Shown piece by piece: positions 1 to 64,000 of a stretch of DNA of 64,000 bases. The first letter of the stretch is position 1; every line of letters begins with the position of its first letter. Origin of the DNA: Lactiplantibacillus nangangensis (GTDB lineage: Bacteria > Bacillota > Bacilli > Lactobacillales > Lactobacillaceae). The notes beneath the pieces are model-generated. The model did no database searches and was not told the origin of the DNA. It worked only from the letters and a program-made list of their open reading frames with translations. The position numbers and the translations under genes are program-made. The stretch is taken from NCBI RefSeq assembly GCF_005405065.1, contig NZ_BJDI01000002.1, forward strand, positions 124,001 to 188,000. Direction: 5' to 3'.

Positions 1-945
1 GGGATCTGGAGCGGGGTTGGGGGCTTGGCCTTAATTGTTGGGCCGTCGTTGGGTGGCCTAATCGTAGCCCGGTTGACTTGGCAATGGATCTTTTGGATCA
101 ATGTGCCAATTGGTCTTTTGGCGTTAGCCCTATCATGGTTGTATTTACCTGAAAGTCACGGCAAAGTTGAACCAATTAACTTATTAGATCATGGCTTGAT
201 TATCATTGCTTCAGCGGGACTTATTTGGACCTTGTCCGCTGCGACGAGTCAGCTAGATCTGAGCCAGTTTAGTTCAGTCTTATTGATTGGGCTTGCCAGC
301 CTGGGTAGTGGTATCTGGTTTATTTGCCGTCAAGCTAAGGAAAAAATGCCAATGATCCCGCTTAGCTTTTTTCAAGAGCGTGCCTTTACGGGTGGAAATC
401 TGGCGACGGCTTGTTTATATGCGGCAATGTATGGTGTCGTCTTCTTTTTACCCCAATTTTTGCAACTTAATGGGCACGCGAATGCGTTAACTGCAGGACT
501 TGAGTTATTGCCTTGGACGGGAACTTTAGTGATTGTGGCGCCATTTTCAGGTCGGGCAGTGGATCAGTTTGGTGAACGGTGGTTGGCAATGCTGGGATTA
601 GTATTTCAAGGGCTTGGGTATTGGTTGATTGCCCTCTTCGTCCATAAAAACTATGGTTGGCTCGTGTTACCGCTAATGCTAGCGGGAGTGGGGTTATCGA
701 TGGCTGGTCCGGCGCTACAAAAGGCGGTTCTCGGTGCGGTGCCCCGTGTCGCGATTGGCAAAGCCTCTGGAATTTATAACATTTTCCGACTATTAGGTGG
801 TGCGCTGGGAACGACGCTGGCTGTCATCGTCTTTTACCAATTTCATGGGTCCGATTTTACGACTGGATTTCAAGCCACGATGCTGGCGACTGGTGCCATT
901 TCATTGTTAGGGCTGGTTGGGGCTAAAAAATTAAAACAAAACTAA
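1..945 (+). CDS. DHA2-family MFS multidrug exporter, 5' end missing
   Basis: C-terminal part of a proton-coupled drug exporter of the inner membrane; the frame is open from base 1, so the true start lies upstream of the window. The first visible residues (GGLALIVGPSLGG) fit motif C, the Gly/Pro-rich antiporter motif of transmembrane segment 5 in drug:H+ antiporters. It is followed by the W-rich segment typical of EmrB/QacA-like 14-TM proteins and about eight further hydrophobic segments. The protein ends in a short basic tail. Substrate cannot be told from sequence. A weak hairpin follows the stop. Family assignment is secure; length and start are unknown. Confidence 0.85.
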   Translation, partial: GIWSGVGGLALIVGPSLGGLIVARLTWQWIFWINVPIGLLALALSWLYLPESHGKVEPINLLDHGLIIIASAGLIWTLSAATSQLDLSQFSSVLLIGLASLGSGIWFICRQAKEKMPMIPLSFFQERAFTGGNLATACLYAAMYGVVFFLPQFLQLNGHANALTAGLELLPWTGTLVIVAPFSGRAVDQFGERWLAMLGLVFQGLGYWLIALFVHKNYGWLVLPLMLAGVGLSMAGPALQKAVLGAVPRVAIGKASGIYNIFRLLGGALGTTLAVIVFYQFHGSDFTTGFQATMLATGAISLLGLVGAKKLKQN

Positions 946-976
946 GTTGGCTGGCGTGAACGACAGCCAATTAAGG

Positions 977-1011
977 TGTGCAGGGTCAGTGCTTGGCTTT
1001 GCACATTTTTT
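977..1011 (+). terminator. weak Rho-independent terminator after the exporter
   Basis: A six-base stem (TGTGCA/TGCACA) with a 17-base loop is followed directly by a run of Ts. The stem is short, so this is a modest call. Confidence 0.4.
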
Positions 1012-1033
1012 ACGTCAATTGAGTCTAAAACAG

Positions 1034-1062
1034 GTGAAACGAACGGATGTTTGCGTTAAAAT
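1034..1062 (+). promoter_or_regulatory. candidate rarA promoter
   Basis: GTGAAA and TAAAAT separated by 17 bases, about 35 bases before the rarA start. The -35 matches four of six consensus positions and the -10 five of six. Confidence 0.4.
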
Positions 1063-1097
1063 GAAGATAGTTATCTTTTTCGAGAGTAGGCGAGTGA

Positions 1098-2435
1098 ATG
1101 CGGCAAGAATCATTATTTAATCCAGAACATGCAGCCAGCAGCCCGTTAGCTTATCGAGTTCGACCAACGACCTTAGATGGGTTTAAGGGTCAGGAACACC
1201 TGTTAGGTCCGGGTAAAATGTTGCGACAATTAATCGCTGAGGACCAATTACCCTCATTGATTTTTTGGGGACCACCGGGTGTCGGTAAGACGACGCTGGC
1301 GGAAATTATCGCGCAACAAACGAAATCACACTTTATTACGTTTAGTGCCGTCACTAGCGGTATCAAAGAAATTAGAAAAATTATGGATGAGGCCGAAGCC
1401 AATCGAGATTTTGGCGAGAAGACACTGGTCTTTATCGATGAAATTCATCGTTTCAACAAAGCCCAGCAAGATGCCTTTTTGCCGTATGTCGAACGTGGCA
1501 GTATCACGCTGATTGGCGCGACGACCGAAAATCCATCCTTTGAGATCAATGCCGCATTGTTGTCACGTTGCAAGGTGCTGGTATTAAAAGAATTGTCCAC
1601 GACGGCGCTGACGGCGGTCTTGCAAGCCGCACTGGATAATCCAAATGGCTTCCCCAAGCTAACGATTAAGTTACAGCCGGACACCTTGAAATTAATCGCT
1701 GAATTTGCCAATGGTGATGCGCGGATGGCGTTGAATACGCTTGAAATGGCCGTTTTAAACGGTGATCGTGATGGTGATACGGTGACGATTACTGAAGCTG
1801 GGCTATATCAACTGATCAATACGAAATCGTTACGTTACGATAAAAATGGTGAAGAACACTATAACGTGATTTCGGCGTTGCACAAGTCGATGCGCAATAG
1901 TGATGTGGACGCGGCGATTTATTGGCTGATGCGAATGTTAAAGGGTGGTGAAGATCCGTTATATATTGCACGCCGCTTGATTCGTTTTGCTAGTGAAGAT
2001 GTGGGCTTAGCTGATCGCCAAGCGCTACCGCTGACCGTAGCAGCGTTTCAAGCTTGTCAGCTGATCGGCATGCCCGAATGTGATGTGAATTTGACTGAAG
2101 CGGTGACTTATTTGGCCTTGGCGCCGAAATCAAACGCGCTATATATGGCGAAGGCGGCGGCGCAGGCCGATGTCAAAGCGAAAGGGAACTTGCCAGTGCC
2201 ATTGCAAATTCGGAATGCGCCCACCAAGTTGATGAAAGATTTAGGCTATGGCGATCATTATCAGTATGCGCATGATACTGCGGACAAGTTAACAGATATG
2301 ACGACCATGCCGCCAGAATTGCAGGGACAAACGTATTATCATCCCACGGATCAAGGTCAAGAAAAAGCTTGGCAACAACGCTTAGCTGCCATTAAACGGT
2401 GGCATGCGGAACATCCGCATTCGGATCAGGATTAG
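1098..2435 (+). CDS. rarA: Replication-associated recombination protein A (RarA/MgsA), AAA+ ATPase
   Basis: Clamp-loader-like AAA+ ATPase that acts at stalled replication forks and single-strand gaps. Walker A (GPPGVGKTT) is at residues 58-66, Walker B with D114-E115, sensor 1 in the GATTEN segment near 140-144, and the SRC arginine finger near R157. The C-terminal half carries the MgsA tetramerisation domain usual for the family, and 445 residues is a typical length. A GAGTAGGCGAG stretch just before ATG serves as ribosome binding site. It appears to be monocistronic, with a two-component system starting 210 bases downstream. Confidence 0.95.
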   Translation: MRQESLFNPEHAASSPLAYRVRPTTLDGFKGQEHLLGPGKMLRQLIAEDQLPSLIFWGPPGVGKTTLAEIIAQQTKSHFITFSAVTSGIKEIRKIMDEAEANRDFGEKTLVFIDEIHRFNKAQQDAFLPYVERGSITLIGATTENPSFEINAALLSRCKVLVLKELSTTALTAVLQAALDNPNGFPKLTIKLQPDTLKLIAEFANGDARMALNTLEMAVLNGDRDGDTVTITEAGLYQLINTKSLRYDKNGEEHYNVISALHKSMRNSDVDAAIYWLMRMLKGGEDPLYIARRLIRFASEDVGLADRQALPLTVAAFQACQLIGMPECDVNLTEAVTYLALAPKSNALYMAKAAAQADVKAKGNLPVPLQIRNAPTKLMKDLGYGDHYQYAHDTADKLTDMTTMPPELQGQTYYHPTDQGQEKAWQQRLAAIKRWHAEHPHSDQD

Positions 2436-2529
2436 CCGTCATCGAACCGAACTTCAAAATTGCAATCACGGTAAAACCGGCTAAAATGAGAGCTAAATGA
2501 AGGCTTGGCAAAATTTCAGGTGTAGGAAA

Positions 2530-2568
2530 TTTACCGTATTCATGGTAAAATAACATGTTGTACATGTT
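2530..2568. repeat. two adjacent inverted repeats upstream of the response regulator
   Basis: TTTACC-8 nt-GGTAAA (2530-2549) is followed by AACATG-TTGTA-CATGTT (2552-2568). They lie 80-115 bases upstream of the response regulator start and could be operators, possibly for autoregulation. No confident promoter could be placed beside them, so the role is inference. Confidence 0.4.
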
Positions 2569-2645
2569 TGTTGAGCGTATTTCTCATTAAACACGGCGTC
2601 GCACGATTGCTAGATAAGTTGAATATTAGGAGTGACTAAAAGTAA

Positions 2646-3332
2646 ATGAGTCGAATATTAATTATTGAGGACGAAAAAAATCTCGCTCGGTTTGTCGAAC
2701 TGGAATTAAAGCATGAAGGTTACGACATTCAGGTTGAGTACAATGGCCGTAAGGGTTTGGACGCAGCGTTGGGTGAAGATTTTGATGCGATCCTTCTAGA
2801 CTTAATGTTACCCGAATTAAACGGGTTGGAAGTTTGTCGGCGGGTGCGGGAAGTTAAAAACACCCCAATCATTATGATGACAGCCAGAGATTCCGTGATT
2901 GACCGCGTTTCTGGTTTAGATCATGGGGCCGACGATTATATCGTCAAGCCATTTGCCATTGAAGAATTGTTGGCACGTTTACGGGCGTTGCTACGACGGA
3001 TCGATTTGGAAAGTGAACAACAAAATACGAAGCAAACCACTGTCACTTATAAAGATTTAACGATTGAAAAAGAAAACTTAGTCGTTAAGCGCGGTGATGA
3101 AGTCATCAACTTAACGAAGCGGGAATACGAATTATTATTGACCTTAATGGAAAATATTAATGTCGTCTTAGCGCGTGATGTTTTATTAAATAAAGTTTGG
3201 GGTTATGAATCCGAAGTTGAAACTAACGTGGTCGATGTCTATATCCGTTATTTACGGAACAAGATCGACCGTCCGGGTGAAAAGAGCTACATCCAAACTG
3301 TTCGTGGGACTGGATACGTGATTCGGTCGTAA
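2646..3332 (+). CDS. arlR: OmpR/PhoB-family response regulator, ArlR-like
   Basis: DNA-binding half of a two-component system. The N-terminal receiver has the acidic pair E8-D9, phospho-acceptor D52, switch T79 and K101. A winged-helix domain from about residue 130 to the end carries the NVVDVYIRYLRNKID recognition segment and the terminal RGTGYVIR wing. At 228 residues it has normal family length. Its stop overlaps the kinase start (TAATG), so the two are translationally coupled. Sequence flavour and partner architecture resemble Staphylococcus/Lactococcus ArlR; the regulon is not evident from the sequence. The function as an OmpR regulator is secure, the ArlR name less so. Confidence 0.9.
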   Translation: MSRILIIEDEKNLARFVELELKHEGYDIQVEYNGRKGLDAALGEDFDAILLDLMLPELNGLEVCRRVREVKNTPIIMMTARDSVIDRVSGLDHGADDYIVKPFAIEELLARLRALLRRIDLESEQQNTKQTTVTYKDLTIEKENLVVKRGDEVINLTKREYELLLTLMENINVVLARDVLLNKVWGYESEVETNVVDVYIRYLRNKIDRPGEKSYIQTVRGTGYVIRS

Positions 3333-4981
3333 TGACTGACGAAAATCAAACGAGCACAACGCAACATAAACGTTGGTCGTTGAAATGGAAATGGGCGCTC
3401 GGGACCGCAATTGGGACCGCGCTCATTTTTATTTGCTTTTCATTGCTGGTTTATAAGAGCTTCACGAACCTCTTGATCCGGCAAGAACAGCGCGATGTTG
3501 CCAGTGCGGTCTCAACCATTCAACAGTCGTTACGGACGGAGTCGAAAGGGTTGACGATTAAATCGGTAGCAGCCAAACTTCAACCGGAGGCCAACATTGA
3601 ACCGGCTGATGGCATGGAGTCACGTAAGCATGGGGCGTTACAGACGACGATTTTCTCTGATTCAGAATTGACCGCCTTATCGCGAACCAACTTAGCAGTT
3701 ACGGTCTACGATCCAGAAGGCATTACGTTATATATTTCGCGGAAAGATTCACACGAATTCAAGAAGAATGCCAGTCGCACGATTCAAATGATTGGTCATG
3801 GAAGTGATTCGGAGTTAGTGGGACGGGCGCCAATTCATGCGGCCACTAACCATAAACTCATCGGTTATGCCCAAGTGACGGATAGTTTGGCTGATTACCA
3901 TAATACGACTCACAATTTGATGTGGATCTTTATTGTGATGACCTTGATTGCGATTTTTGGTGCCACGTTATTAGGTTACTTTTTAGCAGCATTCTTACTG
4001 CGGCCGATGAAAAAAATTACGAAAACAATCAATGCGGTCAACGCTGATCCACAAACAGATTCGCGGGTGCCGGATTTAAATCGTAATGACGAATTATCAG
4101 ATTTAGCGGTGCTGTTCAATGATATGCTGGATCAAATGCAGCGTTATATCACGCAGCAACAACAGTTCGTCGAAGATGTTTCGCATGAATTACGGACACC
4201 AGTCGCCATTATCCAAGGTCATATGGAGTTGTTGAATCGCTGGGGCAAAGATGATCCACAAGTTCTAGCGGAATCGTTGTCGGCTAGTTTGTCAGAAACC
4301 CAACGCATGCAGAGCTTGGTCCAAGAAATGTTGGACCTATCGCGAGCGGAACAATTGGAAATCAACTTTAGTCATGAAACGACTGATATTCAAAAGTTAG
4401 TCACGCAGGCGTTCAATGACTTTAAAATGATTCATCCGGACTTTACGTTCACGTTTGATGATGATGTCAAAAAGCCGGTCTACGCGCAAATTTACCGCAA
4501 CCATCTCGAACAGATCTTGATTATTCTGTTAGATAATGCGGTGAAGTATTCGACAAAACGTCAAGAGATTCACTTGTCTTTGTCGACCGATATTCGTTAC
4601 ATCGAAGTAGCGGTACAAGATTTTGGTGAAGGCATTTCGAAGGATAATCTGGACCGCGTCTTTAATCGGTTCTATCGGGTCGATAAAGCTCGGAGTCGGG
4701 ATAAAGGCGGTAATGGGCTTGGGTTGTCAATTGCGCAACGGTTAGTCGAAGGCTACCACGGGCACATCAGTGTCGAGTCAGTTGTTGGACAAGGGTCAAT
4801 TTTCCGTTTCCAATTACCAATTTTGAAGGATCCTAAACTACTGGCACAAGCCGAGGCGAATACAGATGCTGTTGAAAAGATTGCAAAATCCGAACTACCC
4901 GCTGGCATTCGACCAGCTGTCAAAGATCCAGAGGAAGCCCCATTGGATGATCATGAGCACGACTCAAATTTAGAAAAATAA
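3332..4981 (+). CDS. arlS: Sensor histidine kinase, ArlS-like
   Basis: Membrane-bound partner of the preceding regulator. Transmembrane segments lie at about residues 20-42 and 197-221 and enclose a roughly 150-residue extracellular sensor region. A HAMP linker (about 222-275) leads to the dimerisation helix with phospho-acceptor H285 in VSHELRTP. The N box (LLDNAVKYS), G1 (DFGEGIS) and G2 (NGLGLS) ATP-binding motifs follow. An acidic 50-residue tail extends beyond the kinase core and is unusual. A strong terminator follows, so the operon is two genes. Confidence 0.9.
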   Translation: MTDENQTSTTQHKRWSLKWKWALGTAIGTALIFICFSLLVYKSFTNLLIRQEQRDVASAVSTIQQSLRTESKGLTIKSVAAKLQPEANIEPADGMESRKHGALQTTIFSDSELTALSRTNLAVTVYDPEGITLYISRKDSHEFKKNASRTIQMIGHGSDSELVGRAPIHAATNHKLIGYAQVTDSLADYHNTTHNLMWIFIVMTLIAIFGATLLGYFLAAFLLRPMKKITKTINAVNADPQTDSRVPDLNRNDELSDLAVLFNDMLDQMQRYITQQQQFVEDVSHELRTPVAIIQGHMELLNRWGKDDPQVLAESLSASLSETQRMQSLVQEMLDLSRAEQLEINFSHETTDIQKLVTQAFNDFKMIHPDFTFTFDDDVKKPVYAQIYRNHLEQILIILLDNAVKYSTKRQEIHLSLSTDIRYIEVAVQDFGEGISKDNLDRVFNRFYRVDKARSRDKGGNGLGLSIAQRLVEGYHGHISVESVVGQGSIFRFQLPILKDPKLLAQAEANTDAVEKIAKSELPAGIRPAVKDPEEAPLDDHEHDSNLEK

Positions 4982-4986
4982 CTTAA

Positions 4987-5019
4987 AAAGGCGCCTGCAA
5001 GTTAATTGTGGGCGTCTTT
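4987..5019 (+). terminator. Rho-independent terminator after arlS
   Basis: A 14-base-pair stem with three G-U pairs and a five-base loop (GTTAA), ending in a short T-rich stretch. Confidence 0.7.
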
Positions 5020-5049
5020 AGTTTAATGGCATTAAAATACTTGCGACGG

Positions 5050-5078
5050 TTTTCACAAGTCGGAAAGACTGTTATAGT
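5050..5078 (+). promoter_or_regulatory. promoter of the prenyltransferase gene
   Basis: TTTTCA, 17 bases, then TATAGT preceded by TG one base upstream (extended -10). It sits 36 bases before the start codon. Confidence 0.55.
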
Positions 5079-5114
5079 GGAAGAGCAGTAATTATTATTC
5101 GGGGGGCGTAACAG

Positions 5115-6080
5115 TTGTCGAACGAAACAACTTATCGGCCAATGACTTTCAAGATCTTTTTGCAATTCATTCGGCTGAATGCGAAAACGGCCAGTGTCGT
5201 GCCGTATTTCATTGGTATTTTATTTTCAATCTATTATTTTCACGCATTTAACTGGGTCAATTCACTGATCTATTTAATTGCACAGGTGTCGATTGCCTTA
5301 TTCGTGACTGGCTTCAACAATGTCCAAGATTATTTTCTCGCAGTCGATCTGCATTATCGGGATACTTATAACATTATCGGACGTGAGCATTTATCACCGA
5401 AGCGGTCATTACGCTTGGTCTTAGTTATGCTCGCGACGGCGATTATTTTAGGCATCGTGCTCGTTTTCAAAACGAATCTGCTCTTATTATTCATGGGTGC
5501 GGCGGCAATCGGGGTCGCAATCTTTTATACCTATGGGCCGGTGCCATTTTCACGCTTCCCATTAGGTGAATTGTTGTCAGGGACGGTTGAAGGCTTCGGG
5601 GTCTTCTTCCTGGCAGTTTATATGAATGTGGCAACGCCAGTATTGATGGGGTTCACCTTCAATTGGCCACATTTTGCAGTGGTTGGTAATTTGCAAAACA
5701 TCTTAGTCATGATGTTAGTCGGCTTGCCAAACATTTTCTTGGTCTCTAATATTATGCTAGCCGACAATATTTGTGATTTAGAACAAGATATCCGCAATAA
5801 ACGCTATACGGTGCCATATTATATTGGTAAACCGCGCGCATTAAAGACCTACGACATCTTAGCCTTGTTAGGTTATTTGCCGGTACTTATCAGCGTGGTA
5901 CTACAGTTGTTGCCAATCTATCAATTACTAGTTTTATTAGTGTTACCGAAGATTCTTAAAAACATTAAAGCTTTTAACGCCGTCCAAATTAAAGAAACGA
6001 CCTTTAATACAGCCCCACAAAACTTGATGCTTTTTCAAGGGATGCAGTTATTAGGGTTGATTATTGGTATTATTTTTTAA
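5115..6080 (+). CDS. menA: UbiA-family prenyltransferase, MenA-like
   Basis: Polytopic membrane enzyme of the UbiA superfamily, probably attaching a polyprenyl chain to 1,4-dihydroxy-2-naphthoate in (demethyl)menaquinone synthesis. The first Asp-rich motif reads NNVQDYFLAVD, with the same spacing as MenA NDxxDxxxxxD. The second (DNICDLEQD followed by NKRYT) matches the MenA NNIRDLEED region. About eight hydrophobic segments are visible in 321 residues. The start is TTG, nine bases after GGGGGG. No other quinone genes are in the window, which fits lactobacilli that use imported naphthoate precursors. Another aromatic acceptor is possible. Confidence 0.8.
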   Translation: MSNETTYRPMTFKIFLQFIRLNAKTASVVPYFIGILFSIYYFHAFNWVNSLIYLIAQVSIALFVTGFNNVQDYFLAVDLHYRDTYNIIGREHLSPKRSLRLVLVMLATAIILGIVLVFKTNLLLLFMGAAAIGVAIFYTYGPVPFSRFPLGELLSGTVEGFGVFFLAVYMNVATPVLMGFTFNWPHFAVVGNLQNILVMMLVGLPNIFLVSNIMLADNICDLEQDIRNKRYTVPYYIGKPRALKTYDILALLGYLPVLISVVLQLLPIYQLLVLLVLPKILKNIKAFNAVQIKETTFNTAPQNLMLFQGMQLLGLIIGIIF

Positions 6081-6084
6081 TCAA

Positions 6085-6114
6085 TGAAAACGTCCAGTAA
6101 TGGGCGCTTTTTTA
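6085..6114. terminator. bidirectional terminator between convergent genes
   Basis: CGTCCA/TGGGCG stem with a four-base loop, flanked by AAAA on the left and six Ts on the right. It also covers the stop codon of the opposing MFS gene, so it can serve both. Confidence 0.7.
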
Positions 6115-7332
6115 GTGTCTGAGGGCGCTGGCTGCCCAGAGCCATAACATGATGATGCCGGTGAGACCGACTGCAACTGCAAAGGCCAGTTGCGGTCCGA
6201 TGAGATTATAGAGCAGCACAAGACCGACACTGCCCGCGGGTGCGCCGATCGTGACGGTTGTGCTGACCAGACCAAGCACGGTCCCAGTCAGGTTCGGTGC
6301 AACGGTAGTCGTGAATAAAGCGTACATTTTTGAATCTAACTTACCACTGCAAAAAGCGGTGACAAATTGGGTTACCAGGATCAACCAGATATTTGGCAGT
6401 AACAATAAGCCTAGGTAAATACTACCGATGGCAATAGTGGTAATTAAAGTCAGTTTGGTAAAGCTTAATTGGTCCAGCCAGGTGTGACGTGAGACACCAC
6501 CAAGGACGCTGCCTACTACGAAAACGAGGTTTGTGAGCAAGATTGCGGTGGCATATGGCAGTCCGAACTTGGAAGCGGCAGTGATAAAGTACAAATTTAA
6601 GACAGTATCCACACTCATCGCTAAGATATTGAGCAACATGATAATTCCTAAAAAGCTGATAGCTGGTAACTTGGTGGCTTGTTCGATGGCACTTTTAGCC
6701 AGTTGCCAGATTGTGTTTAAATTTGGCTGCTTGATTGTGGCAACGCGGGTCATAATTGTCGAATGGCCAATAAACAGACAGGCCGTAGCGATCAAAAAGG
6801 TGGCACCGTTAATCACTGCAGCCAAGGCGTAGTTATGAGTCGTTGCGATGATTAGGACGCCGAGGCTTTGACCAACTGGGGCCATGAGGGTACCAACACT
6901 TTGGTTAATCCCAAAGGCCTGCTGGCGATCTGCTGCGACTAGTCGTGTTTGGACGATAACATTGAACAAACTGCTACCATAATTGCCAAGTAATGTGGCG
7001 AGGACATTCAGGCTGACAACCACGGCAAAACTGAAAATCGTTTGCTGGTTAATGACGAGTGCAAGGCCGAAATACATAAACGCTTGGCCAATTTTAGTGC
7101 CAATCAACCAGGTTGCCTTGGCGGTCGTTCGATCTGCTAAATCACCCATGACAACGTTCAGGGCATACGGGGAGACCGTTGCGATTGAAACAATTGAGAC
7201 GAATAGCTTGGGTTGCATGTAGCCTTTGGCATAGGTAAGTAAAATAATATTAAATAGACTCATCCCGAGCGTGGCAAAGCAATTCGCACTCGCTAGGGTT
7301 TGTAAGGTGTGGTTTTTAAGAATTGTTAACAT
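6112..7332 (-). CDS. MFS transporter, divergent from an Rgg-type regulator
   Basis: Twelve-segment major facilitator protein of the DHA/macrolide-efflux type, 406 residues. The region between segments 2 and 3 carries GDLADRTT, a variant of the MFS loop motif. A longer reading frame begins at 7365, but its ATG overlaps a TATAAT -10 box on the same strand. A GGTGA ribosome binding site precedes the ATG at 7332, so I take 7332 as the start (MLTILKN). The gene diverges from the regulator at 7434, and that regulator probably controls it. Substrate unknown; peptide or drug efflux is inference from context. Confidence 0.85.
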   Translation of the reverse strand: MLTILKNHTLQTLASANCFATLGMSLFNIILLTYAKGYMQPKLFVSIVSIATVSPYALNVVMGDLADRTTAKATWLIGTKIGQAFMYFGLALVINQQTIFSFAVVVSLNVLATLLGNYGSSLFNVIVQTRLVAADRQQAFGINQSVGTLMAPVGQSLGVLIIATTHNYALAAVINGATFLIATACLFIGHSTIMTRVATIKQPNLNTIWQLAKSAIEQATKLPAISFLGIIMLLNILAMSVDTVLNLYFITAASKFGLPYATAILLTNLVFVVGSVLGGVSRHTWLDQLSFTKLTLITTIAIGSIYLGLLLLPNIWLILVTQFVTAFCSGKLDSKMYALFTTTVAPNLTGTVLGLVSTTVTIGAPAGSVGLVLLYNLIGPQLAFAVAVGLTGIIMLWLWAASALRH

Positions 7333-7363
7333 GGTAGTCACCGTCTTTCTCGTTGATAATGGC

Positions 7364-7392
7364 ATTATAGCCGGCGGCAGTGTATGATGAAC
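7364..7392 (-). promoter_or_regulatory. promoter of the divergent MFS gene
   Basis: Consensus TATAAT on the minus strand (7364-7369) with a weak -35 (GTTCAT) 17 bases upstream. The palindrome at 7402-7417 lies just upstream of it. Confidence 0.6.
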
Positions 7393-7401
7393 GTTAAATT
7401 A

Positions 7402-7417
7402 GTGGCATATATGCCAC
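7402..7417. promoter_or_regulatory. perfect 16-bp palindrome, likely operator
   Basis: GTGGCATATATGCCAC is its own reverse complement. It lies in the 101-base gap between the MFS and regulator starts, 17 bases before the regulator ATG, where a dimeric regulator could control both. Confidence 0.65.
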
Positions 7418-7433
7418 ATAAGGATGTGAGTGC

Positions 7434-8327
7434 ATGACGGATGGTTTAGGTGTCACGATCAAGCAATTACGATTGGCTAAAGGACTGACGCAAGCTGCTG
7501 TATATAGCGGGATCGTTTCACGGTCGTTTGCCAGTCGCTTCGAAAGTGGTCACCACGATATTAGTGCGAGTAAATTATTTGAAGTTTTAGATAATCTAGC
7601 GGTTTCGGTGGATGAGTTCCGCTTTATCCATCAGCACTATCAGCCGTCACCGCTGGATCAAGCATTGAGTCAGGCAAATCGCTATTATGAAGCGCAAAAC
7701 TTTCCCGCGCTTAGTCAGTGGATCAAGTCGCACGCTAAGAGTCCGCGGGCTTATGACCGGTTGGTGGCGAGTTATATGCAGATCAAGTTGTTGAGTTTTG
7801 ACCGTGCCCAATTTGCGATGACCGCCGCGGTGCGACCGGCAGTGCAACATTTGCAGCAAACACCGATGTGGACTTTGCAGGAGTTAAAGTTTGCGAACGT
7901 CTTGGTGCCGCTGAGCATGCATGACGAAGGTCTGACGGGTGTCACGGCACTAATGACTAAGATGGTGCTTAATTGTCAGCGGTATTGCACGCCTTGGGGT
8001 GATCCATTCAGGGTTTTAGGCGAGTTGCTCGCGTTTTACGGCACGGTTTTTCAAGTCTTGTTAAGTGGTCAAGCGTTTGATCAAGCCCGCCAGTTGCGGC
8101 CCAAGTTACTCGCAATTGCACCGGCTGAACTAGATTGGGATGGACGGCTGACGCAGCAAGTCTGGCTGGCATTATGGGAATGTTATTTTGGTGATTGGCA
8201 GGCTGGACAAGACACGCTGAGTGAAATCATGGCGATTGAAAAGCAACAGCGGCCATTCTTGGATAACAACTTGCGTTCAATTATTCAAGTTAGAACAGCG
8301 GAAGCCCAGCGGTATCGGAAAAGGTAA
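7434..8327 (+). CDS. Rgg/GadR/MutR-family transcriptional regulator
   Basis: A 297-residue protein with an N-terminal XRE-type helix-turn-helix (about residues 8-60, including SRSFASRFESGHHDIS). A long helical C-terminal domain of the TPR-like kind found in Rgg regulators follows. Rgg proteins usually sense short peptides through this domain; I found no short hydrophobic peptide gene beside it, so the signal is unknown. AAGGATGTGAG precedes the ATG. It probably regulates the divergent MFS gene, and itself, through the palindrome in the gap. A terminator shared with yidC follows. Confidence 0.85.
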   Translation: MTDGLGVTIKQLRLAKGLTQAAVYSGIVSRSFASRFESGHHDISASKLFEVLDNLAVSVDEFRFIHQHYQPSPLDQALSQANRYYEAQNFPALSQWIKSHAKSPRAYDRLVASYMQIKLLSFDRAQFAMTAAVRPAVQHLQQTPMWTLQELKFANVLVPLSMHDEGLTGVTALMTKMVLNCQRYCTPWGDPFRVLGELLAFYGTVFQVLLSGQAFDQARQLRPKLLAIAPAELDWDGRLTQQVWLALWECYFGDWQAGQDTLSEIMAIEKQQRPFLDNNLRSIIQVRTAEAQRYRKR

Positions 8328-8329
8328 AC

Positions 8330-8366
8330 AAAAAAGTCACCCGCCAAATTAGCGAGTGACTTTTTT
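8330..8366. terminator. bidirectional terminator
   Basis: A 14-base stem with one mismatch (AAAAAGTCACCCGC against GCGAGTGACTTTTT), with T-runs on both strands. It lies between the converging regulator and yidC. Confidence 0.85.
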
Positions 8367-8376
8367 AAATGATCAA

Positions 8377-9306
8377 TTAATGATGATGACGTTGCTGTTT
8401 ACCAGCATTACGACCTTCATTTGGATGTGCATTTCGATTAGTCGACATTTCACCTTTAACAGGTTGTTCCGTGGCATTGACCGGTTTCGCGGCCGTTGCT
8501 TTCGGCATCTTGATCGGGTTCTTTTTCAATTCTTCTTCAACTTCGCGGCGAATCCGTGGACGGAAGTAATTGATGATCAAGGTTTGCAAGCAGGCGAATA
8601 ACCCACCGACGAAGAAGTACAAGCCTAATCCGGCTGGGGCTGACATGGTCACGAACAGAATCATGACGGGACTAACGACTAACATCGTCCGCATCGTCTT
8701 CTTTTGTTCATCAGGAATCCCAATCATGGATAAGTAACCTTGGGCTAAGTAGGATAAGAAGGCTAAAACGGCCAGTAAAAAGCTCGAATGACCTAATGCG
8801 ATACCCATAAACTTCGCGCTGGAAAGTTCTGGTGAGTAACGGATCGCATAATACAAGGCTGAGAAAATTGGAAATTGAATCAGTAGTGGTAAACAACCGA
8901 TCCCACCAGTCATACTGATACCGTTGGCCTTGTAAAGTGCCATCATATCGTTGCTAGCAGCCGCTTTTTCGGCTTGCGTCGTTGCATTTTTCTGCCGTTC
9001 TTGGATAATCGCCAACTGTGGCTTAACGGCGGCCATCTTTTCTTGTTGGTAAGTTGACTTCCGTTGTTGGTTGATCATCATTGGAAGCAAGACCAATCGA
9101 ACTAAAACTGTTAAACCGATAATAGCCCAACCGTAGTTGTTGCCAAATAGTTGTGCCAACCATTGCATGACGGCTTGACCTGGACGTGCTAAGTAATCGT
9201 AAACGAAGCCGTATGGTTTACCGTTTTTGACCTGCACACAGCCACTTAAGAAGAACACTAAACTTGATAGTGCTAGCGTGACGGTGAGGGCTTTTTTATT
9301 TTTCAC
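8377..9306 (-). CDS. yidC: Membrane protein insertase YidC (YidC2/OxaA2-type lipoprotein)
   Basis: Inserts and folds inner-membrane proteins with or after SecYEG. It begins with a lipoprotein signal whose lipobox LSGC places the lipidated cysteine at C23. The groove arginine R70 lies in transmembrane segment VLVRLVLLP, and about five transmembrane segments follow. The cytoplasmic tail is short, basic and His-rich, and contacts ribosomes in this family. At 309 residues it matches Gram-positive YidC2 better than the YidC1 usually found beside rnpA. It follows acyP at 63 bases on the same strand and probably shares its transcript. Confidence 0.92.
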   Translation of the reverse strand: MKNKKALTVTLALSSLVFFLSGCVQVKNGKPYGFVYDYLARPGQAVMQWLAQLFGNNYGWAIIGLTVLVRLVLLPMMINQQRKSTYQQEKMAAVKPQLAIIQERQKNATTQAEKAAASNDMMALYKANGISMTGGIGCLPLLIQFPIFSALYYAIRYSPELSSAKFMGIALGHSSFLLAVLAFLSYLAQGYLSMIGIPDEQKKTMRTMLVVSPVMILFVTMSAPAGLGLYFFVGGLFACLQTLIINYFRPRIRREVEEELKKNPIKMPKATAAKPVNATEQPVKGEMSTNRNAHPNEGRNAGKQQRHHH

Positions 9307-9369
9307 TTGATATTAATCCCCTTTATTTAAGTCATATAAGCTCGATGATACTAGAGATGGTAAGGGATT

Positions 9370-9642
9370 TCAATTAGTTATCCGAAAATTATGATAATTT
9401 TGCGGTTCAACGTCATTCACGATTAATTTGGTGACTTTCCCAAAATCAGTGGGAGATTGTTTAATGACATCGATAAAAACTTGTACCCGTTGATCTTCGC
9501 CTTCTGCTTCAATGAAAACTGACCCATCCATTAAGTTACGGACGATCCCATTGACGCCACATTTGTCAGCGGCGACCTTGGTTGCCCAGCGGAAGCCAAC
9601 GCCCTGGACCCGACCGCTGGCTTGGAGTGTTACTGCACGCAT
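9370..9642 (-). CDS. acyP: Acylphosphatase
   Basis: Small cytoplasmic enzyme that hydrolyses acyl phosphates. The signature GRVQGVGFR contains catalytic R18, and the substrate-water-binding N36 lies in NGIVRN. At 90 residues it is the usual full length. AGAAGGAAGTG precedes the ATG by about nine bases. It is likely co-transcribed with yidC downstream and diverges from the methyltransferase gene at 9792. Confidence 0.93.
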   Translation of the reverse strand: MRAVTLQASGRVQGVGFRWATKVAADKCGVNGIVRNLMDGSVFIEAEGEDQRVQVFIDVIKQSPTDFGKVTKLIVNDVEPQNYHNFRITN

Positions 9643-9749
9643 ACTGTCACTTCCTTCTAATAAACGATCCTGATGGGGTTATCGAATGGTTTTCGAAAAA
9701 GTCCCACACCATACTAATATAATAGCATGGAAATTCCTTCCAAGCGATA

Positions 9750-9758
9750 TGCTATACT
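9750..9758 (+). promoter_or_regulatory. extended -10 promoter of the SpoU methyltransferase
   Basis: TGCTATACT is an extended -10 element 34 bases before the start codon; no convincing -35 is present, as is common with extended -10 promoters. Confidence 0.5.
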
Positions 9759-9791
9759 TATGAAAACAACGCAGAATAGGAAGTTACAAAC

Positions 9792-10562
9792 ATGGAAAAG
9801 ATTAATTCATTGCAAAATGTGCATGTGAAGGCTTGGAAAAAGCTTCAAACCAAAAAGGGCCGGAAACAACAAGGGCTTTATTTGCTTGATGGCTGGCATT
9901 TGGTGAACGAAGCCGTCAAAGCTAAAGTGTCGATCAAGACGCTCTTGATTACCGAAAAACAATTGGCGACTGAACCTGATTTGACTCATTTTCCAGCCTT
10001 AATTGAGATCTCGGAAGAAGTTGCGAGTCATATCAGTGCGACAGTCTCGCCACAGGGTGTGTTTGCGTTGGCGGTTTTGCCTAAGCCGACCGCAGATCCA
10101 TTAGCACATTTGGACTTGAGTCGTCCATGGTTGTTGCTGGATAACGTGCAAGATCCGGGCAACATTGGGACGATGGTTCGGACGGCGGATGCAGCTGGAT
10201 TTGCTGGGGTTGCCTTTGGGAACGGGACGGTTGACATTCATCAACCTAAAGTTGAACGGGCGATGCAGGGGAGTCAATTCCATCTGCAATTGATCAGCAC
10301 GGACTTGGTTGATTTTGTGAAATTATTGCAAGCGCAAGGCGCTCCCGTCTACGGGTCTGAACTAAATCCTGAGGCAGCTCAATATTTAGATATTGACGCC
10401 CCAGCCAGTTTCGGTCTGATTATGGGTAATGAAGGTAATGGAATGAGCGACGAGCTGTTAGCGTTGACGGATAAGAATCTTTATATTCCAATCAAAGGCC
10501 GTGCCGAATCATTAAATGTCGCCATTGCGGCTGGTATCTTGATGTTTGGGCTGTATCGGTAA
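9792..10562 (+). CDS. TrmH/SpoU-family RNA 2'-O-methyltransferase (YsgA-like)
   Basis: SAM-dependent ribose methyltransferase for rRNA or tRNA with the SPOUT trefoil-knot fold. An N-terminal L30e-like RNA-binding domain spans about residues 1-95. The SpoU motifs follow in order: NVQDPGNIGTMVRTADA, LIMGNEGNGM and PIKGRAESLNVAIAAGI. In Bacillus the ortholog (ysgA) also stands just before pheST, as here. AGGAAG before ATG is a good ribosome binding site. The exact target nucleotide cannot be assigned. Confidence 0.9.
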   Translation: MEKINSLQNVHVKAWKKLQTKKGRKQQGLYLLDGWHLVNEAVKAKVSIKTLLITEKQLATEPDLTHFPALIEISEEVASHISATVSPQGVFALAVLPKPTADPLAHLDLSRPWLLLDNVQDPGNIGTMVRTADAAGFAGVAFGNGTVDIHQPKVERAMQGSQFHLQLISTDLVDFVKLLQAQGAPVYGSELNPEAAQYLDIDAPASFGLIMGNEGNGMSDELLALTDKNLYIPIKGRAESLNVAIAAGILMFGLYR

Positions 10563-10669
10563 ATTGGTATTTCCGATTGTCACTGATGATTGCATATTAA
10601 TTAATCATTATTGTGGGCAGATTATTGGTGTCTTAATGGGTTCAAATAGTGCTGAAGTTAAATAGCGCA

Positions 10670-10806
10670 GGGTGGGCTGGATGAGGCTCAGTGGTGAAAT
10701 TTTGCTTAGTCGAGGGGGTTACTCGGCTTAGTAAAAGCCCGGTTTGTGAGACCGCACTATGGCTCACAACCGTGACCACCACGTTCCAGCCTCATCCAGC
10801 CCACCC
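10670..10806. repeat. long structured intergenic inverted repeat (137 bp), first copy-like element
   Basis: Perfect 19-base arms (10670-10688 and 10788-10806; GGGTGGGCTGGATGAGGCT and its complement) enclose about 100 bases that fold further. GTGGTG/CACCAC (10691-10696 with 10777-10782) continues the outer stem. Two inner hairpins form from GTCGAG/CTCGGC and from 10740-10750 with 10763-10772. There is no open reading frame and no T-run. A second element of the same design stands at 53925-54096. Could be a small RNA, a transcript-processing site or a non-autonomous repeat. Confidence 0.7.
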
Positions 10807-10876
10807 GGAGCGGCAAGCTTAGCAAATGCAGTGTTCAGGCGATTAGTTAGAATTCAAGTCAAATTGAACAAAATAC

Positions 10877-10905
10877 TTTCAAAGTTACTTACTTTTTAGT
10901 AGAAT
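10877..10905 (+). promoter_or_regulatory. candidate promoter of the HD-domain gene
   Basis: TTTCAA, 17 bases, TAGAAT, ending 30 bases before the ATG. Confidence 0.5.
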
Positions 10906-10935
10906 AGCGGTAGTTATTAGTAAAGGGAGCTTTCA

Positions 10936-11442
10936 ATGAAAACCAATGTTTGGAAACAAGATTCCGATTACGTGGCAATTGTCGCTGACTTATTGGCCCA
11001 ACCAGCTGTTCAACGTTTAGCTGATTTTACACAACACCATCACTCGAATCGTTTAGATCATTCAATTGCAGTTTCATATGATAGTTACTTATTGGCAAAA
11101 AAGTGGCACCTCAATACGACTGCGGTAGCTCGTGCCGGGTTACTACACGATTTGTTTTATTATGATTGGCGGGAGACCAAGTTTGACTTGGGCTCGCATG
11201 CCTTTATTCATCCGCGCGTTGCGTTACGTAACGCTGAAAAGTTGACCAAATTAACGCCGATGGAAAAAGATATCATTTTAAAGCATATGTTTGGGGCAAC
11301 GTTGGCCCTGCCTAAGTATCGTGAAAGTTTGTTAGTCTCTTTAGTCGATGATTATGAAGCAGAACATGAATTTTTTGGACCATTACGTACCAAGGTGGCC
11401 AAGCAATTAGATCGGTTCCGGGGGAAAATCTCTGCCGGTTAG
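10936..11442 (+). CDS. HD-domain protein (predicted metal-dependent phosphohydrolase)
   Basis: 168 residues with an HD-superfamily metal site: H42 in RLDHSIAVS, the H71-D72 pair in AGLLHDLFYYDW, and an Asp in the late VDDYEAEHE segment. HD proteins hydrolyse phosphate esters of nucleotides or signalling molecules; the substrate here cannot be read from sequence. AAAGGGAGC precedes the ATG. The HxlR regulator starts 31 bases after the stop and is probably on the same transcript. Confidence 0.8.
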   Translation: MKTNVWKQDSDYVAIVADLLAQPAVQRLADFTQHHHSNRLDHSIAVSYDSYLLAKKWHLNTTAVARAGLLHDLFYYDWRETKFDLGSHAFIHPRVALRNAEKLTKLTPMEKDIILKHMFGATLALPKYRESLLVSLVDDYEAEHEFFGPLRTKVAKQLDRFRGKISAG

Positions 11443-11473
11443 GCCGAAAGCAGGATTATTGGAGGTCATGCAA

Positions 11474-11845
11474 ATGTCAGAAATGATGCTAGAGACGGTT
11501 GAAGACGCAACCGTGGAATCTGAATTCGAACTGTGTCCCAAATTTGAGAAGACGTTTTCTATTTTAGGTAAGAAGTGGAATGGCCTAATTATTGATGTCT
11601 TGCTCGAGGATGGGCCACAACGGTTTAAGAATTTAGCTCGCCGCATTCCGAAATGCAGCGACCGGGTTTTAGTGGTTCGTCTAAAAGAACTGGAAGCAAA
11701 TGGCATCGTTAGTCGCGTGACCCATTGTGATTCAGCTTTGATTGAATATCGGTTGACGGACAAAGGTGCTGACTTGAAACAAGTCATGGCCACGGTTCAC
11801 AACTGGTCAGATAAGTGGTACAGTCCTGCAGAATCTTGCCGTTAG
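11474..11845 (+). CDS. HxlR/DUF24-family winged-helix regulator
   Basis: 123-residue MarR-like regulator with the family signature LGKKWNGLIIDVLLEDGPQRFKN, a winged helix and the YRLTDKG hairpin. C21 sits just before this core, where YodB/HypR-type members carry a redox-sensing cysteine; further cysteines follow at PKCSD, HCDS and near the end. A frame opening at 11459 starts inside the GGAGG at 11461-11465, so the ATG at 11474, eight bases after it, is taken. Its target is unknown; redox or electrophile sensing is inference from the family. Confidence 0.85.
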   Translation: MSEMMLETVEDATVESEFELCPKFEKTFSILGKKWNGLIIDVLLEDGPQRFKNLARRIPKCSDRVLVVRLKELEANGIVSRVTHCDSALIEYRLTDKGADLKQVMATVHNWSDKWYSPAESCR

Positions 11846-11848
11846 GGC

Positions 11849-11877
11849 TTGACGCTGTGGTGACTTTGCCATAAACT
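11849..11877 (+). promoter_or_regulatory. promoter of the pheST T-box transcript
   Basis: TTGACG and TAAACT separated by exactly 17 bases, beginning just after the HxlR stop codon. Predicted transcription start is near 11884, where the T-box leader begins. Confidence 0.65.
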
Positions 11878-11883
11878 GGCATA

Positions 11884-12141
11884 GTAGATTGAAAAAGCCT
11901 TGATGAGAAATAGTAGTTAGTAGCGGCGTCCTAGGGAAGAGTGTCATCGATTGGAAGCACTCCGGCGACTTAGCTAACGAATTCACTCTCTGAGCTGAAA
12001 TTGACTATTTAGAACTTAAAAAACAATTTTCGGTACCCGGCCGTTATCCGGTGAAAGTGCGTTTGAGCCAAACAAGATTTGGCTCAACGAACAAGGGTGG
12101 TACCGCGATGACCTCGTCCCTTTTAGGATGAGGTCTTTTTT
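11884..12141 (+). ncRNA. T-box riboswitch leader, phenylalanine-specific
   Basis: The leader senses uncharged tRNA and controls readthrough into pheS. The conserved T-box AAGGGTGGTACCGCG is at 12093-12107. A preceding stem TTGAGCCAAA/TTTGGCTCAA spans 12063-12087. Stem I begins near TGATGAGAAATAGTAG. TTC at 11982-11984, in the part of stem I where specifier codons lie, fits Phe. The intrinsic terminator follows directly. Position of the specifier is by eye. Confidence 0.9.
12110..12141 (+). terminator. T-box-controlled terminator
   Basis: Ten-base stem (GACCTCGTCC/GGATGAGGTC, one G-U) followed by six Ts. Its 5' arm directly follows the T-box sequence, as expected for competition with the antiterminator. 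Confidence 0.9.
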
Positions 12142-12175
12142 GTGTCTAAGGGTAGTAAAAATTGGAGGGAACTAT

Positions 12176-13222
12176 ATGAGTTTACAAGATCGGTTAACCG
12201 AATTACGAGATCAAGGCTTAGCGGATATTAAGTCTGCGGATGTCTTGAAAAAAGTGAACCAAGTTAAGGTTGACCTGCTCGGTAAGAAAGGTCCCATTAC
12301 GGAAGTTTTACGGGGCATGCGTGATTTAACCCCTGAAGAACGGCCAAAAGTCGGCGCTTATGCCAATGAAGTTCGTGATAAGTTACAAGAAGCAATTGAG
12401 CATCGGCGTGAAGAACTAGAATTAGCTGTTCAAAATAAGCAACTAGCTGCTGAAAAGCTGGATGTGACCTTACCTGGTCGTCAAGTGCCACAAGGCCAAC
12501 CCCATGTGATCACTCAGATCATTACTGAACTTGAAGATTTGTTCATGGGAATGGGTTACCAAATCGTTGATGGTGACGAAGTTGAAGAAGATTATTATAA
12601 CTTCGAACGCTTGAACTTGCCTAAAGACCATCCGGCTCGTGATATGCAAGATACGTTCTATATTACGAAAGAAATTTTATTACGGACGCAAACGTCAGCT
12701 GACCAACCACGATCATTGGAAAATCATGATTTTTCTAAAGGCCCATTAAAGGTCTTGTCACCAGGACGTGTTTATCGTCGTGATACTGATGATGCGACCC
12801 ATTCGCATCAATTCCATCAAATCGAAGGTTTAGTCGTGGACAAACACATCACGATGGCTGATTTGAAAGGCACCTTGACCTTAGTTGCAAACGAATTGTT
12901 CGGTGATCAATTTGAAGTTCGGTTACGACCAAGTTACTTCCCATTCACGGAACCTTCCGTTGAAGCTGATGTCACTTGTTTCAATTGTAATGGTAAGGGT
13001 TGTGCCGTCTGCAAACAGACTGGTTGGATCGAAGTCTTGGGTGCCGGAATGGTGCATCCACGCGTCTTAGAAATGTCTGGCATTGACCCAGAAGTCTATG
13101 GCGGGTTTGCCTTTGGCTTAGGCCCAGATCGTTTCGCAATGTTGAAATACGGTGTTGACGATATCCGGAACTTCTACTTAAATGATGTTCGGTTCTTGTC
13201 ACAGTTTTACAAGAAAGGTTAG
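12176..13222 (+). CDS. pheS: Phenylalanine--tRNA ligase alpha subunit
   Basis: Catalytic subunit of the alpha2-beta2 class II synthetase that charges tRNA-Phe. An N-terminal coiled coil (about residues 1-90) binds tRNA, and the class II core carries motif 2 around [24 protein letters not shown] four-cysteine cluster ([12 protein letters not shown]) precedes the GxGxGxxR-like motif 3 ([11 protein letters not shown]). A longer frame starts at 12128 inside the terminator; the ATG at 12176 after GGAGGGA is clearly right and gives 348 residues. pheT follows nine bases on. Confidence 0.97.
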
Positions 13223-13231
13223 GCTGGCCCA

Positions 13232-15649
13232 ATGAGAATATCTTATGCATGGTTACGTGATTATTTAAAGCTGGACATTCCAGCCGACGAATTAGCAGAA
13301 AAAATTGAACGGACGGCCGTCGAAGTTGACGGCGTGATCCGGCCAAGCGAAGGCTTGAAGAAGGTCGTCGTTGGGGACGTGCTCGAATGCGTGCCACATC
13401 CTGACTCTGACCATTTACACATTTGCCAAGTTGATGTGGGTGAGGATGATCCCATTCAAATCGTTTGTGGGGCACCGAACGTCGCTGCCGGTGAAAAAGT
13501 GATTGTGGCATTGCCAAATTCTTGGATCGGCAATCACACGAAAATCAAGCGGAGCAAGATGCGGGGCGTGGTCTCTAACGGGATGTTATGTGCCTTGGAT
13601 GAACTCGGTTTTGATGAAAAGTTAGTGCCAAAAGAAGTTGCTGACGGCATCTTTATTTTGCCAGCCGAGGCTAAACCTGGTGAACCAGTCTTTTCTTACA
13701 TTGGGATGGATGATGAAATTATTGATATGTCCGTCACGCCTAACCGTGGAGATATGTTAAGCATGAACGGCACAGCGCACGAATTAGCGGCCATTTATGA
13801 CCAAGCGCCAACGATGCCAACGGTTGACTTGCATGAAGATGCGAGTGAATTAGCCGATGATGAACTCAATGTCACGGTGCAAGCTGATGAACAAGCAGTG
13901 CCGATGTACAAAATGCGATTGATCAAAAACGTAACCATCAAACCAAGTCCATTATGGCTTCAAATTCGAATTTGGAACGCTGGAATGCGGCCAATCAATA
14001 ATGTGGTCGATGCGACGAACTACATTTTGATGCAATATGGACAACCATTACACGCGTTTGACTTCAATAGCTTAACTAAGGGCCAAGTAAATGTGCGTTT
14101 TGCTAAAGCAGGCGAGCAATTAACGACTTTGGATGGCGAAGAACGGGAATTGGCTGCGACTGATTTGGTTATTTGTAGTGATGATCGGCCAATTTGTTTG
14201 GCTGGGACCATGGGTGGCTTGGATAGTGAAGTCACTGACAAGACCACTGCCATTGCGCTTGAAAGTGCGATCTTTGATGCGGTCAAGATTCGGAAGACCG
14301 CGCACAATCACAATTTGCACAGTGAAGCCTCAATGCGTTATGAACGTGGAATTGACCACAGTGCCACTGAAACAGCTTTAGATGCAGCCGCTGCATTAAT
14401 CGCTAAATTAAGCGATGGGACTGTGACAACTGGGGTTGTTGTTGGTCGGGATGAAGATGTTCAACCAGTCGTTGTTAAAATTAGTTTGAGCCGGATCAAC
14501 CATGTCTTAGGGACTGACTTATCTTTGGATACAGTCGCAGCGATTTTCCGCCGCTTAGACTTTCCAACCACGATCGATGGTGACACGTATACTGTGACTG
14601 TCCCAGCACGGCGTTGGGATATTCATATTCCCGCTGATTTGATAGAAGAAGTGGCTCGGTTATATGGCTATGATAATTTGCCATCAACTTTGCCAACTGG
14701 TCAACCAACAATTGGTCGACTCAACGAAACGCAACAAATTATTCGTGACTCTCGGAAGCTCATGGAAAGTGCCGGTTTGACGCAAGCGATTAGTTATTCA
14801 TTGACGACCGAAGCTAAAGCCAAAGCGTTTGCGTTGCATGCGAGTGAAGTCACCAAACTCGATTTCCCAATGAGTTCAGAGCGGTCAGCCTTACGTTTGA
14901 ATTTGATCTCTGGCTTGTTAGATGACTTAGCTTACAACAATGCCCGTAAAGAGCATGATGTGGCCTTATATGAAGAAGGTCGGGTCTTCTTTAGCCAGCC
15001 AGAACAAGTCCGGCCAAAGGAAGTTGAACATATTGCCGGTGCCATTACCGGATCAATGGTACAAACGGCTTGGGATACCGCTGCCACTCCTGTTGATTTC
15101 TATCAAATTAAGGGAATCGTTGCGGGTTATCTCAAGAGTTTAGCATTGGCGGCCCCAGTGAGCTATGTGGCAACCACGGCACATCCTGAAATGCATCCCG
15201 GTCGAACGGCTGATATTTATGTTGGCGAAGATTTAGTTGGTTTTGTTGGGGAAATTCATCCAGCCACCGCTAAAGCTTACAAGGTTCGTGAGACGTATGT
15301 CTTTGAATTAGATTTAGATGCCTTGATTGCCCAACCAAAAGAGCATCAACAATATCAAACCATTTCGAAGTTCCCAAGCATTACGCGAGACGTTGCTATG
15401 TTAATTGATGACCAAGTGACGAATGCCGCAATTGTTAAGTTGATTAAGGACAAGGGTGGCGCTCACCTTCGTAAGGTCCAACTCTTTGACGTTTATAACG
15501 GCAAGAATGTGCCAGCTGGTAAGAAGTCATTGGCTTATACCTTGACTTATCAAGACCAAAACGGCACCTTAGTAGATGAAGAAATCAACAAAGCGTTTGA
15601 AAAGGTCTTAACCGCCTTGACAGAAACTTTAGGTGCAGAAATTCGTTAA
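13232..15649 (+). CDS. pheT: Phenylalanine--tRNA ligase beta subunit
   Basis: 805-residue editing and tRNA-binding subunit, full length. Domains in order: EMAP-II-like tRNA-binding domain (about 40-155, PHPDSDHLHICQVDVG), B3/B4 editing domain (about 210-400), B5 DNA-binding-like domain (about 405-480), inactive synthetase core, and the C-terminal ferredoxin-fold anticodon-binding domain (about 710-805, SKFPSITRDVAM). It is co-transcribed with pheS under the T-box. Confidence 0.97.
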   Translation: MRISYAWLRDYLKLDIPADELAEKIERTAVEVDGVIRPSEGLKKVVVGDVLECVPHPDSDHLHICQVDVGEDDPIQIVCGAPNVAAGEKVIVALPNSWIGNHTKIKRSKMRGVVSNGMLCALDELGFDEKLVPKEVADGIFILPAEAKPGEPVFSYIGMDDEIIDMSVTPNRGDMLSMNGTAHELAAIYDQAPTMPTVDLHEDASELADDELNVTVQADEQAVPMYKMRLIKNVTIKPSPLWLQIRIWNAGMRPINNVVDATNYILMQYGQPLHAFDFNSLTKGQVNVRFAKAGEQLTTLDGEERELAATDLVICSDDRPICLAGTMGGLDSEVTDKTTAIALESAIFDAVKIRKTAHNHNLHSEASMRYERGIDHSATETALDAAAALIAKLSDGTVTTGVVVGRDEDVQPVVVKISLSRINHVLGTDLSLDTVAAIFRRLDFPTTIDGDTYTVTVPARRWDIHIPADLIEEVARLYGYDNLPSTLPTGQPTIGRLNETQQIIRDSRKLMESAGLTQAISYSLTTEAKAKAFALHASEVTKLDFPMSSERSALRLNLISGLLDDLAYNNARKEHDVALYEEGRVFFSQPEQVRPKEVEHIAGAITGSMVQTAWDTAATPVDFYQIKGIVAGYLKSLALAAPVSYVATTAHPEMHPGRTADIYVGEDLVGFVGEIHPATAKAYKVRETYVFELDLDALIAQPKEHQQYQTISKFPSITRDVAMLIDDQVTNAAIVKLIKDKGGAHLRKVQLFDVYNGKNVPAGKKSLAYTLTYQDQNGTLVDEEINKAFEKVLTALTETLGAEIR

Positions 15650-15657
15650 TATTGATG

Positions 15658-15696
15658 AACCAGTCAGTGTCACCGAGAGGGACCTGACTGGTTTTT
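15658..15696 (+). terminator. terminator after pheT
   Basis: Perfect ten-base stem AACCAGTCAG/CTGACTGGTT followed by a run of Ts. Confidence 0.85.
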
Positions 15697-15821
15697 CGTA
15701 ATTTGCCATTGTCGGATGTTGAAACGCGGGTTACGTCATTAATTTGGCATTAATTCAGTTTGATAATGCTAAAAAAGACTAAAAGTCTTTCAGAAATCGT
15801 GCAAAGCCTGCGGTAGTTTTG

Positions 15822-15827
15822 TATAAT
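15822..15827 (+). promoter_or_regulatory. -10 box of the mltG-udk promoter
   Basis: Consensus TATAAT 40 bases before the start codon; the hexamer 17 bases upstream (GTGCAA) is a poor -35. Confidence 0.5.
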
Positions 15828-15861
15828 TGATAAGATTAATCAATAGATGGAGGGGCGAATT

Positions 15862-17043
15862 TTGAATAACGACCAAAATAATCAGGATCAACAAGACAAC
15901 GGATCGGCCGACCAACCAAATCGGCTCGTCCAGAAACAGCGGAAGTCTTTTTCCAAACACGTCATTGGCGGCGTGATTGGTATTTTGGTAGCATTAGTCG
16001 TCATTATCGGCTTTCTTGGGTATCGCTATTTTGATAATGCCACGCAGCCATTGAATAAGAGTGATCAACGTGTCGTTCAAGTTGAGATTCCATTTGGCGC
16101 TAACGGTAAAAAGATTGCTGATATTTTGCAGTCGCAAAAAGTGATCAAGAGCGGCTTCGTATTTGAATATTGGACCAAAGCACATAACTTATCCAATTTC
16201 CATGCGGGCTACTATCAATTGAAACCGTCAATGTCACTTTCACAAATTGCGAAAGCCTTGAATAAAGGCGGCTCATCCGAACCAATCCAAAGTTCCACGG
16301 GTAAGGTGCTGGTTGTGGAAGGCAGTCAAATCAAGACGATTGCTAAAACGATTGAAAAGCAGACTGACTTTACCTCACAAGAGTTTTTGGCTTTGATGAA
16401 AGATGAGACTTTTGTGAAATCGTTGGCGAAGAAGTATCCAGATTTACTTGGCTCAGCAATGAATGCTAAGCAAGTTCGTTACCGGTTGGAAGGTTACTTA
16501 TTCCCAGCAACTTATACAGCGGATAAGAAAACTACGCTGAAGTCCTTGGTGACCCAAATGGTAGCCAAGACTGATGTTGAAATGCAACCATACTACGCAA
16601 AAATTAAGAAGGAAAAGCTATCAGTACAAGAAGTGATGACTTTGGCTTCGTTAGTTGAACGTGAGGGTAGTACGAACAAAGACCGGCGTTTGATTGCTGG
16701 GGTCTTCTTGAATCGGTTAGACTCGAAATGGCGTTTAGATTCTGATATTTCAGTCTTTTATGCAATCAATTCAAGTAAATCGACCTTGACGGCAAAGGAT
16801 CTACAATCAACGTCACCGTATAATTTACGGTTGCACCTTGGTTATGGCCCGGGACCTTTCAATAGTCCTAGCTTGATGTCGATTAAGGCAGTGCTTGATC
16901 CAGCGGAACGGTCCAAAGATTACATGTACTTTGTTGCGGATTTAAAGACGGGTAAAGTGTACTACGCTAAAGATGCAGCTGGACATGCGGCTAATATTAA
17001 AAAAGTTGCCAAGCATAACGGCACAGATGAAAACGGACAATAA
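15862..17043 (+). CDS. mltG: Endolytic murein transglycosylase MltG (YceG-like)
   Basis: Membrane-anchored lytic transglycosylase that cuts nascent glycan strands and terminates their growth. A hydrophilic Asn/Gln/Asp-rich cytoplasmic stretch precedes one transmembrane helix at about residues 35-58. A LysM-like region and the YceG catalytic domain follow, with the glutamate of SLVEREGST as likely catalytic residue. The first ATG (15847) overlaps the GGAGGGG site, so TTG at 15862, six bases after it, is chosen; this gives 393 residues. The stop overlaps the udk start. Confidence 0.92.
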
Positions 17044-17690
17044 TGAGGTTAAAGACAGAGATGAGTGAAAATAAACATCGTCGCCCGATCGTGATTGGCG
17101 TGACGGGTGGTTCCGGTAGTGGAAAAACAACGGTCAGCAAGGCTATTTACAATCAATTATCCGGACAATCACTATTAATTTTGCAACAAGATTCATATTA
17201 CAATGATCAAAGCGAGATGACGATGGCGGAACGACGCGCTGTCAACTACGACCATCCGCTCGCATTTGATACGGAGTTGATGATCAAACAGATCAAGCAG
17301 TTAATCAATTACGAACCCATTGAAAAGCCAGTCTACGATTATGAACAATCCACACGTAGCAGTCACACGATTCATCAAGAACCACGCGACGTCATTATCG
17401 TTGAAGGGGTCTTGATTTTAGATGATCAACGGATGCGTGATTTGATGGACATCAAAGTGTTTGTCGATACGGATGATGATATTCGGATTATTCGGCGGAT
17501 TCAACGTGATATCAAAGAACGTGGGCGGACACTAGACTGGGTCATTGAGCAGTATTTGGCGACCGTGAAACCGATGTATCATCAATTTGTGGAACCAACC
17601 AAGCGTTATGCTGACATTATTGTGCCAGAAGGTGGCGAGAATGAAGTTGCCATCGATTTGTTAACGACCAAGGTTCGGTCAATTTTATAA
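17043..17690 (+). CDS. udk: Uridine kinase
   Basis: Phosphorylates uridine and cytidine in pyrimidine salvage. The P-loop GGSGSGKTT lies about 25 residues from the start, with the DSYY substrate segment and the RRIQRD lid region following. At 215 residues the length is normal. The start ATG overlaps the mltG stop (TAATG); an in-frame ATG at 17061 (MSENKH) is an equally plausible start because neither has a strong ribosome binding site. Bacillus also keeps mltG, udk and greA close together. Confidence 0.94.
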
Positions 17691-17797
17691 ATTTAACTCG
17701 CAACAGTCTATTTTTCGAATTTGGCAGTTTACAATTAAAATTCGACATGGTAGGCTGTTCTCTGTTAACTATTTAAAGAAATAGAGGAGTGGAAACA

Positions 17798-18280
17798 TTG
17801 GCAGAAGATAAAACTTATCCAATGACAGAGGAAGGTAAAGTTAAGCTTGAACATGAATTAGAAGACTTGAAGCTTAACCAACGTCCTGAAATCATTAATC
17901 GAATTAAAATTGCACGGAGTTACGGCGACTTGTCCGAAAACTCTGAGTATGAGTCAGCTAAAAATGAACAAAGTTTGCTCGAAAACCGGATCAAGACGGT
18001 TGAACACATGCTACAATACGCAGAAATTATTGATAGCGAGAAGATTGACGAAACTGAAGTCTCAGTTGGGAAGATCGTCACGTTCAAGGAATTGCCTGAT
18101 GAAGATCCTGAAAGCTACACCATCGTTGGGGCTGCTGAAGCTGACCCAATGCAAGGTAAGATTTCAAATGATTCACCAATTGCCAAGGGCTTGATTGGCC
18201 ACCATATTGATGAAGAAGTTAGCATCAATATTCCAGCTGGTTCAATGAAAGTTAAGATTTTAAAAGTTGAAAATGCTTAA
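17798..18280 (+). CDS. greA: Transcription elongation factor GreA
   Basis: Rescues backtracked RNA polymerase by stimulating transcript cleavage. The N-terminal antiparallel coiled coil has the conserved acidic tip ([14 protein letters not shown]), and the C-terminal FKBP-like domain ends the protein. A GTG at 17789 lies inside the GAGGAG site, so TTG at 17798, eight bases after it, is the likely start; the resulting 160 residues match GreA. A long hairpin terminator follows the stop. Confidence 0.96.
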
Positions 18281-18292
18281 TTGATTTGCAAG

Positions 18293-18348
18293 AAAGGGAC
18301 GCATCGTCATGACTTGGGATAACCAAGTTGTGACGACGCGTCCCTTTT
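18293..18348. terminator. bidirectional terminator after greA
   Basis: About 25 paired bases with one mismatch and two G-U pairs and a four-base loop, with AAAG and CTTTT ends. It lies between the converging greA and LiaF-like genes. Confidence 0.85.
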
Positions 18349-18351
18349 GTG

Positions 18352-19059
18352 TTAGATGTAGGTGATTGTTAATTGTCCGAGTGAAAGCCGGCCTTGCAAG
18401 TAAATGGTGGGCCCTTCAGTTTCAGGCGTCCCCTGGGTATTAAGTTCGCCCATACTGTTGTTGATATTGAGCTTGAGTTGCCAGCTTCTTGGGACATACA
18501 ATTCAACACCACTCAAGGAAACGTCGACAGTAATCGTCGCGTCAGAGTGTGCCAGTTCAACGGCATCGAAGTAGATTTTCGCGCCGCCCATGGAAACGTG
18601 TATATTGGCGCCATTAAAGTCAGTGCTGTGAATGTAGCGGATACTGTTACTCATTGAAAGATCGATATTTACATTCGGGTCTTCAACGGTTGCACTACTA
18701 GGATGTTCATGGTCAAAGTGTCCATTCCAATTACCGTGATGACGGAAACGATAACGCCATCGAGGACGAATGAGGAGACTCAGACCGATACTGAGTAGTA
18801 AGGCGGCTCCCAGCACCGTCCAAGGAACTAGTGCTGTAATTCCCAGTGGCTTCGCATAAATAATTGCTAGCAATGCTATGGCAAAGACTAAGCTTGGCAT
18901 GACCAAATTTCGCAGACTCGTAATGATGATGGCGATTAAGACGATGGATAAAAGTAATGTCCAGATGCCAACATGATAGGTGAAGAGACCTAACTGACTA
19001 GTGACGAGGACAATGGCGCTGACGAGGAAGAAAGCACCCCAAAACCAACGTTGTTTCAT
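18352..19059 (-). CDS. LiaF-like membrane protein (cell-envelope stress type)
   Basis: 235 residues with four to five hydrophobic segments in the first 100. A basic/His-rich linker follows, then a soluble domain (about 125-235) with the repeating beta pattern of the LiaF/YvqF C-terminal domain (NVNIDLSMSNSIRYI...). LiaF proteins restrain envelope-stress kinases; here the partner is a LytTR regulator whose stop overlaps this start by four bases (ATGA). No kinase is present, so the pair is not a classical LiaFSR system. Role in membrane or antimicrobial stress is inference. Confidence 0.75.
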   Translation of the reverse strand: MKQRWFWGAFFLVSAIVLVTSQLGLFTYHVGIWTLLLSIVLIAIIITSLRNLVMPSLVFAIALLAIIYAKPLGITALVPWTVLGAALLLSIGLSLLIRPRWRYRFRHHGNWNGHFDHEHPSSATVEDPNVNIDLSMSNSIRYIHSTDFNGANIHVSMGGAKIYFDAVELAHSDATITVDVSLSGVELYVPRSWQLKLNINNSMGELNTQGTPETEGPTIYLQGRLSLGQLTITYI

Positions 19060-19511
19060 TTAAAGGACCCCTTTTCAAGTGATAGTTTTAACTCGCGATA
19101 ATATCGACGTGAAGCATACAACTGTTTGTGTGTTGCCTCAAATTCAATTAAATTTCCAGTTAAGGATTTGGTCAATGAACGGACCAGTTGGGTGTTAACG
19201 ATCGCCGACTTAGAGACGCGGCAGAAATTTGCGGGTAGTTTTGTCGCTAAGTTGGCTAATGATTGCGAAATCTGGTAACTCGTCGTGCGCGTATGGGCGT
19301 GTACTTTGTGACCAGTCGCTTCAAAAAATAGTACCGTTGCTAGTGGGAGCTGGATCGTGTGACCGGCCTGTGAAACAGTGAACGTCAATGATGCGAACAA
19401 AAAACTTTCAAGTTGAGCACGTAATTGCGCAGCGTTGGGATCATTTTCTGGTAAGTGTAGGGTAATCATTGGTTCGGTCAATCCCGTCTCAGTTTTGACG
19501 GTTAAGCGCAT
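19056..19511 (-). CDS. LytTR-family DNA-binding regulator without receiver domain
   Basis: 151 residues. The C-terminal LytTR domain spans about 50-148, with VLFFEATGHKVHAHT, FCRVSKSAIVN and ASRRYYRELK matching the beta-rich DNA-binding fold. There is no phospho-acceptor receiver. A longer frame opens upstream, but the GGGAGGTGAG on the minus strand fixes ATG at 19511. It is coupled to the LiaF-like gene downstream and probably controls its own operon, as similar LytTR/membrane-protein pairs do. Confidence 0.85.
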   Translation of the reverse strand: MRLTVKTETGLTEPMITLHLPENDPNAAQLRAQLESFLFASLTFTVSQAGHTIQLPLATVLFFEATGHKVHAHTRTTSYQISQSLANLATKLPANFCRVSKSAIVNTQLVRSLTKSLTGNLIEFEATHKQLYASRRYYRELKLSLEKGSFK

Positions 19512-19735
19512 GGTGCTCACCTCCCTTGGCTGATAATAGTACACCACAGTTGCCCATGGCTTGTAAATACTTACGGCCTAAGTGGTCTGATTTCAGGCGT
19601 AAGTGGTTGTATGAGTTGCATTGAAGTTCCAAGCAGCTCTGAACGGCCTGGATCATGGTATTAGCGTGGAAAAAAGACTGCTACCTTGTTCAATTGCTTA
19701 CAATGTTGCGTTTTAGGTGAAAAAAGGAGACAATG

Positions 19736-19750
19736 TTGTAAACGATTACA
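19736..19750. promoter_or_regulatory. cre site (CcpA catabolite-repression operator)
   Basis: TTGTAAACGATTACA matches the degenerate cre consensus WTGNAANCGNWNNCW at every position and is close to palindromic. It lies 20 bases before the HesB-like start, a position suited to repression. Confidence 0.7.
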
Positions 19751-19769
19751 AAAGATGAGGTGAGCGTTA

Positions 19770-20072
19770 ATGAAGATTACAATTACGCCAGCAGCTAGCA
19801 AGTGGTTCCATGAGGACATGGGGGTCACAGCTGGTAACGGTGTCCGTTTTTACGGTAAAACATATGGTAAAACGGCGGTTCATCACGGTTTTTCAATCGG
19901 CGTGATGCGAGATGATGACCCTCATCAGCCAATCGTAATTAACGAGGTTGATGGTGTGAACTATTATGTTAATGATCGTGATGAATGGTTCTTTAAAGGG
20001 TATGATTTGACTGTTGATTTTGATGCAGAGAATGACGGACCAAAGTACGAGTATACGCCTAATCAAGACTAG
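19770..20072 (+). CDS. HesB/YneR-like small protein lacking cysteines
   Basis: 100-residue cytoplasmic protein of the HesB-like (IscA fold) superfamily: MKITITPAASKWF at the start and GVRFYGKTYGK as the first beta hairpin. Iron-sulfur scaffolds of this fold use three cysteines, but this protein has none, so it cannot bind a cluster in the usual way. GATGAGGTGAGCG precedes the ATG. The cre site upstream suggests carbon-source control. Function unknown. Confidence 0.8.
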   Translation: MKITITPAASKWFHEDMGVTAGNGVRFYGKTYGKTAVHHGFSIGVMRDDDPHQPIVINEVDGVNYYVNDRDEWFFKGYDLTVDFDAENDGPKYEYTPNQD

Positions 20073-20102
20073 ACCATTGTAGGTTATCGCAATCAAAAGA
20101 AT

Positions 20103-20130
20103 GTCGTTCTATACTGGAACGGCTTTTTTT
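20103..20130 (+). terminator. terminator after the HesB-like gene
   Basis: Seven-base stem GTCGTTC/GAACGGC followed by seven Ts. Confidence 0.75.
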
Positions 20131-20139
20131 AGTCCAATC

Positions 20140-20598
20140 TTAGATCGTTGACTGCTTGCGAGCTTTTATGACTTTACTGATTAAGAGACCAATCAGTATC
20201 GGCAACACTAACAATAGGCTGAGACTCTTTAAGAGCCAATTGATGAGTGGCCCGATCATATCGTCTGCCGCGCCATTTAGCAACATTAAACTCGTATGTG
20301 CAACAGCTGGATTCAAACTACTCCAAGTTCGCTGAGCGGTTCCAGGTTGATCACGCAAGACGTTTTGATAGGCTTGTTGTCCTGTCGACCGAACAGTCAC
20401 ATGGTGCTGGCGCCATTTTGGTAACGAGAGGTTGAGGATCGGATACCAGACCAAATAACTACTTGCTAGATACATATTGGCGACATTCCAATGAAAAACA
20501 AAAGCACCAGTGCGGGGGGCTGTAACTAAATAACCAACAATTAAGACGAAAAATGCCGTACTGAGATAGGCCTGAATGAAGATTTTGAGACGTGACAT
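20140..20598 (-). CDS. Uncharacterised small membrane protein
   Basis: I do not recognise a family. The 152-residue product has hydrophobic segments at about 9-29, 38-60 and 125-147. A polar central stretch (about 62-100) is rich in Gln, Arg and Ser and includes STGQQAYQNVLRDQPGTAQ. GGAGGTGG lies six bases before the ATG, supporting expression. The gene stands alone between a terminator serving the HesB-like gene and the yfhO terminator, so it probably has its own promoter. Confidence 0.75.
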   Translation of the reverse strand: MSRLKIFIQAYLSTAFFVLIVGYLVTAPRTGAFVFHWNVANMYLASSYLVWYPILNLSLPKWRQHHVTVRSTGQQAYQNVLRDQPGTAQRTWSSLNPAVAHTSLMLLNGAADDMIGPLINWLLKSLSLLLVLPILIGLLISKVIKARKQSTI

Positions 20599-20725
20599 GT
20601 GACCACCTCCGTTATGAGTGAACCAGTTTCAGCAGTTGTGATGCAATCAGATTATTGTCAGCATAGTTGCCGGTGAACTTGGTGTCAATTTTCGCGTTTA
20701 GCTTGGTCAGTGTGCAAACTTTGGC

Positions 20726-20770
20726 AAAAAAATGTTCCAGCGTCGATTTAAATCGATGCTGGAACATTTT
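20726..20770 (-). terminator. terminator of yfhO
   Basis: 21-base arms with one G-U pair and almost no loop, centred on TTTAAA. On the minus strand it is followed by seven Ts directly after the yfhO stop. Confidence 0.9.
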
Positions 20771-20772
20771 AA

Positions 20773-23412
20773 TTAGTGACGCCGTCGTTTCAAGGCAAAC
20801 CAGGCAATGGTTCCGATGGCAGTCAGACCAGTCAGACTCAAACCAGTGACCAGATAGGGCGGTCGATACGTCAAAGTGACGGTATGCTTGCCTTGACTGA
20901 GCGGGACGGCAACAAAAGTGTTAATGACTTTCTTAGTCTTGGCCGCTTGACCATCAACCGTCGCGTGCCAGCCAGCTGAATATGGAATGGTCGTCATCAA
21001 GACTGGTTGCTTTTGCTTAATGTTGATCGTGCCAGTCAGCTTGCGGCTAGAGTGCTTGGTGAGTTGCCAAGGCGACTGTTGGAGTTTTTTGGCAGATTGT
21101 TTAAATTGCTGATTATTCAACTTATAAAGCGTAAAGTTTTGTAGCCAGAGTGAGGTTTTCTTCATCTGAATCCCAAATGTGACGGTCTTACCTTTACTAT
21201 TCGTAGCCACATTGACCGCGATCGTATGGCGATAAGTCGGATATTGTTGCAATTCTTTACCGTTAATATAATAACTGGCGTTAGTGTTTGTCAGGTTCGA
21301 TCCTAATGTAATGTAATAGGAATCATTTGTTTTAGGAGTGAACTTGAAATAAATGGACCCGGTTTTTGCCAGATTCTTCTTATTGACCACGGCGCCGGTT
21401 AACGTGGTCACTTGTTTCACGTTTTGGAAGACCACTTGATCGAAGTTTTCAGCTGAGATCAAATCGGTCTTAGAACGGTTAGCCAAGGTTTGATAGATCA
21501 ATTCTTGGCGGGCGATTGGATCACCAGTCGTCTTAGACACTTTCAAATCAGTAATCTTATCCGAAGCCGCAAAACCGAGTCCCAAGGCGTAGGGATTCTT
21601 ATAAGTCGTCACTTCGGGATTACTTAAACCAGTCTTTTTCTGATAATGGGTCAAATCAGGCTTTGTACTGGTGACCGGAATATAGCTATTGTAATTATTG
21701 TTATCTGCTTGCGCATTCGGGATGTGCTTGCCCATGAAATACCGCATGTCTAAGAGTGAATCGGTAATCAGTGTCCCATTAGAATAGGTCACGACCCCGT
21801 CACCATCCGGTTGACCAATGGACCCAAAGAAATTGGGAATGATGCTTTCAAAGGTTGAACTAAAGTGATCAGCGCCATTGTAAGCGGCCTGCATGGGATC
21901 ATCCTTGGTTCGAGTGAAGGTCTTACCAATCCGATAGAAACTGTTATCATTGCCCTTAATTTGGTTAACCGTTTTGTCAAGGGCCACGGTGTATTTACCA
22001 AACTCATCCTGTGAGACGTAAGAGATATTATTTAGCGAAGCGACAACGTTCACACTCATATCAGTCGCGACAAGTAGTAGCGCGATTAAGTGATAAATAA
22101 TCCGGTTCTGTTTGGGTACGAGTAGCAAAACTAAGCTGACCGCTGCCAGCCCAATCGTAATCAACAAGTTGGGAACATTAATATAGGTGACATGCTTAAT
22201 GTTCAGGTAAACGGTTGTAAACAGGCCGGTCGTCAATGCGAGCATGATCAGGCCTTGCCACCACTTGATGGTCAACTTTTGTGTCAGCGCCTGGGCGCCA
22301 ATCCAAACGATCCAAAAGCAGAAGACAAAGGAGAAACGATACGGGTACCAAACTGGAAATTGGTCTGCGTGCCAGAGTAGATCCAATGGCTCATAACAGA
22401 ACGACAGGACGAGAACGGCCGTGACGAGCAAGGCACAAATTTTAACCGACCATTTGGGGCCCTTTCGCAAGAAGAATAAAATGAAAGCAAAAATGACTAG
22501 CCAAGCGAGATAAAAATTAGGTTGACCAGATGGCATCTGATCAAAATTAAAACTACCCGTTACAAACTTTGCTAGCATTTTCCAAGGGGCATACTCGAAC
22601 TTCCAATGGAGCTTCGTAACGTTGTACTTGGCCTTACTTTGCATCAAGGCCCAGAAGGTTGGTAGTAGCAACCAAGCTGAAAGTGCGACAGCGAGGAGGC
22701 CACCCCAGGCAAACTTGAGAATGTGCATGCCAAAGGTCTTGAAGTTTTGCCAATATTTAGTTGCGCCATACAACCAATAGAGGCAACTGAACAAGATGAC
22801 CATGTAACCCATATAATAATTGTCAATCAGCATAACGGCTAACCAGCCAGCAAACCAACGAACTTTACCCGTTTTGAAAAGGCGTTCTAGACCTAAGATA
22901 ACTAATGGTAAAATAGCGGTCGTGTCCAGCCAGATCATGTTCAGTTGATTGGCGACCATCCAACCCATTAAGGCGTAGGCGGTACTAAAAGTTGGGATTA
23001 ACCAGCCTTTTTGCGTCTGAGTCTTGGTGAGTAACCACGCGAAGGCCCAACCGGCACACCCATATTTTAAAACGGTGACGATGAAGATCCCGGTCGTGAG
23101 TGATTGTCCAGGGAAGAATAAGTAAATTAAATTGAAAGGACTCATTAAATAGTAAGCCCAGACGCCAACCATTTCACCGCCAATTGTTTTGGAAAAGGAG
23201 TAGAAAAATGCACTTGGATCATGCAAGAGGGTGTGGCGGAAGTAGGCGAAGAGATCAACATACTGTTGTCCCAAATCGACTGTTAATAGACTGCTCGACC
23301 CAAATGGGGCCATGTGCCGATAGATAAAATAACCGGTCATAATGATTAACGGCAACCAGAAGCTGACCCAGAGCGGCCAAGTTCGTTTGTCAAAAATACG
23401 ACGGATTCTCAA
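20773..23412 (-). CDS. yfhO: YfhO-family membrane protein (lipoteichoic acid glycosylation type)
   Basis: 879-residue polytopic protein of the YfhO/GT-C glycosyltransferase superfamily. About a dozen transmembrane segments occupy the first 470 residues, a large extracellular domain covers about 475-850, and one last segment precedes a basic RRRH end. YfhO and its Listeria relative GtlA transfer sugars from a lipid carrier onto teichoic acids outside the cell. The early SSSLLTVDLGQQYVDLF loop is typical. The start is TTG, six bases after GAGGTGG on the minus strand. It is monocistronic; the sugar and acceptor are not deducible. Confidence 0.88.
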   Translation of the reverse strand: MRIRRIFDKRTWPLWVSFWLPLIIMTGYFIYRHMAPFGSSSLLTVDLGQQYVDLFAYFRHTLLHDPSAFFYSFSKTIGGEMVGVWAYYLMSPFNLIYLFFPGQSLTTGIFIVTVLKYGCAGWAFAWLLTKTQTQKGWLIPTFSTAYALMGWMVANQLNMIWLDTTAILPLVILGLERLFKTGKVRWFAGWLAVMLIDNYYMGYMVILFSCLYWLYGATKYWQNFKTFGMHILKFAWGGLLAVALSAWLLLPTFWALMQSKAKYNVTKLHWKFEYAPWKMLAKFVTGSFNFDQMPSGQPNFYLAWLVIFAFILFFLRKGPKWSVKICALLVTAVLVLSFCYEPLDLLWHADQFPVWYPYRFSFVFCFWIVWIGAQALTQKLTIKWWQGLIMLALTTGLFTTVYLNIKHVTYINVPNLLITIGLAAVSLVLLLVPKQNRIIYHLIALLLVATDMSVNVVASLNNISYVSQDEFGKYTVALDKTVNQIKGNDNSFYRIGKTFTRTKDDPMQAAYNGADHFSSTFESIIPNFFGSIGQPDGDGVVTYSNGTLITDSLLDMRYFMGKHIPNAQADNNNYNSYIPVTSTKPDLTHYQKKTGLSNPEVTTYKNPYALGLGFAASDKITDLKVSKTTGDPIARQELIYQTLANRSKTDLISAENFDQVVFQNVKQVTTLTGAVVNKKNLAKTGSIYFKFTPKTNDSYYITLGSNLTNTNASYYINGKELQQYPTYRHTIAVNVATNSKGKTVTFGIQMKKTSLWLQNFTLYKLNNQQFKQSAKKLQQSPWQLTKHSSRKLTGTINIKQKQPVLMTTIPYSAGWHATVDGQAAKTKKVINTFVAVPLSQGKHTVTLTYRPPYLVTGLSLTGLTAIGTIAWFALKRRRH

Positions 23413-23896
23413 AATGCCACCTCAATCTCTTTCTAAATCTTCAGTGTCTCGGTTATCTGTTTGTTGCGTGTGAGGAGGCACTGAAATTTTATGTCTATCG
23501 TCTAGGATAGCATAAGTGACTTCAATCGTCGGTTAAAACTTTGTTATAATTGTTCGGAAATTTATTGTGGGAACTTGTTAGCTTCTTTCTATAATATTGC
23601 TGACTTTACATGGGTTGAATAGGCGTCTTCAAAAAACAATACCCGGCAGTTTCCAAACAAGTGTGTTGGCACGCGACGGCTAGTCGGGTTGCGATAAGTC
23701 TTTGTGATGATTTGTTAAAGAAGCGTATAAATTCATTTCATCTGGAATGCGAAACAATGGGATTTATAGTACACTATTGAATGATGAATACCCACAGGGT
23801 AAAATAGCATAAGTAGTGCAATAAAGTGCGATTGCTAGTCACAGGGCAACGTGGTTGTGCCGTCTTGTGACCAAATTAAGAACGGGAGCCTGAGAA
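23413..23896. other. 484-bp intergenic region between divergent yfhO and pbpA
   Basis: No gene is visible. It holds an extended -10 promoter reading toward pbpA (23542-23550), a possible minus-strand TAAAAT box for yfhO, and a small hairpin CGAC-5 nt-GTCG near 23672 inside wider ACCCG/CGGGT arms. About 345 bases separate the pbpA-directed -10 box from the pbpA start, so a long leader or a second promoter near TATAGT at 23765 is likely. Confidence 0.5.
23542..23550 (+). promoter_or_regulatory. extended -10 promoter upstream of pbpA
   Basis: TGTTATAAT, an extended -10 element with consensus TATAAT; the upstream TTCAAT is a weak -35. Confidence 0.45.
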
Positions 23897-25936
23897 TTGA
23901 AACTGTTTAAGAAAGTAACTGCAAACCGTGATCCCAATAAATCACATATTCCATTTCGATTGAATTTTTTGTTTTTTATCGTCTTTTTACTCTTTGCAGC
24001 GTTAATTGGTCAGCTGGCTTACTTACAAGTCGACTATGGGAATAAATTTGCCACGGAAGTTAATTCGGCAAATAATACGACCGCGACCGCTAGTGTGCAA
24101 CGGGGTTCCGTGTATGATTCAACTGGCCGGGTAATGGTTGGGAACAAGTCCCACCAAGCGATTCAATATACCAAGGGGCTAAATGTTGCTTCTACTAGAA
24201 TGTATTCTGTTGCGACGAAATTGAGCGATTATTTAACGGTCCCAACCGATACGTTGACTGATCGGAACAAGGCTGATTATTATTTAGCGAATGCCAAGCA
24301 TCTTAAAGCAATCGCGAAACATGTTAAGACGTCCTCAGACGCTAGCGTGCTGTACGATCGTGAACTCAAATTTGTGACGGACAACCTTATCGATGGGTTC
24401 ACTGAAAGTGAGAAGAATGCCGCCGAAATCTATGCCAAGATGAGTGGGGCTTATTCCTTATCAACGGTCAATATCAAGTCGACCGGTGTCACCAACACGG
24501 AACTGGCTGAGATTGGGGAACATCAATCTCAGATGCCGGGGATCAAAGTTGGGACGAGTTGGACGCGCAGTTATCCAAATGGGACGAGCTTAACAAGTGT
24601 GCTTGGGACTGTGACTACTGAAAAGCAAGGGTTACCAAGTGACAGTATCAAGACATTGCTTGCGCAAGGCTATTCGCGTGATGATTCTGTTGGTCAAAGT
24701 CAATTGGAAAAGCAATACGAAAGCGTCTTACGAGGCACTAAATCACAAACTGAAGTTAAAACGCAAGATGGTGTCATTAAAAAGGAAATCAAGAAATACG
24801 GTGGTCAAAAGGGTGATAACGTTGATTTAACCATCAATGCTAAATTCCAAGAACAAGTTCAAAGTATCATTATGTCCGCCGCTAAGTCGGTTGGCGGGAG
24901 CAATCCTTATTCTCCTGGGGCCTATGCGGTTGTGCTGAACCCAAGTACTGGGGCGGTTTATGCCTTGGCTGGTGCGAGCCGGGATCTTTCAACTGGTAAG
25001 GTGACTGAAAACGCGTTGGGGACGATTAACCAATCGTTTGTTATGGGGTCAGTTGTGAAGGGTGCGACCGTTATGGGTGCCCTTCAATCTGGTGTCATCA
25101 CGCCAACTAGCAGTACGTTGACCGATACCCCAATTAAGTTACAAGGGACGGCAACCAAGAGTTCATGGTTTAATCATGCCGGTGGAACGAGTTTGACGTT
25201 GAATGCGTCAACTGCGATGGAAGTTTCTTCTAACTCGTACATGATGCAATTGGCCATGAAGGAAGGCGGCTATAGCTATGCTTCTGGTAAAGCCTTGAGC
25301 ATGTCGACCTCGATCTTTTCAAAATTACGTGGCTACTTTAACCAGTTTGGTCTTGGGGTGCCAACCGGGATTGATTTACCAGGTGAAGCCACTGGCTATG
25401 AAGGGGTTGCTAACCAAGCCAATATTGGTAAAGCGTTAGACTTGTCCTTCGGGAACTATGACTCTTACACCACGGTTCAAGTCGCCCAATATATCGCAAC
25501 GATGGCCAATGGTGGACAACGGATTGCGCCGCACGTGGTTGCAGCAATTTCTGGGACGAACGCTGACGGGAGTCAAGGTAAAGTGAAAACGAACGTCGGG
25601 GCTCGGGTCCTCAATACGATCGATGTACCAAGCTCATACTTTGATGTGGTTCATCAAGGCTACTGGGACGTGGTACATGGGACGAGTCAATATAAGACTG
25701 GGTCAACTTTAACGGATGTGAAACCAGCTGTAGCGGCCAAGTCTGGGACGGCTGAAACGTTCCACGGGACGACGCCGACTGAAACATTGAGTTTAGCGAC
25801 GTATGCGCCATACAAAAATCCAAAAGTGGCGATTGCAATCGTCTTTCCTGGGATGAATGACAGCACGACGAGTCATGTCAACTTGGAAACTGCCATCTCA
25901 ATCTATAAGGCTTTTTGGAAGTATAATGCCAAATAA
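23897..25936 (+). CDS. pbpA: Class B penicillin-binding protein (transpeptidase, PbpA/PBP2-type)
   Basis: Monofunctional peptidoglycan transpeptidase anchored by one N-terminal transmembrane helix (about residues 22-45). A dimerisation domain precedes the penicillin-binding domain. The active-site triad is complete: SVVK (S385, K388), SSN (444-446) and KSG (615-617). At 679 residues the length is normal. The start is TTG after CGGGAG. The genes that follow (rpmG, 5-formyl-THF ligase, rhomboid, yqgQ, glcK) match the Bacillus region around pbpA (yqgF), which supports the name; lactobacilli often label it PBP2b. Confidence 0.92.
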   Translation: MKLFKKVTANRDPNKSHIPFRLNFLFFIVFLLFAALIGQLAYLQVDYGNKFATEVNSANNTTATASVQRGSVYDSTGRVMVGNKSHQAIQYTKGLNVASTRMYSVATKLSDYLTVPTDTLTDRNKADYYLANAKHLKAIAKHVKTSSDASVLYDRELKFVTDNLIDGFTESEKNAAEIYAKMSGAYSLSTVNIKSTGVTNTELAEIGEHQSQMPGIKVGTSWTRSYPNGTSLTSVLGTVTTEKQGLPSDSIKTLLAQGYSRDDSVGQSQLEKQYESVLRGTKSQTEVKTQDGVIKKEIKKYGGQKGDNVDLTINAKFQEQVQSIIMSAAKSVGGSNPYSPGAYAVVLNPSTGAVYALAGASRDLSTGKVTENALGTINQSFVMGSVVKGATVMGALQSGVITPTSSTLTDTPIKLQGTATKSSWFNHAGGTSLTLNASTAMEVSSNSYMMQLAMKEGGYSYASGKALSMSTSIFSKLRGYFNQFGLGVPTGIDLPGEATGYEGVANQANIGKALDLSFGNYDSYTTVQVAQYIATMANGGQRIAPHVVAAISGTNADGSQGKVKTNVGARVLNTIDVPSSYFDVVHQGYWDVVHGTSQYKTGSTLTDVKPAVAAKSGTAETFHGTTPTETLSLATYAPYKNPKVAIAIVFPGMNDSTTSHVNLETAISIYKAFWKYNAK

Positions 25937-25955
25937 TTAAAAAATGTTTTTTCGG

Positions 25956-25988
25956 TACCAGTATCTGAATTGATACTGGTATTTTTTT
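25956..25988 (+). terminator. terminator after pbpA
   Basis: Perfect ten-base stem TACCAGTATC/GATACTGGTA, six-base loop, seven Ts. Confidence 0.9.
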
Positions 25989-25996
25989 AGTAATAA

Positions 25997-26005
25997 TGGT
26001 ATAGT
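25997..26005 (+). promoter_or_regulatory. extended -10 promoter of rpmG
   Basis: TGGTATAGT, an extended -10 element. A small perfect hairpin (AGGGCT-CC-AGCCCT, 26017-26030) follows in the leader before the rpmG ribosome binding site. Confidence 0.5.
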
Positions 26006-26063
26006 AGTTCAAGTTAAGGGCTCCAGCCCTGTATTATGCGAATGAGTTTGGAGGGTTTACAAC

Positions 26064-26213
26064 ATGCGGGTACACATTACACTAGAATGTACAGAATGCC
26101 ATGAACGCAACTACTTATCTTCAAAGAACCGTCGGAACAATCCGGACCGGGTTGAATTTAAGAAGTACTGTCCACGGGATCACAAAGTGACATTACATCG
26201 CGAAACGAAATAA
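26064..26213 (+). CDS. rpmG: 50S ribosomal protein L33
   Basis: 49-residue ribosomal protein beginning [17 protein letters not shown] and ending [17 protein letters not shown], nearly the Bacillus RpmGA sequence. C9 and C12 form one CxxC; the distal pair is reduced to C36, so full four-cysteine zinc binding is not expected, as in RpmGA. GGAGGG precedes the ATG. It lies between pbpA and the 5-formyl-THF ligase as in Bacillus. Confidence 0.95.
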
Positions 26214-26237
26214 CAACGGGGTTACCTGTTGTTTTTT
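26212..26237 (+). terminator. terminator after rpmG
   Basis: Nine-base stem AACAACGGG/CCTGTTGTT (one G-U), four-base loop and a T-run; it starts within the stop codon. Confidence 0.8.
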
Positions 26238-26264
26238 CGTGGCATTGTCGTTAGGCAATGGGTT

Positions 26265-26329
26265 TCTCATTTGTTGGCAAATGGCTGCTTGTTTTAAACA
26301 ATCAGCCGTGTTGATGAATGAGATTTTTT
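26265..26329 (+). terminator. second, larger terminator or attenuator before the 5-formyl-THF ligase
   Basis: Outer arms 26265-26278 and 26310-26323 pair over 14 positions with five G-U pairs. An inner hairpin GGCTG-C-TTGTTT / AAACAA-T-CAGCC (26283-26307) sits within, and six Ts follow. As rpmG already has its own terminator 28 bases upstream, this one may regulate the downstream gene. Confidence 0.65.
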
Positions 26330-26371
26330 GGTATTAAGAGAAAAAGTCAGTTGACTATGGGAGTGTGACGC

Positions 26372-26938
26372 ATGGAAAAAGGTGCTTTTCGAAAACAACA
26401 GATTTCCCGCTTGAGTCAGTTATCAGCGACAGAACGTGCACAGCAAAATCTCGATCTGCAACGGCAATTAGTCGCGACTACGGCCTGGCAGCAAGCTTCA
26501 GTGATTGCGACCACGATTAGTAGTGAGATTGAAGTTGCGACTCAGCCAATCATTGAATTGGCTTGGGCCGCTGGCAAACAAGTTGTCATCCCAAAAACAT
26601 TACCACATCGGCAGATGGCATTTATGCCATATACGCCCGAAAGTCAGTTAGAGCGTACTAAGTTTGGCATTTTTGAACCAACCGCTGGGCCGACATTCTT
26701 GAAAACGGCGATTGACTTGATTTTAGTACCAGGTCTAGGGTATAGTCGCACTGAACTAGCTCGAATTGGCTTTGGCGGTGGCTATTATGACCGGTACCTT
26801 GCGGATTACCAAGGTGTTAAATTAACGTTGGCGTTCCGTGAAATGGCTTTCGAACAGGCGGAATGGCCCGTTGATGCCTATGATATTTTATTAGATCAAT
26901 TGTTGGTCGCAAAGGATGGTGTTCATGACGAGTCTTAA
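26372..26938 (+). CDS. 5-formyltetrahydrofolate cyclo-ligase
   Basis: ATP-dependent conversion of 5-formyl-THF to 5,10-methenyl-THF, salvaging folate in the cytoplasm; Bacillus ortholog yqgN. An N-terminal basic substrate segment (FRKQQISRLSQL) comes first, and the C-terminal signature GRTELARIGFGGGYYDRYL is close to the family motif. At 188 residues it is full length. GGGAGTGTGACG precedes the ATG. It overlaps the rhomboid gene by a few codons. Confidence 0.93.
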   Translation: MEKGAFRKQQISRLSQLSATERAQQNLDLQRQLVATTAWQQASVIATTISSEIEVATQPIIELAWAAGKQVVIPKTLPHRQMAFMPYTPESQLERTKFGIFEPTAGPTFLKTAIDLILVPGLGYSRTELARIGFGGGYYDRYLADYQGVKLTLAFREMAFEQAEWPVDAYDILLDQLLVAKDGVHDES

Positions 26939-27602
26939 ACGTTGGTGGCAAACCGAACCAGCGATGACCCAATTGCTACTAGGCATAACAGTTATCGTTT
27001 TCTTGGGCGAATTTTTACTGGGTGGTAGTACGGTACCAGCAGTCTTGTATATGCTGGGAGCCAAAAACAATCAAGCTATCATTGCTGGGCAGTGGTGGCG
27101 GTTGATCACGCCAATATTCTTACATATGGGATTGACGCACATTGCGCTAAATGGTGTCGTGATCTATTTTATGGGAATGCAGATTGAGGCGCTGTTTGGT
27201 CATTGGCGGTTGCTGGCAATTTACTTGTTAGGTGGCATCAGCGGTAATATCATGAGTTTTGGCTTGTCACCGGATCAATCGGTCGGGGCCAGTACCGCGA
27301 TATTTGCACTGTTTGGGGCCTTTTTAATGGTCGGTGAATCTTTCTGGGAAAATCCGATGATTCGCCAATTGACCGGCCAATTCTTAATGTTTACCGTTTT
27401 AAACTTAGTCTTTGATTTGTTCTCAACGGGGATCGATATTTGGGGTCATGTTGGTGGTTTAATTGGTGGCTTTTTAATCGGTTACATGGTTGGCGTGCCA
27501 CGGATGGGCAAGATTCCAACCATCAAACGGCTCTTAGCTGGTATCACCTTAGTCATTGCTTGGGTCGCGATGATAAAATTAGGTTTTACAAATTTTCAAT
27601 AA
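26925..27602 (+). CDS. Rhomboid-family intramembrane serine protease
   Basis: Multi-pass membrane protease (Bacillus YqgP/GluP type, without its extra N-terminal domain). The catalytic dyad is visible: S123 in GASTAIFALFG and H175 in WGHVGGLIGG. The conserved WR segment of loop 1 (QWWRLITPIFLHMGLTHI) is present. About six or seven transmembrane segments fill 225 residues. ATG at 26916 abuts AAAGG, so the ATG at 26925, nine bases after it, is preferred. It overlaps the preceding gene, implying coupling. Confidence 0.9.
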   Translation: MTSLKRWWQTEPAMTQLLLGITVIVFLGEFLLGGSTVPAVLYMLGAKNNQAIIAGQWWRLITPIFLHMGLTHIALNGVVIYFMGMQIEALFGHWRLLAIYLLGGISGNIMSFGLSPDQSVGASTAIFALFGAFLMVGESFWENPMIRQLTGQFLMFTVLNLVFDLFSTGIDIWGHVGGLIGGFLIGYMVGVPRMGKIPTIKRLLAGITLVIAWVAMIKLGFTNFQ

Positions 27603-27629
27603 ACTGTATAATTAATCGAGGATATGCAC

Positions 27630-27851
27630 ATGAAAACACTTTACGACGTACAACAGTTACTGAAAAAGTTTGGTGTTTACGTATACGTGGGCAAGCGGAT
27701 TTGGGATATTGAACTCATGGCGATCGAGGTCGATCATTTGTACCAAGCCGGGGTGCTAGATGCCAAAATGTATGCTCGCGTAAAACTCGTATTGGCTCAT
27801 GAGCACCGGATAGAAGCAGAACATGCACGTGAAGACCACGCGCATGATTAA
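27630..27851 (+). CDS. yqgQ: YqgQ-family small protein (DUF910)
   Basis: 73-residue acidic, helical cytoplasmic protein of unknown function with the family opening MKTLYDVQQLLKKFGVYVYVGKR. The ATG at 27624 is one base from GAGGA, so the in-frame ATG at 27630 is chosen. The stop overlaps the ribosome binding region of glcK. The order rhomboid-yqgQ-glcK is conserved in Bacillus, which points to a linked but unknown role. Confidence 0.85.
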   Translation: MKTLYDVQQLLKKFGVYVYVGKRIWDIELMAIEVDHLYQAGVLDAKMYARVKLVLAHEHRIEAEHAREDHAHD

Positions 27852-27868
27852 TGGAGGGATTTCTTAAC

Positions 27869-28831
27869 ATGGATCGCAAATTAATCGGTGTCGACCTTGG
27901 CGGGACGACGACCAAATTCGCCATTTTAACAGAAAATGGCGACATTCAACAAAAGTGGAGTATTGAAACCACTATCTTAGATGAAGGCTCACATATCGTG
28001 CCAAACATCATTGACTCAATCAACCATCATTTGGATCTTTATAAGATGGATCGTTCTCAATTTGTTGGGATCGGGATGGGGACGCCAGGAACGGTTGATT
28101 TAGATGCTGGGACTGTTATTGGCGCCTACAACTTGAACTGGAAGACCCTGCAACCAGTTAAGGAACAAATCGAAGCTGGGACTGGCATCAAGTTTACGCT
28201 TGATAACGATGCCAACGTTGCTGCCTTAGGCGAACGCTGGAAGGGTGCCGGTGAAAACGGAAACGATGTTGCTTTCGTGACCTTAGGCACTGGTGTCGGT
28301 GGTGGTTTGATTGCTGGTGGTCATTTACTTCACGGTGCTGCTGGTGCCGCTGGTGAAATTGGTCACGTCACGGTTGAACCAAATGGCTACATGTGTACTT
28401 GTGGCAAGCGCGGTTGTTTGGAACAATACGCTTCAGCTACTGGTGTTGTGCATGTTGCCCGCGACATGGCTGAAGAATTCTCCGGCGTTTCTAAGTTAAA
28501 AGAACTTTTAGACAACGGCGAAGAAATCAGCTCAAAGATTACCTTTGATTTGGCTAAAGAAGACGATGCTTTAGCTAAGAAGGTTGTGGATAAGGTTTCT
28601 TATTACCTTGGTTTAGCTTTAGCTAACGTTGGTAATACCATGAACCCATCTTCAATCATCATCGGTGGTGGGGTTTCAGCTGCTGGGGACTTCTTATTGA
28701 AGCAAGTTGATGCTTACTTCCACGAATTTACATTCCCAACTGTTCGTGAAACGACTCATTTGAAGCTAGCTGTTTTAGGTAATGACGCCGGTGTCATTGG
28801 TGCCGCTTCATTAGCCCAACGGTTTATCTAA
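27869..28831 (+). CDS. glcK: Glucokinase, ROK family
   Basis: Phosphorylates glucose entering outside the PTS. The N-terminal ATP-binding DLGGTTTK spans residues 9-16, and the ROK signature includes GAAGEIGH. The CTCGKRGC cysteine cluster forms the ROK zinc site, and no DNA-binding domain is present, so it is a kinase and not a repressor. The frame opens at 27851 inside GGAGGG; ATG at 27869 is ten bases after that site and gives 320 residues. Last gene of the block, followed by a strong terminator. Confidence 0.95.
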   Translation: MDRKLIGVDLGGTTTKFAILTENGDIQQKWSIETTILDEGSHIVPNIIDSINHHLDLYKMDRSQFVGIGMGTPGTVDLDAGTVIGAYNLNWKTLQPVKEQIEAGTGIKFTLDNDANVAALGERWKGAGENGNDVAFVTLGTGVGGGLIAGGHLLHGAAGAAGEIGHVTVEPNGYMCTCGKRGCLEQYASATGVVHVARDMAEEFSGVSKLKELLDNGEEISSKITFDLAKEDDALAKKVVDKVSYYLGLALANVGNTMNPSSIIIGGGVSAAGDFLLKQVDAYFHEFTFPTVRETTHLKLAVLGNDAGVIGAASLAQRFI

Positions 28832-28841
28832 GTAATCGTTT

Positions 28842-28869
28842 AAAAAAGAGCCTTTTAGGGCTCTTTTTT
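28842..28869 (+). terminator. terminator after glcK
   Basis: AAAAAAGAGCC/GGCTCTTTTTT stem with a short loop. Confidence 0.9.
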
Positions 28870-28966
28870 GTTAGTCCACAGCTAAATCTGAGTGGATAAG
28901 CGGGAAGGACTAGTAAAAGTAAGCGGTTTTGTGTAAAATAAAGAAGTAGAAATTAGGAGGGATAGC

Positions 28967-29380
28967 GTGGTTTTAGGTGCAGTCAATGCGATGACCTACG
29001 TTAACATTGTGTTAATCGTACTTATCGCGGCATATTTTATTTATGTTTTTTATAGTTATATTCGTCGTCGCCAAGTTTCAACGATGCTCGATGAAGAAGA
29101 ATTTACCAAGGGAATGCGTAAAGCTCAAGTGATTGATTTACGCGAAAAGAAGGAGTTTGACGCTGGCCATATTTTGGGTGCGCGGAACATTCCTTTTAAT
29201 TCGTTGAAAGTTCGCATGAACGAATTGCGGACGGATATGCCAGTATACGTTTATGATCAAACGCATACGTTAAGTACCCGTGCAGTGGCGATGCTAGCTA
29301 AGAAGGGGTTTAAGGAACTATTTATCTTGAAGCCTGGCTATGCACGTTGGGAAGGTAAAACGAAAAAAGCGAAGTATTAA
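28967..29380 (+). CDS. Membrane-anchored rhodanese-like protein lacking the active-site cysteine
   Basis: 137 residues: one transmembrane helix at about 10-31, then a rhodanese domain with VIDLREKKEFDAGHILGARNIPFNSL. Active rhodaneses have a Cys loop after the central strand; here the strand PVYVYDQTHTLSTRA has no cysteine, so sulfur transfer is unlikely. GTG start five bases after AGGAGGG. It stands between the glcK terminator and a bidirectional terminator. Perhaps a protein-binding module at the membrane; that is inference. Confidence 0.88.
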   Translation: MVLGAVNAMTYVNIVLIVLIAAYFIYVFYSYIRRRQVSTMLDEEEFTKGMRKAQVIDLREKKEFDAGHILGARNIPFNSLKVRMNELRTDMPVYVYDQTHTLSTRAVAMLAKKGFKELFILKPGYARWEGKTKKAKY

Positions 29381-29428
29381 AAAAATGGCGGCTGGAACAA
29401 AATAACTTTGTTCGTGCCACCATTTTTT
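29379..29428. terminator. bidirectional terminator
   Basis: About 22-base arms (AAAATGG...GAACAAA against TTTGTTC...CCATTTT) with a four-base loop and A/T tracts at both ends. Confidence 0.9.
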
Positions 29429-29432
29429 GCTA

Positions 29433-29609
29433 TTAACCGTTATGTGCTGAACGGCTCTTGCGTAAAGCCTTTTTACGGCTTTCTTCAAATTTGTTTTCTT
29501 GATCTTCGATTGGGTCAACGACCTGCTTCTTGAAAGATAAAACGGAACCGATAACGGCGCCAGCAGTGGCAACGACCCCAAATAAGAACCCACGTGTAAA
29601 TGATTTCAT
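29433..29609 (-). CDS. DUF3042-like small membrane protein
   Basis: 58-residue product MKSFTRGFLFGVVATAGAV... with one N-terminal hydrophobic helix (about 7-25). A charged tail rich in Lys, Glu and Arg follows (DPIEDQENKFEESRKKALRKSR). This matches the DUF3042 pattern seen widely in lactobacilli. AGGAGG lies seven bases before the ATG on the minus strand. A longer overlapping frame on the same strand in another phase is a shadow. Function unknown. Confidence 0.85.
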   Translation of the reverse strand: MKSFTRGFLFGVVATAGAVIGSVLSFKKQVVDPIEDQENKFEESRKKALRKSRSAHNG

Positions 29610-29712
29610 CGTTTGAACCTCCTAATAATTTGTTATATTCATTATGTATGTTTTTTAGTGAAAGCGCAATATTAAAAGCTTAAAAAAGGCCTAAGCTAAT
29701 TGAGGTGATTAG

Positions 29713-30447
29713 ATGCTGACTCAAATTATTGCCCATCGTGGCAGCAAAGGGACACGTCCCGAAAATACGTTACCTGCTTTCCAAGCCGCCTTGGCGGATG
29801 GGGCGGATGGTATTGAGACTGATGTCCATTTATCCAAAGACGGGCACTTGATTATTATTCATGACGAAAAAGTTGACCGGACTACTGACGGTAAGGGACG
29901 CGTGTTGGATCTGACCCTTACCGAATTAAAAAAGTTAGATGCGGGGGCTAAGTTTGACCCAGTTTACGCGGGGACTCGCATTCCAACGTTAGATGAAGTG
30001 GTGCAATTATTGATTCAAGCCCATTTTACGGGTATTTTCAATTTAGAATTAAAGACAAACAAGATTCATTATGACGGTATTGAAGCGCTGGTGGCAGATT
30101 ACTTTAATCATCATCAGGTGCCGTTCAAATTGGTGTACTCCAGCTTCTATCCCAAGTCGATTGAGCGACTACATGCCCTGCAACCGGAGGCGGAGTTTGA
30201 CAGTCTATTTGAGTCTAAATTTAAAACTGCCAAGCGATTGCACGCCGAGCATGTGATTATTGGTTACCACCCAGATATTCGCTGGGTTCGGCGACATTGG
30301 TTGTTATTGCCTAAAGTGCAATTGCGGCCTTGGACGGTGAATACAGAGCGCGACATGCGTTTCTGTTATCGGCATCGTTTCGCGGGGCTGATTACGGACT
30401 ATCCGGGGTTGGCGCATCGGTTACGGTTAAAAATGCAAGGGGGCTAA
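29713..30447 (+). CDS. Glycerophosphodiester phosphodiesterase
   Basis: GDPD-family TIM-barrel enzyme that hydrolyses glycerophosphodiesters to glycerol-3-phosphate and an alcohol. The signature IIAHRGSKGTRPENT has the catalytic His, and GIETDVHLSKDGHLIIIHDEKVDRTT contains the metal ligands E and D and the second catalytic His. 244 residues, no signal peptide, so cytoplasmic. GAGGTGATTAG precedes the ATG. miaA follows seven bases after the stop and is probably co-transcribed. Confidence 0.92.
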   Translation: MLTQIIAHRGSKGTRPENTLPAFQAALADGADGIETDVHLSKDGHLIIIHDEKVDRTTDGKGRVLDLTLTELKKLDAGAKFDPVYAGTRIPTLDEVVQLLIQAHFTGIFNLELKTNKIHYDGIEALVADYFNHHQVPFKLVYSSFYPKSIERLHALQPEAEFDSLFESKFKTAKRLHAEHVIIGYHPDIRWVRRHWLLLPKVQLRPWTVNTERDMRFCYRHRFAGLITDYPGLAHRLRLKMQGG

Positions 30448-30453
30448 GAACGC

Positions 30454-31380
30454 TTGACAGCAAACAAGGTGTTATTGATTGCCGGCCCCACAGCTGTGGG
30501 CAAAACGGCGTTATCAATTGAATTGGCAAAAAAATTTAATGGTGAAATTATTTCTGGGGATTCAATGCAAGTCTATCGCCACTTAGATATTGGCACGGCA
30601 AAGGTCATGCCAGCCGAACGACAGGGTATTCCGCATTATTTAATTGATATTAAGACGGTACAGGAACGATTTACCGTGGCAGAATTTGTCACGCGGGCGA
30701 CAGATCTGATCAATCAGATTCAGGCGCGCAGCAAGCTGCCCATCATTGCGGGTGGGACGGGTTTTTATTTGCAGTCCTTACTTGCAGGTTACCAGTTTGG
30801 GACGACTGAAACGGCCCCGGACATGACTTACCGGCAGACTTGGTTCGATTACGCGGCCGTCCATGGCACACCAGCCGTTTGGCAGGAACTGCAAGCGATT
30901 GACCCAACCGCCGCCGCTGCCATCGAGCCACAGAACTTGGTGCGGGTCGTTCGAGCCATGGAATATTGGCACACTAGTGGTCAGAAGTTTTCAGACCAGG
31001 CCGATGTCGCGCCCCAAACGTTGGATGCTCAGACGATTTGTCTGACGACTGAACGGCCATTGTTGTATGACCGGATCAATCAGCGTGTGGATCAAATGTT
31101 AACAGCAGGATTGGTCGATGAAGCTAAATGGCTTTATGATCAAGGTGGGGCCGACTTGCCGGCTGGGAAAGGCATTGGCTATCATGAACTCTTTCCTTAT
31201 TTTGACGGGGAGCGGGATTTGGCCACAGCGATTGACCTAATCAAGCAAGATTCCCGCCATTACGCCAAGCGGCAACTAACTTGGTTCCGCAATAAAATGA
31301 CGGTTGATTGGTATAATTTGCTACAAGCGCCATCCCAACGTACAGATATTGAGACAAAACTTGCTAGTTGGTTAAACTAA
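30454..31380 (+). CDS. miaA: tRNA dimethylallyltransferase
   Basis: Adds a dimethylallyl group to A37 of tRNAs reading UNN codons, improving decoding. P-loop GPTAVGKT spans residues 11-18, with the SGDSMQVYRHLDIGTAK substrate segment after it and GGTGFYLQSLL further on. The C-terminal KQDSRHYAKRQLTWFRN helix binds tRNA. 308 residues, full length. TTG start about ten bases after AAGGGGG. Bacillus also has miaA upstream of glnRA, with hfq between; no hfq is present here. Confidence 0.95.
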   Translation: MTANKVLLIAGPTAVGKTALSIELAKKFNGEIISGDSMQVYRHLDIGTAKVMPAERQGIPHYLIDIKTVQERFTVAEFVTRATDLINQIQARSKLPIIAGGTGFYLQSLLAGYQFGTTETAPDMTYRQTWFDYAAVHGTPAVWQELQAIDPTAAAAIEPQNLVRVVRAMEYWHTSGQKFSDQADVAPQTLDAQTICLTTERPLLYDRINQRVDQMLTAGLVDEAKWLYDQGGADLPAGKGIGYHELFPYFDGERDLATAIDLIKQDSRHYAKRQLTWFRNKMTVDWYNLLQAPSQRTDIETKLASWLN

Positions 31381-31409
31381 AAATTAAATTGGTATACCTA
31401 TATAAATGA

Positions 31410-31426
31410 TGTGATATTTTCTTACA
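31410..31426. promoter_or_regulatory. GlnR box of the glnRA operon
   Basis: TGTGATATTTTCTTACA fits TGTNA-N7-TNACA exactly. It ends eight bases before the -35 of the glnR promoter, the standard place for GlnR autoregulation in response to nitrogen. Confidence 0.85.
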
Positions 31427-31433
31427 TGAATGA

Positions 31434-31462
31434 TTGACATTCCGGAATGAGATTGCTAATAT
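31434..31462 (+). promoter_or_regulatory. glnR promoter
   Basis: Consensus TTGACA, 17 bases, TAATAT. The spacer contains the palindrome ATTCCGGAAT. Confidence 0.75.
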
Positions 31463-31490
31463 TATCACTGTATTAAAGAGGAGGGTCGTC

Positions 31491-31871
31491 ATGAAAGAAA
31501 AGGAATTACGTCGTTCGTTAGCGGTACTACCAATTGGTACGGTTATGAAATTGACCAATTTATCAGCTCGTCAAATTCGTTATTATGAAGAACAAGACTT
31601 GATTCACCCGGAACGTAATGCGGGCAATCGCCGAATGTTTTCATTAAACGATGTTGACCGACTGTTAGAGATCAAAGATTATTTAGCCGATGGCATTAAT
31701 ATGGCTGGTATTAAAGCAATTTATACCATGCAAAAGCAAAAAGCCCAGCAAAAAGAAGCGGACTTGGCGCGGCCATTAACGGATAATGATGTACGCCGAA
31801 TCTTACATGATGAGTTTCTGAATATCGGGGGCTTAAAAGCCAAGGATGGTCCGGAATATCCAACTCATTAA
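31491..31871 (+). CDS. glnR: Nitrogen-responsive regulator GlnR
   Basis: MerR-family repressor that senses nitrogen sufficiency through feedback-inhibited glutamine synthetase. The winged-helix head includes LSARQIRYYEEQDLIHPERNAGNRRMFS, and the short C-terminal tail is the family's GS-interaction region. 126 residues from the ATG behind GAGGAGGG; a longer in-frame opening at 31434 overlaps the promoter itself and is rejected. glnA follows 44 bases on. Confidence 0.95.
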   Translation: MKEKELRRSLAVLPIGTVMKLTNLSARQIRYYEEQDLIHPERNAGNRRMFSLNDVDRLLEIKDYLADGINMAGIKAIYTMQKQKAQQKEADLARPLTDNDVRRILHDEFLNIGGLKAKDGPEYPTH

Positions 31872-31915
31872 TGCATCTGCATCCAGATAGTCAACCAATT
31901 TAAGGAGCGATTTTC

Positions 31916-33262
31916 ATGGCAAAACAGCAGTATACTAAGGACGATATTCGTAAAATCGTCAAAGAAGAAAACGTTAATTTCTTACGTTTAATGTTCACTG
32001 ATTTATTCGGTACCATCAAAAACGTGGAAGTGCCAGTTTCGCAACTGGACAAGTTATTAGATAACAAGTTAATGTTTGACGGTTCTTCAATCGACGGTTT
32101 TGTGCGGATTGAAGAAAGTGACATGTACCTGTACCCAGATTTATCAACTTGGTTGATCATGCCTTGGAACACGGAACATGGCAAGATTGCCCGGATTATC
32201 TGTGAAGTTTATACCACTGATCGCAAACCCTTCGAAGGGGATCCCCGTAACAATTTAATTCGGGTCTTAAGCGATATGCGTGACGCTGGTTATACCGCCT
32301 TTAACATTGGGACGGAACCTGAATTCTTCTTATTCAAGATGAATGAAAAAGGCGAACCAACGACCGAATTAAATGATAAGGGGAGCTATTTCGATTTAGC
32401 GCCAATGGACATGGGCGAAAATTGTCGGCGTGATATTGCGCTCGAACTCGAACGCTTAGGCTTCAATGTTGAAGCCAGTCACCATGAAGTTGCCCCTGGC
32501 CAACATGAAATTGACTTTAAGTATGCAGATGCTTTAGCTGCGGCGGACCACATTCAAACGTTCAAATTAGTCGTTAAGACGATTGCACGTAAATACAATT
32601 TATGGGCGACCTTTATGCCAAAACCACTCAATGGTGTCAACGGTTCTGGGATGCACGTAAATATGTCCTTGTTCCATGATCAAGGCAATGCCTTTTACGA
32701 TGCCAGTGAAAAAGACGAGTTACAATTATCAACCGATGCTTATCACTTCTTAGGCGGGTTGATGAAGCATGCGCGTAGTTATACGGCGGTTACGAATCCA
32801 ACCGTTAACTCATACAAACGGTTGGTTCCAGGGTATGAAGCCCCAGTTTATGTGGCTTGGTCTGGGTCAAACCGTTCACCAATGATTCGTATTCCAAGTG
32901 CTCGCGGTTTGTCAACGCGGTTGGAATTACGGAGTGTGGATGCTTCAGCTAATCCATACTTGGCTTTCGCTACTGTTTTGGAAGCCGGACTTGATGGCAT
33001 TAAAAATAACATCGAACCACCAAAGCCAGTTGATCGCAACATCTATGTGATGGATGAAGACGAACGTCGGGCCGCTGGGATCGTTGATTTGCCATCAACG
33101 TTGCATAATGCGTTGAAAGAATTCCAAACTGACCCAACGATGAAGAAGGCTTTAGGGCCACACATTTATCAAAGTTTCTTGGAAGCTAAACGACTTGAAT
33201 GGGCCTCATATCGTCAACAAGTTAGTGAATGGGAACGTGAACAGTACATGGAATTGTACTAA
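31916..33262 (+). CDS. glnA: Type I glutamine synthetase
   Basis: ATP-dependent ammonia assimilation into glutamine; 448-residue subunit of the GSI-alpha dodecamer typical of Firmicutes. The beta-grasp N-domain includes [22 protein letters not shown]. Metal and substrate motifs include [30 protein letters not shown] and the RIPSARG ATP-binding region. Transcribed with glnR from the GlnR-controlled promoter and closed by a strong terminator. Confidence 0.97.
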
Positions 33263-33287
33263 TAAGACAATTAGTTAACGTTAATCG

Positions 33288-33328
33288 AGCGGTTAGAACA
33301 CCGAGTTGGTCGTTCTAACCGCTTTTTT
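33288..33328 (+). terminator. terminator after glnA
   Basis: AGCGGTTAGAAC/GTTCTAACCGCT perfect stem followed by T6. Confidence 0.9.
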
Positions 33329-33448
33329 GTTATTTTTTTGGAAAATTGACGGCAGATGCCTTTATTAATCGCTTAATTTTCGGTAACATTAGGGACGGAA
33401 GTGCAATTCAGCAATTTGCCAATTATCAATGATTGCAAGGAGATTATC

Positions 33449-34336
33449 ATGGAAAAACAAAATCAGCCAGATCTTGAAAAACAAGATCAATCTACGCGCG
33501 AGCTAACAAATAGCTTACAGCAAAAACTGGACTATTTATCAACGCTGCGTCAAGCAATAACGGCTGGTGACGACCGGTTAGTTTACGAATTGATCGATGG
33601 CGACCACTATCATCAAGCCTTATTGAACGAAGAGTCAAATCCAACTCGGAATGCGCAGGTGGATTTAATTACGGATGTTCATCCCGCAATCAGTCACTAT
33701 CTTAGTACAAAATTGATTGATTATTTGGCACATGAATACCCATTCTTTTACTATGAAGAAACGCAGACTGGCGAGTTCCAGATTTATTTTGGGAATTGGT
33801 GGGATCGGCGACGCTTCGGTAAATTGAACGTCTTGAAAGTTGCGTTTGACTTTAGTCAGGAAGAATTTAACAAACTGCAAAAGACGTTTGAGCTGGCCGC
33901 TGCCCATAAACGGTTTAATACGGATCAGATTCAAAAAGTTTCGGCGGCGAATGATGAGTTGCAAAAGCTCATTGATGCGCAAGATGACCGTGATGCTCAA
34001 AAAGAAAAATTACGGCAACAACTTAAAGATAATGGTCAACGGAATTCCTTATTTGACTCGGGCCGAATCAAGGAAGAACGGCAACAAATTATTGATGAAT
34101 TGACCAAATTAGCGGATGCGGATGAACAAGCTAACAATGCGCATGCCACAATGAAAGATAACGAAGCCAAAATTTTGACGCTTTCTAAAGAAGACACGAT
34201 CTTAGCTTATGAAAAACAAGCGATCGAATCATCTTTTAAGAGCTTTGAAAACTTTAATGAACGTAACCGGAGTCTCTATGTGGACTACCTGACCACGTTG
34301 ATTGGAAAGGCGCAGGTAGCAGCTGATGACGAATGA
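33449..34336 (+). CDS. Uncharacterised soluble protein with a predicted coiled coil
   Basis: I do not recognise a family. The 295-residue product is hydrophilic, has no cysteine, signal or membrane segment. A compact N-terminal part (about 20-165) contains an aromatic cluster YPFFYYEETQTGEFQIYFGNWW. A Gln/Glu/Lys/Asp-rich heptad-like region (about 170-260) suggests a coiled coil. AAGGAG lies seven bases before ATG; a longer upstream opening lacks a site. It overlaps the next gene by 11 bases, so the two are translated together. Confidence 0.85.
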   Translation: MEKQNQPDLEKQDQSTRELTNSLQQKLDYLSTLRQAITAGDDRLVYELIDGDHYHQALLNEESNPTRNAQVDLITDVHPAISHYLSTKLIDYLAHEYPFFYYEETQTGEFQIYFGNWWDRRRFGKLNVLKVAFDFSQEEFNKLQKTFELAAAHKRFNTDQIQKVSAANDELQKLIDAQDDRDAQKEKLRQQLKDNGQRNSLFDSGRIKEERQQIIDELTKLADADEQANNAHATMKDNEAKILTLSKEDTILAYEKQAIESSFKSFENFNERNRSLYVDYLTTLIGKAQVAADDE

Positions 34337-35276
34337 GACCAAGAAAATTGACTCGGCAACGCTAAGTACTCATGGCAAACTCGCGATGTTTAACGAAGGA
34401 CTGAAAAAGGGCCTTGCAAATGGTGAAGCGTTCACGACGCTAATGGATCAGTTGATTGATACCACGGATGGGGAAACTTTACTGACCGCAGCTCAAAAAC
34501 TGGCCAACTTTAAGTTGGATTCTGCTTACGTAACCTTTCCACATCAATATAAAAATGCGGATTATTACTTAATTTTCATGAGTCGCCTTTTAAGTATGCA
34601 TGATGATGAGCAAGCCACATTGAACACGCGGGCACACAGCGAAGCACTTTATCATGTTTTTGAAGCGTTGTCAGATGACTACACGTTCCTGTATTCGGTT
34701 GTCGCTGGTGAGAATGGTGGCGCCTACTACCGGGAACAAACTACCGGTGAAAACTTATTCTATATTCACTTGGAACGGCGCTTACTGCGTTTTAACAGTA
34801 CAGCGTTCACCAATTTATTTATTAATAAATTGCTATTAAAGGGGACTGGCGTTGATCAAATTAATACTGTCTTGGCAACGTTGATCAATTTTGGCCATTA
34901 TTTACAAGATGATTTTGGCTTTAACGTTGATTTCAATATTCTGGACGTCAATAATGCTGCCCGCTATGAATTACGTGAAGCTAACTTGAATGGTGAAATT
35001 TTGGACAAACTATTTGTGATTGCGGCGCAACATGACTATATGTTACGCAATTCACCAAATGGTCACGGGGCTGAAATTGATTTGCCAGGGGAATTGGTCG
35101 TGGATGTCTTTGATGCCGGTACACCTGAAGCAGCTAAATGGGTCTTGACCGTCCGTGATCCTGAACAACGGGTCTCGTGGTTTGATATTTTATTACACTT
35201 TGACTTCATTCGTGATTGGTATTTGGCTAATATTGACTCCCTTGAAATTAAAGCGGATCCATTAGTCTTTGCGTAA
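34326..35276 (+). CDS. Uncharacterised soluble protein, partner of the preceding gene
   Basis: Not recognised. The 316-residue acidic product is cysteine-free and has no membrane segment; it appears to be a mixed alpha/beta protein with DDYTFLYSVVAGENGGAYYREQTTGENLFYIHLERR and a late VFDAGTPEAAKWVLTVRD stretch. Its ATG lies within the end of the upstream gene and relies on coupling, as only a weak AAAGG precedes it. The dUTPase gene follows 15 bases after its stop. Its close packing with two genes on one transcript argues for a shared function. Confidence 0.85.
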   Translation: MTNETKKIDSATLSTHGKLAMFNEGLKKGLANGEAFTTLMDQLIDTTDGETLLTAAQKLANFKLDSAYVTFPHQYKNADYYLIFMSRLLSMHDDEQATLNTRAHSEALYHVFEALSDDYTFLYSVVAGENGGAYYREQTTGENLFYIHLERRLLRFNSTAFTNLFINKLLLKGTGVDQINTVLATLINFGHYLQDDFGFNVDFNILDVNNAARYELREANLNGEILDKLFVIAAQHDYMLRNSPNGHGAEIDLPGELVVDVFDAGTPEAAKWVLTVRDPEQRVSWFDILLHFDFIRDWYLANIDSLEIKADPLVFA

Positions 35277-35291
35277 GTAACGGAGGTCAAA

Positions 35292-35831
35292 ATGTTAGAT
35301 TTAACTGCACTATTACAACAATCGATTCATTTGGATCAAGATATTACCACGCGCCAGGCGATTCATTGGAAACCAGCGACGCGTTTACAGAATGCGATGG
35401 TTTCGTTAGACGTCGAATTAGCTGAAATGGCGAATACGTCGGAGTGGTTTAAAGTTTGGAAGATCCATAAAGGGAAAGCTGACGCGGGGAAGACCCATCG
35501 TGAGACCTTGCTTAACGAATATGTAGATGCGATGGACTTTTTCTTCTTAGTTGCAGCGATTCAACAGTGGACCCATTTAATTCCGCTGACTGCAGACGAA
35601 TTGACGGCATTAAGTGAAAAGCAACCGACGGACTTGAACAAGCAGTATTTAGCCATTAAGCACTTATTGTATGACGCCTACTTTGACCATCGTCAGGTAA
35701 GCTACAAGCATGCTTGGCATGTCTTTTTAAAGATTGGATTCGTTGAGTTCGGTTATTCACAAGATGAGATTCAAGCGGCGTTCGTAGCGAAAAATCAAGT
35801 TAATGAAGAACGACAAGAAAATAACTACTAA
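35292..35831 (+). CDS. Dimeric dUTP diphosphatase (MazG-like all-alpha fold)
   Basis: Removes dUTP and supplies dUMP. 179 residues of the all-alpha dUTPase_2 type, related to MazG, not the trimeric jelly-roll dUTPase. Metal-binding acidic motifs are VSLDVELAEMAN (ExxE-like) and NEYVDAMDF (ExxxD). Ends with a helical region. GGAGG eight bases before ATG. It is the last gene of a three-gene operon with two uncharacterised proteins; this family occurs in chromosomes and phages of Firmicutes. Confidence 0.85.
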   Translation: MLDLTALLQQSIHLDQDITTRQAIHWKPATRLQNAMVSLDVELAEMANTSEWFKVWKIHKGKADAGKTHRETLLNEYVDAMDFFFLVAAIQQWTHLIPLTADELTALSEKQPTDLNKQYLAIKHLLYDAYFDHRQVSYKHAWHVFLKIGFVEFGYSQDEIQAAFVAKNQVNEERQENNY

Positions 35832-35868
35832 GCTAAAAGTGTGGCCAGCAGCTGCACTTCAGCGCTGC

Positions 35869-35902
35869 AAAAAAGCATCCGGGTCAATCCCAGATGCTTT
35901 TT
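35869..35902. terminator. bidirectional terminator
   Basis: AAAAAGCATCCGGG against CCCAGATGCTTTTT with one mismatch and a five-base loop, between the converging dUTPase and lipoprotein genes. Confidence 0.85.
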
Positions 35903-35907
35903 GCTCG

Positions 35908-36402
35908 TTATTTTTTTGATCGGCGATAGCCAGCTGCAATTGCGGCGGCTTCACTGTCGAAGTGGACACCGTTACCGGTTGGATTTCGATCGCTATGTTG
36001 GCCGGGAACGTGATAAATTTTGCTCTTAGGATTACCCCAGATGACACTAGTTTTTTCTGCGGTGGTTTTAGTGGTTGCTGTTGCGCTCTTTGTGTTAGCT
36101 GCCGTCGTGGCTGGCGCTGTTTGACTTTGACTGCTGGCGGTGGAACTGCTAGATGGTTGTGTCATTTCGTCAGCAATGCTAGCGTCTAACGCTTGGATTG
36201 GCTGACTGGAAGCAGAATTATTGGAACTGCTGATTGTCGTACTAGCAGAATGGCTAGTCGTACTCCCACTTGAGGTTGCTACGGCCGTCGATGAGCTAGA
36301 CGTGGTTGAGTCGGCACTAGTTTCTGAGCGACAACCAGTTAAGATGACCCCAGTAGCGGTTAATAAAATAAGACCTAATACTTGATGCTTAAACTGTTTC
36401 AT
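35908..36402 (-). CDS. Lipoprotein with Ser/Thr-rich stalk and C-terminal sunset-like domain
   Basis: 164 residues. A lipoprotein signal ends in LTGC with lipidated C24. A low-complexity stalk rich in Ser, Thr and Ala (about 27-118) follows. A short C-terminal domain reads VIWGNPKSKIYHVPGQ ... HFDSEAAAIAAGYRRSKK, the pattern I know as the sunset domain found at the ends of extracellular nucleases and lipoproteins. Located outside the membrane. GGAGGCGTTTCAGTC precedes the ATG. Function unknown. Confidence 0.85.
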   Translation of the reverse strand: MKQFKHQVLGLILLTATGVILTGCRSETSADSTTSSSSTAVATSSGSTTSHSASTTISSSNNSASSQPIQALDASIADEMTQPSSSSTASSQSQTAPATTAANTKSATATTKTTAEKTSVIWGNPKSKIYHVPGQHSDRNPTGNGVHFDSEAAAIAAGYRRSKK

Positions 36403-36564
36403 GACTGAAACGCCTCCAAAGCAATAAATTTTTCGTGACTTTGAGCCACTATTACTTAAATACGTCGTTTGGAGTAGGTTTCATTTTTAATTTTGATTAT
36501 TTTTCAACAGAATGGTCAAGATGTTCGGTCACCCTAAATCCGTTGTTAGCTGGCTAAATAAGAA

Positions 36565-36593
36565 TTGACAGCCTTTCTTTTGTTAACTATAAT
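36565..36593 (+). promoter_or_regulatory. consensus sigma-A promoter of tRNA-Arg
   Basis: TTGACA, exactly 17 bases, TATAAT: a perfect match at both hexamers, 14 bases before the mature tRNA. Confidence 0.92.
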
Positions 36594-36606
36594 TAATCTT
36601 GTTGTT

Positions 36607-36680
36607 GTCGCGGTAGCTCAACTGGATAGAGCATCCGCCTTCTAAGCGGAGGGTTGTGAGTTCAAGTCTCACTCGCGACA
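36607..36680 (+). tRNA. tRNA-Arg (anticodon TCT)
   Basis: 74 bases folding as a cloverleaf. The acceptor GTCGCGG pairs with TCGCGAC (last pair G-U), the D stem is GCTC/GAGC, and the anticodon stem TCCGC/GCGGA has loop CTTCTAA with anticodon TCT reading AGA. The T arm is GTGAG-TTCAAGT-CTCAC. Discriminator A; CCA is not encoded. Confidence 0.97.
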
Positions 36681-36689
36681 TAACTGATT

Positions 36690-36735
36690 AAATAGCGCCG
36701 ATTGTTAAGTTCAGCTTAGCAATCGGCGCTATTTT
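36690..36735 (+). terminator. terminator after tRNA-Arg
   Basis: About 20 paired bases (AATAGCGCCGATTGTTAAG with one G-U against its complement), five-base loop and TTTT. Confidence 0.9.
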
Positions 36736-36932
36736 AGTGTCATCAAAACGATGATTCTTGGGGTTGCAGACACAGATTGTAACTAGCACGTCACTGATCC
36801 CAACACGCTCAGCAGCGTGCTGTGTGCCCAAATGTAAGCCAATTTTGGAACTGACTGGTGACAATTTAATTGGTTAGATGGTTTAAATAACTTAAGAAAA
36901 GTTAAAAGTTAGGTGGAAAAAGTGACATTTTA

Positions 36933-36952
36933 AACATTTCACTTGAAATGTT
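36933..36952. promoter_or_regulatory. inverted-repeat operator over a -35 box
   Basis: AACATTTCA-CT-TGAAATGTT, perfect nine-base arms with a two-base centre. The right arm overlaps the TTGAAA -35 at 36943-36948, a typical repressor site. I cannot match it to a known regulator. Confidence 0.65.
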
Positions 36953-36971
36953 CCTGTAACATAAAGATAAT
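36943..36971 (+). promoter_or_regulatory. promoter of the 41-residue membrane peptide gene
   Basis: TTGAAA, 17 bases, GATAAT, each five of six; a TATAAT overlaps slightly downstream at 36971-36976. Confidence 0.65.
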
Positions 36972-37007
36972 ATAATTGTAATCAGAGAAAGGGAAGGTGT
37001 GACGCTC

Positions 37008-37133
37008 ATGGGTTCAGTTTTAGCAATTATCGGCATGCTTGCCATTGCCGGCGGTGTTCAATATTATTCAAATTTTGTCAAAAAGGAAAATGCAGCAAGT
37101 AAACACTTCACTGCTTCCCGCGACAATCGCTAA
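37008..37133 (+). CDS. 41-residue single-pass membrane peptide
   Basis: Encodes MGSVLAIIGMLAIAGGVQYY followed by a polar basic tail ending ASRDNR. One hydrophobic helix (about 3-17), no cysteine. AAGGTG lies eight bases before ATG. It has its own promoter, an inverted-repeat operator and a strong terminator, which argues that it is a real gene. I recognise no family; a stress peptide, assembly factor or membrane-subunit regulator are all possible. Confidence 0.75.
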   Translation: MGSVLAIIGMLAIAGGVQYYSNFVKKENAASKHFTASRDNR

Positions 37134-37172
37134 CCAAATCGTCTTTTAAAGTCACTAATCATGATGAGGTCC

Positions 37173-37212
37173 AAAAAAAGAACTGACCAGCAAGTGGTCA
37201 GTTCTTTTTTTT
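37173..37212. terminator. bidirectional terminator
   Basis: AAAAGAACTGACCA/TGGTCAGTTCTTTT perfect stem with A7 and T8 flanks, between two converging small genes. Confidence 0.92.
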
Positions 37213-37214
37213 AA

Positions 37215-37370
37215 TTACTTGATTTTTGGTGTTGCTTCGATGGTTTCAGTCTTGCCAGCAGCGAAACGTTGGATGGCAGCAGTTTGCTTTTCGCGACGAA
37301 TGCGCTTTTGCTTATCAGCAACTGGACGACGTGATGCCCATGTATTGTATGGCTTACGTACTTCGGTCAT
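37215..37370 (-). CDS. 51-residue basic protein of unknown function
   Basis: MTEVRKPYNTWASRRPVADK ... ATPKIK: strongly basic, no hydrophobic segment, helical middle rich in Arg, Lys and Gln. ATG at 37370 follows AGGAGG by ten bases on the minus strand; a longer upstream frame has no site. Shared terminator with the opposing peptide gene. It may bind nucleic acid or the ribosome, but I do not recognise it. Confidence 0.75.
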   Translation of the reverse strand: MTEVRKPYNTWASRRPVADKQKRIRREKQTAAIQRFAAGKTETIEATPKIK

Positions 37371-37585
37371 GAGAGAAATTCCTCCTTTATTTAGTCCAAT
37401 AACAATTATTGTAAAGCTAGTATAACGTAAAATGCAACAAAAATTAATGAAAAAGCTGTATTTTTTGAAAATTTCCCGAAAATTATGTACGTTTAGGCAT
37501 AATTTGTCTTGATTGCTCGAACTGTTAGACACTTTTTCGAAATGATGGTATATTTAAATCAATTGAGAAAGTAGGGAAGTTAACT

Positions 37586-38215
37586 ATGAGTCACGACATG
37601 GATCCACGCGTCGATAAGACCCGCCGACATTTACGGCAAGCACTAATTACATTACTACAAAATGAGCAAGTTGAAAACATCTCGGTTCAGGAACTGACTG
37701 CCACGGCGTCCGTGACTCGCGGGACCTTTTATCTTCATTATAAAGATAAACCAGCCTTTGTTGATCAAGCTTTAGATGATCTGGTCACGGATTTGTTTGA
37801 TCAGGCGATTGTTTCGGTCCCCGTTAGTGACGTGATCACGAATCCACTCGATCCGCTCCGACGAGTCCAAGTCCTGTCACTATCGAAGGCGTTGGGATAT
37901 GTTGATCAGCACGCAGAAGCGTTTAAGACGTTGTTGCTCGACCAGAGTCAGTTGGCCGTCAATCAACGGATCAATGAACAGCTCACTAAATGGATGCAAC
38001 GGTTCTATCACGATTTTGAGGATCAGTTTGCGGATCTAGAAGTTCCGGTCAGTGTACAGATTGCGTATTATGTTTCGGCCACGACAGGAATCATTACGGA
38101 TTGGCTGGCACATGACATGATTTATACGCCACGCTATCTGACTAAATGTATTAAAAAGTTACATCATCTAATGACGGCACGTAATATTACGTTCACTGAT
38201 TTCTTCGTTCAATGA
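37586..38215 (+). CDS. TetR-family transcriptional regulator
   Basis: 209 residues. An N-terminal helix-turn-helix (about 10-55: ALITLLQNEQVENISVQELTATASVTRGTFYLHYKDK) has the classic TetR ending, followed by an all-helical ligand-binding domain of the TetR_C type. AGGGAAG precedes the ATG. It stands alone; its neighbours are a small gene on the other strand and the rplU operon with its own promoter, so the target is probably elsewhere or the gene itself. Confidence 0.88.
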   Translation: MSHDMDPRVDKTRRHLRQALITLLQNEQVENISVQELTATASVTRGTFYLHYKDKPAFVDQALDDLVTDLFDQAIVSVPVSDVITNPLDPLRRVQVLSLSKALGYVDQHAEAFKTLLLDQSQLAVNQRINEQLTKWMQRFYHDFEDQFADLEVPVSVQIAYYVSATTGIITDWLAHDMIYTPRYLTKCIKKLHHLMTARNITFTDFFVQ

Positions 38216-38224
38216 AAATATTAC

Positions 38225-38253
38225 TTGACTAGTCATCGGTATTTTGATAGTAT
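38225..38253 (+). promoter_or_regulatory. promoter of rplU-prp-rpmA
   Basis: TTGACT, 17 bases, TAGTAT, directly after the TetR stop; predicted start near 38260. Confidence 0.75.
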
Positions 38254-38259
38254 TTTCTT

Positions 38260-38371
38260 GTTGTATTTGTGGACTTCTGCAGCTACAACCGCACGGATTG
38301 AGTATTAAGTCCAGCAATGGCGCTTAATCTGGCGAGTCTAAGTGATTCATAATTTAAGGAGGTGCACAAAC
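38260..38371 (+). ncRNA. rplU leader (ribosomal protein L21 leader type)
   Basis: About 110 untranslated bases precede rplU. GGACTT (38271-38276) pairs with AAGTCC (38307-38312) around CTGCAGCTACAACCGCACGG, reminiscent of the L21 leader RNA of Firmicutes thought to allow feedback by the ribosomal protein. A second hairpin-prone stretch runs to the AAGGAGGTG site. The assignment rests on resemblance and position. Confidence 0.6.
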
Positions 38372-38680
38372 GTGTACGCAATTATTGTAACTGGTGGTAA
38401 ACAATATAAAGTTGAAGCAGGCCAAGCAATCTATGTAGAAAAGCTTGATGCTGCTGCAGGCGACAAAGTTACTTTTGATCAAGTAGTTTTTGTCGGTGGC
38501 GACTCAACCAAGATTGGTACGCCTACTGTTGATGGTGCGACGGTCGAAGGTACTGTTGAAAAACAAGGCCGCGAACGTAAAGTGATTACTTACAAGTACA
38601 AGGCTAAGAAAGGCCAACATACTAAGAAGGGTCATCGCCAACCATACACTAAGGTAACGATCGACACAATTAATGCATAA
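38372..38680 (+). CDS. rplU: 50S ribosomal protein L21
   Basis: 102 residues opening with [17 protein letters not shown] and ending [15 protein letters not shown], both hallmark L21 segments; binds 23S rRNA in the large subunit. GTG start seven bases after AAGGAGGTG; a longer frame from 38342 lacks a site. First gene of the rplU-prp-rpmA operon. Confidence 0.97.
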
Positions 38681-38701
38681 ATAAGAAAGTAGGCATTCCT
38701 T

Positions 38702-39037
38702 ATGATTCAAGCAATGATTTATCGTAATCCGGACAGTTTAATTACTGGCTTTCGATTGACGGGTCATGCTGATTCAGGTGCTTATGGACAAGACATCGTT
38801 TGTGCGGCAGTTTCAGTTTTGGCAATCAGTACAATCAATGGGATTGAACAAGTTGCTCAGCTAAAACCCGAGGTCCAAAGCGATGAAGCCAACGGTGGTT
38901 TGTTGATTGCAGATTTTACTAAGCTTGACTTAACAAATTCTCAATTGCAGACACTGCTTGAAAGCTTCACTCTTGGATTAAACGATGTTGCCGCGAACTA
39001 TCAGGACTATATCCGAGTTCGTGAACAAACACGATAA
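38702..39037 (+). CDS. prp: Ribosomal-processing cysteine protease Prp (YsxB)
   Basis: 111 residues. Catalytic H22 and C34 are in the conserved block [20 protein letters not shown]. Prp removes the N-terminal extension of ribosomal protein L27 in Firmicutes; the L27 encoded next carries such an extension, so enzyme and substrate are adjacent. Start ATG with a modest upstream site; M5 is an alternative. Confidence 0.94.
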
Positions 39038-39060
39038 CCACATTCGGAGGTGGACTCACT

Positions 39061-39339
39061 ATGAAAATGAACTTGCAATTCTTCTCTCACCATAAAGGTG
39101 GCGGTTCAACTGCCAACGGTCGTGATTCAGCTGGTCGGCGTTTAGGTGCCAAACGGGCTGATGGCCAAACTGTTAAGGGTGGTAACATCCTTTATCGTCA
39201 ACGTGGAACCCATATTTACCCTGGTGTTAACGTTGGCCGCGGTGGCGACGATACATTATTTGCAAAGGTTGACGGTGTCGTTCGTTTTGAACGCAAAGGT
39301 CGCGACAAGCGCCAAGTTTCTGTTTACCCAGCAAAATAA
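39061..39339 (+). CDS. rpmA: 50S ribosomal protein L27 with cleavable N-terminal extension
   Basis: 92 residues. MKMNLQFFS precedes the conserved [20 protein letters not shown]; the LQFF segment is the recognition sequence of the Prp protease, and the trimmed end reaches the peptidyl transferase centre. CGGAGGTGG lies eight bases before the ATG. Last gene of the operon, followed by a terminator. Confidence 0.97.
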
Positions 39340-39346
39340 TCTTTTG

Positions 39347-39375
39347 AAAGAGCCTCTGCTTGAGGCTCTTTTTTT
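39347..39375 (+). terminator. terminator after rpmA
   Basis: AAAGAGCCTC/GAGGCTCTTT perfect stem with a long T-run. Confidence 0.92.
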
Positions 39376-39425
39376 AACGCTTGAGGTGCGAATTAGCCTT
39401 CCAGCGCGTCGATGTGACTCAAGTT

Positions 39426-39434
39426 TGGTATAAT
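39426..39434 (+). promoter_or_regulatory. extended -10 promoter of the Xaa-Pro peptidase gene
   Basis: TGGTATAAT, consensus -10 with extended TG; the -35 region is poor. The predicted start at about 39441 excludes the ATG at 39440 as initiation codon. Confidence 0.6.
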
Positions 39435-39463
39435 GAAGCATGAGTTATGATGGGAGTGACTGG

Positions 39464-40528
39464 ATGTCTAGTCAAATTGAACGGTTACAAGCACGATTTG
39501 ATCAGTTGAAGATCGATGCCTTTCTAGTTTCGAGTGAAGGCAATTTGCATTATTTAACTGGAATGGCGGATATGGCTGGCGACGGCTATTTGCTCGTTCT
39601 GGCGAATACAGTGTATTTGATTACGGATGCGCGTTACCAAACGGCGTTCGCGGATCAATATGATGCCGAGCATCTCATAATCACCCGCGACTATTTAGGT
39701 GCCGTTTGTGATGTGATTGCCGCGCAGCAAACGGGTGTCATGGGCTTTGAAGACGGGTTACCATACACGGCCTATAGTTATTTGGATGAAAATTTGGCCA
39801 GTGATTTGGTGGCGTTACCAAACATCGTTGAACAGATTCGGATGGTTAAGACGCCTGATGAATTAGCTAAGCTGCGAGCAACCGCTAAATTGGCGGATGC
39901 CGGCTTTGAGTATGTCACGAGTATCGTGCGTCCTGGCATGCGGGAGATTGATGTCAGCAACCTGTTAGACGCCTTCATGCGAACGCACGGTGCCAGTGGG
40001 CCATCCTTTACCACGATTGTGTTGGGTGGCGCTCGGGCAGCATTGCCGCACGGAACGGCGTCAAACGCCTTGTTGTCAGCTGGTCAACTCGTTACCTTGG
40101 ATTTCGGTTACTTTTTGGCAGGGTATACGTCAGACATGACGCGGACCTTTGCATTAGGTCAGCCGGATGCCAAGCTTGCAGCTGCTTATGAGACGGTTAA
40201 AACGGCCCAGCAAGCGGTGGTCGACCAAGTTAAGCCTGGCGCTTTGAGCGCTGAGCTAGATGCAGTCGGGCGTCAGCTCATCACGGATGCGGGCTACGGT
40301 GAAGCCTTTAATCATGGTATGGGACACGGGATTGGCCTCGAGATCCATGAAGGACCGCTGATTTCAACCCATGGTGATGAGAAACTGGTCAGCAATAGTG
40401 TTGTAACGGTTGAACCCGGCGTTTATTTCCCTGGTTTAGGTGGGATGCGCATTGAAGACGATGTGCTAGTCACTACAACGGGACATGAACGTTTGACGAC
40501 GGCCACGCGTGATTTATTGATTTTATAA
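39464..40528 (+). CDS. M24-family Xaa-Pro peptidase
   Basis: 354-residue metallopeptidase of the aminopeptidase P/prolidase type (Bacillus YqhT). An N-terminal creatinase-like domain (about 1-125) precedes the pita-bread domain. Metal ligands are in TLDFGYFLAGYTSDMTRTF (two Asp), NHGMGHGIGLEIHE (His), TVEPGVY (Glu) and RIEDDVLV (Glu). A frame opens 24 bases earlier, but GGGAG lies seven bases before the ATG at 39464. It precedes efp as in Bacillus, though efp has its own promoter. Confidence 0.92.
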   Translation: MSSQIERLQARFDQLKIDAFLVSSEGNLHYLTGMADMAGDGYLLVLANTVYLITDARYQTAFADQYDAEHLIITRDYLGAVCDVIAAQQTGVMGFEDGLPYTAYSYLDENLASDLVALPNIVEQIRMVKTPDELAKLRATAKLADAGFEYVTSIVRPGMREIDVSNLLDAFMRTHGASGPSFTTIVLGGARAALPHGTASNALLSAGQLVTLDFGYFLAGYTSDMTRTFALGQPDAKLAAAYETVKTAQQAVVDQVKPGALSAELDAVGRQLITDAGYGEAFNHGMGHGIGLEIHEGPLISTHGDEKLVSNSVVTVEPGVYFPGLGGMRIEDDVLVTTTGHERLTTATRDLLIL

Positions 40529-40539
40529 TGGTAAGACAG

Positions 40540-40568
40540 TTGCCACGGTGGCTCTGTCTTGTTATAGT
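40540..40568 (+). promoter_or_regulatory. efp promoter
   Basis: TTGCCA, 17 bases, TATAGT. The -35 lies in a hairpin (AAGACAG/CTGTCTT with inner GCCA/TGGC) that could also weakly end the upstream transcript. Confidence 0.65.
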
Positions 40569-40600
40569 AATAAAGATATCTTCATAGGAGGAACTTTTAT

Positions 40601-41158
40601 ATGATTTCTACAGCAGATTTTAAAAACGGTTTAACAATTGAAGTTGACCATGCCATTTGGCGTATCGTGGAATTCCAGCACGTTAAGCCTGGTAAGGGTG
40701 GTGCTTTCGTACGTTCAAAGCTTAAGAACTTGCGGACTGGTGCCGTTCAAGATAAGACTTTCCGTGCCGGTGCTAAGATGGAACAAGCTCCAATCGAAAA
40801 GAGCACGATGCAATACCTTTATGAAGATGGCGACAACTATGTCTTCATGAATACGGATACCTACGAACAACTTGAAATTCCTGGCGACCACATTCAATCA
40901 GAATTGAAGTTCTTGAAGGAAAACATGGAAGTTCAAGTAACCTTATACAATGGCGAAGTTTTAGGTATCGAATTGCCTAATACGGTTACCTTGGATGTTA
41001 CCGATACTGAACCTGGTATCAAGGGTGATACTGCTTCTGGCGGTTCAAAACCAGCTACTTTGGAAACTGGTGCGATTATTCAAGTCCCATTCTTCGTTAA
41101 GGCTGGCGACAAGTTGATCGTTAATACGGTTGACAGCACCTACGTTTCTCGGGCTTAA
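40601..41158 (+). CDS. efp: Elongation factor P
   Basis: Relieves ribosome stalling at polyproline. 185 residues with the three beta-barrel domains: KOW-like domain 1 (about 1-64) with the tip loop [10 protein letters not shown] carrying the functional lysine, OB domain 2, and C-terminal domain 3 including the signature around [28 protein letters not shown] lies nine bases before ATG. Leads the efp-yqhY-nusB operon. Confidence 0.97.
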
Positions 41159-41202
41159 TTTTTTAATAGTACCGACAAACATGGAATTGGAGGAATGTCA
41201 AA

Positions 41203-41661
41203 ATGGCTGAAAGTAGCAACATTACGTTACAAAGTAAAGAACCCAGCTTGGGACAAATTCAAATTGCACCAGAAGTGCTTGAGATAATCGTTGGTATCGC
41301 GGTAAGCCAGATTGATGGGGTTAACCGGATGCGTGGCTCGATTTCTTCCAGTGTAAATGAGTTGTTCGGTCGTAAAAAGCCACTCAGTAAAGGTGTTAAG
41401 TTAACGATTGTGGATGACCAAATTAGTGTGAATGTCTATGCTTACTTGGATTACGGTGTTTCCGTACCTAAAGTGGCTTTAGCGATTCAAGATAAGGTCA
41501 AACAACAAATTTTGTTCATGACCGATTTGGCCTTGAGCGAAGTTAACGTGCACATTACTGGGATCGTCACTGAAAAGACTGAAAGCGGGATCGACCCGAA
41601 TAATCTTTTCGGTGATGCTGACCCGGAAACCCCAGAAAATGAAGACGGTGAAGAATCTTGA
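41203..41661 (+). CDS. yqhY: Asp23/Gls24-family protein (YqhY-like)
   Basis: 152 residues with the Asp23 core from about 15 to 125 (IQIAPEVLEIIVGIAVSQIDGVNRMRG... and VPKVALAIQDKVKQQI... NVHITGIV) and an acidic tail. In Bacillus the ortholog lies in the same efp-nusB neighbourhood and affects acetyl-CoA carboxylase activity; accB and accC, which stand here in Bacillus, are absent. GGAGG precedes ATG. Stop overlaps nusB by four bases. Confidence 0.9.
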   Translation: MAESSNITLQSKEPSLGQIQIAPEVLEIIVGIAVSQIDGVNRMRGSISSSVNELFGRKKPLSKGVKLTIVDDQISVNVYAYLDYGVSVPKVALAIQDKVKQQILFMTDLALSEVNVHITGIVTEKTESGIDPNNLFGDADPETPENEDGEES

Positions 41662-42077
41662 GTTTAACGCGTCATGAAATTCGTGAAAAAGCGTTTCAAG
41701 CCTTATTTGCCTTGAACGCTAACCCAGATGCTGATGAAAATCAGTTGTATCAACAATTACTCAATCCTGATGAAACCGCGGAATTAGAAATTCCGAGTTA
41801 TCTCAGTACGTTGGTTACGGGTGTCACGGAACATCAAGCGGAATTAGACGCCCAAATTCAAACTTACTTAAGTAGCACATGGTCATTAGATCGGTTGGCA
41901 AAAACTGATTTGATCGTCTTGCGCATTGCTTTTTATGAGTTGAAATATGTGGATGATGTGCCTGCCAAGGTTGCCGTCAATGAAGCCATCGAATTAACAA
42001 AGGCTTTCAGTGATGATCAATCACGGAAATTTGTGAGTGGCGTCTTGGGTAAAGCCGTCATGAACGATAACATTTAG
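41658..42077 (+). CDS. nusB: Transcription antitermination protein NusB
   Basis: 139-residue all-helical RNA-binding protein of the rRNA antitermination complex with S10. N-terminal RHEIREKAFQALFAL and C-terminal DVPAKVAVNEAIELTKAFSDDQSRKFVSGVLGK are family hallmarks. The TTG start overlaps the preceding stop (TTGA), consistent with coupling. Followed by a strong terminator. Confidence 0.95.
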   Translation: MSLTRHEIREKAFQALFALNANPDADENQLYQQLLNPDETAELEIPSYLSTLVTGVTEHQAELDAQIQTYLSSTWSLDRLAKTDLIVLRIAFYELKYVDDVPAKVAVNEAIELTKAFSDDQSRKFVSGVLGKAVMNDNI

Positions 42078-42108
42078 TCTAAAACCGAACAATATTATGT
42101 TCAATTTG

Positions 42109-42137
42109 AAAGCCTGGCAAGTTGCCAGGCTTTTTTT
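42109..42137 (+). terminator. terminator after nusB
   Basis: Perfect 12-base arms AAAGCCTGGCAA/TTGCCAGGCTTT and T-run. Confidence 0.93.
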
Positions 42138-42179
42138 CATAACTCTTAGTGAACCTGCTATATTATCCGCCACGGAATA

Positions 42180-42188
42180 TGCTAAAAT
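42180..42188 (+). promoter_or_regulatory. extended -10 promoter of the folD operon
   Basis: TGCTAAAAT, 33 bases before the folD start; -35 poor. Confidence 0.5.
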
Positions 42189-42220
42189 GAAAAAAGACAA
42201 ATCAAAGGAGCGTGGCGTGT

Positions 42221-43081
42221 GTGACAACACTTATTGATGGTAAAGCCGTAGCGAAACAAGTTAATCAGGCAACGCAAGCTGAAGTTGCCAAGTTAGTTGA
42301 ACAAGGTGTCCAACCTGGAATCGTAGTCATTATTGTGGGGGCAGATCCAGCCAGTCAAATCTATGTTCGTAACAAGAATCGCAAAGCCGAGAAACTCGGG
42401 ATGCACTCCATCGTGCGCGAGTTACCAGTTTCAACGACGCAAGCCGAACTACTATCAATCATTGCCGAATACAATGCAGATCCATCAATTCATGGAATCT
42501 TAGTGCAATCACCATTACCAAAACAGATTAATGAACCGTTAGTGACCATGGCGATTGATCCTAAAAAGGATGTCGACGGATTCCATCCAACCAACGTTGG
42601 AAAACTAGTCACGAATTTTCCGGGCAACTATCCGGTGGCAAACACGCCGCGCGGAATTATGACGATGCTCGCGGCCTATGATATTGATCCAGCGGGCAAG
42701 ACGGCCGTCGTCATTGGCCGTAGTACGATTGTGGGTAAACCCATGGCCGCATTATTAACCAATGCTAACGCGACAGTTACAATTGCCCATAGCCGAACAG
42801 CTGACTTAAAAGCGGTCGCTCGCACGGCGGATATTTTAGTTGTGGCAACCGGGATCGCTCATCTGATTTCCGGGGCAGATATTAAACCGGGGGCAACGGT
42901 CATTGATGTTGGGATGGATCGCGATGAAAATGGCAAATTAGTGGGCGATGTCGATTTTGACTCAGCACAAGGGATTGCAGGTGCGATAACACCAGTTCCC
43001 GGTGGTGTTGGTCCGATGACGATTGCCACTTTGATGCAAACAACCGTAGAATTAGCAAAGTGGAGTGATTTAGGTGAGTGA
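42221..43081 (+). CDS. folD: Methylenetetrahydrofolate dehydrogenase/cyclohydrolase
   Basis: Bifunctional NADP-linked enzyme of one-carbon metabolism. Catalytic Lys lies in SQIYVRNKNRKAEKLG, the DPKKDVDGFHP segment binds folate, the NADP motif is VIGRSTIVGKPMA, and PVPGGVGPMT closes the site. GTG at 42212 is too close to AGGAG; GTG at 42221 gives 286 residues. First gene of a tightly overlapped folD-xseA-xseB-ispA-tlyA run. Confidence 0.95.
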   Translation: MTTLIDGKAVAKQVNQATQAEVAKLVEQGVQPGIVVIIVGADPASQIYVRNKNRKAEKLGMHSIVRELPVSTTQAELLSIIAEYNADPSIHGILVQSPLPKQINEPLVTMAIDPKKDVDGFHPTNVGKLVTNFPGNYPVANTPRGIMTMLAAYDIDPAGKTAVVIGRSTIVGKPMAALLTNANATVTIAHSRTADLKAVARTADILVVATGIAHLISGADIKPGATVIDVGMDRDENGKLVGDVDFDSAQGIAGAITPVPGGVGPMTIATLMQTTVELAKWSDLGE

Positions 43082-44426
43082 CAGTCAGCAATATTTGACA
43101 GTTTCCGCACTGACGCAATATATTAAGCGCAAGTTTGATGTGGACCCGTATTTAGGCAAAGTCTATTTAACAGGTGAGATTTCTAATTATCGACCACGAC
43201 CGAATACGCATCAGTATTTTAGCTTGAAGGATGACCATGCCAAGATTTCGGCAATCATGTTTCGTTCCGCCTTCGCCAAAGTGAAGTTTCAACCAGAAGT
43301 CGGGATGAAAGTGTTAGTCGTCGGCCGAATTGGGTTATACGAGGCAAGTGGTAGTTATCAGATTTACGTGGAACGCATGGAACCAGATGGGGTCGGTGCG
43401 CTTTATCAAGCTTATGAACAATTGAAAAAGAAATTAGCGACTGAAGGGCTTTTTAGTGCGCCTAAACAGCCGTTACCACGTTTTCCTAAGCGTATTGCGG
43501 TGATTACGAGTCAGTCTGGGGCTGTGATTCGTGATATTATCACGACTGCCCGGCGCCGTTACCCAATTGCACAGATCGTGTTATTCCCTGCACAAGTCCA
43601 AGGTGACGCGGCAGCACCGGAAATTGCCCGCCAAATTGAGCGCGCAAATGCGGCTGGGACGTTTGACACCTTGATCATTGGTCGGGGTGGTGGCTCAATT
43701 GAAGACTTATGGCCGTTTAATGAAGAAGTCGTCGCTCGAGCGATTGCTGCGAGTGACTTACCAGTGATTTCGTCGGTCGGACACGAAACGGATACGACGA
43801 TTGCTGATTTAGTTGCCGATGTCAGAGCTGCGACGCCAACGGCTGCAGCCGAACTAGCAGTGCCAGTTTATAACGATATTTTGTTACAACTGAATCAGGA
43901 CCGAACGCGGCTTTTCAATGCGTTTCAAAATTCAGTTCAACGGGATCGACAACGCCTGAATAAGTTAACCGGTTCGTATGTCTTCACCCAACCGAATCGC
44001 CTATATGAAGGCTATATTCAAAAACTAGACTTCTTGTCGGAACGGCTAAAGCAAGCGGGAGCGCAACGATTATCTCAATCGCAGCAGGCCTATCAATGGT
44101 TAGCCCAACGATTGGGGCAGCAGACGCCGATCCATCGCGTTCGCCAGGCGCAAACGCAGTTGACGAATTTACAGCAACGTTTACAACGAGGGGCGCAATT
44201 AGTCCTGACAGGTAAGGAGCAGCAGTTGAACCGCACGATTCAATCGTTAGACTTACTGAGCCCGTTGAAGATTATGGGCCGTGGCTATGCTTTTGTGACG
44301 CACGAGGATCAAATCGTACGGTCAGTCAAACAAGTTGCGCCGAATCAGACCGTCGCTGTCCATTTTGCGGATGGTGAAGCGGAAGCGACTATTACAAAGA
44401 TTGATGGAGGAAAAACAAATGGCTGA
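43074..44426 (+). CDS. xseA: Exodeoxyribonuclease VII large subunit
   Basis: Catalytic subunit of the single-strand exonuclease. N-terminal OB fold (about 8-105, [24 protein letters not shown]), then the nuclease domain with [27 protein letters not shown] and [19 protein letters not shown] long coiled-coil region binds the small subunit. 450 residues. GTG start overlaps folD by eight bases and follows GGAGTG. Confidence 0.95.
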
Positions 44427-44658
44427 CAAACCAACTTTTGAAGCAAATTTAACGCAATTAGAAACAATCGTGAACCAATTAGAGCAAGGCGACGTGCCAC
44501 TAGAACAAGCTTTGGATCAATTCCAAAAAGGGGTTGCCCTGAGCAAACAGTTACAAACGACGTTGGAAGGGGCCGAGAAGACACTGACTAAGATGATGGA
44601 CGAAAACGGCAGTGAAGTCCCATTCGAGCAACCACAAGCCTCTGATTCCAATGAGTAA
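44419..44658 (+). CDS. xseB: Exodeoxyribonuclease VII small subunit
   Basis: 79-residue helical hairpin that caps Xse[34 protein letters not shown] is the family core. The ATG at 44419 follows GGAGG by eight bases and overlaps the xseA end; an earlier in-frame opening is inside xseA with no site. Confidence 0.95.
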
Positions 44659-45541
44659 GCAACAGTTAGCGGCCTTTGAAGCAACTTGGCGACCACGGCT
44701 CAATACTTATTTGGACGAGAATTTACGGTCAGTCAGTGATCAGGCTAGTTTGACCGCATCAATGCGTTATTCAGTGCTTGCTGGTGGCAAACGGTTGCGA
44801 CCTTTATTGACGCTAGCAGTCTTGACGGTTTTCGGGAAGGCCATTACAGCGGCTAATTTACGTGCCAGTGCGGCCTTGGAATTAATGCATACTTATTCGT
44901 TAATCCATGATGATCTTCCTGCCATGGATAATGACCGATTGCGTCGAGGCCAACCGACCAATCACGTTAAGTTTGGTGAAGATATTGCCATTTTAGCAGG
45001 TGATGCCTTACAACCACTGACCTTTCAATGGTTAGCGGACAGTGGGCTACCTGCTGAACAAGTGACTAAATTGACTTTGGGTCTAGCACAAGCGGCTGGG
45101 GCAGCGGGGATGGTTGCTGGTCAAGTTGCGGATGTTCAGGGCGCTGGGACGCGTTTAGCCTTACCAGCTTTACAACAGTTACACCGTGAAAAAACGGGCG
45201 CCTTGATTCACTATGCCGTGTTGGCAGGTGCCATCCAAGCCGAGGTTGTCCCTGATGTGCAGACGGCGTTATTGGCCTTTGGTGATGCTTTTGGTTTAGC
45301 TTTTCAAATCTATGACGATATCTTAGATGTGACGAGTACGCCCGAACAACTTGGTAAGCAGACTCATAAAGATGCTGGTGAGCATAAAAACACTTATCCT
45401 GGACTCTTAGGACTTGCAGGAGCTCAGGATGCGTTGCACCAAGCTGTGACGACTGCCCAAACGGCGCTTGATCGTGCTGAACAATTGAGTCAACGGGATT
45501 TAAGCTTATTGGCATCGTTTTTAACGTATTTTATGAATTAG
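44651..45541 (+). CDS. ispA: Farnesyl/geranyl diphosphate synthase
   Basis: Short-chain prenyl synthase making farnesyl diphosphate for undecaprenyl phosphate and quinone tails. First Asp motif [10 protein letters not shown] with RRG, second motif QIYDDILD. 296 residues. ATG at 44651 overlaps the xseB stop and depends on coupling, as no clear site precedes it. In Bacillus dxs follows; here tlyA follows directly, consistent with isoprenoids made by the mevalonate route in lactobacilli. Confidence 0.95.
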
Positions 45542-45554
45542 AGGACTTATATAG

Positions 45555-46370
45555 ATGGAAAAAGAACGGATCGACGTTTTATTAGTGCAACAAGGACTAT
45601 TTGATACGCGGGAAAAAGCCAAGCGTGCCGTGATGGCTGGTGAAATCTTAGGCGTTAATGAAGAACGGCTGGACAAGCCGGGCGTCAAGATTCCAGTGAC
45701 GACTGAATTACATTTAAAGGGCAAGCCGATGCCTTACGTTTCTCGAGGGGGCTTGAAGCTTGAAAAAGCGCTTAAGAGTTTCGAAATCGACGTGACCGAT
45801 CGGATCGTCTTAGACATTGGCTCTTCAACGGGTGGTTTTACGGATGTCATGCTACAAAATGGCGCCCAGATGAGCTATGCCTTGGATGTTGGGAGTAACC
45901 AATTGGTCTGGAAATTGCGGACTGATCCACGGGTCGAAGTGATGGAACATACCAACTTTCGTTACAGCAAGTTAGCCGACTTTAAGCGTGGCCAACCCAG
46001 CTTTGCTTCGATCGATGTGTCATTCATTTCCTTACATTTGATTTTGCCACCGCTCCATGCCATTCTTAAAAATGGTGGCGAGGTCGTCGCGTTGATCAAG
46101 CCGCAATTTGAAGCCGGTCGTGAAAACGTGGGTAAGCACGGGATTGTGCGTGATCATGCCGTTCATACGGCCGTCTTAACCGACATTGTCAATTTTGCAC
46201 AATCTGCCGGCTACAATGTCTTAGGTTTGGACTTTTCACCGATTAAAGGCGGCGAAGGCAATATTGAATTTTTAGTCCATTTGCAAGCGACTGATGGGGT
46301 CGCTGAAATCAAACCCGCCGTATCCATTGAACAGACGCAGCAAGCCGCTTACGACCAATTGAATAAGTAA
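45555..46370 (+). CDS. tlyA: TlyA-family rRNA 2'-O-methyltransferase (YqxC-like)
   Basis: 271 residues. N-terminal S4 RNA-binding domain (about 5-65, RIDVLLVQQGLFDTREKAKRAVMAG) and FtsJ-like SAM methyltransferase domain with VLDIGSSTGGFTDVMLQNGA. TlyA proteins methylate C1409/C1920 in rRNA of some bacteria, sometimes noted as haemolysin-like; the Bacillus ortholog stands in the same place before ahrC. Confidence 0.92.
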   Translation: MEKERIDVLLVQQGLFDTREKAKRAVMAGEILGVNEERLDKPGVKIPVTTELHLKGKPMPYVSRGGLKLEKALKSFEIDVTDRIVLDIGSSTGGFTDVMLQNGAQMSYALDVGSNQLVWKLRTDPRVEVMEHTNFRYSKLADFKRGQPSFASIDVSFISLHLILPPLHAILKNGGEVVALIKPQFEAGRENVGKHGIVRDHAVHTAVLTDIVNFAQSAGYNVLGLDFSPIKGGEGNIEFLVHLQATDGVAEIKPAVSIEQTQQAAYDQLNK

Positions 46371-46388
46371 TTATTTTGTAATCCAGTC

Positions 46389-46417
46389 TTTCATATTTAT
46401 GCAAAATAGCTTATGAT
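46389..46417 (+). promoter_or_regulatory. candidate argR promoter
   Basis: TTTCAT, 17 bases, TATGAT in the 85-base gap before argR. The -10 is good, the -35 poor. Confidence 0.35.
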
Positions 46418-46455
46418 GTGGTTAGTGAACTGACTAAAACGCCGGGGGTGATCGG

Positions 46456-46914
46456 GTGAAAAAGCAGGAGCGCCAACGCTATATTAAACGATTATTAAGT
46501 TCAAAAGAAATTGAACGACAAGAAGACTTTGTCAGCTTATTACATGCAGAAAATATTGAAGTGACGCAAGCCACCATTTCTAGAGATATTAAGGACATGC
46601 AACTGGTTAAAGTTCCCTCGGCAACGGGTGGCTATCATTACAGCCTACCGGTCCAAAAAAAGATGAATACTGAAAAAAAACTCAAACGGACTTTGAAAGA
46701 TGCCTACGTGTCCTATGCGACGCAAGATAAATTCGTCTTGATCAAAGTTTTACCCGGCAACGGCCCAGCACTCGCCTCGTTAGTTGAAGCGATGCACTAT
46801 GAGCATGTGTTTGGGACGTTGGGTGATGATTCGACCGTCTTAATTATCTGTAAATCACTCGATGCGACCTTAGAATTACAACAAACGCTTCAACGACTAT
46901 TAAGCGATAACTAA
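46456..46914 (+). CDS. argR: Arginine repressor ArgR/AhrC
   Basis: 152-residue hexameric arginine-responsive regulator. Winged-helix N-terminus with QEDFVSLLHAENIEVTQATISRDIKDMQLVKVP and C-terminal oligomerisation/arginine-binding domain with the GTLGDDSTVLIIC motif (the Asp pair binds arginine). GTG start seven bases after GGGGG. The pairing ahead of recN is the AhrC arrangement of Bacillus; lactobacilli often have two ArgR paralogs. Confidence 0.93.
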   Translation: MKKQERQRYIKRLLSSKEIERQEDFVSLLHAENIEVTQATISRDIKDMQLVKVPSATGGYHYSLPVQKKMNTEKKLKRTLKDAYVSYATQDKFVLIKVLPGNGPALASLVEAMHYEHVFGTLGDDSTVLIICKSLDATLELQQTLQRLLSDN

Positions 46915-46924
46915 GGGTTATCAT

Positions 46925-46960
46925 GGGCCTGTTCTCGATTCGTGAGACGGGCCGTTTTTT
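46925..46960 (+). terminator. imperfect terminator between argR and recN
   Basis: GGGCC-TGTTCTC against GAGAC-GGGCC with bulges, then six Ts. It could partly reduce readthrough into recN. Confidence 0.55.
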
Positions 46961-46976
46961 ATAGGGGGAATCTGCG

Positions 46977-48671
46977 GTGTTACAAGAATTATCAATTACG
47001 AACTTTGCAATCATCGAGCAATTGGATATCGCTTTTGAAAATGGCATGACGGTTTTGACTGGTGAGACTGGCGCCGGAAAGTCGATCATTATCGATGCGG
47101 TCGGACTATTGGCTGGTGGCCGTGGCTCCCAAGAGTTTATTCGAACCGGTGCGGATAAGGCAGTCTTGCAAGGCATGTTTATTTTGCCAGCAGATGGTGT
47201 CACGGCGCGCATGTTGGATGATGCGGGTATTGATCATGCGGATAATACGGTGATCCTGCAACGTGAGATTGCTAAAAGTGGTCGGAATACTTGTCGAATT
47301 AATGGGATGTTAGTGAATACGACGACGCTTAAGCGAATCGGTGAAACGATTGTCGATATTCACGGTCAAAATGAACATCAAGAACTCATGCAACCTGAAA
47401 AACATCTCGGTTTGTTGGATGAGTTTGCTGCGCAGAAGGTGCAAAAATTAAAAGCGACCTATGCCCAACAATACGATGATTATCAACAATTGAGCCAAGA
47501 ATTACGACAAAAAAATACCAATGAAAAAGAATGGGCACAACGGCTTGATATGTTGAATTTTCAAGTTGATGAAATCGCCGCGGCCCAAGTTAAAGTTGGC
47601 GAAGAGGCCGATTTGACTGCTGAACGAGACCGCTTAGATAACTATCAGACGATCAATCAGGCCTTACAACAGAGTTATAGTTTATTGACAGCTGAGGAAG
47701 AAACGCCAGGGGCTGTCGATATTGTGGGGACCGCGATGAATGCTCTGGAACCGATTGCAAATCTGGATTCGGCTTTCAACGATATTACGGTCAATGTCAA
47801 AAACGCCTTTTATGCGTTACAAGATGCGGCCGGACAAATTTCTAATCAGTTGGATTTGCAAGAGTTTGACGAGGGTCGTTTGGATGAGATCGAGCAACGG
47901 TTGGACGTGCTAAGTCAGCTGAAGCGGAAGTATGGCGATTCCGAACAGCAAATTTTGGATTATTACAAAAAAATTGCTGCCGAGCTCGCAAAGATGACCG
48001 ATTCGGAAGAAAATAGTGAAGACTTATCGCAGCGGGTTGCCGAACAAAAAGCTGCTTTACTGAAAACTGGGCAGGCACTTTCTGATAAGCGCCGGACTTG
48101 TGCGAAGAGCCTTCAGCGCCAGATCCATCAAGAATTGAAAGATTTATATATGGATAAAGCGATTTTTGAAGTGCGGTTTAAGCCAACGAAAGGCCAAATC
48201 TATCGGAGTGGTTTGGATAGCGTTGAATTTTATATTCAGACGAACCCTGGTGAACGGATGCGACCGTTAGCAAAAATTGCTTCTGGTGGGGAACTTTCCC
48301 GGATGATGTTGGCCTTGAAGACGATTTTTTCAGAGTCTCAAGGCATTACGAGTATTATCTTTGATGAAGTGGATACTGGGGTCAGTGGGCGTGTAGCTCA
48401 AGCGATTGCGGAAAAGATTAGTGGAATTGCGAAATTTTCACAAGTGCTCTGTATTACGCATTTACCACAAGTGGCTGCGATGGCTGACCATCATTATTTC
48501 ATTGCGAAAAAGATCACTGGTCATCGAACGAAAACCAGTGTGGCTAAATTGGCTCAGCCCGATCGCGTCCAAGAGTTGGCTCGGATGTTAGCTGGAACCA
48601 AAGTGACTAAATTGTCGCTAGAACATGCGGAAGAACTGTTACGGTTAGCCAGTGAAGAAAAAGTGGATTAA
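46977..48671 (+). CDS. recN: DNA repair protein RecN
   Basis: SMC-like ATPase recruited early to double-strand breaks. Walker A GETGAGKS at residues 29-36, long central coiled coil (about 150-370), and C-terminal ABC signature ASGGELSRMMLALK followed by Walker B TSIIFDEVDTGVSG and the CITHLPQVAAMADHH switch. 564 residues. GTG start after AGGGGGAA. Followed by a strong terminator. No LexA box is visible upstream. Confidence 0.96.
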   Translation: MLQELSITNFAIIEQLDIAFENGMTVLTGETGAGKSIIIDAVGLLAGGRGSQEFIRTGADKAVLQGMFILPADGVTARMLDDAGIDHADNTVILQREIAKSGRNTCRINGMLVNTTTLKRIGETIVDIHGQNEHQELMQPEKHLGLLDEFAAQKVQKLKATYAQQYDDYQQLSQELRQKNTNEKEWAQRLDMLNFQVDEIAAAQVKVGEEADLTAERDRLDNYQTINQALQQSYSLLTAEEETPGAVDIVGTAMNALEPIANLDSAFNDITVNVKNAFYALQDAAGQISNQLDLQEFDEGRLDEIEQRLDVLSQLKRKYGDSEQQILDYYKKIAAELAKMTDSEENSEDLSQRVAEQKAALLKTGQALSDKRRTCAKSLQRQIHQELKDLYMDKAIFEVRFKPTKGQIYRSGLDSVEFYIQTNPGERMRPLAKIASGGELSRMMLALKTIFSESQGITSIIFDEVDTGVSGRVAQAIAEKISGIAKFSQVLCITHLPQVAAMADHHYFIAKKITGHRTKTSVAKLAQPDRVQELARMLAGTKVTKLSLEHAEELLRLASEEKVD

Positions 48672-48687
48672 GCGTAGTGATACGATC

Positions 48688-48721
48688 AAAAAGTTTGGCA
48701 ATTAAGTGCCAAACTTTTTTT
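48688..48721 (+). terminator. terminator after recN
   Basis: AAAAAGTTTGGCA/TGCCAAACTTTTT perfect stem, six-base loop. Confidence 0.93.
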
Positions 48722-48795
48722 GTGTCAATGGGGCGGGTATCGGCGGTATGATTGGTATTTTGGTGGGGAACGGCTGAATTGTACTGTCGACTTGT

Positions 48796-48825
48796 TTGCA
48801 ATTGGGACGTTTTATAAGTTATGAT
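48796..48825 (+). promoter_or_regulatory. candidate opuC promoter
   Basis: TTGCAA, 18 bases, TATGAT, about 58 bases before the opuCA start. Confidence 0.45.
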
Positions 48826-48883
48826 TTAATGTGTACTGCTTTAGAAAATAAATTATTGAAATAAAAAGATAGGAGTGATGAGC

Positions 48884-50104
48884 TTGTTTCTGACAATGGA
48901 ACATTTGAATAAAACTTATCCCGGTGGCAAAGTTGCCGTCGAAGACTTTAACCTGGAAATTGAAAAGGGTGAGTTTATTTGTTTTATCGGGACTTCTGGT
49001 TCGGGTAAGACGACAACGATGCGGATGATTAATCGGATGTTGAGTCAGACTTCAGGAACAATTAAGTTAGAGGGGGAAGATATTGGTAAGTTAGACCCCG
49101 TTAAATTACGGCGAAAAATCGGCTATGTTATTCAAAATATTGGCTTAATGCCACATATGACGATTCGTGATAATATTACGTTAGTTCCTAAATTGCTTAA
49201 ATGGCCACAAGATAAGATGAATGAACGGGCTAAGGAAATGATCAAGTTAGTCGAATTACCTGAAGACTACTTAGATCGTTATCCTTCCGAACTATCTGGT
49301 GGGCAACAACAACGGATCGGGGTCGTGCGGGCTTTAGCTGCGAACCAAGATCTAGTTTTGATGGATGAACCTTTTGGGGCGTTGGACCCAATTACCCGAG
49401 AAGCGTTGCAAGATTTAGTTAAAGATTTGCAAGAACGTCTCGGTAAGACCTTCGTGTTCGTGACCCATGATATGGATGAAGCCCTCAAGCTGTCGACTAG
49501 AATCGTGGTCATGGATGGCGGTAAAATCATGCAAGTTGATACGCCAGATGGCATTTTGCGGCATCCAGCCAATGAATTCGTGGAGAACTTAATTGGTAAA
49601 GATCGTTTGATTCAAGCCCGCCCAAGTATTACGACGGTTGGTCAAGTGATGCTGAAGAATCCAATTTCGACGACCCCAGGGAAGTCTTTGACCGATGCGT
49701 TGCGCTTGATGCATGAAAAGCGAGTCGATTCACTGTTGGTCACAGATGAGGCCAATATCCTTAAAGGGATGATTGGCATTGAAGATGTGGATTATAATTT
49801 CAATTCGGCAACGAGTGTCGATGATATTATGAATCGCGACATTTTCTATGTCCAGTCTAATTCATTGATTCGTGATACGGTTGAACGGATCTTAAAGCGG
49901 GGCTTCAAAAATATTCCCGTCGTTGACGATCAACATCGGTTGGTCGGTATCGTGACGCGGGCAACCTTGGTTGATATCGTTTACGATGCCCTTTGGGGTG
50001 ATGAAGAAGAAGATGAAGAAACCAACAATATTCATCATGAGGCCGACGCAACGGCAGTAAGCGGTAAATCGCAAACTGGCGCTGAAGGCGGTGATCAGCA
50101 ATGA
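48884..50104 (+). CDS. opuCA: Glycine betaine/carnitine/choline ABC transporter ATPase
   Basis: Cytoplasmic ATPase driving osmoprotectant uptake. Walker [11 protein letters not shown]-loop [10 protein letters not shown], signature [10 protein letters not shown], Walker [14 protein letters not shown]. Two CBS domains (about 255-370) serve as ionic-strength sensors in this family. AGGAGTGATG contains two apparent starts; TTG at 48884, eight bases after GGAG, is chosen ([10 protein letters not shown], 406 residues), with ATG at 48878 or 48896 as alternatives. The acidic tail ends four bases into opuCB. Confidence 0.93.
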
Positions 50105-50730
50105 TCACGTTCTTACAAACCTATGGCACACAATTGCTACTGAAAACTTGGCAACATTTATATATTTCAGCCATCGCGCTTGCCTTGGGGATTATTGTTG
50201 CCGTCCCATTAGGGGTGCTATTGACTAGAACAAAATCTATCTCTGGTTTTGTGATGGCGATTGCTAGTATGCTCCAAACGATTCCAGCCATGGCATTATT
50301 AGCGTTAATGATTCCATTCTTTGGGATTGGTGCAGTCCCAGCGATTATTGCGCTATTCATCTATTCGTTACTGCCAATTTTGCGTAACACCTATCTAGGG
50401 TTGGAAGATGTTAATCCAGCCTTGATCGATGCTGCTAAAGGGATGGGGATGACGGCTTGGCAATCGATTATTAAGGTCGAGTTACCAATGGCCGCACCTG
50501 TGATCATGGCTGGGATTCGGTTGTCAGCGACTTATGTGATTGCTTGGGCAGCATTGGCTTCATATATTGGTGCCGGTGGTTTAGGTGATTTCATTTTTAA
50601 CGGATTGAATTTGTATCGGACTGATTTAATTTTAGGCGGTTCGATTCCGGTCATTATCTTGGCCTTGATTGTCGATTGGTTATTGGGCAAGCTGGAAGCT
50701 GCAGTGACCCCACGGACGACGCAGGCGTAA
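50101..50730 (+). CDS. opuCB: Osmoprotectant ABC transporter permease
   Basis: 209-residue inner-membrane subunit with about five to six hydrophobic segments and the EAA-type loop [31 protein letters not shown] that contacts the ATPase. ATGA overlap with opuCA. Paralogous to opuCD; the two form the transmembrane heterodimer. Confidence 0.93.
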
Positions 50731-50742
50731 GGGGGTAACGAC

Positions 50743-51678
50743 ATGCGAAAATTCAAAAAATGGTTATTAGGTTTAGTCGCGGCCGCTGCCAGTGCCTTAC
50801 TCTTGGCAGGTTGTGGGTTTCCAGGATTATCTGGTAGTTCTGATGACACGGTGCGAATCGCGTCGCAGAATACGACTGAACAACAAATTATGGCTTATGT
50901 GATTCAAGACATGATTCAGCATTATTCTAATCTGAATACCACCATTATTAATAATTTGGGCTCTGGGACCGTTAGTTTTAATGCGCTAAAGAACGACCAA
51001 GCGGATATTTCATCGATTCGGTTCACTGGGACTGACTTGACAACAGTCTTGGGTGAAAAAGTTAAACGTGGTCAGACGAAGCAGACGGATGCTTTAGTTA
51101 AGCGTCAATTTAACACGAAATATGGGATGCACTACTTTCCAAGTTATGGTTTTGCCGATACCTACGCTTTTATGGTGACGAAACAGACGGCGAAGAAGTA
51201 CAATCTTAAAACCGTCGGCGATATGCAAAAAGTGGCTTCAAAGTTGACGGTTGGGTTGGACCAAACTTGGTTGGAACGTAAAGGTGACGGTTACGATGCC
51301 TTTCAACAACTCTATGGGTATCAGTTCGGTAAAACGTATCCAATGCAAATCGGGTTGGTCTACGATGCGTTGGAGTCTGGCAAAATGGATGCCATCTTGG
51401 GTTACTCCACAGATGGTCGGATCAAGAGTTATGATTTGACGATCTTGAAGGATAACAAGAACTTTTTCCCACCATACAATGCCAGTGCGGTGGCGACTAA
51501 CAAAATTTTGAAAGAGCATCCTAAGTTGAAGCCGATTTTGTCGCGTTTAAACGGCAAGATTGATTTGAAGACGATGCAAAGTTTGAACTATCAAGTGGAT
51601 AATAACTTAGTTGAACCCGAAGTTGTCGCCAAACAATTCCTTGAAAAACACAATTACTTTGAAGGGAGTGACAAATAA
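50743..51678 (+). CDS. opuCC: Osmoprotectant-binding lipoprotein
   Basis: 311-residue substrate-binding protein anchored outside the membrane: lipoprotein signal MRKFKKWLLGL... with lipobox LLAGC, then an OpuAC-type periplasmic-binding fold (about 32-305) with AFMVTKQTAKKYNLKTVGDMQKVASKLTVGLD. Binds quaternary amines through an aromatic cage; the exact substrate is not deducible. AAGGGGGTAACG precedes ATG; the stop overlaps opuCD (TAATG). Confidence 0.93.
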   Translation: MRKFKKWLLGLVAAAASALLLAGCGFPGLSGSSDDTVRIASQNTTEQQIMAYVIQDMIQHYSNLNTTIINNLGSGTVSFNALKNDQADISSIRFTGTDLTTVLGEKVKRGQTKQTDALVKRQFNTKYGMHYFPSYGFADTYAFMVTKQTAKKYNLKTVGDMQKVASKLTVGLDQTWLERKGDGYDAFQQLYGYQFGKTYPMQIGLVYDALESGKMDAILGYSTDGRIKSYDLTILKDNKNFFPPYNASAVATNKILKEHPKLKPILSRLNGKIDLKTMQSLNYQVDNNLVEPEVVAKQFLEKHNYFEGSDK

Positions 51679-52331
51679 TGGCTCACATGAATATGCTTCA
51701 ACAGTTGATTTATTACTATCAACAAAATGGGGCCTATGTCCTTAGTCAATTTTCGCGTCACTTCTTGATTTCAATTTATGGGGTCTTGTTTGCGGCGATT
51801 GTCGGCATTCCGATTGGAATTTTTATTGCACATCACAGTAAGCTCAGTGCGACCGTGATTGCGATTGCCAACGTGATTCAAACAGTGCCGTCACTAGCGA
51901 TGTTGTCGATCATTATGATTGGACTGGGTCTCGGTGTGAACACCGTCATTGTGACAGTCTTCCTATATGCCTTACTCCCAATTATTAAGAACACATATAC
52001 AGGGATGCTAAATGTTGATCCTAGTGTTCTGGATTCTGGTAAAGGAATGGGAATGACCCGTTGGCAAATATTGCGAATTGTCGAGTTACCGTTGTCCTTA
52101 TCGGTGATCATGGCAGGGTTGCGGAATGCCTTAGTCCTAGCGATTGGGATCACTGCCATCGGGACCTTCGTGGGTGCCGGTGGGTTAGGTGATATCATCA
52201 TTCGGGGGACGAACGCGACGGATGGTGGTGCCATCATCTTAGCAGGGGCGTTACCAACTGCTTTGATGGCGATTATCTCTGATTTGATTTTAGGCTGGAT
52301 CGAAAAGAAAGCTGATCCAACTCAGAAATAA
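51678..52331 (+). CDS. opuCD: Osmoprotectant ABC transporter permease
   Basis: 217-residue second permease with about six hydrophobic segments and the EAA loop VLDSGKGMGMTRWQILRIVELPLSLSVIMAG. Completes the ATPase-permease-binding protein-permease order of Bacillus opuC. Followed by a long-loop terminator. Confidence 0.93.
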   Translation: MAHMNMLQQLIYYYQQNGAYVLSQFSRHFLISIYGVLFAAIVGIPIGIFIAHHSKLSATVIAIANVIQTVPSLAMLSIIMIGLGLGVNTVIVTVFLYALLPIIKNTYTGMLNVDPSVLDSGKGMGMTRWQILRIVELPLSLSVIMAGLRNALVLAIGITAIGTFVGAGGLGDIIIRGTNATDGGAIILAGALPTALMAIISDLILGWIEKKADPTQK

Positions 52332-52340
52332 GTGGAAACT

Positions 52341-52413
52341 AAAAAGATTGATTTACAGGCGTCAGCATTGCTCATTCAGGGAAGCACGTTGAACTGTAAC
52401 ATCAATCTTTTTT
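52341..52413. terminator. bidirectional terminator after opuCD
   Basis: AAAAAGATTGAT...ACAG against CTGT...ATCAATCTTTTT (one bulge) around a roughly 35-base loop, with A and T tracts that serve both opuCD and the opposing small gene. Confidence 0.75.
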
Positions 52414-52416
52414 AAT

Positions 52417-52481
52417 TTGCATCAAAAACACCAAGGCAATCTGCAAGGTTTGATAGACCTTGATTTCATCTTTTGATGCAA
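52417..52481. repeat. nested inverted repeat downstream of the SOS-type gene
   Basis: Perfect 11-base outer arms TTGCATCAAAA/TTTTGATGCAA enclose an inner hairpin CAAGGT-7 nt-ACCTTG. It lies immediately beyond the opuCD terminator and just after the stop of the minus-strand gene. No clear T-run, so it may stabilise a 3' end or be an operator-like repeat. Confidence 0.55.
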
Positions 52482-52492
52482 GTCATTATTTT

Positions 52493-52828
52493 TTAAGCTC
52501 GTTTTAAATAGCGAATTTGATTAGGGTCGATTAAGTGTGTCAGGTGTTGGGCCCGGTTAACGAGTACCAATTGACCAGATGATAAGTGTTTGAGGACCCC
52601 GTGAATGTTGTAGGGGTGTGTCTCGGTTAAGCTAGGTTGCATCTGCAACATGATTTGATAGTGGTTTGTCTGTGCTTTTTCCAAAAATAAAGTTAGTTGG
52701 AAGGAAGGCATCTGCGGCAACAGGGGCGTGACGGCTTCAACGGGACTGGTAAAATCGGTCATAAATTGTCGGTAAGAAGCTTGTAAGTTTTTTGATACGA
52801 TTTGTAAACTAGTTTGCTTGTTTTGCAT
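52493..52828 (-). CDS. Small SOS-controlled protein, possibly YolD-like
   Basis: 111 residues, soluble, no cysteine. The C-terminal half (HPYNIHGVLKHLSSGQLVLVNRAQHLTHLIDPNQIRYL) has the alternating beta pattern with a late hydrophobic 'I..P..QI' ending that resembles YolD-like proteins, which accompany Y-family error-prone polymerases. This family call is tentative. GAGGTGG lies six bases before ATG at 52828; an upstream in-frame ATG overlaps this site. A strong promoter carrying two LexA-type boxes drives it, so DNA-damage induction is the safest functional statement. Confidence 0.8.
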   Translation of the reverse strand: MQNKQTSLQIVSKNLQASYRQFMTDFTSPVEAVTPLLPQMPSFQLTLFLEKAQTNHYQIMLQMQPSLTETHPYNIHGVLKHLSSGQLVLVNRAQHLTHLIDPNQIRYLKRA

Positions 52829-52839
52829 GATAACCACCT

Positions 52840-52853
52840 CGAACATTTGTTTG
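52840..52853. promoter_or_regulatory. LexA (DinR) box, promoter-distal
   Basis: CGAACATTTGTTTG, close to the Gram-positive consensus CGAACRNRYGTTYG. It lies between the -10 and the start codon of the minus-strand gene. Confidence 0.7.
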
Positions 52854-52860
52854 TGTTTTT

Positions 52861-52889
52861 ATTATACGAACAAGCGTTCTAAAATGCAA
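52861..52889 (-). promoter_or_regulatory. strong promoter of the SOS-type gene
   Basis: On the minus strand TTGCAT, 17 bases, TATAAT. The spacer is filled by a LexA box. Confidence 0.85.
52867..52880. promoter_or_regulatory. LexA (DinR) box inside the promoter spacer
   Basis: CGAACAAGCGTTCT contains a perfect GAAC-N4-GTTC core and matches CGAACRNRYGTTYG at 13 of 14 positions. Its place between -35 and -10 would block RNA polymerase. Confidence 0.85.
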
Positions 52890-52961
52890 GCAATATTTTC
52901 GAGATTTGGGTTGAAAATGAGACCCTATTGATGAAAATCTAAGCTGGAGCTGTGATAAAAC

Positions 52962-52990
52962 TTGCATTCAGGCGTTAAAAAGTGCAAAAT
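52962..52990 (+). promoter_or_regulatory. candidate gmk-rpoZ promoter
   Basis: TTGCAT, 17 bases, CAAAAT, 39 bases before gmk. Confidence 0.4.
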
Positions 52991-53028
52991 AATCTTTAAA
53001 ACATATTTAATAAGGGGAATTTGCGATC

Positions 53029-53649
53029 ATGGCGAAACAAGGCATGTTAATCGTCTTATCAGGTCCTTCGGGCGTCGGCAAGGGTACCGTCCGCAAGGCA
53101 ATCTTTGACTCAGATGATAACGATTTTCAATATTCAGTCTCGATGACAACTCGGAAAATGCGTCCGGGCGAAGTTGATGGAAAGGACTACTATTTTGTCT
53201 CCAAAGATGAATTCGAGGATGAAATTAGGAGCGGCGGTATGCTTGAATATGCCAAGTATGTTGACAATTACTATGGAACGCCCTTAAAATATATCAAGCA
53301 GTCATTGGCCGCCGGTAAAGATGTCTTTTTAGAGATTGAAGTTAACGGGGCCATGCAAGTTCGTGAAAAAATGCCTGATGGTGTCTTTATCTTTTTGACA
53401 CCGCCAGATTTGATGGAATTGAAACATCGCATTATTGGTCGTGGCACTGACGATATGGCAGTCATCAATAAACGGATGGCGAAGGCCGTTGGTGAAATTA
53501 AAATGATGCGTAATTATGATTATGCGGTCGTTAACGACGAAGTGCCGTTAGCCGCTGAACGAATCAAGGCGATTATTCGCAGTGAACGTTATAGCGTTAA
53601 ACGTGTGATGCCAGAATATGAAGAAATGTTAGGAGATGCTGAATCTTGA
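53029..53649 (+). CDS. gmk: Guanylate kinase
   Basis: Phosphorylates GMP to GDP; essential. P-loop GPSGVGKGT at residues 12-20, GMP-binding segment [19 protein letters not shown], and the lid with RRIGRGTD-like [10 protein letters not shown]. 206 residues. AAGGGGAATTTGCG precedes ATG. Overlaps rpoZ by four bases, as in Bacillus where gmk-rpoZ-coaBC-priA is conserved. Confidence 0.97.
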
Positions 53650-53858
53650 TCTTATACCCATCAGTTGATGATTTATTGAAACAAGTTAACTCACGTTATT
53701 CATTGATTATGTTAGCTAGCAAGCGGGCCCATGAATTGGACGCCGGCGCAACACCAATGTTAAGTGAATACAAGTCAGTTAAAACGATTGGTCGCGCTTT
53801 GGAAGAAATCGCAGCGGGCGATTTAATGATTGACCCCGACGAAACCGATAAGGACTAA
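53646..53858 (+). CDS. rpoZ: RNA polymerase omega subunit
   Basis: 70-residue subunit that helps beta-prime fold and assemble: [31 protein letters not shown] with [16 protein letters not shown] is the family core. TTG start overlapping the gmk stop, with AGGAG nine bases upstream inside gmk. Confidence 0.95.
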
Positions 53859-53866
53859 TTCGAACG

Positions 53867-53904
53867 AATAGTGTTGAGCCATTTGGGCTTGACGCTATTT
53901 TTTT
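53867..53904 (+). terminator. terminator after rpoZ
   Basis: AATAGTGTTGAGCC paired with GGGCTTGACGCTATT (G-U pairs) and T7. Confidence 0.8.
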
Positions 53905-53924
53905 AGCTTTAAGTTACTGCCTCC

Positions 53925-54096
53925 GGTTGTCGCTGATGGCATGCGGTCGTGGGACCGGGCTGAGCCTAAGAAACGTCTCAACCCTCGCCCGGAACAGTTG
54001 CGAAGCCCGCAATTGTCCCGGACCGTCCATGGCCTAAGGTCGGCAAAAAACGCCGGCCTAACGCCACCTTCACGACCGATGCCATCAGCGACAACC
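53925..54096. repeat. long structured intergenic inverted repeat (172 bp), second element
   Basis: Arms 53925-53951 and 54071-54096 pair over 26 bases with one bulged base (GGTTGTCGCTGATGGCAT...). Three inner hairpins follow in order: CCGGGC/GCCCGG with inner TGAG/CTCA (53955-53992), ACAGTTGCG/CGCAATTGT (53994-54016) and AGGTCGGC/GCCGGCCT around A6 (54037-54059). No reading frame. Same architecture as the element at 10670-10806, though the primary sequences differ. Confidence 0.75.
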
Positions 54097-54280
54097 TCCG
54101 GCTAGTTAGTGGCAGCATTTTGAGTTGATCTATTGTGGCGAGCAGTAGTTAACTAATTGTTACCACCAAATTTGCCATTGAGAATGATTCAGACGACGCT
54201 AATTGTGCAGAGAGACAGTTGTGGTGTTGATTTATGAGGTGCGGCGTAATTGCATATTTTGCCACGGTCAACCTTCAAGC

Positions 54281-54309
54281 TTCACCTCATCATGGATTCT
54301 TGATACAAT
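54281..54309 (+). promoter_or_regulatory. coaBC promoter
   Basis: TTCACC, 17 bases, TACAAT with TG one base upstream of the -10 (extended). Start near 54316. Confidence 0.6.
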
Positions 54310-54341
54310 TAACTTATTCGTGAGTAAAAATGAAACTAAAC

Positions 54342-54374
54342 CGGTAACTGGGTGAGTTCTTATCCCGGTTGCCG
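54342..54374 (+). promoter_or_regulatory. hairpin in the coaBC 5' leader
   Basis: CGGTAACTGGG pairs with CCCGGTTGCCG (two G-U) around an 11-base loop, 35 bases before the start codon and with no T-run. Possible regulatory or stabilising leader structure. Confidence 0.5.
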
Positions 54375-54408
54375 TAACTAAACTATGGAAGTTAAGGGTG
54401 TGAGCGTA

Positions 54409-55635
54409 ATGAGTATTTGGACGGATCGGCATGTGACGGTCGTAGTAAGTGGTGGCATCGCTAGTTATAAAGCGTTGACGGTCATGCGTTTGTTGATGAA
54501 ACAAGGCGCACAAGTTCGGGTTGTTTTGACGGCTAATGCGGCCAAATTTGTGACGCCATTAACGTTTCAAACTTTGACTCAACAACCGGTCGTCACCGAT
54601 GAATTTACGCTGACAGATCCAACACACGTCGTTCACGTAGCCTTGGCAGATTGGACCGATGTGATGGTGATGGTACCAGCCACCGCCAATTTAATTGCTA
54701 AAGTGGCTCAGGGACTCGCGGATGATGTCGCGACCACTACGATTTTAGCAACTACGGCCCCAAAATATGTCATTCCAGCGATGAATTCGCATATGTGGGC
54801 TAATCCAGCGACACAACGCAACTTGGCGCAGTTAACCGCAGATGGCATTCACCTGATGACGCCCGCTACTGGTCTCTTGGCAGAAGGTTACGCTGGTCAA
54901 GGCCGTTTACCGGAACCAACCGAGATTGTGGCTTGGCTGACCAATCAAGTGATCGATGCCGCGACTGACTTGCCACTACATGGTAAAAAGGTGCTTGTGA
55001 CAGCTGGTGGGACGCGTGAGATGCTTGACCCAGTCCGGTATATTTCCAATCGTTCCTCTGGAAAAATGGGTTACGCGATGGCCCAAGTCGCACGTGAAAT
55101 GGGTGCAACGGTGACCTTAGTCAGTGCCCAGACTGCGTTACCACGTCCACAAGGTATTCAGTATATCCAAGTCACTTCTGCAGCTGAAATGTTGAAACAA
55201 GTTGAGCAAGCTTTTGCCCAGACGGATATTTTGGTGATGGCGGCTGCGGTATCTGATTATCGGCCGGCGCAAGTGGTGACGCAAAAAATTAAAAAACAAG
55301 CAGCGGAGCCAGGATTAACGCTACATTTAACCGAAACCACCGATATTTTAAAGAAGTTAGCGACGCAAAAGCAGAATCAGTACGTCATTGGCTTTGCGGC
55401 AGAGACTCAGAATTTATTGGCGAATGCTGAAAAGAAACTGGCGGCGAAAAAGTTAGACTTACTAGTAGCAAATGATGTGTCGAAGCCAGGGGTTGGCTTT
55501 AATGGGGATACCAATCAGGTGACTTTATTGAGCCCGTATGCGACCCCGGTAACGACCGCAGTCTTACCAAAGTTAGCTATTGCGAAGGCAGTTTTTAAGA
55601 CCGCCTTAGAACATGGTATTGCTAGTAAAAATTAA
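54409..55635 (+). CDS. coaBC: Phosphopantothenoylcysteine decarboxylase/ligase
   Basis: Bifunctional coenzyme A enzyme. N-terminal flavin decarboxylase CoaC (about 1-180) with the conserved His in DPTHVVHVALADW and PAMNSHMW. C-terminal ligase CoaB (about 185-408) has VTAGGTREMLDPVRYISNRSSGKMG and VIGFAAET. ATG at 54409 lies eight bases after AAGGGTG; the earlier ATG at 54385 has no site. 408 residues. priA follows 15 bases on. Confidence 0.95.
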   Translation: MSIWTDRHVTVVVSGGIASYKALTVMRLLMKQGAQVRVVLTANAAKFVTPLTFQTLTQQPVVTDEFTLTDPTHVVHVALADWTDVMVMVPATANLIAKVAQGLADDVATTTILATTAPKYVIPAMNSHMWANPATQRNLAQLTADGIHLMTPATGLLAEGYAGQGRLPEPTEIVAWLTNQVIDAATDLPLHGKKVLVTAGGTREMLDPVRYISNRSSGKMGYAMAQVAREMGATVTLVSAQTALPRPQGIQYIQVTSAAEMLKQVEQAFAQTDILVMAAAVSDYRPAQVVTQKIKKQAAEPGLTLHLTETTDILKKLATQKQNQYVIGFAAETQNLLANAEKKLAAKKLDLLVANDVSKPGVGFNGDTNQVTLLSPYATPVTTAVLPKLAIAKAVFKTALEHGIASKN

Positions 55636-55650
55636 GAGAGGAAGTGCAAC

Positions 55651-58068
55651 TTGGCACAAATTGCCCAAGTTTTGGTCGATGTTCCAACGATGCAAACGAA
55701 TCGACCTTATAGTTATCAGATTCCCAGTGCTTGGCAATCACAAGTGCAGCCAGGAATGCGCGTCGTCGTCCCATTTGGTCGCGGTAAACGCCGCGTGCAA
55801 GGGTTTGTTTTGGCCTGCAATGACGTAACGACCTTTGATGGTGACTTGAAAGCTATTGATTCGGTGGTCGATTTGGCGCCAGTCTTAAATCAAGAAGCGT
55901 TGAAATTGACTGCTTGGTTAGCCGCGAGCACTTTCTCGTTTCAAATCACTTGTGCCCAAACGATGCTGCCAGCAGTGATGCGTGCCAAGTATGAAAAGTT
56001 GTTACGGCCGACTGACCAAACTTCCGCGGCGATTGATGACCAGATTTTTCATGGCCAGACCAGTGTTGATTTTGATGCCATTGCAACCACGCCTGCAGCA
56101 GTGAGTCAATTATTGCGGTTGCAGGCAGCAGGTGAAGTTGAGGTTTATTATCAAGTTAAAAATCAAGCTCGACATAAAACGGTTGTTGGCGTGAAAGCTG
56201 CGCTCAGTGTAGCGGATTTAAAGCAAGTTGAGACAACGGTTCGATCCGGGGCGGCTAAGCAGTTGGCTTTGTTGAACGGGCTACAAACGTTAAATGGTGA
56301 AACGTTAACGCAACGAGAATTTAGTCAGCGTTTTGATGTGAGTGAAGCGGTGATTCGCACCGGTGAACAAAAGGGTTGGCTACAAAAAACGGCCATCGAA
56401 GTTTATCGTGACCCGTATGCGACAGCTAATATTCGGCCGACCAAGCCGCTAAAACTCAATGATGAACAGCAAGTTGCGGTGAATCAAATCGTCGCAGCGG
56501 TAGATGCCCCAGCCACGACGACATTTCTACTCGAAGGTGTGACGGGGAGCGGGAAGACTGAAGTCTACTTGCAGTCCATTGCCGCGGCGCTCGCCAAGGG
56601 GAAAACAGCCTTGATGCTAGTGCCAGAAATTTCGTTGACGCCGCAGATGGTCCAACGGGTCAAAGGGCGCTTCGGTAAAGCTGTCGCCGTGTTGCATAGT
56701 GGGCTATCAAGTGGTGAAAAATACGACGAATGGCGGCGAATTCGGCGCCATGAAGCCCAAGTCGTGGTCGGCGCACGCTCAGCCGTTTTTGCGCCACTTG
56801 ATAATTTAGGCTTGATCATCATGGATGAAGAACATGAAAGCAGTTATAAGCAAGATGATGCACCACGGTATCACGCCCGCCAAGTGGCCTTATGGCGGAG
56901 TCAGTACCATCATTGCCCAGTCGTTTTAGGTTCCGCGACCCCCTCGCTAGAGACGCGGGCACGCGCTGAAAAGGGCGTTTACCAACGCCTCTTGTTAGCT
57001 GATCGCGTGAATCGGCGGCCACTGCCGAGCGTATCGATCATTGATATGAAGCAGGAAATGCAACAACATGCCGAAAGTAACTTTTCGCGGGCACTGCTAG
57101 TAGCCTTGCAAGACCGCTTGGAACGCCATGAGCAGAGTGTCCTCATGCTCAATCGAAGAGGGTATTCATCTTTTGTCCTCTGTCGGGACTGTGGGTTCGT
57201 GCTCAAATGTCCTAATTGTGATATTTCGTTGACGTTACATATGGATACGCATACGATGAAGTGTCACTATTGTGGTCATGAAGAGGCAATTCCGAAAGTT
57301 TGCCCAAACTGTCACAGTCGTCAGATCCGTTACTATGGGACGGGCACTGAAAAGGTGGAGGAAGAACTCCAAAACTTGTTACCAGATGCGCGTATTATTC
57401 GAATGGATAACGATACGACCCGCAAAAAAGGGGCCCACGCGAAGCTACTGACCCAATTTGGCAGCGGCGAGGCCGATATTTTGATTGGGACGCAGATGAT
57501 CGCCAAGGGACTCGATTTTCCTAATGTGACGTTAGTCGGGGTCTTAAACGCCGATACCGCGTTAGGCTTACCGGATTTTCGGGCCAGTGAACGTACCTTT
57601 CAATTATTGACGCAGGTCAGTGGCCGTGCCGGCCGGGCGGAAAAATCTGGTCATGTCTATATTCAGACTTTCAATCCAGACCACTATGCGATTCGGTTTG
57701 CGAAGCATCACGATTATGAAGGCTTCTTTAAATATGAAATGCAGATGCGCCATCAAGGCGGTTATCCGCCCTATTATTTCACGGTTCAGATTACTGCGAG
57801 TGATTTAGATGAAGCGGTAGCTGCCAAACGCATGTATCAACTGTTACAATGGTTAAAGCCCCGTTTGACACCCAGCACAATTATTTTAGGCCCAACGCCT
57901 AAACCGATTGCGCGGGTCAATCGCCGGTATTACTATCAAATTGTGATCAAATATAAACAAGAACCAAATCTCGAGCACACGTTAACGACACTGTTACAAG
58001 AAACCCAAGTGCAGCAACGCCAAGGATTACAAATTGGCATTGACGTGGAGCCGTTACATTTTATGTAA
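55651..58068 (+). CDS. priA: Primosomal helicase PriA
   Basis: Restarts stalled replication forks. 805 residues: N-terminal 3'-DNA-binding domain, winged helix, then helicase with Walker A GVTGSGKT (296-303) and DEEH box (MDEEHESSYK). The zinc-binding insertion CRDCGFVLKCPNCDIS ... CHYCGHEEAIPKVCPNC follows, and helicase motif VI in VSGRAGRAEKSG. TTG start behind GAGAGGAAGTG. It lies in the coaBC-priA-fmt run conserved in Firmicutes; the def gene often found before fmt is absent. Confidence 0.96.
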   Translation: MAQIAQVLVDVPTMQTNRPYSYQIPSAWQSQVQPGMRVVVPFGRGKRRVQGFVLACNDVTTFDGDLKAIDSVVDLAPVLNQEALKLTAWLAASTFSFQITCAQTMLPAVMRAKYEKLLRPTDQTSAAIDDQIFHGQTSVDFDAIATTPAAVSQLLRLQAAGEVEVYYQVKNQARHKTVVGVKAALSVADLKQVETTVRSGAAKQLALLNGLQTLNGETLTQREFSQRFDVSEAVIRTGEQKGWLQKTAIEVYRDPYATANIRPTKPLKLNDEQQVAVNQIVAAVDAPATTTFLLEGVTGSGKTEVYLQSIAAALAKGKTALMLVPEISLTPQMVQRVKGRFGKAVAVLHSGLSSGEKYDEWRRIRRHEAQVVVGARSAVFAPLDNLGLIIMDEEHESSYKQDDAPRYHARQVALWRSQYHHCPVVLGSATPSLETRARAEKGVYQRLLLADRVNRRPLPSVSIIDMKQEMQQHAESNFSRALLVALQDRLERHEQSVLMLNRRGYSSFVLCRDCGFVLKCPNCDISLTLHMDTHTMKCHYCGHEEAIPKVCPNCHSRQIRYYGTGTEKVEEELQNLLPDARIIRMDNDTTRKKGAHAKLLTQFGSGEADILIGTQMIAKGLDFPNVTLVGVLNADTALGLPDFRASERTFQLLTQVSGRAGRAEKSGHVYIQTFNPDHYAIRFAKHHDYEGFFKYEMQMRHQGGYPPYYFTVQITASDLDEAVAAKRMYQLLQWLKPRLTPSTIILGPTPKPIARVNRRYYYQIVIKYKQEPNLEHTLTTLLQETQVQQRQGLQIGIDVEPLHFM

Positions 58069-58088
58069 CTCATTGGAGGAATTTAGAA

Positions 58089-59036
58089 ATGACATCAATC
58101 GTTTTTATGGGGACGCCGCAATTTGCCGCCCCAATCTTAGCTAGTTTAATTGACGAAAAGTATGACGTCTTGGCCGTTGTGACGCAACCGGATCGTAAAG
58201 TTGGTCGGAAGCACGTTTTGACCGCGTCACCCGTCAAGCAAGTCGCTTTAGCGCATGATATTTTAGTTTTACAACCAGAAAAGATCAGTGGTAGTCCGGA
58301 AATGCAAAAAGTGATCGACTTACAACCAGATTTAATCGTCACAGCTGCCTTCGGTCAATTTTTACCAACAAAATTGCTAAAAGCCGCTCAAATTGGGGCC
58401 ATCAATGTGCATGGCTCATTGTTACCAAAATATCGCGGTGGGGCACCCGTTCAGTATTCAATTATGAACGGTGAAGCCGAGACCGGGATTACGATTATTT
58501 ATATGGTCAAGAAGATGGATGCCGGTGATATGCTTGCCCAACAAGCCATTCCAATTACGGCTAAAGATGATACTGGGACGATGTTTGAAAAGTTGAGTGT
58601 CGTTGGTCGTGACTTATTATTAGCCACCTTACCAAAATTAATTGCGGGTGAGTTGACCGCAACGCCCCAACCTGAAGACCAAGTTACTTTTGCGCCAACG
58701 ATTAAGCCAGAAGAAGAGCAATTGGACTTTGATCAAACAGCGGCTCAAATCGATGACCAAGTTCGGGGGTTACGGCCAGCGCCAATTGCCTATGCCATCA
58801 TGGATGGTAAACGGACGAAATTCTGGGATGTGACACCGTTGACTGAGACCGTGTCACAAGCGCCTGGTCAAGTCGTCCGGAAAACAAAACATGAATTAGT
58901 GCTAGCAGCCGGGAACCAGACGGCGTTAGCAATCAATGAGCTTCAACCAGCAGGTAAGCCGAAGATGACGATTACTGATTTTCTGAACGGTGCCGCTGAC
59001 AAATTCAATACTGGAGAGCAGGTCATTACAAAATGA
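58089..59036 (+). CDS. fmt: Methionyl-tRNA formyltransferase
   Basis: Formylates initiator Met-tRNA. The 10-formyl-THF-binding Rossmann domain has GTPQFAAP and the catalytic NVHGSLLPKYRGGAPVQYSIMNGE block. The C-terminal OB-like tRNA-binding domain covers about 210-315. GGAGG before ATG. Overlaps rsmB by four bases (ATGA). Confidence 0.96.
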   Translation: MTSIVFMGTPQFAAPILASLIDEKYDVLAVVTQPDRKVGRKHVLTASPVKQVALAHDILVLQPEKISGSPEMQKVIDLQPDLIVTAAFGQFLPTKLLKAAQIGAINVHGSLLPKYRGGAPVQYSIMNGEAETGITIIYMVKKMDAGDMLAQQAIPITAKDDTGTMFEKLSVVGRDLLLATLPKLIAGELTATPQPEDQVTFAPTIKPEEEQLDFDQTAAQIDDQVRGLRPAPIAYAIMDGKRTKFWDVTPLTETVSQAPGQVVRKTKHELVLAAGNQTALAINELQPAGKPKMTITDFLNGAADKFNTGEQVITK

Positions 59037-60376
59037 GCGAAGTCGGAAATAGTCCCCGCTGGTTAGCCGTATCAGCCTTATCAAAAATTAAAAACGGTGC
59101 GTATTCCAATTTACAATTAAATCAATTGATCAATCAGCATACGATGGATCGGCGCGATATTAATTTATTGACGAACATTGTCTATGGGGTGATTCAGCAC
59201 CGTTTGACCTTGGAATACTGGCTAAAGCCATTTGTGCGGCATCCGCACCAGTTAGATCCATGGGTTAACGAATTATTGTTAACGGCCTTATATCAGTGGC
59301 AATATTTAGACAAAATTCCACAACGGGCCGTTTTTAACGAAACAATTGAAATTGCGAAAGTCAAAGGTCACCCAGGAATTCGGCGGTTTGTGACTGGCGT
59401 CTTGCATGAAATGGATCGCCAAGGCTTACCAAAATTTGATGCGATTACTGACCCTGACGAACGCTTGAGTGTGACTTACAGTATGCCAATCTGGTTGATC
59501 GACGAATTGCGTGACCAATTAGGGGCAGACAAGATGCAACGGATCATTGCTTCACTTAATCAACCAGCCAAACAGTCATTGCGGGTCAATACCGCAGTTT
59601 CAGACGTTGAAGATGTGACCGCTGCGTTAACTAATGAGGATTTGACGGTTGATTTTAGTGAGATCTCACCAATTGGGTTGATCGTGAGTGACGGCCAAGC
59701 GGTGACGACGGATGCCATGAAGTATGGGATGTTCACCGTTCAAGATGAAAGTGCACAATTGGTTGTCCCAGCCTTGAATCCGCAACCTGGCGACCGCGTT
59801 TTGGATGCTTGTGCCGCACCTGGCGGGAAGACGACACAAATCGCCGCTGCGCTGGATGCTGATGCGGGTGGTGAAGTCGTTGCCTTGGATATTCACTCGA
59901 ACAAGGTCAAGTTGATCGGTGAAAATGCTGCGCGGATGCACGTTGCTGACCGCGTTGCCGCAACCGAGTTGGATGCCCGCAAAGTTGGCACCGAATTCGG
60001 TGACGGACACTTTGATCGAATCTTAGTGGATGCGCCTTGTTCTGGATTGGGGTTAATTCGTCGGAAGCCAGAAATTCGTTATGAAAAGCAGCTTTCGGAT
60101 AGCTTAAACTTGCAACGCATCCAACTTGCAATTTTAACAGCCGTGGCACCAACCTTAAAAAAAGGTGGTATCATGACGTATAGCACTTGTACCATTTTAA
60201 AACAAGAAAATCAGGATGTGATTGCGCAATTCTTAGCTGATCAACCTGAGTTTGAATTGATCAAAACACCAACTGAGATGAATTTAAAAGCGGATCGAGA
60301 CAGTGATACCTTGTCGATCTATCCGGATGATTACCTTTCAGATGGCTTTTTCATTGCTTGTTTACGAAAAAAATAA
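59033..60376 (+). CDS. rsmB: 16S rRNA (cytosine-967-C5)-methyltransferase
   Basis: 447 residues. N-terminal NusB-like RNA-binding domain (about 1-135) and C-terminal Fmu/Sun SAM methyltransferase with LDACAAPGGKTTQIA, VDAPCSGLGLIRRKPEIRY (catalytic Cys in PCSG) and the second Cys in TYSTCT. Translationally coupled to fmt and followed by the phosphatase gene after 17 bases, as in the Bacillus ylo cluster. Confidence 0.95.
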   Translation: MSEVGNSPRWLAVSALSKIKNGAYSNLQLNQLINQHTMDRRDINLLTNIVYGVIQHRLTLEYWLKPFVRHPHQLDPWVNELLLTALYQWQYLDKIPQRAVFNETIEIAKVKGHPGIRRFVTGVLHEMDRQGLPKFDAITDPDERLSVTYSMPIWLIDELRDQLGADKMQRIIASLNQPAKQSLRVNTAVSDVEDVTAALTNEDLTVDFSEISPIGLIVSDGQAVTTDAMKYGMFTVQDESAQLVVPALNPQPGDRVLDACAAPGGKTTQIAAALDADAGGEVVALDIHSNKVKLIGENAARMHVADRVAATELDARKVGTEFGDGHFDRILVDAPCSGLGLIRRKPEIRYEKQLSDSLNLQRIQLAILTAVAPTLKKGGIMTYSTCTILKQENQDVIAQFLADQPEFELIKTPTEMNLKADRDSDTLSIYPDDYLSDGFFIACLRKK

Positions 60377-60393
60377 CAGTGGAGTGGTGAACC

Positions 60394-61143
60394 GTGAATT
60401 TTGCATATCGGTCTGATATTGGCCAACAACGCGAAGAAAATGAAGATTATGTCGGCGTATTCAAAAATAAAGCAGGGGTTCAGTTTGCCATCGTCGCGGA
60501 TGGTATTGGTGGTCATCAAGGTGGGGACGTGGCTTCTGAAATGGCCGTTTCTCACATGGGCTATCGGTTTGAAAATACGACATTTGACCAACCGACCGCG
60601 GCCGTCAAATGGCTCGCGGCTGAAGTCCAAGATGAAAATCAGCATATTATTGAAAAAGCACGCGAATTTTCAGATTTAAATGGCATGGGGACGACCATGG
60701 TGGCGGCCCTGATCTTTGATGATGAATTTTTGATGGCCAATATTGGCGACAGCCGCGGCTATCTTTTCCGGCATGAGACGTTGCAACAATTGACCGAAGA
60801 TCATTCCTTGGTGAATGAGCTTGTCAAACGTGGCGAAATTTCAGCCGAACAAGCGCGGCAACATCCACAAAAGAATATCATTACGCGGACTTTGGGCATT
60901 TCACCAGATGCGGACATTGACACGAACTTGTATCAAATGCAAACGGGCGATCAGCTGTTATTATGTTCAGATGGACTGACCAATATGGTGACTGATGAGC
61001 AATTGACCAATGTCTTACAGGACAGTGACCAAACGGCGACTGATAAATGTGAAACGTTGATTAAACTAGCGAATGCGGCTGGCGGCGCCGATAATATTAC
61101 GGCGCTGATCGTGGTCGTTGATGGTGAGGTGGCCAGTAAATGA
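60394..61143 (+). CDS. prpC: PP2C-family Ser/Thr protein phosphatase (PrpC/Stp)
   Basis: Manganese-dependent phosphatase that reverses phosphorylation by the adjacent PASTA kinase. Metal-binding acidic motifs are RSDIGQQREENEDY, VADGIGGHQGGDVAS, LLCSDGLTNMV and GGADNITALIV. 249 residues. GTG start six bases after GGAGTGG. Overlaps the kinase gene by four bases, ensuring balanced production of the pair. Confidence 0.95.
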   Translation: MNFAYRSDIGQQREENEDYVGVFKNKAGVQFAIVADGIGGHQGGDVASEMAVSHMGYRFENTTFDQPTAAVKWLAAEVQDENQHIIEKAREFSDLNGMGTTMVAALIFDDEFLMANIGDSRGYLFRHETLQQLTEDHSLVNELVKRGEISAEQARQHPQKNIITRTLGISPDADIDTNLYQMQTGDQLLLCSDGLTNMVTDEQLTNVLQDSDQTATDKCETLIKLANAAGGADNITALIVVVDGEVASK

Positions 61144-63152
61144 CACCTAACTACACACTTAGCGGGCGGTATCGAATTATCCGGTCCTTAGGTGAAGGTG
61201 GGATGGCGAATGTTTACTTGGCGCATGACTTAATATTGGATCGCGATGTGGCGGTCAAACTGTTACGCTTGGATTTACGGGATGATCCTAAGACCATCAA
61301 ACGGTTCCAGCGTGAGGCTTTGGCGACGACGGAGTTGGTTCATCCGCACATTGTGAGTTTATACGATGTCGGCGAAGAAAATGGGATGCAGTACTTGGTC
61401 ATGGAGTACGTTAAAGGAATGGACTTGAAGAATTATATCAAGGAACATTTCCCGTTGCCGCTCCAACAAGTGATCGACATCATGGAACAAATATTAAGTG
61501 CGGTCGCAACCGCGCATGCGCATAACATTATTCATCGGGATCTCAAACCGCAAAATATTTTAATCGATGAACAGGGCAATGCTAAAATTACGGACTTTGG
61601 GATTGCAGTCGCGTTGTCGGAACATACGATGACGCAGACCAACACAATTTTGGGTTCGGTCCATTATTTGTCGCCGGAACAAGCCCGCGGCAGTATGGCA
61701 ACCAAACAATCCGATATTTATTCATTAGGGATCATTTTATACGAAATGTTGACTGGCTCGGTGCCATTTAAAGGTGAAACGGCGGTTTCAATCGCTTTAA
61801 AACACTTCCAAAATGAAATTCCGTCAGTCCGTGATTATGACGCTAAGATTCCGCAAGCGTTGGAAAACGTCGTGCTTCAATCAACCGCCAAAGATCCTCG
61901 TGACCGCTATGCCACGGTTGCGGACATGGCAAATGACCTGTTAACGACGCTATCCGACACGCGGGTTGGTGAAAAACGTTTCGAGCCGGACGATTTAGGC
62001 AATGATGAAACGAAGATCATGCCCAGCGCGGATATTGCCGCAGCCATTGCGGCGAATCGGCGGGCGGATGCCGCGAAGAGCCAAGCTAAGGCGCACCCCG
62101 AAAAGACAACTGAGTCGACTGACACGGCGACGGATGAAGCACCATTACCAAAACGGTCATGGTCAAAACGCCATCCAGTGCGGCGACGCCTGATTATTTT
62201 TGGGTCGATTGCGGTCTTGTTGATTGTGGCAATCGTGATTGGGTTGGAATTGAGTCGACCACAAATGACGAAAGTGCCTAAATTGACTGGCATGACGCAG
62301 ACGACCGCGACTAAGGTCCTAGCAAAGCGCCATTTATCGGTCGGAACGATTAAGCATGCGAAGAGTAATGCGGTCGCTAAAAACCAAATTATTAAGAGTA
62401 CCCCAGGAAGTCAGCAAAAAGTCCAGGAGCGGTCACGAATCAACTTGACGATCAGTAATGGCGCTAAGCAAACGAGCTTTGGCAATTACGTGAATGAGAG
62501 TTATGGTGATGTACGGGCGACACTCAAGGCAGAAGGCTTTAAGGTCAAGCAACGATTCAGCACGTCAGCGGTCGCTGCTGGCCAGATCATTAGTCAAGAT
62601 GTGGTTGCCGGTAGCTCAGTTTTGCCAACGAACACGACGGTTACATTTACCGTTAGTGCTGGCAGTCGCTATGTGGGCTTGAAGGATCTGACTGGTGAGA
62701 GCCGTGGCGATATTTTGAACTATGCGACGGCTAACCGCATTAATATCAACTTTAAGCAAGGTTATTCGGATGACCAAAAAGCGGGTTATTCGTATGATCA
62801 AACGCCTGAAGGGGGTGCTAGTGTCCGAGCCGGGTCAACAGTCACTGTGCTGATGTCTAAGGGGAGTCAACCCGCAAGTGCCAATTTAGCGGAAAGCTTT
62901 AATGTTAAAGTTAAGGTGCCATACAAAGCGTTAACAACGGCCACTGCGACTGCAAATGATGTTAAAGTGTATTACCAAGATGATGAGCACCTGATTGGGA
63001 CCCTTTATCGTGAAATGGCCATCACCCAAGATACTGAAGTGACGATGCCGTTTCAATTGACTGGTTCGCAGACTGGCCAATATCGCATCGTGCGTAACGG
63101 TGTGACGATTGCCCAAAAGACTAAAGTAACGAATAAAGATGCTTCAAATTAA
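61140..63152 (+). CDS. prkC: PASTA-domain Ser/Thr protein kinase (PrkC/PknB/Stk)
   Basis: Membrane kinase sensing peptidoglycan fragments or lipid II. Kinase domain at about 10-275: glycine loop LGEGGMANVY, K40, HRDLKPQN with catalytic D134, DFGIA and SPEQARG. Juxtamembrane linker rich in Ala/Glu/Lys, one transmembrane helix at about 351-373. Three PASTA repeats cover about 374-580, each with a PxLxG/GxS-type ending. A further roughly 90-residue beta-rich domain without clear PASTA motif ends the 670-residue protein. Confidence 0.95.
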   Translation: MTPNYTLSGRYRIIRSLGEGGMANVYLAHDLILDRDVAVKLLRLDLRDDPKTIKRFQREALATTELVHPHIVSLYDVGEENGMQYLVMEYVKGMDLKNYIKEHFPLPLQQVIDIMEQILSAVATAHAHNIIHRDLKPQNILIDEQGNAKITDFGIAVALSEHTMTQTNTILGSVHYLSPEQARGSMATKQSDIYSLGIILYEMLTGSVPFKGETAVSIALKHFQNEIPSVRDYDAKIPQALENVVLQSTAKDPRDRYATVADMANDLLTTLSDTRVGEKRFEPDDLGNDETKIMPSADIAAAIAANRRADAAKSQAKAHPEKTTESTDTATDEAPLPKRSWSKRHPVRRRLIIFGSIAVLLIVAIVIGLELSRPQMTKVPKLTGMTQTTATKVLAKRHLSVGTIKHAKSNAVAKNQIIKSTPGSQQKVQERSRINLTISNGAKQTSFGNYVNESYGDVRATLKAEGFKVKQRFSTSAVAAGQIISQDVVAGSSVLPTNTTVTFTVSAGSRYVGLKDLTGESRGDILNYATANRININFKQGYSDDQKAGYSYDQTPEGGASVRAGSTVTVLMSKGSQPASANLAESFNVKVKVPYKALTTATATANDVKVYYQDDEHLIGTLYREMAITQDTEVTMPFQLTGSQTGQYRIVRNGVTIAQKTKVTNKDASN

Positions 63153-63160
63153 AAAAATCA

Positions 63161-63186
63161 AAGTCATGCCTAGGCATGACTTTTTT
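63161..63186 (+). terminator. terminator after prkC
   Basis: AAGTCATGCC/GGCATGACTT perfect stem, two-base loop and six Ts. Confidence 0.92.
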
Positions 63187-63194
63187 GGTACAAT
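63186..63194 (+). promoter_or_regulatory. extended -10 promoter of rsgA
   Basis: TGGTACAAT abuts the terminator T-run; the -35 would fall inside the hairpin. Predicted leader of about 50 bases. Confidence 0.5.
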
Positions 63195-63249
63195 AGAGCC
63201 AACAAGCTTAAAGTGGACCGTACCAAAATAAAAATAAGGTGGTGCAAGT

Positions 63250-64000
63250 TTGAAAACTGGACAAATCCGACAATCGTTAAGTGGTTTCTATGATGTATAC
63301 GCCGATGGGCAGTTATATCGGACCCGAGCCCGTGGAAATTTCCGTAAACGCGGCATTACGCCGCTAGTGGGTGATCAAGTAGAATTCGATGCGCCGACTC
63401 AACAAGAGGGGTACATTTTAAAAGTACTGCCACGAAAGACTGAACTTGTGCGACCCCCCGTCGCTAATGTTGATTTAGCCATTGTGGTCACGGCAACCAC
63501 GACGCAAGAATTTTCGACGAACTTACTCGATCGACAATTGGTTGCGTTAGAGGTGGCTGGGATTCAGCCTGTAATCTATATGGCTAAAACTGATTTACTT
63601 TCAGATGAAGAATTTGCAGCCCGCCAACAATTGGCAAATGATTATGAACAAATTGGTTATCAGGTGATTATTGAACGAGCCGCTTTTGATGCACACGCTT
63701 TAGCCGCCGTTAAAGCCGCGTTGGCTGGGCATGTTGCCGTCGTGATGGGGCAAACGGGTGCCGGTAAATCGACACTGTTGAATCATTTACAACCAGGCTT
63801 GGATCTAGCAACTGGTGAAATCTCACAAGCCTTGAATCGTGGGAAACATACCACGCGTAAAGTTAGCCTGATTGAGATTGCGGATGGCTTGGTGGCAGAT
63901 ACGCCTGGATTTTCGTCTTATGAAGTCTTTGATATCGCCGCCAATGAGTTGACCCACTTTTTCCCAGAATTTGTGCGGTTGAGTGTGGATTGTAAGTATC
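63250..64000 (+). CDS. rsgA: Ribosome small-subunit GTPase RsgA, 3' end beyond window
   Basis: Circularly permuted GTPase that checks 30S subunit maturation. About 250 residues are present: an N-terminal OB fold ([20 protein letters not shown]...), then G4 MAKTD before G1 GQTGAGKST and G3 DTPGFSS, the permuted order that defines the family. The last visible residues (DCKY) enter the zinc-binding C-terminal domain, which is cut by the window end. TTG start after AAGGTGGTG. It follows prkC as in Bacillus (yloQ). Confidence 0.95.

Follow-up and report, generated by a model that had tools for sequence, protein, structure and literature searches.

Bacterial MITEs such as MITEAba12 (PMC6382973; reviewed in PMC10969869) are short, gene-less elements with TIRs matching those of an autonomous IS, with target duplications and with many intergenic copies. 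Two other kinds of repeat share traits with the element described here: REP/REPIN sequences (PMC3116915), which are dispersed, non-autonomous intergenic palindromes that occur in inverted pairs, and the pneumococcal BOX, RUP and SPRITE repeats (PMC3049150), which are small, interspersed, structured intergenic repeats in a Gram-positive organism. Here we analyse a multi-hairpin element located between rpoZ and coaBC in a stretch of 64,000 nucleotides (the window). The feature is very probably a decayed, now immobile half of a non-autonomous, IS4-derived MITE with structured ends. We read it as decayed and immobile because its own genome has no transposase for it and because it retains one fold and no clear TIRs. 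Its putative membership of the MITE family rests on homology of its core.

The window copy and its surroundings are composed of the following features.

53866-53906, plus strand: intrinsic terminator of rpoZ, with a stem at 53866-53900 followed by a T-tract
53907-53918, no strand: left flank between the T-tract and the core, where a TIR would be expected
53919-54105, minus strand: A half of the mobile element, a structured and conserved core matched by covariance model R1
53925-53951, no strand: left arm of the outer stem, forming 26 bp with 54071-54096, with one bulge
53952-53955 with 54025-54028: 4-bp helix within the outer stem, from folding
53957-53984, no strand: hairpin 1, bearing the family motif AGCC-N(5-6)-GCGGTCT
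53989-54021, no strand: hairpin 2, which includes ACAGTTGCG/CGCAATTGT
54030-54066, no strand: hairpin 3, from folding
54071-54096, no strand: right arm of the outer stem, pairing with 53925-53951
54106-54270, no strand: poorly conserved right flank, in which no second half was found
54281-54309: promoter-like site ahead of coaBC, from a promoter scan

Folding of 53925-54096 yields the outer stem and the three enclosed hairpins with a minimum free energy of -102.1 kcal/mol on the plus strand and -112.1 kcal/mol on the minus strand (z of -11.6 and -12.0, respectively; none of the shuffled sequences folded equally well). These values (z about -12) bear out the 172-bp structure of the original prediction, which had also correctly placed it past the rpoZ terminator and upstream of the coaBC promoter-like site. 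The predicted extent holds for the folded unit, but the conserved unit is slightly longer, from 53919 to 54105. The G-U pair predicted in the stem of hairpin 2 is present on the plus strand, although the minus strand is the better folder; as a DNA strand, the segment folds well too.

The core begins ~13 nt past the rpoZ terminator, which is the usual landing site of the element family. Model R1 matches it on the minus strand with 202 bits (E = 4.8e-46), a score that includes the contribution of this copy to the 45 from which R1 was built. The motif in hairpin 1 is found in the variant form AGCCTAAGAAACGTCT. The terminal repeat of intact relatives, CTAAAGGTTGAAAG, is not recognisable in the left flank (53907-53918); in the copy as a whole, neither TIRs nor a second half can be recognised, nor is a target duplication proven. 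The right flank is probably a remnant of the rest of the unit together with host spacer, since the corresponding interval is shorter in L. pingfangensis and L. daoliensis. Just to the right of the core, at 54135-54166, lies an imperfect palindrome (GTGGCGAGCAGTAGTTAACT/AGTTAACTAATTGTTACCAC), perhaps a leftover of the lost right half. The core contains small ORFs only and no transposase gene, loop lengths differ out of frame among copies, and a scan of the window copy found no internal promoter. Elsewhere in the window, Rfam identifies an ordinary T-box leader (11891-12124), an L21 leader (38277-38349) and a tRNA (36607-36680).

Searches for further copies, by DNA comparison and by covariance model across Lactobacillaceae, had been proposed with the original prediction, and both are productive. 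At the DNA level, the genome of the window (G000; 2.9 Mb in 39 contigs) proves to contain ~41 full-length copies at dispersed sites, with 75-88% identity to the window copy. Forty-five copies from this genome were extracted and aligned, which defined the core at 53919-54105, and were used to build R1 (186 positions, 64 pairs). R1 has 108 matches in this genome and between 94 and at least 125 per genome in L. daoliensis, L. pingfangensis, L. fabifermentans, L. mudanjiangensis, L. xiangfangensis and a related MAG. Other Lactiplantibacillus genomes have fewer, and six, including L. plantarum, have none, so that 15 of the 21 sampled genomes of the genus are positive. Across the family, matches are found in 19 of 151 sampled genomes, belonging to 8 of 40 genera. 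Rfam gave no meaningful match to the element at gathering or relaxed thresholds, and plasmid and phage collections gave no match.

Many copies are flanked by a second family, D, in the opposite orientation, and R1 matches both halves, head to head, within the same units; the hairpin motif AGCC-N(5-6)-GCGGTCT is common to both. Recently moved relatives reveal a unit of ~470-556 bp with 14-bp TIRs (CTAAAGGTTGAAAG) and target duplications of 6-10 bp, mostly 7-9 bp. Intact units hold one or two multi-hairpin domains of ~185 bp, head to head where both are present, and no gene. In genome G020, units of ~543 bp are 93-99% identical and have sharp ends, perfect 14-bp TIRs and duplications of 8-10 bp, some of them inexact. 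L. mudanjiangensis (G014) carries 15 units of 535-556 bp with the TIRs of G020, nearly all with exact 7-9 bp duplications. The G014 consensus agrees with the G020 unit in length and architecture, and the two are barely alike by blastn outside the TIRs and two motifs of ~38 bp. Three units of the window's own genome (L312, L313 and L323; ~440-480 bp) have both TIRs, duplications of 6-8 bp and one full fold with a shortened right part, while most A-type copies of this genome are, like the window copy, without clear CTAAAGGTTGAAAG ends.

A locus that is filled in one genome and empty in another was identified between the MAG G004 and L. xiangfangensis G016, which are ~95% identical. The insert is bounded by AAAAGTTTGAAAG.../...CTTTTCAACTTTTA, with the direct repeat GTTAAATAAC. 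The family combines the features looked for in a MITE, namely TIRs, target duplications, multiple copies, no transposase gene and TIRs in common with an autonomous element. We also considered A and D as the ends of a larger, gene-carrying transposon and rejected this, as the gene between A and D in the sole wide pair is an ordinary phosphatase/mutase-like one (assigned by eye from its RHG motif). A separate inverted-repeat family of ~120 bp, GTGGGCCAAAAGGCGG...GCCTTTTGGCNCACGTTTCG, is present at the G004/G016 loci (joined G016 C100 near 86291 and 248935; L184 and L192). It is polymorphic between the MAG and L. xiangfangensis, and represents another MITE-like family unrelated to the hairpin element.

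In other Lactobacillaceae genera, the units examined do not show the Lactiplantibacillus TIR and, for this reason, may be moved by other transposases. Two-half units of ~450-510 bp at L292-L302 (genus label g42) are without the CTAAAGGTTGA terminal repeat.

In G020, a search for the TIRs detected one pair at a distance of 1567 bp, between which lies the gene for a 457-aa transposase of the IS4 family (460 bits with NCBIfam IS4 model NF049925, cut-off 250; Pfam DDE_5 and DDE_Tnp_1). This IS is flanked by the duplication ATAGGAG. Related transposases (~50-60% identical), some of them broken, occur in four more species and are bounded by the TIR of the G020 IS with at most one mismatch per end; the TIRs of the MITE thus bound IS4-transposase loci in five species. 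The genome of the window has no match to the G020 transposase. The IS lacks the hairpin domains and has only its ends in common with the MITE, which is therefore not a simple deletion of the IS. From the shared ends, we infer that the element was probably mobilised in trans by an IS4-family transposase.

The surroundings of the copies are not random. Among 45 A-type copies of the window's own genome, the left-hand gene reads towards the element in 39 of 44 cases, usually from less than 150 bp away. In this set, 16 copies have an intrinsic terminator no more than 60 nt from their left end, and none has one that close to its right end (p = 6e-6). Among tandem genes, 17 copies are in sense and 4 in antisense orientation. 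Of 54 sides of intact units in G014 and G020, 10 have the start of a terminator T-tract at a distance of 13-18 nt from the TIR. The baseline for this spacing is 0.38% of positions (p = 1e-14), a value that overstates the specificity because the terminator scan is crude and the baseline covers whole loci, coding sequence included. Part of the excess is plain intergenic preference, since the background contains coding sequence; the exact spacing between terminator and TIR argues for more than that. Terminators occur on either side of intact units, so the orientation bias is a property of old solo halves.

The element is absent from the orthologous rpoZ-coaBC intervals of L. daoliensis, L. plantarum, L. 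fabifermentans and others. The orthologous site of L. pingfangensis contains extra sequence that makes boundary calls ambiguous, and it takes more distant species to see a clean empty site. D-type copies are found in L. songbeiensis and L. dongliensis, on the opposite side of the coaBC promoter. These elements (L069 and L070) lie between promoter and start codon, in the presumed coaBC 5' leader. For one D-type copy, L. songbeiensis retains only the left arm (TTGTCGCTCCAGTCGGCTCAGC), which suggests a hairpin-mediated deletion. In the window's own genome, mraY and murD are separated by 631 bp that include A and D, compared with 43 bp in G001. This insertion (L024) begins directly past the mraY stop codon, inside the cell-wall gene cluster; the locus is probably an operon, in which the insertion is apparently tolerated.

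The fold is strongly conserved. Standard pairs fill 97.7% of pair cells in the 45 aligned copies, both sides have changed in 31 of 64 pairs (14.5 after shuffling) and 205 cells carry double changes (58 after shuffling), and sliding the pair partners lowers pairing to only 32-42%. Copies from other species form a second set, whose alignment was fitted to R1 and is hence biased towards it; here, both partners vary between Watson-Crick types at 59 of 64 pairs. Internal loops and mismatches are kept in nearly all copies, and the three-hairpin shape is preserved from genus to genus. Single copies show private double changes that preserve pairs, in a genome that lacks the transposase. The hairpin GCGTTTGACC/GGTCTTACACC, normally imperfect, has become the perfect palindrome GTGTAAGACC/GGTCTTACACC in two copies, that of L008 and the second one of L041. 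These copies lie at L008:1508-1695 and L041:1761-1946 and bear the signature expected of quasipalindrome template switching.

The original prediction had offered a small RNA, an RNA-processing element or a palindromic non-autonomous repeat. The last of these agrees with the ~108 genome copies, the strong covariation, the relatives with TIRs and target duplications and the source of transposase. The first two, as functions of this locus, find no support in rpoZ-coaBC orthologues that lack the element, in the absence of an Rfam family or in the scan for internal promoters. Selection of the fold as RNA could nevertheless act more widely, on host transcripts, through a trans-acting small RNA or a 3'-UTR stabiliser or processing element for which transposition serves only as a means of spread. 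The covariation over copies, species and genera would suit such a role, as would the conserved junction and internal-loop bases, the motif common to both halves, the sense bias among tandem genes and the private double changes that keep pairs. Base-pair types point the same way: on the minus strand of the A half, which is that of the model, G-U exceeds A-C in the own copies (68 against 31 minor cells) and in the second set (32 against 13 pairs). By pairs, the excess is weak on the own copies alone (23 against 12, p = 0.09); it is suggestive of RNA and does not prove it. The wobble pairs had been taken as a sign of selection on RNA, which they may be, but the excess is modest and palindrome-correcting mutation could yield covariation too. 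Moreover, many copies lie behind terminators, where little RNA is made, and the window copy has no internal promoter. In each half, the favoured strand is the one that leads outwards from the centre of the unit, so that a single transcript cannot suit both halves. The element is missing from six Lactiplantibacillus genomes, and Rfam holds no such family. We consider a functional structured RNA unlikely, and a host RNA function is the least supported among the reasons for the fold. Another account leaves the MITE identity intact and addresses why the fold is kept: the covariation could be largely a by-product of quasipalindrome correction, in which template switching during replication rewrites one arm with the sequence of the other, so that the arms stay complementary even if structure is not under selection. 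Such correction has been documented in E. coli (PMC7202029), and both the two perfected palindromes and the private compensated changes in a genome without transposase are in line with it. However, correction would erase the multi-branched shape, which is kept between genera, and nearly all copies retain their internal loops and mismatches. Because of these conserved loops and the identical shape between genera, we argue that palindrome correction alone is not enough, and we find it rather doubtful as the main origin of the covariation.

Other modes of movement are far less probable. The hairpins, the many intergenic copies and the head-to-head pairs recall REPINs, and a REP/REPIN- or IS200/IS605-type element would depend for its movement on a Y1 transposase (TnpA/RAYT), which acts on hairpins in single-stranded form. 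To our knowledge, these families have neither TIRs nor target duplications, whereas the intact units have both. The window's own genome and G004, each with more than 100 copies, have no Y1 transposase (PF01797), but G001, G002 and G013, which have PF01797, contain one copy or none. A Y1/RAYT origin was rejected on these grounds as very improbable. Group IIC introns insert past intrinsic terminators, and many units are likewise found just behind them; a group IIC-type retroelement is nonetheless scarcely credible, as no Rfam group II intron match was obtained and the TIRs and direct target duplications contradict it, pointing to a DDE transposase.

For the gene-less transposon with IS4-type ends, we envisage mobilisation in trans by the IS4-family transposase and preferred landing in AT-rich DNA just behind the T-tracts of intrinsic terminators. 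Internal deletion would then decay the copies and give rise to solo halves, the one behind rpoZ among them. In our working view, the fold would matter to the element itself, as single-stranded nucleic acid, and not to rpoZ or coaBC; the favoured strand would be the one that ends 3' at the transposon tip. Tentatively, and with less than even confidence, we propose that the ~185-nt three-hairpin fold is a Lactobacillaceae-wide mobile domain with little sequence in common between genera. Non-autonomous transposons would carry it, those of Lactiplantibacillus with a single copy or a head-to-head pair between IS4-type ends, and it would have its own selected function as RNA or single-stranded DNA.

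The element accounts for long gene-less spacers in many Lactiplantibacillus genomes, and strong covariation in such spacers marks a mobile repeat rather than a riboswitch or a small RNA. With its conserved fold and its preference for terminators, this non-autonomous transposon raises the question of whether a transposon can profit from folding, be it as RNA or as DNA. This question is directly testable in a harmless food bacterium, given the recent intact copies of G020 and G014 and the candidate transposase of G020.

In the open PMC literature, we found no description of Lactobacillus MITEs of this kind, of IS4 elements behind terminators or of structured repeats like these. MITEs and IS4 elements are already known; we found no account in that literature of a MITE family with a multi-hairpin interior conserved across genera. 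REPs are far shorter than this element, are moved by Y1/RAYT transposases and are not known to have TIRs or target duplications, and Y1 is absent from the window's own genome. The pneumococcal BOX, RUP and SPRITE repeats differ from it in size and architecture. With the IS4-family IS (NF049925), the element has in common near-identical 14-bp terminal repeats, a target duplication of similar size and, in G020, a location behind a T-tract; the IS, however, is ~1.5 kb long, with a transposase and without hairpin domains, whereas the element is gene-less. Compared with other bacterial MITEs, it contains one or two conserved, strongly covarying multi-hairpin domains in place of a shrunken transposase gene, it prefers sites just behind terminators, and a related fold is found in several genera.
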